A DNA stretch of 37,083 nucleotides. It comes from Deltaproteobacteria bacterium (GTDB lineage Bacteria > Desulfobacterota > Desulfobaccia > Desulfobaccales > 0-14-0-80-60-11). The position numbers were made by a program, and so were the translations under genes. This document shows, piece after piece, positions 1-37,083 of this stretch (position 1 is its first letter; the number at the start of each line of letters is the position of its first letter). The notes under the pieces were generated by a model, which saw only the letters and a list, made by a program, of their open reading frames with translations, had not been told where the DNA came from and searched no databases. The stretch spans positions 1 through 37,083 of the forward strand of contig JAUSOZ010000057.1 of NCBI GenBank assembly GCA_030655955.1, given 5' to 3'.

Positions 1-2
1 TC

Positions 3-1256
3 TTCCTTTACCGGCAGGTGGCCAGCCTTAATGAGGCCGATACGTATCTGAAGCGCGTGGAAGAAATTTTCCTGGGTCATGAAAACGAGATCCTGCGCTT
101 AAAGAAAACCCCCCAGCAGCCGGAATTTGGTCGTATCCTGACCAGTTACCGGGAAATTTTGACCCAGATTAAACAACAGATTGATCGAGTCGGCCCGGAC
201 CTGGCAAATCACAATTTTGCTCCCCTGGAAGACTCCTTGCGCCACCAGGGCCAAGAACTGCTCACGATCACGGAGAACTGGGAAAAGGCCGAACGGCTCC
301 TGATTGACCAGTTGTTTCAACGGGCCATGATCCTCTTCATTATTTCCGTGGTGGTGTTCCTGGCCCTGGGGATCGTCGTGGCCTTCTACCTCTCCCGCAT
401 GCTGGTGCAGCCCCTGTTGCAGATGCAGCAGGCCATGGACAAGATCGCCCACGGCGATTTCACTCCGCTGCCGGAGCCACCCACCTCGTCGGAGGAATTC
501 TTCGCCCTGTTCCGGGCCTTCAACCGCATGATTCACGAGCTGGAGGTACATCAGGAGCAACTGGTGCAATCCCGGAAAATCGCGGCGGTGGGCACCCTGA
601 CCTCGGGGATCGCCCATGAGTTGAACAACCCCATCAATAACATCGTGCTCACGGCGGAGTCCCTGAAGGAGGATTTTCGGGACCTGTCCCAGGAGGAGGC
701 CATGGGGTTGATCCAGGATATCCTGATCCAGTCCGACCGGGCCTCCGAGATCGTCAAAGGTCTCCTGGATTTCTCCCGCGCCGAGCACCCGGAATTCGGG
801 GCGCTGTCCATCGGGGTTGTCATCCAGGATACCTTGAAGCTGGTGCGCAACCAGCTGGTTCTCTCGGGCATCAATGTGGAACAGGATATTCCCGCCGACC
901 TGCCACCCATCCGGGGCGAAAAGAAAAGCCTGCAACAGGTCTTTCTCAATTTGTTCATCAACGCCATCCAGGCTATGCTGGACGGGGGCACCCTCCAGGT
1001 CAGCGCCCACCCGTCCCCGGACGGCCAATGGATGGTCATTAACGTCAAGGACACGGGGGTGGGCATCGATCCGGAGCACCTGCCCCAGATCTTTGATCCC
1101 TTTTACACCACCAAACAGGTGGGGCGAGGCACCGGCCTGGGCCTGTCGGTGACTTACGGCATTGTGGAAAAACACGGCGGCCATATCGAGGTCAAGAGCA
1201 CCAAAGGTGCGGGCGCCACCTTCACCATGACGCTGCCCCTGAAGCTTGAGGCCTAA
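3..1256 (+). CDS. Sensor histidine kinase (TM, HAMP, HisKA, HATPase_c), 5' end truncated by window
   Basis: Frame stays open to the window edge (FLYRQVASLNE...). TM segment LFIISVVVFLALGIVVAFYL, then HAMP; H-box SGIAHELNNPINNI; N/G boxes NLFINAIQAM, DTGVGIDPEHLPQIFDPFYTTK, GTGLGLSVTYGIVEKHGG. Confidence 0.95.
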   Translation, partial: FLYRQVASLNEADTYLKRVEEIFLGHENEILRLKKTPQQPEFGRILTSYREILTQIKQQIDRVGPDLANHNFAPLEDSLRHQGQELLTITENWEKAERLLIDQLFQRAMILFIISVVVFLALGIVVAFYLSRMLVQPLLQMQQAMDKIAHGDFTPLPEPPTSSEEFFALFRAFNRMIHELEVHQEQLVQSRKIAAVGTLTSGIAHELNNPINNIVLTAESLKEDFRDLSQEEAMGLIQDILIQSDRASEIVKGLLDFSRAEHPEFGALSIGVVIQDTLKLVRNQLVLSGINVEQDIPADLPPIRGEKKSLQQVFLNLFINAIQAMLDGGTLQVSAHPSPDGQWMVINVKDTGVGIDPEHLPQIFDPFYTTKQVGRGTGLGLSVTYGIVEKHGGHIEVKSTKGAGATFTMTLPLKLEA

Positions 1257-1284
1257 CCGGCGCCGGACCGGAATCGGGAGTAGC

Positions 1285-2622
<1,338 letters not shown>

Positions 2623-2647
2623 GTCCCTGAACTCAATACACTTCTTT

Positions 2648-3280
2648 ATGGAAAAATTTCATTATATTCATAAAACCGGCAGTGGAAGATCCTACCCTCT
2701 AGAAATTGGGTGGACAGCTCAGGACATTCATAAAATCCCTGTTGATAAGAATTTGACAGAAAATGCCTGCCGATCGGGTTGCCGGTTATATGGGAGAAAT
2801 GGAGGTTGCCCTCCCTTTTCTCCAGACTTCAAACTCTTGGGGAAAAGGTTCAAAGTAGCTAATATAATTTATACCAAACTGTTAATAGCTAATTATCCTC
2901 CAAAGGTTTTGGCCGGGAGCTACTATGTTAGATGGTCCTTTATCGAAGCATTACTCACGCCATTTACCAATAAATTTGCTAAAATTCTCAACGACCATAA
3001 GGAGGGATTATTTTTATCTTCCGGATTTTGTAGAGGATGTGGAAACCAAAGATGCGCGGTAAAAGACGGCGATAAATGTCGTCATCCTTTACGCCGGACG
3101 TTTTCTTTAGAATCAACAGGCGTGATAGTTTCTGAGGTTGCAGAGAAATTCTTAGGCTTCGAGCTTTGCTGGTGGGACAGGTTTAATAAAGATTATTTTC
3201 CATCATATATGACAAAGATAGTGTCCATACTAGGCAATCAGCCCATAGATAATTCCGATATATCGGCGCTATTTAAATAA
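2648..3280 (+). CDS. DUF2284-like cysteine-rich putative metal-binding protein
   Basis: CRSGCRLYGRNGGCPPFSPDF and CRGCGNQRCAVKDGDKCRHPLRRTFSLESTGV match the DUF2284 Cys pattern by eye. AT-rich composition. Confidence 0.75.
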   Translation: MEKFHYIHKTGSGRSYPLEIGWTAQDIHKIPVDKNLTENACRSGCRLYGRNGGCPPFSPDFKLLGKRFKVANIIYTKLLIANYPPKVLAGSYYVRWSFIEALLTPFTNKFAKILNDHKEGLFLSSGFCRGCGNQRCAVKDGDKCRHPLRRTFSLESTGVIVSEVAEKFLGFELCWWDRFNKDYFPSYMTKIVSILGNQPIDNSDISALFK

Positions 3281-4356
3281 TCTATAAATGGTGCAATTTC
3301 CGGTCCTAATTTAACCATATAACCCCTTGGACAATCTGGGTCTGGACCTATATCAAGATGACCGTGCTGCCTAACCCTTTGAGCCGGGCATCTCCCTTTA
3401 CAAATATCGCTCTTTGCACATTCTGAACAAACCGAAATGTTTTGGTGGTCAATCTTTTGAAATTCCTTAAAAACCTCTGATGTACTCCATATAAGAATCA
3501 AATTTTTATCTCTTATATTCCCTGCCACAAATTCAGGGAAATGCTTAAAAGCTGGACATGGGATCACATCCCCGCCTGGGGTTATACTACAAGTCGATTT
3601 GCCGGCCTTGCAGACAGATTGTTTCACTGTCTCATCGATGAAACCCAAGAAATCCAGTGGACATCCTGCGCGGATTTTCAGCCTATCGCCATTTTTTTTC
3701 TTTAATTGAGCAACAATTTTCAAGAATTCCCACAGCTTATCGCTTGCAAGTTTAAGTTTTGCTTTATTAACCTCTCCTCGACCCTGGGGAACAAATCTGA
3801 GAAGAGCTACCTCATCAATACCTATTTTACATGCGAGCTTTAACACATTTTCAAAGAATCTAGCATTGGGCTGCATGGGGACAAAATGCGTCCCAACCCA
3901 AAATCCCATTTTCTTCGCGTTTATAATAGTTTGGCAAAGAGCGTCAAAGCTACCGGGCTTTCTCGTTATTAGATCATGGACCTCACTTGTGGCACCTTGC
4001 AAATTAAAAATGATCTTATCTAACCCTTGGCTACACAGCTTCTTCAAAAGTGCCACACTTAAAGGCTTGCATCTCCCCTTATATGAAACCCCACATGTAT
4101 AAAGCCTGGTTTCAAGGCCTTTGCTCTTGGCAAAGGCCACAATATCTAAAAGATTTCTATGTAAGGTTGGCTCCCCCCCCGAAATTTCAAGAATTTTTCC
4201 CCCAAGGGCATGAAAGTCGGAAATAATTGGTTCAATTTCTTTCCAAGTAAGCTCATCGATATGCTTTTCACAACCAGGAAAAGCTGTAGAACAATGTAGA
4301 CAATTCATAATACAGCGGTTAGTTATTTCCAAACATAATTCATTCAGGTTTGCCAT
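3238..4356 (-). CDS. Radical SAM protein with C-terminal SPASM-type Cys domain
   Basis: CIMNCLHC (CxxxCxxC), GGEPTLH; C-terminal CSITPGGDVIPCPAF...CSECAKSDICKGRC...C. ATG at 4356 preceded by GGGGAGG; the longer ORF uses an upstream TTG. Confidence 0.9.
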   Translation of the reverse strand: MANLNELCLEITNRCIMNCLHCSTAFPGCEKHIDELTWKEIEPIISDFHALGGKILEISGGEPTLHRNLLDIVAFAKSKGLETRLYTCGVSYKGRCKPLSVALLKKLCSQGLDKIIFNLQGATSEVHDLITRKPGSFDALCQTIINAKKMGFWVGTHFVPMQPNARFFENVLKLACKIGIDEVALLRFVPQGRGEVNKAKLKLASDKLWEFLKIVAQLKKKNGDRLKIRAGCPLDFLGFIDETVKQSVCKAGKSTCSITPGGDVIPCPAFKHFPEFVAGNIRDKNLILIWSTSEVFKEFQKIDHQNISVCSECAKSDICKGRCPAQRVRQHGHLDIGPDPDCPRGYMVKLGPEIAPFIDYLNSADISELSMG

Positions 4357-4376
4357 TTTTGCCTCCCCTTGATGAA

Positions 4377-5042
4377 TCAACCGCCGCCGAAAAGTTTGGT
4401 TAATATCAATATTAATATTCCTATTAAAATTCCGCCATAAATCTTAACTGCAGTTTCTACTGTTCCAAGACGGTGCGCTATTTCATGAATTGGAATCCCT
4501 GCACCCAAAAGAGGCATCATTTCCTTTGGCTCAATGTGTTGCTGTTTAAAATGATCATGTCCTTTATTGTAAATCTTTGCTCCATCTCTAATATATGTTA
4601 TAAAAAGAATAAAAGTTGGGTCTTTATATTTTAATAATACCTCAGCAGTCCCAGCATTGTAAAGCGAAAACTTAAGCCTTCCTTCAAATCCTGGGTCGAC
4701 ATGAAAACCTGAAACGTTTATTAGACCAGAGAGCTTATGCCTAGCTTTTATAGAAATAAATCCCATGCATTCTTTTGGAATTTGGACATATTCTTCTGTA
4801 ATCAATAGTGCAAAGTCGCCTGGAGCAATTTTTATAAAATTATCTTTGCTATTAAGCTTCTTCAGTTTTTTCTTGCTGCTGATAAAAGCTTCTTCTCCAA
4901 GAGAAAGCTCTAATGATGATCCTTGGATACGCTCCTCTTTAGGTCCATCTACCCATTCCGAGCTTTTCTCTTTAGGCAAAATATCTTTGATACGATCTTT
5001 GAAATCGCGGGTTGACCAAAAAGTTTTCGCTTTATCATCCAT
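4377..5042 (-). CDS. dCTP deaminase/dUTPase-superfamily-like protein with C-terminal TM anchor
   Basis: QGSSLELSLGEEAF, IAPGDFALLITEEYVQIPKECMGFISIKARHKLSGLINVSGFHVDPGFEGRLKFSLYNAG follow the Dcd/dUTPase fold pattern; C-terminal hydrophobic helix IYGGILIGILILILTKLFGGG. Confidence 0.75.
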   Translation of the reverse strand: MDDKAKTFWSTRDFKDRIKDILPKEKSSEWVDGPKEERIQGSSLELSLGEEAFISSKKKLKKLNSKDNFIKIAPGDFALLITEEYVQIPKECMGFISIKARHKLSGLINVSGFHVDPGFEGRLKFSLYNAGTAEVLLKYKDPTFILFITYIRDGAKIYNKGHDHFKQQHIEPKEMMPLLGAGIPIHEIAHRLGTVETAVKIYGGILIGILILILTKLFGGG

Positions 5043-5083
5043 TTTATAAATAACTTAATAAGTGGCTTGGCACCAAGAATTTT

Positions 5084-5461
5084 TTATTTTTTTGCTAACG
5101 CAAGAATGTCGATGGCCATAGAAAAGCAAAAAGTGAGGATTAGCAAAAGGACGCCCGCCCAAACTAATAATTTAAAAGCTTGCTGCTGAAACAAGCTTGC
5201 ATTCTCAAACCATAATCCCAGCATTCCAAAAGTTAGAAGCGAAATTGCCAATATATAACCAGTCTGAACCGAACAAATCTGAAAGCTTATTTTTGGATTA
5301 ATATTGAAAATAATAATTACAAAACCACTTAATATAATAATTGGAAATATATAATAAATAATACTCCATATAATTTCGGCAACACCTTCAACGACCTCTT
5401 TTATAATTATCGCTATGCCCCTAAAGTCTCTTTTATTGCTAAACAATTCGTGGTTTGACAT
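5084..5461 (-). CDS. Small multi-TM membrane protein, unknown function
   Basis: 125 aa with about three hydrophobic segments (IIWSIIYYIFPIIILSGFVIIIF, TGYILAISLLTFGMLGLWF, LLVWAGVLLLILTFCFSMAIDILAL); same strand as its neighbours. Confidence 0.7.
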   Translation of the reverse strand: MSNHELFSNKRDFRGIAIIIKEVVEGVAEIIWSIIYYIFPIIILSGFVIIIFNINPKISFQICSVQTGYILAISLLTFGMLGLWFENASLFQQQAFKLLVWAGVLLLILTFCFSMAIDILALAKK

Positions 5462-5546
5462 TTTTGTCTCTTAAGGAGCAATTATTTAATGTGTTTTATC
5501 TATAAAATATTTTGCAATAAAAAACGTTCATTCCTTTTAATGTAAA

Positions 5547-6014
5547 TCAAAAACCAGCAATCTTTTTTTCATAATCTATATTTACTCGCTCCACAGCCCT
5601 CTCGGCAGGCGCTAAACGCCTACGCTCCAACTGAGGGCGAATTTCTTCCAAGCATTGCTCAATGACCATCTGGCCAGAGAGTGGTTCTAAATATTTACCC
5701 TCTATTTTTACTATTATGGTATGGGCCAAGCATGCAACCCTGAGTTTGGCAAGAGGGTGGTCAATGCCATTTATCTCAATTTTAGCAACGGCTTCTCTAA
5801 TTTTCTGAAGGCTCATCCCATTATCTCTAAGTGTTTTAATTACTAGTATACAGATAATATCACGGAGTGTATATCGGCGTCTTTGGCCAGATTTTCGCGA
5901 AGGAAAAGCACCCGGCTTTATCAATCCCTGTTCGTCCCACCAGCGAAGTTTTCTTGGGGAAACCCTCGTTAATTTATAAACATCATTTGTAGTGAAATAG
6001 CTGATTTTTCTCAC
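5547..6014 (-). CDS. MerR-type HTH transcriptional regulator
   Basis: FTTNDVYKLTRVSPRKLRWWDEQGLIKP...GQRRRYTLRDIICILVIKTLRDNGMSLQKIREAV is a MerR winged-HTH. GTG start. Confidence 0.85.
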   Translation of the reverse strand: MRKISYFTTNDVYKLTRVSPRKLRWWDEQGLIKPGAFPSRKSGQRRRYTLRDIICILVIKTLRDNGMSLQKIREAVAKIEINGIDHPLAKLRVACLAHTIIVKIEGKYLEPLSGQMVIEQCLEEIRPQLERRRLAPAERAVERVNIDYEKKIAGF

Positions 6015-6022
6015 AATAATGC

Positions 6023-6096
6023 CAATTATTGATTGATAAAATTAACATAAAAACAGTATTTATGTAATTTATAATAGGCATATAAATCAATAATTG
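6023..6096. promoter_or_regulatory. 12-bp perfect inverted repeat upstream of the MerR gene, candidate operator
   Basis: CAATTATTGATT (6023-6034) and AATCAATAATTG (6085-6096), 50-bp spacer. Confidence 0.45.
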
Positions 6097-6109
6097 TCAA
6101 CAAATAAAT

Positions 6110-6132
6110 TTAGTTATAACAAAAATAACTAA
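6110..6132. promoter_or_regulatory. 8-bp perfect dyad TTAGTTAT-N7-ATAACTAA upstream of the MerR gene
   Basis: Arms 6110-6117 and 6125-6132. Confidence 0.35.
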
Positions 6133-6403
6133 CATTTTGGCGACAAATTTAGCCATCAGGAGTTAATGGGGTCTATTCTACGAGACGTTTAATAATTTTG
6201 CCCTCTTCCTCAAATCAGTAATAAATAATCCAACCAGTTTCATAATGAAACAGGCCGCAACGCCGCTATTTCCCGCCTTTCCGGCCTTTTCCGGCAAAAC
6301 GCCTTTTTCATTTTGAAACACCCCCCTTCGTCCCATTAGGATATCCCACTGTTTTTCCAGCACAATCACTGTTGGCCCGGTTGGTGCATTGCCGTCAAGG
6401 GAC

Positions 6404-6859
6404 ATGAACAAGCGGGTACTCTTAGCTATCGACCTGGACCGGCCGGATTCCCGGGCCGCCTCTTATGCGGTGCAGTTGGCGGCGCGTCTGAAATTATCCC
6501 TGGTGCTCATGGCGGTGTTCCCGGCCCGGGGCGGCGACCCCTCTGACCCCGGCGACATTTCGCTGGGGGGCCTTAAGGAAGAGCAGAGCCTGTGGCTGGG
6601 AAAGGTCCGGGAGCGCTGCCAGCAGGAAGGGGTGAACCTGGAGATCTTCCTGGCGGCCGGCGCCTTCTGCGATGAGGTCCTGGCCTTCGCCCGGGCCCAG
6701 AGCGCCTTGCAGTTCATCATTATGGGCTGGCCGGAGGATGGACGCCGGGAACAGTACCCCGGGTGCGCCGCAGCCTTAAAAAGCCTGCACCAGCACATCG
6801 GGGCCGAAATTCTCCTGGTGCGCGGCCAGGGAAAAGTGACCCGATTGACGGACCTTTGA
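6404..6859 (+). CDS. UspA-family universal stress protein
   Basis: MNKRVLLAIDLDRPDSRAASYAVQLAARLKLSLVLMAVF...; Usp fold layout. ATG at 6404. Confidence 0.8.
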   Translation: MNKRVLLAIDLDRPDSRAASYAVQLAARLKLSLVLMAVFPARGGDPSDPGDISLGGLKEEQSLWLGKVRERCQQEGVNLEIFLAAGAFCDEVLAFARAQSALQFIIMGWPEDGRREQYPGCAAALKSLHQHIGAEILLVRGQGKVTRLTDL

Positions 6860-6912
6860 GGCGGGTTTTGGGTTTTAGGTTCTGGGTCAGGAGAAGCCAA
6901 TTACATGCTTGG

Positions 6913-7147
6913 TACAGGATTTCATAAATATGCTCACGTCATATATCGCCCCCCTCACCCCAACCCTCTCCCCCCGAAGCGGGGGGAGAGGGGGTTAAAG
7001 GAACACAGGCTGGAAGCCTGTGCCACTATAGAGCATTAAATCAGTCCCATCTTTTCCCCTCGCCCCCAATGGGGGAGAGGGTCAGGGTGAGGGGGCAGTG
7101 ATCTTCACGAAGTAAGAAACACGTCACCTTATTTATGAACCACTGTA
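6913..7147. repeat. MITE-like intergenic element: imperfect terminal inverted repeats around GC-rich palindromes
   Basis: Arms ACAGgatTTCATAAATAtgctcACGT (6914-6939) and, reverse-complemented, ACAGtggTTCATAAATAaggtgACGT (7121-7146); 20/26 identical by eye. Confidence 0.55.
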
Positions 7148-7197
7148 ATTAAGTAGACCATCGTCATAACGCCACGTGAAGGAGGGGAGAGCGGCAC

Positions 7198-8130
7198 ATG
7201 TCCTGGAACCTGTATTTACCACTGGCTGGTAACAGCATCAACATCTTGCTTCTTTTTGGCCTGGGGGGAGCCGTGGGCTTTCTCTCCGGGGTGTTCGGCG
7301 TGGGGGGCGGCTTTCTCATGACCCCGCTCTTGATCATGGTGGGCATCCCGTCCACGGTGGCCGCGGCCTCGGACTCCAACCAGATTGTCGCGGCCTCCAC
7401 CTCCGCCTCCTATGCTCACTACCGCCTGGGGAACGTGGACTTCAAGATGGGGCTCTTCCTCATCATCGGCGGGCTGATCGGGGGCACCGTGGGGGTGCAA
7501 TTCATCAAGCTGCTGCGGGCCATGGGCAACGCTGACTTCGTCATCCAGATCACCTATGTGGTCATGCTGGGGGTTATCGGCTTCTACATGTTTGCGGAGA
7601 GTCTCCAGAGCCTGCGGAAAAAGCCGGTGGAAACCCCGCGGGTGGAAGCGTCCGCCAAGGTCTCCCTCTACAACCGCATGATCCAGGCCCTGCCCTACCA
7701 GATGAAATTCGAGAAATCGGGGGTGGTCCTCTCCCCTATCCTCCCCCTGGTCCTGGGGGTGTTCGTCGGCATCCTGGCGGCCATCATGGGTGTGGGCGGT
7801 GGTTTTATCATGGTGCCGGTGATGGTCTATATGCTGCGCATGCCCATGCACGTAGTAGTGGGCACCAGCCTGGTGCAAATCCTGTTTACCTGCATCAACG
7901 TCACCATCATGCAGTCGGCTACCAACCACACGGTGGACATGATCCTGGCCATCATCCTGCTTCTGGGTTCCACCCTGGGGGCCCAGTTCGGGGTGCGCCT
8001 GAGCCGGCGGCTCAAGGCCGATCAGCTCAAGATTCTCCTGGCCTCCATCGTCTTGCTGGTGATGGTGCAGATGCTGGTGAGCCTGGTGCTGCCGCCCCAT
8101 CTGCTGCTGGCGCACAAAGGCGGGCACTGA
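7198..8130 (+). CDS. Sulfite exporter TauE/SafE family membrane protein
   Basis: Duplicated GxxxGFLSGVFGVGGGFLMTPLLI and GVFVGILAAIMGVGGGFIMVPVMVYML motifs; multi-TM. Confidence 0.93.
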   Translation: MSWNLYLPLAGNSINILLLFGLGGAVGFLSGVFGVGGGFLMTPLLIMVGIPSTVAAASDSNQIVAASTSASYAHYRLGNVDFKMGLFLIIGGLIGGTVGVQFIKLLRAMGNADFVIQITYVVMLGVIGFYMFAESLQSLRKKPVETPRVEASAKVSLYNRMIQALPYQMKFEKSGVVLSPILPLVLGVFVGILAAIMGVGGGFIMVPVMVYMLRMPMHVVVGTSLVQILFTCINVTIMQSATNHTVDMILAIILLLGSTLGAQFGVRLSRRLKADQLKILLASIVLLVMVQMLVSLVLPPHLLLAHKGGH

Positions 8131-8131
8131 G

Positions 8132-8908
8132 ATGAAGCGTCTCGTAAATTTGTCCCACCAAGCGGTGTGGTTGGGTTTAGTGGTGCTGCTGGCCGCCGGG
8201 CTGCCGGCCCGGGCGGCGGAACCGGGGCTGACGATCTCGCCGGCCACGGTGCAAATCGGCGCCTTCTTCAACGGCCAAACGGTGACGGTCTCGGGAACCA
8301 TCCCGGCGGGGACTCAGGCGGTCCTGGAGGTGATGGGCTCAAGCGCCGAGGAACACCTCATGCGCAAGGGGCGCCGGGCGGGCATGTGGATGAACGTGGG
8401 CGAAATCAAGGTCCAGGACGCCCCCTCCCTTTACCTGGTCATGAGCACCGCCAAGGAATTGCTCACCGCGGCACCGCCCACGGCCACCTGGGGCTATCGA
8501 GCCTTAGAGAAGCGCCTGGTCTTCAGCGGCAAAATCGAGCCGGCGGAGCGCCAGGAGTTTCTGAAGCAATTTCTCGAACTCAAGGAAAGCGAACAGATTT
8601 ATGCCTCCTGGCCCGGGGCCCTCAAGCTTAAGGCCGCGGCCGGGGCCGAAAGCGCCCTGACGGCCAGTTTCCCCCTGCCCTCCAACACCAGGCCCGGCGA
8701 CTATAAGGTCTGCCTGTCGGTAATCGCCGACGGCAAGGCGGTGAGCCACACCTGCACCGACCTCAAGGTTGAGATGGTGGGCTTCCCGGCCTGGCTGGCG
8801 GGGCTGGCCTACGAGCACGGGGTCGCCTACGGGGTGCTGGCGGTGGTCATCGCCATCGTCACCGGTTTTGCCATGGGCTTTATCTTCAAGGGCGGGGGCG
8901 GCCATTGA
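8132..8908 (+). CDS. TIGR02186-like (Alph_Pro_TM) membrane-anchored protein
   Basis: Signal peptide; LTISPATVQIGAFFNGQTVTVSGTIPAGTQAVLEV...; C-terminal TM; immediately follows tauE, a known pairing. Confidence 0.8.
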   Translation: MKRLVNLSHQAVWLGLVVLLAAGLPARAAEPGLTISPATVQIGAFFNGQTVTVSGTIPAGTQAVLEVMGSSAEEHLMRKGRRAGMWMNVGEIKVQDAPSLYLVMSTAKELLTAAPPTATWGYRALEKRLVFSGKIEPAERQEFLKQFLELKESEQIYASWPGALKLKAAAGAESALTASFPLPSNTRPGDYKVCLSVIADGKAVSHTCTDLKVEMVGFPAWLAGLAYEHGVAYGVLAVVIAIVTGFAMGFIFKGGGGH

Positions 8909-9160
8909 GGCTCCCGGCGCTTTTCAGTTTGGGTCTTGTTTGCCATGTCGGCTTGCCGTGTTTATCTTGGTTATCAGGCTTCCGGCTCTTTAAGCAGATC
9001 GGGCCTGGTTGGGTAGGAGAGAACACCGTATCGTAGGGGCGCACCGGTGTGTGCGCCCGCATGGGGGGACACACGGGTCCCCCCCTACAAGGAAATATCT
9101 GGGTTGAAGGCACCGCGCACTATGGCAGGTGCGACCGTGGCCGGATAAAGGAATAACCCC

Positions 9161-11740
9161 ATGTGGTCAGTGCTCCATAATCTCTGGAAGCGGATAAGCA
9201 GGCCCAAGCAGCAACTGGTGGCCTTTCCGGAGATTTTTGAACATTTCCAGGCGCTGCTGGCCGACCACCAGCGGGTCATGGAACTCATTGCCGACCTGGG
9301 GGAAAAATCCGGCGGAGAATATATCTTTGACCGCAAGTACCTCATCGACACCACCGAAGCCATCCAGACGCTGCTGCTGCGCATGGTGAAAGGCGTCAAT
9401 CTCATCACCTCGAACCGTTACCTGGATCTGTACCAGGCCCTGGACCGCATCTTCATCCCCCTGGGGGCCGAACTCCGGGGGCGGCTGATCCTGTCCAAGG
9501 AGATGCCCCTGGTGATCTCACTGGCCGAAGCCCCCGAGGACCGCCCCGAACTCATCGGGGGCAAGGCGTCCCACCTGGCGGTGGCCATCCAAAACCTCAG
9601 CCTGCCGGTGCCGGGCGGCTTCATCATCACCACCCGGGCCTACCGGCTCTTCCTGGAACACAATCACCTGGAGGAACGCATCCACGCCCTGCTGGAGGCT
9701 TGGGTGGCGGGCGAGTACGACGAACGCCAGGTCTCCCGTCAGATCCAGTACAGCATCCTGGCGGGGGTAGTACCCCACGAAGTGGCCGGGGAAATACGGC
9801 GCCAGGCGGAAAAGGGCGGGGATTGGGCCGTGCGCAGCAGCGCCTACGGCGAAGACGGAGAACTGTCTTTTGCCGGCCTGCATGAGAGCCTGCTGCACGT
9901 TCCGTCCCGGGGCGTCATCAAGGCCTATAAACAGGTCCTGGCCAGTCTCTATTCCCCCGAGGCCCTGGTTTACCGGCAGAAGATGGGGATGCTGGGGGAA
10001 GAGGCGGCCATGGCGGTGCTGTGCCAGGAGATGATTCCCAGCCAGGCCAGCGGGGTGGTGCATACCCTGGACGTGAGCGGCCGGGAGAACGACTGCCTGG
10101 TCTTTTTTGCCGCCTGGGGCCTGGGGCGCACCGTGGTGGAGGGTAAAGGCCCGGTGGACCGCTACGTGGTGGAGCGGGATTTTCCCCACCGCATCCGGTC
10201 CCAGGAAATCGCCCAGAAAGAAAAACTGGTTCGGGCCATGGCCGGTGGGGGCGAAGAAGAAGCGGCGGTCGCCCCGGAGGACCAGAGCCGGGAAACCCTC
10301 TCCGAGGCCACCGTTGAAGCCTTGGGGCGCTGGGCCCTGATCCTGGAACGCTACTTCAAGCGCCCCCAGGAGATCGAATGCGCCATCGATGCCGCCGGGA
10401 ACTGTTGGGTCCTGCAGGCCCGGGGCTTGCAGATCCCCAAGCCCAAGGTCCCTCTGCCCCAAGATATTTGCGAGACCTGCGCCCGCTACCCCATCCTGAT
10501 CCAGGACGTCGGCGTGGTGGCCCATGCCGGGGTGGGCGCCGGCGTCGTGGCCCACGTCAGCACCGATGCTGACCTGGACCGTTTTCCCGAGGAAGCCGTC
10601 CTGGTGGCCAAATATACCGCCCCGTGGCTGGCCCGTATTGTGCCCAAGGCGGCGGCCATCGTGGCGGAGCGGGGTTCCGCCGCCGGGCATCTGGCCACCA
10701 TCGCCCGGGAATTCCGGGTGCCCACCCTGGTAGGGGTGGAGGGCGCCATGGAGATCCTCACGGCCGGCATGAAGGTCACCGTGGACACCAAGCAGCGGAC
10801 GGTCTACGCCGGCCGGGTGAAAGAATTGCTCCAGTATGAGCTGGTCCAGTCCATGGCCTTTGAGGACGCCCCGGAATTCCGGCTGCTGCGGCGGATTTTG
10901 GCCCGCATCGCGCCGCTCCATTTGCTGGATCCCCAGGACCAGAATTTTACCCCCGAGGGCTGTCAATCGGTCCACGACGTCATCCGGTTCATCCACGAAA
11001 AAGCCGTGGAAGAATTGATGGACCTGCCCCGGTTTGTGAAGCGTTTCAAGGGAGTCAGGATTTTCACCCTGGTCTCCGACATCCCCCTGGGCCTAAAGGT
11101 TCTGGACCTGGGCGGCGGGATCGCCCCCGAGGCCCAGGGGACCAGGCTCCTGCCGGAGCACATCCGGTCGGCGCCCATGAGGGCGCTGTGGGAGGGCCTA
11201 TCCGAACCGGGGGTCTGGAGCACGGAACCGGTGCCGGTGGATTTCCAGGGGATGATGTCGAGCCTGACCAAGACCGGAGCTTTTACCTCCAGCGCCACCA
11301 CGGTGTCGGGTTTCAACCTGGCGGTAATCAGCGAAAACTACCTGAATCTGCACCTGCGGTTGGGCTATCACTTTAACCTGGTGGATGCCCGCATGGAGAC
11401 CGAGGCCCCCCGCAACCACATCTATTTTCGCTTTGTGGGTGGGGTTACCGACCTCACGCGCCGCTCCCGGCGGGCACAACTGCTGGAAAAGATTCTGTCC
11501 CAATTCCACTTTAAGGTGGACACCAAAGGCGATCTGGTGGTGGCCAAGGTGCTTCATCTGCCCCGGGAAGATATGGAGCAGCGGCTCCGGCTCCTGGGCC
11601 GGTTGATCGGATTCACCCGCCAGTTGGATATTCAGCTGCGCCGCGATGAAGACGTCCCGGATTTTGTGGAGGCGTTTTTTCACCAAAACTCCCGTTTAGG
11701 GGAGCAGCCCCCGGAAGGAGGAAGTTATGACGGAAAATAA
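9161..11740 (+). CDS. PEP-synthase/PPDK-like protein (ATP-grasp + phosphohistidine swivel domain) with unusual C-terminus
   Basis: ELIGGKASHLAVAIQNLSLPVPGGFIITTRAY; WAVRSSAYGEDG..SFAGLHES; swivel AAAIVAERGSAAGHLATIAREFRVPTLVG; no canonical PEP-binding barrel seen. Confidence 0.85.
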   Translation: MWSVLHNLWKRISRPKQQLVAFPEIFEHFQALLADHQRVMELIADLGEKSGGEYIFDRKYLIDTTEAIQTLLLRMVKGVNLITSNRYLDLYQALDRIFIPLGAELRGRLILSKEMPLVISLAEAPEDRPELIGGKASHLAVAIQNLSLPVPGGFIITTRAYRLFLEHNHLEERIHALLEAWVAGEYDERQVSRQIQYSILAGVVPHEVAGEIRRQAEKGGDWAVRSSAYGEDGELSFAGLHESLLHVPSRGVIKAYKQVLASLYSPEALVYRQKMGMLGEEAAMAVLCQEMIPSQASGVVHTLDVSGRENDCLVFFAAWGLGRTVVEGKGPVDRYVVERDFPHRIRSQEIAQKEKLVRAMAGGGEEEAAVAPEDQSRETLSEATVEALGRWALILERYFKRPQEIECAIDAAGNCWVLQARGLQIPKPKVPLPQDICETCARYPILIQDVGVVAHAGVGAGVVAHVSTDADLDRFPEEAVLVAKYTAPWLARIVPKAAAIVAERGSAAGHLATIAREFRVPTLVGVEGAMEILTAGMKVTVDTKQRTVYAGRVKELLQYELVQSMAFEDAPEFRLLRRILARIAPLHLLDPQDQNFTPEGCQSVHDVIRFIHEKAVEELMDLPRFVKRFKGVRIFTLVSDIPLGLKVLDLGGGIAPEAQGTRLLPEHIRSAPMRALWEGLSEPGVWSTEPVPVDFQGMMSSLTKTGAFTSSATTVSGFNLAVISENYLNLHLRLGYHFNLVDARMETEAPRNHIYFRFVGGVTDLTRRSRRAQLLEKILSQFHFKVDTKGDLVVAKVLHLPREDMEQRLRLLGRLIGFTRQLDIQLRRDEDVPDFVEAFFHQNSRLGEQPPEGGSYDGK

Positions 11741-12116
11741 GCTCCGGATACTGGTGCTGGACGATGAACCCATTGTCTGCAAACGTCTGCAGCCGGCTTT
11801 GGAAAAGTTGGGATTCGCCGTGGACACCTTCACCCAAAGCGTCGAGGCCATGCATCAGGTGCAACAGTCGGCCTATGACATTGTGATCACGGATCTCAAG
11901 ATGAAAGAGATCGACGGCATGCGCTTTCTGGAAGAAGTCAAAAAGCAGCGGCCGCAAACCGAGGTGATTGTGATCACGGGTTTCGCCACCATGGAAACCG
12001 CCAAGCAGTCGTTCCAGAAGGGCGTCTTCGATTTCATCGCCAAGCCCTTCAAATTGAGCGAGATTCAGGACGTGGTGACCCGGGCGGCCGCTAAAATTCG
12101 CGGCGCTGCGGCTTGA
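11727..12116 (+). CDS. Single-domain response regulator (receiver)
   Basis: LRILVLDDEPIVCKRL...YDIVITDLKMKEIDGMRFLEEVKKQRPQTEVIVITGFA...DFIAKPF. Overlaps the preceding stop. Confidence 0.93.
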   Translation: MTENKLRILVLDDEPIVCKRLQPALEKLGFAVDTFTQSVEAMHQVQQSAYDIVITDLKMKEIDGMRFLEEVKKQRPQTEVIVITGFATMETAKQSFQKGVFDFIAKPFKLSEIQDVVTRAAAKIRGAAA

Positions 12117-12169
12117 GGGCCGCCCGCGCCTAGCTGCCATAACGTACGCCGATTAAGGGGGAAGTGTAT

Positions 12170-12970
12170 ATGCTGAAAACCCTGGTAGCCATTGAAGTGG
12201 ACCTGGCCTCCAGCTTTGCCATTCGCTATGCCTGTGACCTGGGGAACCTCATTCCCATGGAGCTGTATCCGGTCTATGTCAAGGCGCCGCCGCCGGAAGT
12301 GCCGGTCACCGGGACGGGTTGGGTCCGGCATACCTGGGAACGGGAGATCGTCGAGATGGGCAAGGAGGAGATCCAGGAAATGCTGGCCTCCGAGCAGGAA
12401 TCCTGCCCCATGCTGCAAACACCCCGGGTGATCTATGGGGATCGCGATCACGAACTGGTCAAGATCGAGAGCCAGGAGAGCTTCGATTTGTACGTCGAAG
12501 GAGCGCCCTATCCCTTTAACCCGGCGACCATCCAGCGGCGCCTGCACTCCAAGTTCTACCAGAAGCTCGCCTGCCCCCTCATTTGGCTGCGGGTGTTGCG
12601 CCAGATCCACCGGGTTCTGGTGGTATGCCCGGATTTATCCGGCGCCCGGGCGGTGTTGCCGGCCATGCAGAAACTCTGGGCCGGGTGCTCAACGCCGCTC
12701 CATTTGGCCCTGCCGCCCCAGGAGGGCTACGGCGGCCCCGGCGACGCCCTGAGAGAAGAGGCCCGGAAAGTCCTGGCGGCCTTGGAGGCCACCGGGTGTA
12801 CCGTGGAGGTCAAAGAAGTGGCTGACTGGTCCTCCGGGGGGCCGGCCCCGGCCACGCTGAAGGAATACGGTCTGGTGGCCGTGCCCCTGGATCGTGCGGT
12901 AAAAAAAGACCATGTCCACCTTAACTGGCTGGCCCAGATAAAAAACCCTTTGATGCTGGTGCCGTATTGA
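12170..12970 (+). CDS. UspA-like protein (probably tandem, divergent)
   Basis: MLKTLVAIEVDLASSFAIRYACDLGNLIPMELYPVYVK; second half IHRVLVVCPDLSGARAVLPAMQKL. Confidence 0.65.
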   Translation: MLKTLVAIEVDLASSFAIRYACDLGNLIPMELYPVYVKAPPPEVPVTGTGWVRHTWEREIVEMGKEEIQEMLASEQESCPMLQTPRVIYGDRDHELVKIESQESFDLYVEGAPYPFNPATIQRRLHSKFYQKLACPLIWLRVLRQIHRVLVVCPDLSGARAVLPAMQKLWAGCSTPLHLALPPQEGYGGPGDALREEARKVLAALEATGCTVEVKEVADWSSGGPAPATLKEYGLVAVPLDRAVKKDHVHLNWLAQIKNPLMLVPY

Positions 12971-13056
12971 GCCCGGCCGGTAGCCTAGAAGTCTGATTTA
13001 TCTGACCGGACCGTCTCCGAAGGCCGCGGCAGATTTCGTAAACCACAGGGAGGGGA

Positions 13057-13929
13057 ATGACCATGAAAATTTTATTCGCTGGAGATGAACATCCCTACAG
13101 CGCCTATGCGCTCAATGAAGTAGTCCGGCTGGCCACCAACACCTGGGCCGACGTGACCCTGCTGGCGGTAGCCGCCGCCGACACCGGGGCCAAACCCGGC
13201 GAGGACCATACCCTGGCCCAGGCCTTACACGGGTACCGGGAGACTTTCCTGAGCCGCGCCGGCGGCGAGGGCTCACCCTATGCCCTGGGGGCGCCGCAGT
13301 TCGAGTGGATTCCCGTCAGGGGCGGCCAGTGGGAAGAACTGCTGGTGCACCGGGGAGCCAAAAAAGACGTGACGGTGCGCCTGAGGTACGGTAATGAGGC
13401 CCAGGAGGTCGTGGCGGAAGCCCGGGATGAAGAAAGCGACCTGATCGTGCTGGGGTGCACCAAGGGAGGGCAGTGCATCTGGCAAGGCTCGGCCCCGGTG
13501 CCCCAGAAAGTGGTCAACGATGCCGGCTGTTCCGTCCTTCTGGTCAAAGAAGAGCAGCCCATCAGCCGCATCCTGGCCTGCCTGGACCAGAGCTACATCA
13601 GCCAGGATTCCCTGGAGATGATCAACCAGATGGCCACGATTCACGGGGCTCAACTGGAATTGGTCGGGCTTTCCCAGGGTGGCGACATGAAAAAAGACGT
13701 GTACCGGCGGCTCATCGAGATCGGCGATTACTACGAGGATCGCCAGATCAAGGTGACCACGCGCTTAACCGAGATCGCCGAGTTTGAAGACTTCATCGGT
13801 AAGGAACTGCAGCAAGACCTCCTGGCCCTGTTTATGGGGAAGAAATCTTTGCTGGACCGGTTCTTTCCCCGGGATTGGGCCGGACGCTTTGTGAGCAAGT
13901 GCCAGACGTCGGTTTTGGTGATGCGATAA
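13057..13929 (+). CDS. UspA-like stress protein
   Basis: MKILFAGDEHPYSAYALNEVVRLATN...; DLIVLGCTKGG and SVLLVKEEQPISRILACLDQS Usp-type motifs. Confidence 0.8.
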   Translation: MTMKILFAGDEHPYSAYALNEVVRLATNTWADVTLLAVAAADTGAKPGEDHTLAQALHGYRETFLSRAGGEGSPYALGAPQFEWIPVRGGQWEELLVHRGAKKDVTVRLRYGNEAQEVVAEARDEESDLIVLGCTKGGQCIWQGSAPVPQKVVNDAGCSVLLVKEEQPISRILACLDQSYISQDSLEMINQMATIHGAQLELVGLSQGGDMKKDVYRRLIEIGDYYEDRQIKVTTRLTEIAEFEDFIGKELQQDLLALFMGKKSLLDRFFPRDWAGRFVSKCQTSVLVMR

Positions 13930-14002
13930 TCACAACTATAAGGTATAATGCGGAAAATCGGCCCCGGTTCCGGGCGCTCAGTAGATTCGAGAGGAGATAC
14001 CT

Positions 14003-14851
14003 ATGAAAATCCTGGTTGCGGTGGATAAAAACGAAGAGTCCCAACAGGCTCTGCGCTATACCTGCCATTTGCTGGAACATTTCGAGGCCGACGTGGACGC
14101 CCTCTACGTCAAACCCAATGTGGTGGAGTCCGTGGCGGAAACTTCCTATGCCCCTTTCACCACCCGGGAGGATGTGGAAAAGGCCATCGAAACCGAGGCG
14201 GAAAAAACCGTGGAGGAGATTTTCCAGGCCTGCGAGATCTGCCTGGGGGGCAAGGTGCCTTGTGAGCCCCTGGTGGCCGTCGGCGATCCCGCCGAGGAGA
14301 TTCTGAACCTCGCCAATGAAGGCATGTACGACCTGATCGTGCTGGGCTCCCAGGGCCGCTCCACCATCCGGGGCTTTTTGCTGGGCTCGGTGCATGCCAA
14401 GATTCTCCACCATGCCCTGCAACCGGTGCTCCTCATGCGCAATTTCCGGCCGATCCAGAAAATCCTGGTGGCCTACCGGGGGTCCCAGTGCGACCAGGGA
14501 GCCCTGGAATTCATCGCCCCGCTCTTTGCCAAGCAGAAACCGGAAATCACCATCCTGCACGTGCAGGAAACGGCATTGGGCGAAACCCCTGAAATCGCCG
14601 AGGCCTGTCTGCTCACCGGCGAGGACACCTTAAAGGCATACGGCTACACCCCCAGCAAGAAATTGGCCCAGGGCGACTTTGTGGACGAAATCCTCAAGGC
14701 CGTGGCCGTGGAACGCTATGACCTGCTGGTGCTGGGGGCCTATGGGCACAAGCGGCCCAAGTATCTGAAGATGATCAGCGACGAGGCCCTCAATCTGGTG
14801 CGCCTTTCCACCCGCCCGGTCCTGGTGTATCGGGATCAAGCTGAAACTTAG
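14003..14851 (+). CDS. Tandem UspA-domain universal stress protein
   Basis: MKILVAVDKNEESQQALRYTCHLLE; DLIVLGSQGRSTIRGFLLGSVHAKILHHALQPVLLMR; second DLLVLGAYGHKRPKYLKMISDEALNLVRLSTRPVLVYR. Confidence 0.93.
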   Translation: MKILVAVDKNEESQQALRYTCHLLEHFEADVDALYVKPNVVESVAETSYAPFTTREDVEKAIETEAEKTVEEIFQACEICLGGKVPCEPLVAVGDPAEEILNLANEGMYDLIVLGSQGRSTIRGFLLGSVHAKILHHALQPVLLMRNFRPIQKILVAYRGSQCDQGALEFIAPLFAKQKPEITILHVQETALGETPEIAEACLLTGEDTLKAYGYTPSKKLAQGDFVDEILKAVAVERYDLLVLGAYGHKRPKYLKMISDEALNLVRLSTRPVLVYRDQAET

Positions 14852-15091
14852 GCGGCTGCGCCTGGCCCGGCTCGTGGGGGCCGACCCCTTGGTCGGCCTC
14901 CAGGATAAGAGCGGACACTCAGGTCCGCCTCGACAACTCGTCTCTAGACCTGCATCCCGGGATGAGGCAGGCGGAGATCGGCAGGGATAGCGCCGCCCTC
15001 CCTATTTCCCGGCTTTCTCCGGACACGGCTTTTTTTACAGCATCTCTTGCCCCCGCCCCGGCTTTTTGCCCGCCTGACGGCGCATTGTTCC

Positions 15092-15120
15092 TTGACAACC
15101 TTAGGTACGCATGATAATTT
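15092..15120 (+). promoter_or_regulatory. Candidate sigma-70-type promoter upstream of the 15154 gene
   Basis: TTGACA (15092-15097), 17-bp spacer, TAATTT (15115-15120). Confidence 0.45.
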
Positions 15121-15153
15121 ATTGCTTTAATTACGCAATATTACAGGTTTTTC

Positions 15154-16527
15154 ATGCCCCAAGCGACCAAAGCCGTCATTGCTCCCGGCAGCCTCGAACC
15201 CTATATCAGCTCCTGCGTGGCCCTGGCCCAAGAGAATTTACGCCACTTCTCCTCGCTGGCCGAAATCGCCGCCCGGGAAAAGGACCTCAACCGTTACCCC
15301 CGCCTGGAGCGCCTGGCGGAGCCCCGGCAAATCCTGGTGCTCGACGAACATAACGGACACCCGGAACCACTGGCCCGGGCCCGGGCCGCTATGGCCCGGG
15401 GAGAAATTCTCTTCGAACATGCCGCCGCCGGTGAGGGCACCCGCTTGATGCTGGGTTCCAAATATTTCCTCGACATCTCCCAGGAGATCACCGTCGAGCG
15501 CACCGCCCACCTCATGAGCCAGGAAGCCGGCCGGATTATTGCCCCCCAGGAGGTGGCGGCGCAACTGGACTGCCTGCCCCAGGAGCTCCTGTCGCTGTCC
15601 CTGGGGGCCCGCCACATGCTCCAGCTCGCCTTTGACCTGCAAAACCTGGCCCGGGGCCTGGGGGAATCGCCCCGGGAGGTACTCGGGCGCCAGCATTTGT
15701 TGGTGGTCATTGGCCGGGAAATGTTGGCCCACGTCGAAAAAGATTTTTACCAGTGGCATTTTTTCGGCTTCAACCCGGCCCAGGTCCATTTCATGGTGCA
15801 GGAGAGCTTTCACGGCCTTAACCTCAAGGGCGGGACATTTTTCTACGATGTCAACAGCCCCCGCCGCCTCCACAACCACGGGCAGATGGTGATGCAGCAG
15901 GCCGCCTCGCGCCAGCTTTTCACCCTGGAGGGGGCCCATGCCTGGGACAAGAAGTTTCACTCCCGGCGAGAGGTAGCCGATTGGCTGCAGGGGTTTGCCG
16001 ATAAAATTTCTTATAATATCGAAGACCTGGACTATCTGACCGGGTCCCTGGATTTCCACGGCCTGGGTTTGGCCCTGGAACTGGGGGACCAGGGCTACAA
16101 CATGGTCATGGAAGTGATGGCCAACAACCCCGCCAAACCTCAGAAAGGCGGGATGCTGGCGTGGGACCCGGAGCTTAAGCGGGATTTAATGATTGAAAGC
16201 TTTCAGTTGGGCGACATCGAGAACCGGGACATCAAGTTCTTGAACCGCAATTTCAACCATTATCCCCGTCCCTGGGTATGTTGGGGCCGCATCAAGGAAC
16301 AAGGCCTGCCCATGCCCGTTGCCGTCAAGGATGGGTTCCTCTATTTCCAGCCAGTCCAGGGAGATATCAATTTTTTGGTGAAAACCGCATTCTTCCGCCG
16401 GCAGGAGATGCGTCCCATCCGCAATTTAAAAAGTCCCGCGGCCCTGCCCCTGGCGATTAATCGCATGTATGCCCAGGACAGCCAGCCCGGGTTTAAAGAA
16501 TTCGCCCAACAGTGTCACCAGGGGTAA
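15154..16527 (+). CDS. Uncharacterised protein encoded immediately upstream of RNase E/G
   Basis: Long ORF with sustained coding character; stop is 2 nt before the RNase E/G ATG. No family recognised with confidence. Confidence 0.75.
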   Translation: MPQATKAVIAPGSLEPYISSCVALAQENLRHFSSLAEIAAREKDLNRYPRLERLAEPRQILVLDEHNGHPEPLARARAAMARGEILFEHAAAGEGTRLMLGSKYFLDISQEITVERTAHLMSQEAGRIIAPQEVAAQLDCLPQELLSLSLGARHMLQLAFDLQNLARGLGESPREVLGRQHLLVVIGREMLAHVEKDFYQWHFFGFNPAQVHFMVQESFHGLNLKGGTFFYDVNSPRRLHNHGQMVMQQAASRQLFTLEGAHAWDKKFHSRREVADWLQGFADKISYNIEDLDYLTGSLDFHGLGLALELGDQGYNMVMEVMANNPAKPQKGGMLAWDPELKRDLMIESFQLGDIENRDIKFLNRNFNHYPRPWVCWGRIKEQGLPMPVAVKDGFLYFQPVQGDINFLVKTAFFRRQEMRPIRNLKSPAALPLAINRMYAQDSQPGFKEFAQQCHQG

Positions 16528-16529
16528 TC

Positions 16530-18644
16530 ATGAGTCCACCACGGAAGATGTTTGTCAACGCCGCCGACCCGGAGGTGTTTCGGGTCGCCATCGTCGAAGA
16601 AGGCCATATTGAAGAGCTGGCCCTGGAGTCCGCCTCCCGGGAACCCACCAAAGCCAATATTTACAAAGGCATCGTGGTCAATATCGAGCCCAGCCTCCAG
16701 GCCTCGTTTATCAACTACGGCGGGGAGCGCCACGGTTTCTTGCCCCTGTCGGAAGTGCATCCCGACTATTATCAGGAAAAACCCCAGAATAGGGCCCAGA
16801 CCAAAATTCAGCGGGTGCTGCGCAAAGGCCAGGAGCTCATCGTCCAGGTCTACAAAGAGGAGTCCGCCAGCAAGGGCGCCTACCTCAGCACCTATATCTC
16901 TCTTCCCGGACGCCGCCTGGTGCTCCTGCCCCAACAGACCCACCTGGGGGTTTCCCGCAAGATCGAAAAGGAAGAAGAGCGCCAGCGCCTCAAAGAATTG
17001 GCCCAGAAATTGGGACTGCCGCCGGAGATGGGCCTGATCGTCCGCACCGCCGGCGAGACCGCCAAGACCCTGGAACTGGCCAAGGACATGAAATATCTCC
17101 TGAAGCTCTGGGAAACGATCAACCAGAACGCCACCGGCCAGGCCGCGCCTTGCCTGCTCCACCGGGACCTGGACCTGATCACCCGGACTGTCAGGGATTA
17201 TTTTTCCCCGGATATCACCACCATCCTGGTGGACAATGTCGAGGTCTTCCAGACGCTGCATACCTTTATCCTGGAAATGTCCCCCCGGCACGTCCACACC
17301 CTGAAACTCTACAAAGACAACCTGCCCATCTTCACCCGCTTCCAGCTGGAAGACCAGATAGACCGCATCTACTCGGAGCGTGTGCCCCTGAAATCCGGCG
17401 GCACCATCGTCATCAACCCCACCGAGGCCCTGGTCTCCATCGACGTCAATTCCGGGCGCTGCACCAGCCAGAAGGAAATTGAAGACACGGCATTGAAGAC
17501 CAACCTGGAGGCCGCCGATGAGGTCGCCCGGCAGCTTCGCCTCCGAGACCTGGGCGGCCTGGTGGTCATCGACTTCATCGACATGAAGGACAGGAAGCAC
17601 CAGAAAGAGGTGGAGCAGGCCCTCAAGCAAAGCCTGAAGAAGGACAAGGCCCGGGTCACGGTGGGGACCTTGTCGAAGTTCGGCTTGCTGGAGCTCTCCC
17701 GCCAGCGTCTGCGCCCCACCGCCGAGGTCAGCGCCTATACGCCTTGTCCGGCCTGCCAGGGCCGGGGCCGCATTAAACGGGTGGATACCCTGAGCCTGAG
17801 CCTCCTGCGGCAAATCTCCACCCAGGTGGCCCAAGGCCAGATCCTGGAGGTTCGGGCCTCGGTGCCCTTGGAAGTGAGCAATTTCCTGCTCAACAAGAAA
17901 CGCAAAGACATCCTCAACCTGGAAGAGCATTATAATCTCAAGATCGTGGTGCTCCCCAAAGAAGGCCTGGGACCAGAAGAAATTCTGGTGGAATATATCA
18001 AACGGGAGCCCTCGGAGGCGAAATCCGGCCCCGAGACCAGACCGGCGGCCGAACCCCAAAGTGCGTCTGAGCCCCCCAAGGCCGCCGAACCCCAAGCGGC
18101 GCCGGCTCCGAAAAAGACTGGCCGGCCCCGGCGCGGCTCCGGCCGATCCAGGAAAAGACCTGCACCCGAACCGGAAAAGGTCGAGCCACAACCCGAGGGC
18201 GCAGCCGAAACGCAAACCCTGGCAGCCCAGCCCGGCAGCGAACCCGGACCCGAGTCCCCCATGACCGCTGAACCCCAACCGGCGCCGGCGCCGAAGAAGA
18301 CCGGCCGGCCTAGACGCGGCTCCGGCCGATCCAGGAAGAAACCCGCACCCGAGCCGGGAAAGGTCGAGCCCCAGCCCGAGGGCGCAGCCGAAACACAAAC
18401 TTTTGCAACCCAGCCCGGCAGCGAACCCGCGCCCGAGCCTGACCAGTCCGCTGAACCCCAAGCGGCACCGGCGCCGAAAAAGACCGGCCGGCCCCGGCGA
18501 AGCTCAGGCCGATCCAGGAAGAAACCCGCACCCGAGCCGGGAAAGGCCGAGGCGCAGCCCGAGAATGCTCCCGAGGCGAAAACCCCGGAAGCTCAGCCCG
18601 GCGGCGAACCCGGGCCTGGATCTGACAAGTCCGACACCCCGTAA
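16530..18644 (+). CDS. Ribonuclease E/G family protein with repetitive basic/Pro-rich C-terminal tail
   Basis: S1-like GIVVNIEPSLQASFINYGGERHGFLPLSEV; GGTIVINPTEALVSIDVNSGR; LGGLVVIDFIDM; RQRLRPTA; CPACQGRG. Confidence 0.95.
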   Translation: MSPPRKMFVNAADPEVFRVAIVEEGHIEELALESASREPTKANIYKGIVVNIEPSLQASFINYGGERHGFLPLSEVHPDYYQEKPQNRAQTKIQRVLRKGQELIVQVYKEESASKGAYLSTYISLPGRRLVLLPQQTHLGVSRKIEKEEERQRLKELAQKLGLPPEMGLIVRTAGETAKTLELAKDMKYLLKLWETINQNATGQAAPCLLHRDLDLITRTVRDYFSPDITTILVDNVEVFQTLHTFILEMSPRHVHTLKLYKDNLPIFTRFQLEDQIDRIYSERVPLKSGGTIVINPTEALVSIDVNSGRCTSQKEIEDTALKTNLEAADEVARQLRLRDLGGLVVIDFIDMKDRKHQKEVEQALKQSLKKDKARVTVGTLSKFGLLELSRQRLRPTAEVSAYTPCPACQGRGRIKRVDTLSLSLLRQISTQVAQGQILEVRASVPLEVSNFLLNKKRKDILNLEEHYNLKIVVLPKEGLGPEEILVEYIKREPSEAKSGPETRPAAEPQSASEPPKAAEPQAAPAPKKTGRPRRGSGRSRKRPAPEPEKVEPQPEGAAETQTLAAQPGSEPGPESPMTAEPQPAPAPKKTGRPRRGSGRSRKKPAPEPGKVEPQPEGAAETQTFATQPGSEPAPEPDQSAEPQAAPAPKKTGRPRRSSGRSRKKPAPEPGKAEAQPENAPEAKTPEAQPGGEPGPGSDKSDTP
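18099..18641 (+). repeat. Three in-frame tandem repeats, 183-bp (61-aa) period, in the RNase E/G tail
   Basis: Units start at 18099, 18282, 18465: APAPKKTGRPRR[GS]SGRSRK[RK]PAPEP[EG]K... Confidence 0.9.
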
Positions 18645-18656
18645 AGGAGCAGTTGC

Positions 18657-20315
18657 ATGCGCAGTGACTTGATGAAACAGGGCCTGGAAAAATATCCGCA
18701 TCGGTCCCTCCTCAAGGCCATGGGATTGACCGACCGGGAGATCGACCAGCCCATTATCGGCGTGGCCAATTCCTATAACGAGTTCATCCCCGGGCACATC
18801 CACCTGGACAAGATCACCCAGGCGGCCAAGGCCGGGGTACGCAGCAATGGGGGCACCCCCCTGGAGTTCGGGGTCATCGGCGTCTGCGACGGCCTGGCCA
18901 TGAACCACGCCGGCATGAAATATTCCCTGCCCTCCCGGGAGATCATTGCCGACTCCATCGAGATCATGGCCACGGCCCATCCCGTGGACGGCCTGATCCT
19001 GGTGGCCAATTGTGACAAGATTATGCCCGGCATGCTCATGGGGGCCCTGCGTCTCAACATCCCCGCCATCCTGATTTCCGGCGGGCCCATGCTGGCCGGA
19101 CGCTTTAAGGGCCAGGCGGTGGATTTGATCACGGTCTTTGAAGGAGTCGGGGCGGTGAAGGGCGGGAAAATCAGCGAAGACGAGCTCAAAGAGCTCTCGG
19201 AGTGCGCCTGTCCCGGCTGCGGCTCCTGCGCCGGCATGTTCACCGCCAATTCCATGAACTGCCTGAGCGAGGCTCTGGGCCTGGCCCTGCCCGGCAACGG
19301 CACCATCCCGGCGGTCGCCGCGGCCCGCTACCGCCTGGCCAAGGAAGCCGGCTTCAAGATCATGGAGTTGGTGGCCAAACAGATCCTGCCCCGGGACATC
19401 GCCACCCTCACAGCCTTCAAAAACGCCATGGCGGTGGATATGGCCCTGGGCTGTTCCACCAACACCGTGCTCCACGTGCCGGCCATCGCCCGGGAAGCCG
19501 GGATCGAGTTGTCCCTGGACCTGTTCAACGAGATCAGCGTCAAGACTCCGCACCTGTGCTCCATGAGCCCCGGCGGGGTCCACCACATGCAGGACCTGGA
19601 CGCGGCCGGCGGCGTCCCCGCGGTCATGGCCGTCCTCATGGAGGCCGGCCTGGTGGACGGGTCCCCGGTTACCGCCACCGGCGCCACCGTGGCGGAAAAC
19701 CTGGCGCCGGTCCGGGTTTTGGACCCCAGCGTCATCCATCCCCTCACCAACCCCTATCACGCCCAGGGCGGCATTGCCATTCTGAAGGGCAACCTGGCGC
19801 CGGACGGCGCGGTGGTCAAACAATCGGCGGTTGACCCCCAGATGCTGGTCAATGAAGGAAGCGCCCGGGTCTTTGAGTCCGAAGATGAAGCCACCGGGGC
19901 TATCCTGGAAGGCCGCATTAAACCCGGCGACATCGTGGTCATCCGCTACGAAGGCCCTAAGGGCGGCCCGGGCATGCGGGAGATGCTCACCCCCACCTCG
20001 GCCATCGCCGGCATGGGCCTGGACAAGGAAGTGGCGCTGTTGACCGACGGCCGCTTCAGCGGCGGGACGAGAGGCGCGGCCATCGGCCACATCTCGCCGG
20101 AGGCCACGGAGGGCGGCCCCATCGCCCTGGTCAACGAGGGCGACCGCATCAGGATCGATATCCCGGCCAAGACCCTGACCCTGTTGGTGGACGACGCCGA
20201 GCTGGCCCGCCGCCGGCAGACCTGGCAGCCTCCGGAGCCCAAGATCAAATCCGGGTATCTGTCCCGCTACAGCCGCCTGGTGAGCTCCGGCAGCCAGGGC
20301 GCAGTATGTAAGTGA
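18657..20315 (+). CDS. ilvD: Dihydroxy-acid dehydratase
   Basis: [77 protein letters not shown]. Confidence 0.97.
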
Positions 20316-20321
20316 GCCATC

Positions 20322-20356
20322 TTTCTGGTTCCCAAGTTGAACTTGGGAACCAGAAA
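20322..20356. repeat. Perfect 17-bp-arm palindrome downstream of ilvD
   Basis: TTTCTGGTTCCCAAGTT-g-AACTTGGGAACCAGAAA; no downstream T-run on the + strand, so not a canonical terminator for ilvD. Confidence 0.8.
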
Positions 20357-20371
20357 AACGATGAATAGTTG

Positions 20372-20425
20372 GTAGGGCGGGCGTCCTCGCCCGCCAGGCG
20401 GTCCGCACAGGCTAGAAAGCCTGTG
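20372..20425. repeat. Dispersed GC-rich palindromic repeats (GTAGGGCGGGCG.. and CACAGGCT..AGCCTGTG families)
   Basis: GTAGGGCGGGCGTCCTCGCCCGCC (20372-20395) and CACAGGCTAGAAAGCCTGTG (20406-20425); relatives at about 7004, 22106 and 34607-34660. Confidence 0.7.
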
Positions 20426-20758
20426 CCACCGGAGGAACTTTCCGAAGGCAGGGCTTGGAAAGCAGAATAAAAATGTCAGGGCGACCCATTGGGCCGCCCT
20501 CTAAACAAATTTTAATAAACATTACATTGTGAATGTCAACCGGACCATGAAAAAAACCTGTCCATCCGACTCGCTTTTCGACAAGGTTCCGGAGCCGGTC
20601 CGGGATCGACTACGGATAACCCGGTGACCGCTGCAAGATAGGAAAGATTCTCTGTAGATAAGTATATGAGTAAAAATAGCTAGTTATTTTACTTATCAAC
20701 CAACCGCTGGCTGCTTATTAAAACTACTAGATTTCTAATCCTTTAGGAGAAAAGCACT

Positions 20759-21943
20759 ATGCGCCTGAAGATCGATCGGGAAACCTTGTTGAGGGGAGTG
20801 GGACGAACCCTGGGAGTAGTGGACCGCCGGGGCACCATGCCCATCCTGGCCAATTTTCTCCTGCAAACCGATGAAAACCGGGTGATCATTTCCGCCACCG
20901 ACCTGGAGGTAAGCTTCCGGGGCTTCTACCCGGCGGAAGTGCAAGAGCACGGGGCCCTCACGGTTCAGGCCCACTACCTCTATAATCTGATCAAGGAGCT
21001 GCCTGGGGAGACCCTGGAACTTGAGGGCACGGAAAATTCCAACCTGAAGATCCAGATGGGGGATGCCCGGTACCAGCTCCATGGCCTGCCGGCGGACCAG
21101 TTTCCCCCGGTGCCGGAGATCACCGACCAGGAACTGGTGCAGGTGGAGAGCGGCATGGTCAAGGAGATGATCGAAAAGACCATCTTTTCGGTTTCGGCCG
21201 ACGACCTCCAGTACCACCTCTCCAGCATCTTTTGGGAGCGGGTGGGAATTCCGCGCCTTGACCCGGCGCCGGACCCACCCCTGGAGGAAGGAGCAGAACC
21301 TGAACTGGACTACTGGCTACGCCTGATCTCCACCGACGGCCACCGCCTCACCCTGATTGAACGCCCCCTGGCGGAATCGGGCCAGTTTCCCATGGATAAA
21401 GGCATCCTCATCCCCCGGAAAGGCATGGCGGAGGTCATCCGCTTCCTGGCCGAGGAAGAAAAGGTCTCCCTGGGCCTGGGCAAACAGAGCCTGGCGCTGA
21501 AAGCGGACGACCGCTACCTCTTCATCCGGCTCTTAACGGACAAGAAATTTCCGGACTACCGCCGCATCATCCCCGAGAGCTTCACCTACCGCTTCGCCAT
21601 CAACCGGCGGGTCTTGTTCGACACCATCCGGCGGATTGCGCTGTTGTCCACCGAGCGCTTTAAAGGCGTGATCTTAAAGCTCATGCCCGACCACCTGGAA
21701 GTCACCTTCAACAACCCGGAAGTGGGCGAAGGCCGGGAAGTGGTGGGCCTGCTTATGGAACAGGGTGACGCCGGGGGCCTCCCCATGGAGATCGGTTTCA
21801 ACGCCCGGTACTTTCTGGAGCCCTTGAACGCCATCGCCAGCGACATGGTACTCCTCCAGGTCAACGAAAAGGACCGCCCCTGCTGCCTGGTGGACCAGAC
21901 GGACCCCCATTATCTCAGCATTATTATGCCCATGAGCCTTTAA
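20759..21943 (+). CDS. dnaN: DNA polymerase III subunit beta (sliding clamp)
   Basis: MPILANFLLQTDENRVIISATDLEVSFRG; GDARYQLHGLPADQFPPVPE; STDGHRLTLIE; C-terminal YLSIIMPMSL. Confidence 0.96.
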   Translation: MRLKIDRETLLRGVGRTLGVVDRRGTMPILANFLLQTDENRVIISATDLEVSFRGFYPAEVQEHGALTVQAHYLYNLIKELPGETLELEGTENSNLKIQMGDARYQLHGLPADQFPPVPEITDQELVQVESGMVKEMIEKTIFSVSADDLQYHLSSIFWERVGIPRLDPAPDPPLEEGAEPELDYWLRLISTDGHRLTLIERPLAESGQFPMDKGILIPRKGMAEVIRFLAEEEKVSLGLGKQSLALKADDRYLFIRLLTDKKFPDYRRIIPESFTYRFAINRRVLFDTIRRIALLSTERFKGVILKLMPDHLEVTFNNPEVGEGREVVGLLMEQGDAGGLPMEIGFNARYFLEPLNAIASDMVLLQVNEKDRPCCLVDQTDPHYLSIIMPMSL

Positions 21944-22064
21944 AAACAGGTTCCAGGTTCTGGGTTTTAGGTTTTAGGTTCTGGGGTTGGGCGGGTAGGG
22001 CGGGCATTGTCCGCCATGCGAGGATCAGCGGGTAGGGTGCGCACCGCGCACCATGGGTTTGTTC

Positions 22065-22125
22065 CGAAAAGTTTTTAGTGGCGCCGGCATCTTGCCGGTG
22101 CGATGCACAGGCTGGAAGCCTGTGC
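22065..22125. repeat. 61-bp dispersed composite repeat, copy 1
   Basis: 57/61 identical by eye to the reverse complement of 34641-34701. Confidence 0.85.
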
Positions 22126-22289
22126 TACCAAAGCCCGCCATGCGAGGATCAATGGAAGTTTTTGTAGGGTGCGTCCTACGCACCATAGCTGCACGATTAT
22201 GGCGGGCACGGAGGCCCACCCCACCGAACTTTTCATGCTTTATAGGTGGCGCCAAGACCCATAAAAAACTGCCCTGATAAGAGAACCGT

Positions 22290-22739
22290 ATGGAAGATAA
22301 TAAAGCCTTAAAACGTTTCGGCGAGCTCGTCGGTTATACCGCGGCGGATTTAAAACATTTTGAGCCCGGGGACCCCCGGCTGCGCCAGATGGAGCGGCTG
22401 GGCCGGGCCGCGGCCCGCTATTCCATCGCCGTCGAGGTGGTTGGGGCCCGGAACTGCAATTCGGGGTACCAGGAGGGCGATAAATTTATCCTGGACGTGG
22501 ACGGCAATTTCATCACTAAATTCTGTCCCTCCCGACTGTGTGTTTACGCCATCTCGCAGTTGGCGGTGCCGGTGGCCCTGATCAACGAGCGCCTGAGCGA
22601 AGGCCTGGACCCCAACCAGTTTCATTTCATGCACCAGGTCCGCTGCCTGGACGTGGGCGTCGCCTGCGGCGGCTACGGCGAGGTGAGGTTCGAGGTCAAG
22701 GTGGTGCCCCGGGTTAAGGAGTCGAAGCCGCGCCCGTAA
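22290..22739 (+). CDS. TIGR04076-like small protein
   Basis: YSIAVEVVGARNCNSGYQEGDKFILDVDGNFI...CPSRLCVYAISQL...RCLDVG...VRFEVKVVP. Confidence 0.6.
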   Translation: MEDNKALKRFGELVGYTAADLKHFEPGDPRLRQMERLGRAAARYSIAVEVVGARNCNSGYQEGDKFILDVDGNFITKFCPSRLCVYAISQLAVPVALINERLSEGLDPNQFHFMHQVRCLDVGVACGGYGEVRFEVKVVPRVKESKPRP

Positions 22740-22793
22740 GAAACGCCGGCTGGACACAGGCCACCAGATATTCCGCCCACCGGAGACCACCTC

Positions 22794-23249
22794 ATGGCCC
22801 GTATCGCGATTCTCACCTGTTCAAATTGCACCCAGGACAGTAACTGCGCTTCCGTGGTCTGTCTGGGCGATATGCGCAAACGCCGGGGGTTTTTCCAGTC
22901 GTACCCTCAGGATGAGCCGCTGGATTTAATCGGCATGATTAATTGCGCCGGCTGCCCCACGCTGGCGGCGCCGGAAAAAATTCTCAAACGAGTCCGGGCG
23001 GTGGCCGAGTTCCGCCTGGACGCCCTCCACCTGTCCTTCTGTATGGTGACCCTCTGTCCCTTTATCAAAGCCTATACGGCATTGATAAAACGTGAGTTTC
23101 CTGGTATAATTCTCGTGATGGGGACCCATAGACCGGCGGATCGCGACCGCTTCCAGCAGGGGGTCAAAGAGCTGCTGTGCCAGACCATAGCGGCGCCCCA
23201 GACCATGAATGATTTGATCCGGGGAACCTTAAAGATTCCCCAGGAGTGA
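22794..23249 (+). CDS. CGGC-domain-like cysteine-rich protein
   Basis: MARIAILTCSNCTQDSNCASVVCLGDMRKRRGFFQSY...LIGMINCAGCPT...HLSFCMVTLCP. Confidence 0.75.
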   Translation: MARIAILTCSNCTQDSNCASVVCLGDMRKRRGFFQSYPQDEPLDLIGMINCAGCPTLAAPEKILKRVRAVAEFRLDALHLSFCMVTLCPFIKAYTALIKREFPGIILVMGTHRPADRDRFQQGVKELLCQTIAAPQTMNDLIRGTLKIPQE

Positions 23250-23270
23250 TGATTTTTTTAAGAGGAGTAA

Positions 23271-25721
<2,451 letters not shown>

Positions 25722-25791
25722 CATCTAACGTAACCAGGAGCGAGACCTCTGCTTGCATCCATAACCCCTCACTGCTTAAGGAGGCAACACC

Positions 25792-26196
25792 ATGCAGCGC
25801 AAGGCCAGCTTTAAAATTTATGTCACCCGCCGGGAAATGCTTGCGGTGGGCGATGTCCCGGACCACAGTCTGATGCTCACCGAGATGGAAGGGGAGCCCA
25901 TTAATTACACTCCCGGGGTGGCCGGGGAATTTGTCTCCCGCCGCAGCGTCGGCTTCCACGATCGCGTCAAAGGCGACGGGGCGATGACGGGTTATGCCAC
26001 CACCATCTACCAGAACGGCGCGGTTTACTCCCGCTTTCAGGGGGAAAAGAAGGGCGCCGCGACCACGGGCAAATGGGAGGTTTACAAAGGCATCGGCAAG
26101 CTGAGCTCCCTCAAGGGGTCGGGCACCTTTGTGGTCAAGCCTTCCGACAAGCACGGCGAATTTGTCCTGGATATGGAAGGAACTTACGACTTGTAG
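25792..26196 (+). CDS. Conserved hypothetical protein
   Basis: 134-aa ORF with ATG after AAGGAGG (ctgcttaaggaggcaacaccATG); GY[AT]TTIYQNGAVYSRFQGE...GTFVVKPSDKHGEFVLDMEGTY. Confidence 0.7.
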   Translation: MQRKASFKIYVTRREMLAVGDVPDHSLMLTEMEGEPINYTPGVAGEFVSRRSVGFHDRVKGDGAMTGYATTIYQNGAVYSRFQGEKKGAATTGKWEVYKGIGKLSSLKGSGTFVVKPSDKHGEFVLDMEGTYDL

Positions 26197-26393
26197 GGCA
26201 TAAAGCGCCTTCCTGGTGGCGGTCCCCCCAATCCAGCCTCTCCCACGAGAGATTTCGGGTGGGGGAGGCCGTGGGGGCGGTGAGCGCACCGCCCCTGCCA
26301 CTTTGGCGCCTGTCGGCACGGGTGAAAATCTCTGGAGGCCGCGTCTTAACGCCTAGCGGTTTCCACACTCTAACAGTCAGGAGGTGACGCAGA

Positions 26394-26759
26394 ATGTCCG
26401 ATAAAACGTGCGCCAAGTGCGGCGACGCCTATGATCCAGCCGAGGCCAAGGAATACCTGGGCCAGATGCTCTGCGAAGATTGTTACCTGGACGCCATGAG
26501 TCCCGTCAAGGTCTGCGACCCCTGGGCGGTGCACACGGCCAAGAGCCTCAAGGACCTCCCGGGGGGGCACGATTTGAGCCCGATGCAGCAAAAGCTTTAT
26601 GACCTGGTGAAAGAAAAAGGCGAGGTGCCGATTCCCGAGGCCGCCGCCCACCTGGGGCTGACCGAAGATGAGCTGCGCCGGGAGTTTGCACCGCTGCGCC
26701 ACATGGAAAAGCTTCGGGGTTGCAAGAAGGACGATATCATCCACCTCACCCTGTTTTGA
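26394..26759 (+). CDS. Small zinc-ribbon plus winged-helix-like protein
   Basis: CAKCGDAYDPAEAKEYLGQMLCEDCY, then an HTH-like region LYDLVKEKGEVPIPEAAAHLGLTEDELRREFAPLRHMEKL. Confidence 0.7.
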   Translation: MSDKTCAKCGDAYDPAEAKEYLGQMLCEDCYLDAMSPVKVCDPWAVHTAKSLKDLPGGHDLSPMQQKLYDLVKEKGEVPIPEAAAHLGLTEDELRREFAPLRHMEKLRGCKKDDIIHLTLF

Positions 26760-27310
26760 CCTCCGAGCCCACCGACCTTGATTATGCGCTGCTCCGGCGG
26801 GTGGCCCGGGGAGACCAGGCCGCCCTGGCGGAACTCATCCGCCGCCACCAGGGGCGTCTCTACCAGGTAGCCTACCGCTTGCTGAAGGACCCCCTGGAGG
26901 CGGAAGACGCCTTACAAGAGGTCTTTCTCAAGGTCTACGAGCACGCCCACCGCTTCGAACCCCAGGCGACCGTGAGCGCCTGGCTGCACCGCATCACCGC
27001 CAACCACTGCCTGAACCTCCTGAGGCGGCGGCACCCCCAGGAATCCCTGGACCAGGAGGGTGCTCCCAGCCCGGCCGATCCCGGGGCCTCGCCCCTCCAG
27101 AACCTGGAGGAGCAGGAACTGAGCCGCCGGCTGGAGCAGCTCCTGGACGCCCTGCCGGAAAACCAGCGCCGGGCTTTGGTCCTGAAGCGCTTCGCCGGGC
27201 TCTCCTACCAGGAGATCGGCGAGGAAATGGGCCTCAGCCCCCAGGCGGTGGACGGCTTGCTGAAGCGGGCCCGGCAGTTCCTGAAAAAGGCCCTGCAGGA
27301 TTATTTATGA
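26756..27310 (+). CDS. ECF RNA polymerase sigma factor (sigma-24 type)
   Basis: LLRRVARGDQAALAELIRRHQGRLYQVAYRLLKDPLEAEDALQEVFLKVYEHAHRFEP...LPENQRRALVLKRFAGLSYQEIGEEMGLSPQAVDGLLKRARQFL. A TTG at 26756 overlapping the upstream TGA is a plausible start; 26720 is the maximal ORF. Confidence 0.93.
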   Translation: MTSEPTDLDYALLRRVARGDQAALAELIRRHQGRLYQVAYRLLKDPLEAEDALQEVFLKVYEHAHRFEPQATVSAWLHRITANHCLNLLRRRHPQESLDQEGAPSPADPGASPLQNLEEQELSRRLEQLLDALPENQRRALVLKRFAGLSYQEIGEEMGLSPQAVDGLLKRARQFLKKALQDYL

Positions 27311-27385
27311 GGCTGCGGGGTCAGGTTTGGCAGAGGTTCGCCAAAAGTTTACACTCAACCACCACTTTCATATTAAGATAACCCC

Positions 27386-30300
27386 ATGCAGATCCAGGAG
27401 CTGCTCACCCCGGAGAACATCGAACTCAACTTCGCCCCGCTCCCGCCAGAGGTTTGGCCGGCCCTCATCGCCCTGGTCCGCTCCCGGGCCGCCCTATCGG
27501 GGGCGCCGGATGATTTTGAGGCCGAAGAATTGCACCTCCTCCATGGCCACCTGAACGAAGGGTTGGCCATCCTGCACAATCTCTCCGCCGCCGTGGACCG
27601 GATCCTCCTCATCCTGGCCCTGGCCCCTGGCGGGGTGACGCTTCAGGGACAGTCCTGCCGGGTGCTGGCGGTGCTGATTTCGCCCCTGAAGGACAGCGGC
27701 GCCCATATCCAGGTTCTCTCCCGCCTCACGTCCCTCTTGCGCAACCGCAGCTTTCGGGAAGAACTGCTGACGAAAGGCAGCCCTCAAGAGATCATCCGGG
27801 CCGTCAGGCGACAGGAGCAGTCGGGCCACGAGAACTACTGGGTCCTCTCCCGGGACGAAATCATCGAAGAGCTGCAAACGAACCTCCAGGGCCTGACCCC
27901 GGGTGAAGCCCGGCGGCGTCTCACCGAGACCGGCCCCAACCGCATCCAGCGCCTGCGGCGCCGGTCCCTTATTCTGCGATTCGGGGCCAATTTCGTCAAC
28001 CTCTTTGCCCTGCTGCTTTGGGCGGCCTCGGGCTTTGCCTGGCTGGCGGGCATGACGGAGCTGGCCGCGGCCATCCCCCTGGTCATTTTAATTAACGCGG
28101 TCTTCAGCTTCTGGCAGGAGTATCGGGCCGAGAAGGCCATTGAGGCCCTAGAGAAGCTCTTGCCGGCGCGTAGCCGACTGGTGCGCAATGGGCAGGTGAC
28201 GGAAGTGGAGGCCGGGGAGATTGTCCCCGGGGACATCATCCTCCTGGAGGCGGGGGACCAGATCCCCGCGGATGCCCGCCTCATCGAGGCCGAGGATTTT
28301 CGGGCGGACAACAGCGCCCTCACCGGGGAGTCGCTCCCGGCCTACAAGGTGGCCGACCCGGTGAGCGACGGCCAGGAATTCCTCTGGAACGAAATGCCCA
28401 ACCTGGTGTTTGCCGGCACTGCGGCGCTCTCCGGCTCTGCCAAGGGAGTGGTCATTGCCACCGGCATGGACACCCAGTTGGGCAACATCGCCTCCCTGAC
28501 CCAGGAGGTGCCCGAGCAGCCCAGCCCCCTGCAAAAAGAGATGCGGGTGGTGGCCAGGGTGGTGGCGGCCATCGCCTGCTCCATGGGGGTCATCTTTTTC
28601 CTGATGGGTGTGTTGACCGGCAAACTCACGGTCGTCAACGGCTTTGTTTTCGCCATCGGCATGATCGTGGCCTTCGTGCCCGAAGGTCTCCTTCCCACCC
28701 TGAGCCTCTCCCTGGCCCTGGCGGGCCAGCGCATGGCCGGCAAGAATGCCCTGGTGAAGAAGCTCTCGGCGGTGGAGACCCTGGGGGCTGCCACCGTCAT
28801 CTGCACCGACAAGACCGGCACTCTCACCACCAATGAAATTATGGTGCAACATATCAGGTTGGGGGGCGACCTCCTCAGCGTCACCGGCTCCGGCTTCAAG
28901 GTTCAGGGCCGACTGGAACTGGCCGGAGAGTCGCTGCCGCCGGAGAAACTTGCCAGCCCCCTCCTGGAGTTATTCCTGACCGGCGCCATCCTGTGCAATA
29001 ATGCTTCCCTGGCTGCGGTGGGCGAAGGGGTGGTGGGCGACCCCACCGAGGCGGCGCTCCTGGTGCTGGCGGCCAAGGCGGGGCGAAACCAGGAGGAAAT
29101 CCGGCGGCAGCAGCCCCGGGTCCAGGTCTTCCCGTTTGAGTCGGTGCGCAAACGCATGAGCACCATCAATGCCTCTTCGGGGGGGGCGAGGCGCTGCTGG
29201 GTGAAAGGGGCCCCCGATACCCTGATTCCCCGGTGCAGCACCATCACCGACTGGGACGGCAGCCGCCGCCCCCTCACGGCCGGGGACCGGACCAGCCTGA
29301 TCCAGGTGTTGAATGACCTGGCCCAACAGGGCCTCCGGCTCCTGGCCCTGGCCGGGAAGGAAGTGGAGACCGGGGTGCAGCTGACCCAGACCCAGGCGGA
29401 AAGTGATCTCAGCTTTCTGGGGATCACCGGGATGATTGACCCGCCCCGGCCCGAGGTCCCCGCGGCTATAGAAAAGTGCCGGCGAGCCGGCATTGGCATC
29501 GTCATGGTAACCGGGGATTTCGGGGGCACCGCCCGGGCCGTGGCCCAAGAGATCGGCATGCATCTGGATCAGCGGGTGCCTCTCCTGACCGGGGAACAGG
29601 TCTCCCGCCTGTCGGATGTCCAGCTGCGCCAGCTCCTCAAACGGAAGGGAGATATGATCTTTGCCCGCACCTCGCCGGAAGAGAAGCTGCGCATCGTGGC
29701 GGGCTTGCGGCACCTGGGGGAGATCGTGGCGGTCACCGGCGACGGGGTGAATGACGGACCTGCTCTCAAGGCCGCGGACATCGGGGTGGCCATGGGGAAG
29801 CGGGGCACCGAGGTGAGCAAAGAGGCGGCCAGTATGGTGCTGGCGGACGACAACTTCGCCACCATTGTGGCCGCCATCGAAGAAGGCCGGGCGGTCTATG
29901 CCAACATCAAAAAGTTCATTGTCTACATCTTCAACAGTAATATTCCGGAGGCAGTTCCCTTTGTGCTGTTTGTCCTCTTCGGCATCCCGCTGCCCCTGAC
30001 GATCATGCAGATCCTGGCCGTGGACCTGGGCACCGACTTGCTGCCGGGCCTGGCCCTGGGGGCGGAGCCCCCGGAGCCGGGCCTCATGGATCGCCCGCCC
30101 CGCTCCCGGAAAGCCCGCCTGATCGACTGGTCCCTGGCCCGCCGCTTTGTTTTTCTCGGGGTGTTGAATGCCGGGGCCTCTATGGCGGCGTATTTTTTTG
30201 TCTATTTCTCCGCCGGCTGGCGTCCGGGGATGGAGATGGCGGCCAGCGGCCCCCTCTACGCCCAAGCCACCACCATGTGCCTGGGCGGGATCGTCGCCGC

Positions 30301-30580
30301 CCAGATCGGCAACGGTCTGGCTATCCGCACTGAACGGGAGTCCGTCTTTAGGGTGGGGCTCTTCTCCAATCGCTTATTGTTGGTCGGGATTGTCAGCGAA
30401 ATCATGATTTTTCTGGCTTTGAGCTACGTGCCTTTTCTGCAGCGCACCTTCGGCACCGCCCCGTTGGCGGGCAGAGACCTCCTGTTTCTCCTGATTTTCC
30501 CGCCCATCATGCTGGGCGCCGATGAGCTCCGCAAGGCCTGGGGGCGCCGTGGCAGCCGACTTTCGGCGGGGGTCAGTTGA
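27386..30580 (+). CDS. Cation-transporting P-type ATPase (type IIC, Na+,K+-ATPase-like) with N-terminal PTS EIIA(fructose/Ntr)-like domain
   Basis: CTDKTGTLT, PEGLLPTLSLSLALAGQRMAGKNALVKKLSAVETLG, GDGVNDGPALKAADIG, NSNIPEAVPFVLF...LAVDLGTDLLPGLALG. N-terminus GLAILHNLSAAVDR...VLISPLKDSGAHIQVLSRLTSLLRNRSFREELLTKGSPQEIIRAV. Confidence 0.93.
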   Translation: MQIQELLTPENIELNFAPLPPEVWPALIALVRSRAALSGAPDDFEAEELHLLHGHLNEGLAILHNLSAAVDRILLILALAPGGVTLQGQSCRVLAVLISPLKDSGAHIQVLSRLTSLLRNRSFREELLTKGSPQEIIRAVRRQEQSGHENYWVLSRDEIIEELQTNLQGLTPGEARRRLTETGPNRIQRLRRRSLILRFGANFVNLFALLLWAASGFAWLAGMTELAAAIPLVILINAVFSFWQEYRAEKAIEALEKLLPARSRLVRNGQVTEVEAGEIVPGDIILLEAGDQIPADARLIEAEDFRADNSALTGESLPAYKVADPVSDGQEFLWNEMPNLVFAGTAALSGSAKGVVIATGMDTQLGNIASLTQEVPEQPSPLQKEMRVVARVVAAIACSMGVIFFLMGVLTGKLTVVNGFVFAIGMIVAFVPEGLLPTLSLSLALAGQRMAGKNALVKKLSAVETLGAATVICTDKTGTLTTNEIMVQHIRLGGDLLSVTGSGFKVQGRLELAGESLPPEKLASPLLELFLTGAILCNNASLAAVGEGVVGDPTEAALLVLAAKAGRNQEEIRRQQPRVQVFPFESVRKRMSTINASSGGARRCWVKGAPDTLIPRCSTITDWDGSRRPLTAGDRTSLIQVLNDLAQQGLRLLALAGKEVETGVQLTQTQAESDLSFLGITGMIDPPRPEVPAAIEKCRRAGIGIVMVTGDFGGTARAVAQEIGMHLDQRVPLLTGEQVSRLSDVQLRQLLKRKGDMIFARTSPEEKLRIVAGLRHLGEIVAVTGDGVNDGPALKAADIGVAMGKRGTEVSKEAASMVLADDNFATIVAAIEEGRAVYANIKKFIVYIFNSNIPEAVPFVLFVLFGIPLPLTIMQILAVDLGTDLLPGLALGAEPPEPGLMDRPPRSRKARLIDWSLARRFVFLGVLNAGASMAAYFFVYFSAGWRPGMEMAASGPLYAQATTMCLGGIVAAQIGNGLAIRTERESVFRVGLFSNRLLLVGIVSEIMIFLALSYVPFLQRTFGTAPLAGRDLLFLLIFPPIMLGADELRKAWGRRGSRLSAGVS

Positions 30581-30605
30581 ACTCGGCTCATGGCTGGCCC
30601 GGCAG

Positions 30606-30635
30606 GCAAAAAATCCCCCGGTGCGCCGGGGGATT
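30606..30635 (-). terminator. Rho-independent terminator of the ferritin-like gene
   Basis: AATCCCCCGG-loop-CCGGGGGATT followed by a T-run when read on the minus strand. Confidence 0.8.
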
Positions 30636-30662
30636 CCTGGATTACCGGTCGCGGCCTTCGCC

Positions 30663-30947
30663 TTACTTCCCGGTGAGCTCCTTGATCTCCTTTTTGGCGT
30701 GCTCCATTTCCTTGACCTGTTCGGCGTCGAAGCGCAACAACATGGTCTGGAATTCCCCCACGTGGGTTTTTTCCTCCCGGGCGATATCCAGCAGGACATT
30801 TTTGATGTCCGGGTCGGTGGCGAGAGCCGCCATCTGCTCATAGAAGTTGATGGCGTCCAGTTCGGCGATGATAGCCGCCCGGAGGATTTCCTGGTTGAGA
30901 TGCGCTTTGGGGACTTTGGTAAAATCCGCCGGCAGTTGTGATAACAT
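30663..30947 (-). CDS. Short ferritin-like (rubrerythrin/encapsulated-ferritin-like) di-iron protein
   Basis: 94 aa; EILRAAIIAELDAINFYEQMAALATDPDIKNVLLDIAREEKTHVGEFQTML has ExxY and EExxH ferritin-type ligands. Confidence 0.85.
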   Translation of the reverse strand: MLSQLPADFTKVPKAHLNQEILRAAIIAELDAINFYEQMAALATDPDIKNVLLDIAREEKTHVGEFQTMLLRFDAEQVKEMEHAKKEIKELTGK

Positions 30948-31118
30948 AAATTTCCTCCCTTAAGCCCCGGCTGGGGCGGTCGTGTGTAGTCGGTTTGGTT
31001 GAAAAATAAGCATGGCCGGCCGCAGCGTCAAGGCAGAAAGGGGTTGGGGGTCTTCCGCCGGGCCTGCGGGGGAAAAATTGTGCTTGGCGCGCCGGATTTC
31101 CTCACGTATGGTGTTTTA

Positions 31119-31595
31119 ATGAGTAAGGAACAAAATTTTTCGGGACCACAAACCGCCATGGAATGTCAAACAGTACAAACGCAACTGTCCGCCTGGCTGG
31201 ACGACGAGCTCTCCGAGGCCACCGGGGCCATGATTATGGCTCACCTGGAAGGGTGTGAGGCCTGCCGGAGGGAATGGCGCCAGCTCACGGCCCTGGACGC
31301 TGCCCTGGGCCACCTGGCGGCGCCGGTGCCCATGGGGCTGGCGGAGAAAGTTGCGGCGCAGGTCAGGCGGCCCCGCCGCTGGTCCGGGTGGCAGTCCGTG
31401 GCCCTGGCTGCCTGCCTGGTCCTGGGCATCGCCCTGGGCGGCACCATGGCCCGGAGTTTTTATGGCGGAGCAACGCCCAACGAGGCCGGGGCGGAAGTGG
31501 CCAGCCTGGAGGTTTTCCATGACTTTCCCCAGGGATCCCTGGGCGCGGTGGTGGCCTCTTATCAGCCGGAAGAAGGGAACGGTAACCAGCAGTGA
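31119..31595 (+). CDS. Anti-sigma factor, zf-HC2 type with single TM
   Basis: MECQTVQTQLSAWLDDELSEATGAMIMAHLEGCEACRREWRQL (HxxxCxxC), TM AVALAACLVLGIALGGTMA-like segment. Confidence 0.88.
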   Translation: MSKEQNFSGPQTAMECQTVQTQLSAWLDDELSEATGAMIMAHLEGCEACRREWRQLTALDAALGHLAAPVPMGLAEKVAAQVRRPRRWSGWQSVALAACLVLGIALGGTMARSFYGGATPNEAGAEVASLEVFHDFPQGSLGAVVASYQPEEGNGNQQ

Positions 31596-32113
31596 AGCGA
31601 GATTGGCTTATCTACCTCGTGATATTTTCCCTGGCGCTGAACCTGGGGACCATCGGCACCATCGTCTACCTGCGCTCCCAGGACCAACAGAGGCTGGCCG
31701 CCGGTCCGGGGCACCTGCCGCCGATGCCCATGAAGTCGCTGTGGCGGGAGTTGAAGCTGGACGAGTCCCAGCGCCAGACCTTGCGCCCCCTGTTCCCGGA
31801 GCACCATCGGCAGGTGAAGGCCGTCAGGCAGGAATTGACCCAAAAGCGCCAGGAGCTCTTTGAGCTGATGCAGGCGGAGTCGACCCCCTGGAGCGCCATT
31901 CAGGCCAAGGTTCAGGAGATCAGCGCCCTGCAAGGCAGCCTGGAAGAAGAGATGGCGCGGTTTATGCTGGAGTTTAAGAAGAACTTGAATCCCGAACAAC
32001 ACGCCGCTTTTTTGAACCTGCTGCAAACCCGTCTGGGCTGTGGCCCGGAAGGGGCCTGCGGCCCCGACGGACGCCGGCGGGGACCCGGCAAAGGGCACCG
32101 GGGTAGGCCTTAG
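31592..32113 (+). CDS. Periplasmic heavy-metal sensor/Spy-CpxP-like protein
   Basis: N-terminal TM; LKLDESQRQTLRPLFPEHHRQVKAVRQELTQKRQELFELMQ...LNPEQHAAFLNLL; overlaps the anti-sigma stop by 4 nt. Confidence 0.75.
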   Translation: MKRDWLIYLVIFSLALNLGTIGTIVYLRSQDQQRLAAGPGHLPPMPMKSLWRELKLDESQRQTLRPLFPEHHRQVKAVRQELTQKRQELFELMQAESTPWSAIQAKVQEISALQGSLEEEMARFMLEFKKNLNPEQHAAFLNLLQTRLGCGPEGACGPDGRRRGPGKGHRGRP

Positions 32114-32186
32114 GGATATCCCGGCAACTAATCAGGGGATCATGAAGCGGATTTTATATAGAGCACGCAAAAAGAGGAGGATTAAG

Positions 32187-32498
32187 ATGAAAAGCCATAG
32201 ACGGTTGACGATCAGCGTGGCTCTCGCCCTGGCGGTGGTAATGCTCTGGGCGGTGCCGACCCTGGCCCAAGGGCGCGGCCAGGGCCAGGGTGGCCAGGGC
32301 CAGGGCTGGGGCTGCGGGCAGGGACAGGGCCAGGGACAGGGCGCGGGAGCTGCCACGTGTCCCGCGGTTCCGGGCTACCAGAGCGGCCAGGGCAACTGCG
32401 GCAACAACCCCCAGGCCAGCACCGGACGCCGGGGTCCCCGGGGCAGAGGCCGCGCCAATCAGCCCAACACCCAGCCTACTGCGCCCGCGACCCAATAA
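32187..32498 (+). CDS. Small secreted Gly/Gln-rich low-complexity protein
   Basis: AGGAGG before ATG at 32187; signal peptide MKSHRRLTISVALALAVVMLWAVPTLAQ; then QGRGQGQGGQGQGWGCGQGQGQGQG. Confidence 0.65.
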   Translation: MKSHRRLTISVALALAVVMLWAVPTLAQGRGQGQGGQGQGWGCGQGQGQGQGAGAATCPAVPGYQSGQGNCGNNPQASTGRRGPRGRGRANQPNTQPTAPATQ

Positions 32499-32523
32499 CT
32501 TCCAACGTAACGCCGTAACCGCA

Positions 32524-32569
32524 AACGCCGCCCCCTCTTTTCTCCCCCCTGGGAGGGGGCGGCGTTTTT
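32524..32569 (+). terminator. Rho-independent terminator after the GQ-rich protein gene
   Basis: AACGCCGCCCCCT ... AGGGGGCGGCGTT followed by TTT. Confidence 0.85.
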
Positions 32570-32636
32570 GTCAGAGCCCTGCCGGAGCGCACCTCGAGCC
32601 TGGGAGGCAGGAAGACACGGCTCCCCGAAATGAACA

Positions 32637-32675
32637 GGGATGGCGCCGGAGACAACCGGCGCCATCCCTGATTTT
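32637..32675 (+). terminator. Second strong hairpin with T-run between convergent genes
   Basis: GGGATGGCGCCGG-AGACAA-CCGGCGCCATCCC then TGATTTTT. Confidence 0.65.
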
Positions 32676-32689
32676 TGGTCCCGGCTAGG

Positions 32690-33187
32690 TTAGCCGCAGG
32701 AGTCGCAGCCGGAAGAGCAGGAGGAGGGAGCGCAGGAGCACCCAGCCTCGGGCTGGCTGGGAGTATCGCTGATGCCCACGACTTTGATCATGAAGGCCAG
32801 CGTTTTCCCTGCCAAAGGATGGTTGAAGTCCACCACGAATTTCTCGGGCTCGATGCTCAACACCGTTCCGGACACGGGACCGTTGGGGCTGGAGAACCGC
32901 AGCTGCTGGCCCACCTCGACCGGGTGTCCTTCCAACATCGTGGCGGGAAAATCCCGCTTGAGATCCTCTTTGAGGTCGCCATAAGCCTGGTCCGGGGCGA
33001 GAACTACTTTCTTCTCTTCCTCGAGAGCCATATCGATAACCGCATCATTGAAGCCCTGGATAATCCCGCCGGCGCCCACCTGAAACTCCAGGGGCTGGCG
33101 GCCGTCACTGCTGTCAAAGACCGATCCGTCTTCCAGGGTGCCGGTGTAGTGCAATTGGACAAAATCGCCATTTTTAACTTTGCTCAT
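32690..33187 (-). CDS. FKBP-type peptidyl-prolyl cis-trans isomerase (SlyD-like) with Cys-rich tail
   Basis: VKNGDFVQLHYTGTLEDGSVFDSSDGRQPLEFQVGAGGIIQGFNDAVIDM...NHPLAGKTLAF; tail CSCAPSSCSSGCDSCG. Confidence 0.93.
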   Translation of the reverse strand: MSKVKNGDFVQLHYTGTLEDGSVFDSSDGRQPLEFQVGAGGIIQGFNDAVIDMALEEEKKVVLAPDQAYGDLKEDLKRDFPATMLEGHPVEVGQQLRFSSPNGPVSGTVLSIEPEKFVVDFNHPLAGKTLAFMIKVVGISDTPSQPEAGCSCAPSSCSSGCDSCG

Positions 33188-33252
33188 AACTTCTCCTCTG
33201 GTTCTGGGGGCAAAAGATGTTACGCCTGCCGCGCCAGATGCTTGATAGTAAC

Positions 33253-33396
33253 TCAGACGGTGCCTCCCTTCAGGGTGCGAAAGCCCTCGCCCGTGATGTT
33301 ACTGTAATAAACGAAGCCCGCGGGCCCATCGTTCTGGAACCTAAATCCGTGGCCCAGGGTATCGCGGCACCAGGCGGCCATGCTTTTCACCCGCAT
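33253..33396 (-). pseudogene. Cold-shock-domain-like remnant or micro-ORF (47 aa)
   Basis: Not in the ORF track. MRVKSMAAWCRDTLGHGFRFQNDGPAGFVYYSNITGEGFRTLKGGTV* resembles a CSD (GFxF..DG..FVxxS.I.GEGFRTL..G..V) truncated by TGA. Confidence 0.5.
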
Positions 33397-33623
33397 GGAA
33401 CCTTAATCTCCAAAGATTCCGGCTCAGGATCAGCTGCAGCGTGGCCGGAAATATACAAGGGGAACGACCGGAAAGCGTTCCCCGCATGGAAAGGCTTGCA
33501 GGCCCTGTAGCCTGGTGCTTTCTTAAAGTTTATAAAATTTTTCCACCTTGTCAAATAGTTAGTCGCAAGGTGGCCCGGCTCGGACGGCTTAAGGGCGCGG
33601 CTGCCGCGCCTTTGGGAACAAAT

Positions 33624-33721
33624 TGGCGGAAGTGCATGGGAATCGAACCCACCTACCGCCTTCAGCAGACGGCACACCGGATTTGAAGTCCGGGGGCCCC
33701 ACCAGTGAACCTCGCACTTCC
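33624..33721 (-). tRNA. selC: tRNA-Sec (anticodon UCA), CCA encoded
   Basis: GGAAGTGC..GCACTTCC 8-bp acceptor, anticodon arm CCGGACTTCAAATCCGG (TCA), long variable arm, GGTTCGATTCC T-arm, then GCCA. Confidence 0.95.
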
Positions 33722-33933
33722 GCGGTTACCAAAGCAAGCGATGTCTCCGGGAGCGCCACGGGCCGGCGCGCTTGCCGTAGACATCCAACAGCTATTATAA
33801 ATCCGGTCACTCAAAAAGACAACCCGGTACCCGGAACGCAGGGTCAGGCCCGATCTCAAGCCAGCCTGGGAGGAAATCAGCCGCAGTGCCTGTGAAGGCT
33901 ATCGCCGGGCCGCCCCGGAGTGCGGTTGGCGCT

Positions 33934-34533
33934 TCAGTCCTCCACTTTGTCGGCAAAGCCGCCGATGGAGTCCAGCTTTTGTACCCCCGGGGGCAGATTG
34001 AACCGCCGGTCCGGAACCTTTTCCTCCCTGATGCTCTTGTATTCCAGGGAAAATTGCCGCTCCCGGCACTCCATCTTGATGGGCAGGCCCAATTTTGTCG
34101 CCACCCAGTACGTTTGTTTTTCCATGTGGCGGCTGACGGGCACGCTGACCTCATATTTTTCGGTATCGTAGCCGTTCAGCCGTTCTTGGCCCACCAGGCG
34201 TTTGCCCACCGCCCGGGGGGGAATCTGGATGAACTGGCCGGGCAGCTTGGTGGTCAGGGGCATCTCCATATAGCTCCCCTGGAAGGGGAGGATCACCCAG
34301 ACCACCTTCAGGTCCGGGCGCACAATGGTGATGGTCTGCCCACGCTCATCGGTAAATTCCTGGCGCAGCTTGCCGTTGCTGACCTGAATCTTCCCCGGCA
34401 TGATCTTGGTGTCATCCTTGACCAGCATCGAGGCGGAAAACTCCGCTCCCCAGGCCACTCCCGGGACTGCCAGGATCAGCAGCAACCCCAAAAATCCCAG
34501 CCGCTGGCCCCTAATCTTCCTGGTCCGCTCCAT
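33934..34533 (-). CDS. Secreted LolA-like/DUF4412-type outer-membrane lipoprotein-sorting-like protein
   Basis: Signal peptide LGFLGLLLILAVPGVAWG; FSASMLVKDDTKIMPGKIQVSNGKLRQEFTDERGQTITIVRPDLKVVWVILP...YWVATKLGLPIKME. Confidence 0.7.
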   Translation of the reverse strand: MERTRKIRGQRLGFLGLLLILAVPGVAWGAEFSASMLVKDDTKIMPGKIQVSNGKLRQEFTDERGQTITIVRPDLKVVWVILPFQGSYMEMPLTTKLPGQFIQIPPRAVGKRLVGQERLNGYDTEKYEVSVPVSRHMEKQTYWVATKLGLPIKMECRERQFSLEYKSIREEKVPDRRFNLPPGVQKLDSIGGFADKVED

Positions 34534-34606
34534 AACTCTACCTCCATCTCCCTGGACCGCCAGAGGGTTGGATGCCCCTAGCCCACCCGTAAATCATGAA
34601 AAGTCT

Positions 34607-34701
34607 GGTAGGGCGGGCGTCCCGCCCGCCACCTTTGGTGGCACAGGCTTCCAGCCTGTGCGCCGCACCGGCAAGATGCCGGTGCCACCAAAAACTTTTC
34701 G
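34607..34701. repeat. Dispersed GC-rich repeats including composite 61-bp repeat, copy 2 (34641-34701)
   Basis: GGTAGGGCGGGCGTCCCGCCCGCC plus the reverse complement of 22065-22125 with 4 mismatches. Confidence 0.85.
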
Positions 34702-34762
34702 AACCAGCCGGATAAAAGGCCATAGGCCGGGATATCCGCCGGGACAAGCGGCGGCGCCGGCC

Positions 34763-35470
34763 TCAAATTTCCCGGCTGCAGCCGATCCCCTGGCCGGTGA
34801 GGATGTAATATTCCTCACCGGCGCAGGCCAGACAGACCTTCTGGCCGGCCTGCACCCGGATGCGGGACTCCATCACCCCCTCACCGCAGCGGGTGCATAC
34901 CTCCGTGGCAAAAATCGGGGCAAAGGCCGGCATCTGGATGGTGAGGGTCTCGATCAGGAACTGCTCGGAGAGGTCCACCTCTTCCAACTCCCGCCGGGCC
35001 ACGGCCCCCCACAGGTGGTGAAAGCGGTGCTGGTCCTCGGCGTTCCCCTGGCGCTGCACCACCACTTTCTCAAACAACGGCCCCGCGGCGGGATAGCGGG
35101 CAAACATGCGCTCCCGGAAATCGGGATGCACCACCAGGCGCACGGCGGCCCCGTTCTGGCGCCGGGCCACGGTGACCGCGGTCTTGCCCAGGTCTTTGTA
35201 AATCAAGCCGTTGTTGCCGAAGGTGCAGCCGGTGACCATCTGGATGCCGTCGGTGAAGCAGTTGTTGCACTCCACGATGGCCACCACCTCCTCCATGCCG
35301 GTGTTCTCCTGGTCCAGGTAGGCCATGGCGTACTGCCCGGCCTTGACCCCCAGGGTGAGGCCGGGACAGAGGTGGCCGTGAATAGTTTCGGCATGCCGCA
35401 ACAACCCTTCCAGGTCGCGGCTGCGAATCATGGTTTCTACGGCCGCTCGGGCCGAGGCGTGTTCGTGCAT
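34763..35470 (-). CDS. FmdE-family protein with C-terminal Cys motifs
   Basis: HGHLCPGLTLGVKAGQYAMAYL, ECNNCFTDGIQMVTGCTFGNNGL; C-terminal CTRCGEGVMESRIRVQAGQKVCLACAGEEYY. GGAGG before ATG. Confidence 0.88.
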   Translation of the reverse strand: MHEHASARAAVETMIRSRDLEGLLRHAETIHGHLCPGLTLGVKAGQYAMAYLDQENTGMEEVVAIVECNNCFTDGIQMVTGCTFGNNGLIYKDLGKTAVTVARRQNGAAVRLVVHPDFRERMFARYPAAGPLFEKVVVQRQGNAEDQHRFHHLWGAVARRELEEVDLSEQFLIETLTIQMPAFAPIFATEVCTRCGEGVMESRIRVQAGQKVCLACAGEEYYILTGQGIGCSREI

Positions 35471-35827
35471 GATGAGAAATCCTCCTTCAGGGAGATGCTC
35501 AGAGATGGGCCGGGCTGGTTTCGGTCACCCCCCCCCAGGTCTTGAATGGAAAGGCTCTGGCTGTGCGTCAAAGAGCCCATAAGCATCATGTTGTGGGGCA
35601 TGTCCAGTTCCCGGGATAGGGCGTCCACTACCTCCGGTGTGGGTTGATCCCCGGCCAGAGGCGCGGCGCTCTCGGTTTCCCGTGCTGCGCCCATGTTCAA
35701 CATATTTAAATGATTTTGCCGTTTTTGTCGATGTTTTCATCGTGGTCCATAGGGATTTGCGCCCGGGGCGATTCGGTGCTAAAATTCGGCATCATTCCGG
35801 GTTTAGCCCCCTCCTGACGGGTGAGAC

Positions 35828-36583
35828 ATGCATCTGAAACAAACCATCCTGGGCCTTTTAAGCCCCGAGGCCCTGAAAGAAGCCTGCGGCCATCTGGACA
35901 TGGACCTCAATTGCCGGACCAAGGCGGCCATGGTACGCCATCTCCTGCCTCAGGAGTCCATATCCATTGAATGCTTGCTGCCGCTTTTGACCGAAGCGGA
36001 GTTGCAGGCAGTGTGCGCCGCCTGCGGGGTGTCCGCCACCGGCCGGAAGGCCACCCTGATCAAGAGGCTGGTCAAACAGGCCCGGGGCCCGACCTTTGTG
36101 GCCCTGGACTTTGAGACCGCCGACTATCCCCGGGACAGCGCCTGCGCCCTGGGTTTGGTGCGGGTGGAAAACCACCAGATCGTCCGGCGCACCTATCACC
36201 TCATCCGGCCGCCCCGCCGCAGATTTGCTTTTACCTATTTGCACGGCATTACCTGGGAAGACGTGGCCGGCCAGCCGACTTTTGCCGAACTATGGCCGAG
36301 CCTGACTCCGATCCTTGAAGGTGTCGATTTTCTGGCGGCTCACAATGCCTCGTTTGACCGCTCGGTGCTGCAGCGGTGTTGTGAGACCGCGGGGTTGAGC
36401 CTCCCGGGGCTTCCCTTTGAGTGCACCGTGCGCCTGGCCCGGCAAACCTGGAACATTTTCCCTACCAAGTTAAATAACGTCTGCGACCACCTGGGAATTA
36501 CCCTGAAGCACCATCATGCCGCCTCCGATGCCGAGGCCTGCGCCCTGATCGTCATCGCGGCGCACCAAATTCCCCCAAAATAA
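35828..36583 (+). CDS. DEDDh exonuclease (Pol III epsilon-like) with N-terminal SAP-like repeats
   Basis: FVALDFETADYPRDSACALGLV; FLAAHNASFDRSVL; HHAASDAEACALI. N-terminus LSPEALKEACGHLDMDLNCRTKAAMVRHLL and LTEAELQAVCAACGVSATGRKATLIKRLV. Confidence 0.88.
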   Translation: MHLKQTILGLLSPEALKEACGHLDMDLNCRTKAAMVRHLLPQESISIECLLPLLTEAELQAVCAACGVSATGRKATLIKRLVKQARGPTFVALDFETADYPRDSACALGLVRVENHQIVRRTYHLIRPPRRRFAFTYLHGITWEDVAGQPTFAELWPSLTPILEGVDFLAAHNASFDRSVLQRCCETAGLSLPGLPFECTVRLARQTWNIFPTKLNNVCDHLGITLKHHHAASDAEACALIVIAAHQIPPK

Positions 36584-36591
36584 TTTCTCGC

Positions 36592-37083
36592 TTAAAGCTC
36601 TGCCCGCCAGAGCAGGAACGGGGCGCCCTCCCGGTTCAGCCACCGGCGCCGGGCGGCATAGTCCGGCAGGATGGCGGCCACCTGGCCCCAGAACCGGGGG
36701 TTGTGTCCGGAAACCTTGAGGTGCGCCAGTTCATGCACCACCACGTAGTCGATGACCATTGGCGGGCACAGGATGAGGCGCCAGTTGAAGCGGAGCTTGC
36801 CGTCGGGGTGGCATTCGCCCCAGCGCCGCTTCCAGCCTTTGAGCTCCACCGGCCCCGGCGTCAGGCCCATATGGGCCGCAAAATGGGCCACCCGGGCCTG
36901 AAGCTGCGTCAAGGCGCGCTGGGCGTACCAGGCGACCAACCGGGGCCAGAGAGCGGCCCCTGCCGGCAGAGGCACTCGAATCTCCGGCCCATTCAGGCTT
37001 ACGGCTCCGGTTGCCCCCCTGAGCACCGTCAGCCGGAAGGCTTCTCCCAGGAGGTAGGCTTCACCGGCCTTGATTCGCCCCCA
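36592..37083 (-). CDS. YgjP/SprT-like (DUF45) zinc metallopeptidase, 5' end truncated by window
   Basis: VVVHELAHLKVSGHNPRFW (HExxH); WGECHPDGKLRFNWRLILCPPMVIDYV. Frame stays open to the window edge (WGRIKAGEAYLLGEAFRLTVLRG...). Confidence 0.9.
   Translation of the reverse strand, partial: WGRIKAGEAYLLGEAFRLTVLRGATGAVSLNGPEIRVPLPAGAALWPRLVAWYAQRALTQLQARVAHFAAHMGLTPGPVELKGWKRRWGECHPDGKLRFNWRLILCPPMVIDYVVVHELAHLKVSGHNPRFWGQVAAILPDYAARRRWLNREGAPFLLWRAEL

What the first reader, a model, noticed from the sequence alone, without database searches (positions are those of the whole stretch)
2623..6390. AT-rich island with an uncharacterised MerR / small-membrane / DCD-fold-TM / radical SAM gene set
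Composition shifts sharply to AT-rich between GC-rich two-component and Usp genes. Four genes run co-directionally on the minus strand (MerR 6014-5547, multi-TM 5461-5084, DCD-like tail-anchored 5042-4377, rSAM/SPASM 4356-3238), with a 20-nt gap between the last two. Dcd/dUTPase proteins and radical SAM viperins are each known in antiphage nucleotide biology, but this combination with a membrane anchor and MerR control is not one I recognise. A horizontally acquired defence or nucleotide-sensing system is one hypothesis; membrane-associated peptide/cofactor modification is another.
Basis: partly seen in the sequence, partly recalled or inferred. Interest (0 to 1): 0.82.

Follow-up and report, generated by a model that had tools for sequence, protein, structure and literature searches.

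The report
Radical-SAM plus membrane-anchored dUTPase-fold module
A small AT-rich gene island in a deltaproteobacterial genome carries a gene set (a radical-SAM enzyme, a cysteine-rich DUF2284 protein, a dUTPase-fold protein tethered to the membrane and a tiny membrane protein) that recurs across distant bacteria and archaea, sometimes inside anti-virus gene islands, so it is probably an undescribed nucleotide-based immune or conflict system.

Summary
Between 2623 and 6388 G+C is 38% against about 60% around it, and the four minus-strand genes are as described. The island is an insertion: a congener has it at the same site, a sister genus has the empty site. The linkage is not random. In 85 loci of this tail-anchored DCD family, 17 have the same radical-SAM subfamily beside DCD, in Desulfobacterota, Pseudomonadota, Bacillota, WOR-3 and archaea. 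DUF2284 occurs only in those loci (9/17 vs 0/68). Sixteen of the 17 DCDs fall in one 18-row clade, and the rSAM tree shares its sub-clades. A reciprocal rSAM search found a complete set, and a set with an HD-like protein in place of DCD inside a type III R-M/Iet island. The other DCD-TM branch lies with 5-hmdU-kinase, thymidylate-synthase, Nmad2 and ThsB-TIR genes. The deaminase glutamate is absent in all 84 aligned members. Best reading: a mobile, nucleotide-centred conflict module, with rSAM+DUF2284 as enzymatic core and DCD-TM plus a small membrane protein as sensor/effector. Linkage is shown; anti-phage function and chemistry are inferred. No report of the set was found.

The parts
5547..6014 (-). 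MerR-family regulator (accessory; among linked loci found in the window, L011 and L013 only)
   Evidence: MerR_1 E 1e-15; phmmer to L011 2e-86, L013 3e-21
6045..6100 (-). Candidate autoregulated promoter: TTGACA (6095-6100), 18 nt, TATTAT (6071-6076), followed by inverted repeat ACATAAA-N7-TTTATGT (6045-6065) before the MerR start
   Evidence: 11/12 sigma-70 match (no more sites in the region than in shuffles); first hexamer and inverted repeat conserved in L011 in an otherwise diverged leader; L013 has a different palindrome in the same layout
5084..5461 (-). Small multi-pass membrane protein, 125 aa
   Evidence: Hydropathy; a small multi-TM ORF sits -20 to +41 nt from dcd in 12 of 13 tabulated loci; homology between the deltaproteobacterial and Bacillota-type forms not demonstrable (hhalign 2%)
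4377..5042 (-). DCD/dUTPase-fold protein with C-terminal membrane anchor (DCD-TM), 221 aa
   Evidence: PF22769 2e-12; AF2 pLDDT 88.5, best PDB matches dUTPases 8y1w/9ln0; in one clade with the other rSAM-linked DCDs
4386..4442 (-). C-terminal transmembrane helix of DCD-TM (residues 201-219; modelled helix 185-219), 2 residues before the C-terminus
3238..4356 (-). Radical SAM/SPASM enzyme, 372 aa, of a distinct subfamily
   Evidence: PF04055, PF13186; far below the cut-offs of all full-length NCBIfam rSAM equivalogs listed; subfamily score gap 470/333/316 then about 180 bits in 396 genomes; AF2 pLDDT 87.8
2648..3280 (+). DUF2284 protein (cysteine-rich, predicted metal binding), convergent with rSAM
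   Evidence: PF10050 3e-19; 9 of 17 rSAM-linked DCD loci, 0 of 68 others; alignment A3 with invariant Cys
1246..2622 (+). Flanking NtrC-type response regulator (host gene; left edge of island)
   Evidence: its ortholog in G004 is followed directly by the transporter ortholog, i.e. the empty site
6389..6859 (+). Flanking Usp gene (right edge)

Best explanation
The island is a horizontally acquired copy of a conserved, compact, nucleotide-centred conflict (most likely anti-phage) system. Shown: the set {rSAM subfamily, DUF2284, tail-anchored DCD-fold protein, small membrane protein} recurs across phyla in tight gene order; DCD and rSAM trees share their sub-clades; rSAM+DUF2284 persist when the DCD part is replaced; and the DCD protein lacks the residues of a deaminase but keeps invariant pocket residues on a membrane anchor. 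Inferred: rSAM (with DUF2284 supplying iron-sulphur/electron chemistry) makes or alters a small molecule, most probably a (deoxy)nucleotide or pyrimidine derivative. The trimeric DCD domain binds a nucleotide (the product, dUTP/dTTP, or a phage-perturbed pool) and transmits that state through its C-terminal helices to the membrane, where the small membrane protein acts with it as the effector.
For: Recurrence in at least five phylum-level groups including archaea, intergenic gaps mostly -20 to +76 nt. DUF2284 only with rSAM (9/17 vs 0/68, p 6e-8); rSAM and 5-hmdU-kinase almost mutually exclusive (1/17 vs 60/68, p 1e-10). 16 of 17 rSAM-linked DCDs in one 18-row clade, SH-aLRT 99; rSAM tree with matching sub-clades. 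Reciprocal, out-of-sample rSAM hits: G425 has the complete set; G829 has rSAM, HD-like protein and DUF2284 between type III R-M and IetA. Linked loci with ThsB TIR (L014, L055), SLATT (L055), Nmad2 (L014), ABC-3C/PDC-M68B (L022), IrrE module (L012). Nucleotide theme: the sister DCD-TM branch and the nearest other rSAMs (G057, G108) lie with HMUDK_hel kinases; 5-hmdU kinase and thymidylate synthase are among domains newly validated in anti-phage systems (PMC13092281). Deaminase Glu absent 84/84; Asp116, Asn129, Lys103, His114 invariant. C-terminal TM in 13/16 and 61/68 members. Empty site in a sister genus, low G+C.
Against: No defence gene was seen in the part of the window examined; most linked loci are not in obvious islands, and no background rate for such neighbours was measured. 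SPASM rSAM enzymes more often modify peptides than nucleotides. The small membrane proteins are not demonstrably homologous across groups. The search patterns included NVSGFHVD, so part of the DCD conservation was selected for. Two rSAM subfamily members (G057, G108) have no DCD-TM. No phage or nucleotide data exist.
Confidence: 0.5

Rival explanations
1. Peptide/protein maturation: the rSAM/SPASM enzyme modifies the small membrane protein (or the DCD-TM tail), making a RiPP-like membrane-active product; the DCD domain is the regulator.
For: SPASM rSAMs are mostly peptide maturases; closest solved relatives are PqqE, 5v1q and SkfB; a small membrane ORF sits beside dcd in most loci.
Against: The small proteins share no conserved core or candidate motif across groups; none was found in G829, L069, G057/G108 or upstream of dcd in the archaeal loci while rSAM persists; rSAM neighbours point to nucleotides (HMUDK, HD-like, DCD).
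Confidence: 0.2
2. Pool sanitation: DCD-TM is an active membrane-bound dUTPase, and the island is a metabolic or stress accessory rather than a conflict system.
For: Best structural matches are dUTPases 8y1w and 9ln0, which also lack the deaminase Glu; the catalytic Asp is invariant; the host has no other DCD or dUTPase by Pfam.
Against: Relatives in the order mostly lack DCD-family genes altogether, including a 99%-complete congener; the motif-1 Asp and motif-2 Ser are variable; a sanitation enzyme does not explain the rSAM/DUF2284 linkage, the TM anchor or the swap for an HD-like protein.
Confidence: 0.12
3. DNA hypermodification: rSAM finishes a modified thymidine on the element's or host's DNA, as in phages with hypermodified T, and DCD-TM guards precursor pools.
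For: The same rSAM subfamily follows HMUDK_hel kinases in G057, G108 and L069.
Against: No HMUDK near the other 16 linked DCDs, and only L012 has a ThyA-like/IrrE module; none in this island.
Confidence: 0.12
4. Chance juxtaposition of unrelated AT-rich cargo genes.
For: Only 2 of 4 genomes in the genus carry the genes.
Against: Statistics of linkage, matching trees, out-of-sample complete set.
Confidence: 0.02

Closest known systems
DCD-TM / 5-hmdU-kinase (HMUDK_hel) / thymidylate-synthase / Nmad2 / ThsB-TIR gene network; DefensePredictor (PMC13092281) lists 5-hmdU kinase, thymidylate synthase, dNMP kinase and NMAD domains among validated anti-phage systems
   Same: Same tail-anchored DCD family; same rSAM subfamily in two HMUDK operons and L069; TIR and Nmad2 seen in both branches
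   Different: The window's branch has rSAM+DUF2284+small membrane protein in place of HMUDK/TS/IrrE; the main text of that paper contains no 'radical SAM' or 'deaminase'
dCTP deaminase / DCD-family dUTPase (TIGR02274; 8y1w, 9ln0, 4xjc, 1xs1)
   Same: Same beta-barrel fold; VDPG motif, invariant Asp and Asn
   Different: Deaminase Glu never present; catalytic Ser and Arg positions variable; invariant K-x2-G-L-[IV]-N-[VI]-SGFHVDP; membrane anchor
PqqE and other SPASM radical SAM enzymes
   Same: CxxxCxxC, SPASM cysteines, overall fold
   Different: Own subfamily, far below the full-length equivalog cut-offs; partner genes are nucleotide-type, with no consistent precursor peptide
Prokaryotic viperin (pVip)
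   Same: Radical SAM; nucleotide-linked defence idea
   Different: Weak similarity; SPASM domain present; no nucleotide kinase in the set
SLATT / small-TM effector modules of nucleotide-centric conflict systems
   Same: Sensor or nucleotide enzyme paired with a small membrane protein
   Different: No SLATT match in the window's protein; the candidate sensor is a DCD domain

Membership tests
dCTP deaminase (TIGR02274 equivalog) | Score above curated cut-off 92.8 bits | tested here: not met
   60 bits for the window protein, 77.8 for L020
dCTP deaminase (TIGR02274 equivalog) | Catalytic Glu (E138, E. coli) | tested here: not met
   Ser/Ala/Thr/Gly in 84 of 84
dUTPase of DCD type | Fold and invariant motif-3 Asp | tested here: met
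   Foldseek 2e-11 to 8y1w; D116 84/84
dUTPase of DCD type | Motif-1 Asp and motif-2 Ser conserved | tested here: not met
   Position 45 D/E/T/other; position 101 G/S/K/T
dUTPase of DCD type | dUTP hydrolysis | not testable with these tools
   Needs biochemistry
Prokaryotic viperin | Best match to viperin models | tested here: not met
   8e-12 against PqqE-type 1e-35; SPASM present
PqqE / mycofactocin / other NCBIfam rSAM equivalogs | Score above equivalog cut-off | tested here: not met
   Best 123 bits against 381 required
Anti-phage defence system | Recurrent gene set on variable, horizontally acquired islands | tested here: met
Anti-phage defence system | Co-localises with known defence genes above background | tested here: inconclusive
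   Defence-type neighbours in L014, L022, L055, G829 and an IrrE module at L012; no background rate measured
Anti-phage defence system | Protects against phage | not testable with these tools
   Needs experiment
HMUDK/TS nucleotide defence network | HMUDK_hel kinase present | tested here: not met
   1 of 17 rSAM-linked loci

The most novel reading that the evidence does not exclude
A new class of nucleotide-signalling immunity: a SPASM radical-SAM enzyme with DUF2284 makes a previously unknown modified nucleotide, which is read by a catalytically altered, membrane-anchored dUTPase-fold receptor that opens or disrupts the membrane with a small partner protein.
Probability: 0.25. Interest if true: 0.9.

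Novelty: new variant of a known kind. Interest (0 to 1): 0.72.

Why it matters
If right, it adds radical-SAM chemistry outside viperin, and a receptor made from a dUTPase fold, to prokaryotic nucleotide immunity. It also gives DUF2284, a family mentioned in only two papers of the library searched, a testable role. The same DCD-TM family links this set to gene types already found in experimentally anti-phage systems.

Tried and rejected
Viperin identity (weak score). Housekeeping dCTP deaminase (missing Glu; most of the order lacks the family). Relatives in viral contigs by DCD search: none; INPHARED phage hits in the listed rows are ordinary Dcd/dUTPase annotations at about 30% identity or less. 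Common ancestry of the small membrane proteins: not demonstrable. Solved structures for DUF2284, the archaeal 220-aa protein and the ThyA-like proteins: none, so 'ThyA-like' rests on record annotation and my own reading only. Rfam was not searched. Paper searches found no description of the set; they cover open-licence PMC only.

Full report
Observation. The window is one contig (C291) of a 97.7%-complete assembly. A fifth gene, DUF2284, lies convergent to rSAM inside the same block. A candidate promoter with a conserved first hexamer and a conserved inverted repeat precedes MerR. The scan found no more promoter-like sites than shuffles give, so the weight is on conservation in L011.

Insertion. 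The congener G002 (= L011) carries the same five genes between the same response-regulator and Usp genes. In G004, a sister genus, the response regulator (75% identical) is followed directly by the ortholog of the window's next transporter, with neither island nor Usp gene. Among 58 relatives only G002 has a close DCD relative.

Linkage. Starting from plasmid homologues, a family alignment found 225 relatives in GTDB contigs; 80 were kept. With the plasmid loci and the window, 85 loci were compared. An rSAM of one subfamily sits beside DCD in 17, including Desulfobacterota-type MAGs, Pseudomonadota, Bacillota (Halanaerobium, Frackibacter, Desulfotomaculaceae), WOR-3, Methanoperedens and Methanofastidiosia. 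In one of them (WOR-3, L046) the rSAM is on the opposite strand, one gene away, and in L069 an HMUDK gene lies between. Orders seen are small-DCD-rSAM-DUF2284 and rSAM-small-DCD-DUF2284. In the archaeal/WOR-3 loci L026, L055 and L046 a 212-223 aa protein accompanies DCD or rSAM instead of the small protein and DUF2284. DUF2284 is restricted to rSAM loci and HMUDK kinases are nearly excluded from them. The linked DCDs cluster (16 in an 18-row clade, SH-aLRT 99; L069 lies outside), and the rSAM tree has matching sub-clades, with the HMUDK-operon rSAMs nested within it.

Reciprocal test. Searching with the rSAM profile alone in 396 genomes of the phylum gave a clear score gap. The two new subfamily members stand in IrrE/ThyA-like/HMUDK operons without DCD-TM. 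In the Halanaerobium class, one new member has the full set, with a transposase gene between dcd and DUF2284. In the Desulfotomaculia class, one new member has rSAM, an HD-like protein (Pfam HD below cut-off) and DUF2284, flanked by type III R-M and IetA. A sample of 298 genomes of the Methanoperedens phylum gave no further member. So rSAM is not always with DCD-TM: linkage is strong but modular, and rSAM+DUF2284 look like the more constant pair.

Proteins. DCD-TM models confidently as a DCD/dUTPase barrel followed by one long helix; the top matches are DCD-type dUTPases. The deaminase Glu is absent in 84/84, while Lys/Arg99, Lys103, His114, Asp116 and Asn129 are conserved. Loss of the Glu excludes a normal deaminase but not dUTPase activity, since 8y1w and 9ln0 also lack it. 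The membrane helix ends 1-7 residues from the C-terminus in the linked clade members where it was scored. rSAM is PqqE-like by profile and lies outside the named full-length families.

Mechanism. Gene content shows a nucleotide theme and defence-type neighbours at several loci. DefensePredictor lists 5-hmdU kinase and thymidylate synthase among domains newly validated as anti-phage, with dNMP kinase and NMAD in its domain legend, and predicts a dUTPase, an aGPT-pyrophosphorylase and NMAD as defensive (PMC13092281). From this I infer a conflict system with a nucleotide-reading membrane receptor. The trimeric state is taken from the known DCD/dUTPase families, not from a result here. The product of rSAM, the role of DUF2284 and the effector role of the small protein are not shown by any result here.

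Noticed in passing
L136 (G829:C1) 6406-9751: rSAM and DUF2284 flank a 523-aa HD-like protein in place of DCD-TM, between type III R-M genes and an IetA-like ATPase: a possible alternative effector.
   Followed up: partly
L118 (G057) 1603-6106 and L119 (G108) 3016-7455: Same rSAM subfamily as last gene of operons with IrrE, ThyA-like and HMUDK_hel kinase genes (XRE too in L118), without DCD-TM.
   Followed up: partly
L026, L036, L046, L055: Archaeal/WOR-3 variant: a 212-223 aa protein without a credible Pfam match beside DCD-TM or rSAM (L026, L046, L055); L026/L036/L055 also have a small 2-TM ORF and a 482-490 aa protein with a nuclease-like look (by eye only).
   Followed up: partly
L009 4329-4916 and nine other loci: About 170-195 aa helical protein with a QxxHDxxxH-like start, mostly directly beside DCD-TM in the non-rSAM branch; no credible Pfam match.
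   Followed up: no
L012 11345-13090: Small ORF, XRE regulator and an IrrE-chagasin (I42) fusion beyond DUF2284, resembling the module on Bradyrhizobium plasmid pK03D-1.
   Followed up: partly
G000 and relatives: No PF00692 dUTPase in this genome, and DCD-family genes (PF22769) are missing from most relatives in the order, so they presumably handle dUTP otherwise.
   Followed up: partly
window 20759-25721: dnaN and gyrB lie on the same contig, suggesting the island is in the replication-origin region.
   Followed up: no
window 13057-14851: Two further Usp genes close to the one at the island edge.
   Followed up: no

What the first reader, a model, noticed from the sequence alone, without database searches (positions are those of the whole stretch)
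4377..5042. Membrane-anchored dCTP deaminase/dUTPase-fold protein lacking the deaminase glutamate
By-eye alignment of HVDPGFEGRLKFSLYN with Dcd RIDPGWSGCIVLEFYN puts Ser where the catalytic Glu (E. coli Dcd E138) lies, and the RSS motif region reads KAR. A C-terminal TM helix (GGILIGILILILTKLF) would tether it to the membrane. It may be a nucleotide-binding sensor or a dUTPase-like enzyme rather than a deaminase.
Basis: partly seen in the sequence, partly recalled or inferred. Interest (0 to 1): 0.7.

Follow-up and report, generated by a model that had tools for sequence, protein, structure and literature searches.

The report
Membrane-tethered deaminase-like protein without catalytic glutamate
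This gene encodes a membrane-tethered relative of a DNA-building-block enzyme that has lost the residue needed for the original reaction; its relatives across many bacterial phyla sit among genes that modify DNA building blocks, some of them close to virus-defence genes, so it probably binds or clips an unusual nucleotide at the membrane.

Summary
Window 4377-5042 (minus strand) encodes a 221-aa dCTP-deaminase/dUTPase-fold protein with Ser126 at the E. coli Glu138 position, KAR in place of RSS, and a C-terminal transmembrane helix. None of this is private to the window. A well-supported clade of 26 sequences from at least six bacterial phyla has Ser or Ala there in every member, lacks the RSS serine pair, and keeps a pocket hairpin (GL-N-SGFHVDPG--G) that is almost invariant; every member carries a C-terminal hydrophobic helix. 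Missing Glu alone is not new: the nearest solved folds are archaeal dUTPases that also lack it. New is the combination of tail anchor, altered phosphate-binding motif and genomic company. 24 of 25 relatives' loci hold nucleotide-modification genes (5-hmdU DNA kinase, ThyA-like, MazG_C, UDG, Nmad2), one beside a Thoeris-like pair. An independent sample of 396 genomes of one phylum confirms the link. The window copy is a divergent version in a low-GC accessory operon (MerR, small membrane protein, this protein, radical SAM/SPASM), found in 2 of 4 sampled genomes of its genus. Best reading: a non-deaminating, membrane-tethered nucleotide-binding protein of a mobile, probably defensive, module. 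Sensor versus pyrophosphatase is unresolved.

The parts
4377..5042 (-). Tail-anchored DCD-like protein, 221 aa
   Evidence: ORF; PF22769 E=2e-12; AlphaFold2 model mean pLDDT 84.9
4593..4943 (-). DCD/dUTPase-fold domain, about residues 34-150
   Evidence: Pfam 34-138; PDB matches to residues 32-153; Foldseek to archaeal dUTPases and Dcd
4740..4748 (-). K99-A100-R101 where Dcd has R110-S111-S112
   Evidence: alignment with E. coli Dcd and 26 relatives: first position always basic, serines not conserved
4680..4727 (-). Near-invariant pocket hairpin, residues 106-121 (GLINVSGFHVDPGFEG), holding D116 (= Dcd D128)
   Evidence: invariant G106 L107 N109 S111 G112 F113 H114 V115 D116 P117 G118 G121 in 26 sequences
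4665..4667 (-). Ser126 at the position of catalytic Glu138 of E. coli Dcd
4386..4442 (-). C-terminal transmembrane helix, residues 201-219
   Evidence: hydropathy 2.17; helix 185-218 in the model
5084..5461 (-). Small membrane protein, 125 aa, 4 predicted TM segments, directly upstream; no family match
   Evidence: homolog only in the sister genome
5547..6014 (-). MerR/HspR-like regulator, first gene of the putative operon
   Evidence: PF13411 E=9.7e-16
3238..4356 (-). Radical SAM/SPASM protein directly downstream (ATG 4356 preceded by GGGGAGG)
   Evidence: PF04055 and PF13186; sequence; co-occurs with the DCD-like gene in the same two genomes
2648..3280 (+). DUF2284 predicted metal-binding protein, convergent, overlapping the radical SAM 3' end
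   Evidence: PF10050 E=3.2e-19; same arrangement in the sister genome

Best explanation
The protein is a tail-anchored member of a distinct, unnamed clade of the dCTP-deaminase/dUTPase superfamily. It does not deaminate dCTP. The DCD-fold domain probably faces the cytoplasm as a homotrimer (inferred from the superfamily) and binds a pyrimidine deoxynucleotide, perhaps a modified one, in a rebuilt pocket around the invariant K103, N109, S111, H114 and D116; the C-terminal helix holds it at the membrane. It most likely works as the nucleotide-sensing, signal-relaying part of a mobile nucleotide-modification module that is probably an anti-phage system. In the window the partners would be a MerR regulator, a small multi-TM protein and a radical SAM/SPASM enzyme. 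Shown: fold, missing Glu, altered motif, TM helix, gene neighbourhoods. Inferred: trimer, ligand, sensing, role in defence.
For: Ser/Ala replaces the catalytic Glu in 26/26 members, and the pocket hairpin is near-invariant across at least six phyla, so a ligand site is under strong selection without the deaminase residue. A C-terminal TM segment follows the domain across the clade. The clade is separated from canonical Dcd with 98/98 support. 24 of 25 relatives' loci carry at least one of HMUDK, ThyA-like, MazG_C, UDG or Nmad2. In an even sample of 396 genomes of the phylum of L003 the clade occurs in 3 and HMUDK in 7, all 3 overlapping, with the genes 184 and 800 bp apart in the two genomes other than the starting one; for those two, chance overlap is about 2e-4. 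L001 has ThsA-like and ThsB-like genes in the same run. DefensePredictor (PMC13092281) validated 5-hmdU kinase and thymidylate synthase domains in defence and lists MazG, MazG-C, aGPT-PPlase and a dUTPase among predicted defence domains. The window operon is accessory: 34-42% GC against about 60%, present in G000 and G002, absent from the equivalent site of G003 and G004.
Against: No biochemistry exists for the clade. The host genome has no 5-hmdU kinase match (the model rings in other genomes) and the window operon has none of the usual partners, so the role may differ there. An enzymatic role is not excluded: the dUTPase motif-3 Asp (D116) is invariant and some members keep a Y-G-H-Q stretch aligning with the start of the C-terminal lid of archaeal dUTPase. 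PADLOC has no model for it.
Confidence: 0.45

Rival explanations
1. A membrane-anchored (d)NTP pyrophosphatase: like archaeal P45 dUTPase, it hydrolyses dUTP, dTTP or a modified pyrimidine triphosphate, cleaning or channelling the pool for a thymine-modification pathway.
For: Nearest solved folds and sequences are archaeal dUTPases annotated as dCTP deaminase (9ln0, 9ln3, 8y1w), where the Glu position is Met and activity is dUTPase without deaminase (reviewed in PMC5122711). D116, equivalent to the dUTPase motif-3 Asp, is invariant. Neighbours of relatives include MazG_C, UDG and ThyA-like genes. The host genome has no recognisable Dcd or trimeric dUTPase over cut-off.
Against: The motif-2 serines are gone in most members and the motif-1 Asp is replaced by Glu, Thr and others in the family. 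G001, a 99% complete genome of the same genus, lacks the gene, so it is not a housekeeping dUTPase.
Confidence: 0.33
2. A degenerate structural relic or scaffold: the DCD domain only trimerises and positions partners; nucleotide binding is lost.
For: Catalytic Glu and phosphate-binding serines are lost; the window copy evolves faster (72% identity) than the MerR (86%) and radical SAM (87%) genes between two species.
Against: The pocket hairpin is the most conserved part of the clade (12 invariant positions within residues 106-121); dN is far below dS.
Confidence: 0.13
3. An ordinary, merely divergent dCTP deaminase.
For: Database annotation of relatives as deoxycytidine triphosphate deaminase.
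Against: Glu absent in 26/26; R115 column and RSS not kept; TIGR02274 score below cut-off.
Confidence: 0.04

Closest known systems
Archaeal dUTPases of the DCD family (Pyrococcus P45, PDB 9ln0/9ln3; Thermococcus pacificus, 8y1w)
   Same: Best sequence-profile (E about 3e-23) and fold matches; also lack the deaminase Glu; keep the D-P-G hairpin
   Different: They keep RSS and the motif-1 Asp and have no TM helix; the window clade has K-x-x, an invariant SGFH hairpin and a tail anchor
dCTP deaminase Dcd (E. coli 1xs1) and bifunctional DCD-DUT (M. tuberculosis, M. jannaschii, B. halodurans)
   Same: Same fold, same hairpin Asp and Asn
   Different: No Glu138, no RSS, no Arg115 at the aligned column; TM helix added
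Bacterial nucleotide-hypermodification / predicted defence cassettes (HMUDK, ThyA, MazG_C, UDG, Nmad2)
   Same: Relatives of this protein sit inside them (24 of 25 loci)
   Different: The window operon itself has none of these genes; it has MerR, a small membrane protein, radical SAM/SPASM and DUF2284
Nucleotide-gated membrane effectors such as CARF-TM or CBASS TM effectors (comparison from general knowledge)
   Same: Architecture of nucleotide-binding domain plus TM helix in a possible defence operon
   Different: Different fold of the sensor domain; no cyclase or second-messenger synthase seen next to the window gene

Membership tests
DCD/dUTPase superfamily (PF22769) | Profile and fold match | tested here: met
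   PF22769 47.9 bits against cut-off 27; Foldseek E about 1e-10 to 1e-9 against dUTPase and Dcd
dCTP deaminase (TIGR02274 equivalog) | Score over curated cut-off | tested here: not met
   60 bits against 92.8
dCTP deaminase (TIGR02274 equivalog) | Catalytic Glu (E. coli E138) | tested here: not met
   Ser126; Ser/Ala in 26/26 relatives
dCTP deaminase (TIGR02274 equivalog) | dCTP deaminase activity | not testable with these tools
   needs assay
Trimeric dUTPase | Motif 2 R-S-S | tested here: not met
   K99-A100-R101
Trimeric dUTPase | Motif 3 catalytic Asp | tested here: met
   D116 invariant in 26 sequences
Trimeric dUTPase | Motif 1 Asp | tested here: not met
   E45 here; E/T/V/A/R/P/N in relatives
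Trimeric dUTPase | Score over curated cut-off (TIGR00576) | tested here: not met
   20 bits against 102.55
Tail-anchored Glu-less DCD-like clade (described here) | SGFHVDPG hairpin, Ser/Ala at the Glu position, C-terminal TM | tested here: met
HMUDK-type nucleotide-modification cassette | Adjacent HMUDK, ThyA, MazG_C, UDG or Nmad2 gene | tested here: not met
   none among the annotated genes of the window island; no HMUDK match in the host genome
Known anti-phage system (PADLOC) | PADLOC model match | tested here: not met
   no match for the protein; the radical SAM neighbour matches pVip only weakly (43 bits) and carries a SPASM domain

The most novel reading that the evidence does not exclude
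The deaminase fold has been turned into a trimeric, ligand-gated membrane effector: a pyrimidine or hypermodified deoxynucleotide, made or depleted during phage infection, binds the rebuilt pocket and the tail-anchored trimer, with its small multi-TM partner, disturbs the membrane or recruits the radical SAM enzyme. This would be a new class of dNTP-sensing membrane effector.
Probability: 0.2. Interest if true: 0.82.

Novelty: new variant of a known kind. Interest (0 to 1): 0.55.

Why it matters
Databases name these proteins dCTP deaminase or hypothetical; the conserved loss of the deaminase Glu says the name is wrong for a whole clade. The constant company of 5-hmdU kinase, thymidylate-synthase-like, MazG and UDG genes gives a direct handle on how bacterial base-modification or defence cassettes sense or control deoxynucleotide pools at the membrane, which is unexplained. 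The gene is small and its soluble domain should be easy to assay.

Tried and rejected
Housekeeping dUTPase role: rejected because a 99% complete genome of the same genus lacks the gene. Radical SAM neighbour as prokaryotic viperin: weak PADLOC score (43 bits) and a SPASM domain; nearer to PqqE-type and other SPASM proteins, all below cut-off. Upstream small membrane protein as counterpart of the conserved upstream ORF of proteobacterial relatives: no similarity. Literature for a named tail-anchored dUTPase/DCD defence protein: none found; Burroughs 2015 is not held and a try for Iyer 2013 by a recalled DOI returned nothing, so prior mention there cannot be excluded. Phage relatives: only ordinary Dcd/dUTPase-type matches in annotated phages and one clade member on a predicted viral contig (L017). 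A regex pull of canonical Dcd sequences from loci gave nothing and was replaced by a tblastn-based extraction.

Full report
Observation. The ORF runs from ATG 5042 to the stop at 4377 on the minus strand, 221 aa. Pfam DCD matches at 2e-12, the dCTP deaminase equivalog only below its cut-off. Pairwise and multiple alignment place S126 on E. coli Dcd E138 and K99-A100-R101 on R110-S111-S112. The phmmer score is slightly higher with the E138A mutant chains (29.6 bits) than with wild type (29.2 bits). Hydropathy and the AlphaFold2 model (mean pLDDT 84.9, pTM 0.75) give a C-terminal TM helix.

Family. A genome scan, plasmids, a viral contig and the host's own relatives gave 25 further aligned members, from Bacteroidota, Verrucomicrobiota, Planctomycetota, Zixiibacteriota, Myxococcota and Pseudomonadota besides the host. 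Sixteen columns are invariant (I72 P89 K103 G106 L107 N109 S111 G112 F113 H114 V115 D116 P117 G118 G121 N129), twelve of them within residues 106-121. The Glu column is Ser in 21 and Ala in 5. The first RSS position stays basic, the serines are lost in most members. A C-terminal hydrophobic segment follows the domain across the clade. In a maximum-likelihood tree the clade is split from canonical Dcd and from four other TM-bearing DCD-like proteins with 98/98 support; one long, HTH-fused sequence (L047) falls inside it with weak local support and cannot be placed.

Nearest known. Profile search and Foldseek both put Glu-less archaeal dUTPases first (8y1w, 9ln0, 9ln3), then Dcd and DCD-DUT. A review records that the archaeal protein annotated as dCTP deaminase is an efficient dUTPase without deaminase activity (PMC5122711). 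So loss of the Glu has precedent and predicts loss of deamination, not a new chemistry by itself. The window clade differs by the altered motifs 1 and 2, the SGFH hairpin and the tail anchor.

Neighbourhood of relatives. Clustering all ORFs around 25 relatives shows a 5-hmdU DNA kinase helical-domain protein (HMUDK, PF18723) in 17, ThyA-like and ImmA/IrrE genes in 12 each, XRE in 11, an unnamed HDExFHxEI protein in 11, MazG_C in 10, holo-ACP synthase-like in 8, UDG in 7, C1 peptidase in 6, Pfam ThyA in 5, Nmad2 in 4 and TIR in 3; 24 of 25 have at least one nucleotide-modification gene. HMUDK labels were checked by the Pfam model in six genomes: 5 of 6 over cut-off, the sixth (L002) lacking it in the clustering too. 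Because these loci were chosen by the DCD-like gene, an independent test was made: in 396 genomes of the phylum of L003, HMUDK occurs in 7 and the DCD-like protein in 3, all 3 among the 7; leaving out the starting genome, 2 of 2 against a base rate of 6 in 395, about 2e-4 by chance, with the genes 184 and 800 bp apart. L001 carries ThsA-like (651 bits) and ThsB-like genes in the same run. The DefensePredictor paper validated 5-hmdU kinase and thymidylate synthase domains in E. coli defence systems and lists MazG, MazG-C, aGPT-PPlase and a dUTPase among predicted ones; whether that dUTPase is this clade could not be checked.

The window's own operon. MerR, small membrane protein, DCD-like protein and radical SAM/SPASM lie on the minus strand with gaps of 85, 41 and 20 bp (taking ATG 4356 as the radical SAM start), followed by a convergent DUF2284 gene. 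The stretch has 34-42% GC between flanks near 60%. It is present with the same order and flanks in one of three other genomes of the genus; G003 has about 1.5 kb of other DNA there and G004 about 300 bp between the NtrC-like gene and TauE. DCD-like and radical SAM genes occur in the same two genomes. The DCD-like (72%) and membrane (51%) proteins diverge faster than MerR (86%) and radical SAM (87%), all with dN well below dS. The host genome shows no HMUDK and no Dcd or trimeric dUTPase over cut-off.

Mechanism. Shown: fold, lost Glu, altered phosphate-binding motif, conserved hairpin, TM helix, neighbourhoods, accessory status. Inferred: homotrimer, cytosolic domain, pyrimidine deoxynucleotide ligand, signalling through the membrane, role in defence. 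I prefer the sensor reading (0.45) over a membrane-held pyrophosphatase (0.33), because the hairpin is conserved while catalytic motifs 1 and 2 are not; D116 keeps the enzyme reading alive.

Limits. TM segments were called by hydropathy and one model; no trimer or ligand prediction was possible; the pocket position of the invariant residues is inferred from the alignment with Dcd, not seen with ligand; two key bioinformatic papers by the Aravind group were not readable here, so earlier mention of this clade cannot be excluded.

Noticed in passing
L030:1450-2286, L031:1438-2109, L032:1384-2088, L033 (central match): Other DCD-like proteins with a C-terminal TM helix and no Glu at the E138 position (Gly or Pro instead), outside the window clade: tail-anchored Glu-less DCD proteins may be broader still.
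   Followed up: partly
L054:3329-4490 (G097:C93): A helix-turn-helix domain fused to a DCD-like domain, directly preceded by a 97-aa, 3-TM ORF; resembles a split sensor and membrane partner.
   Followed up: partly
L001:1584-8326: ThsA-like and ThsB-like genes in one run with Nmad2, the DCD-like protein, MazG_C and HMUDK (Myroides marinus): a possible Thoeris extension.
   Followed up: partly
L008:5390-5980, L009:5373-5918, L012:5324-5974 and eight other loci: An unnamed 138-216 aa protein (HDExFHxEI ... HMALHFAKY) encoded directly upstream of the DCD-like gene in 11 proteobacterial loci; the one tested had no match in Pfam, NCBIfam or PADLOC.
   Followed up: partly
window 3238-4356: Radical SAM/SPASM protein scoring weakly against many maturase families (PqqE, mycofactocin), none of those over cut-off; substrate unknown.
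   Followed up: partly
G000 whole genome: No dCTP deaminase or trimeric dUTPase over curated cut-off in a 97.7% complete genome; how it controls dUTP was not examined.
   Followed up: partly
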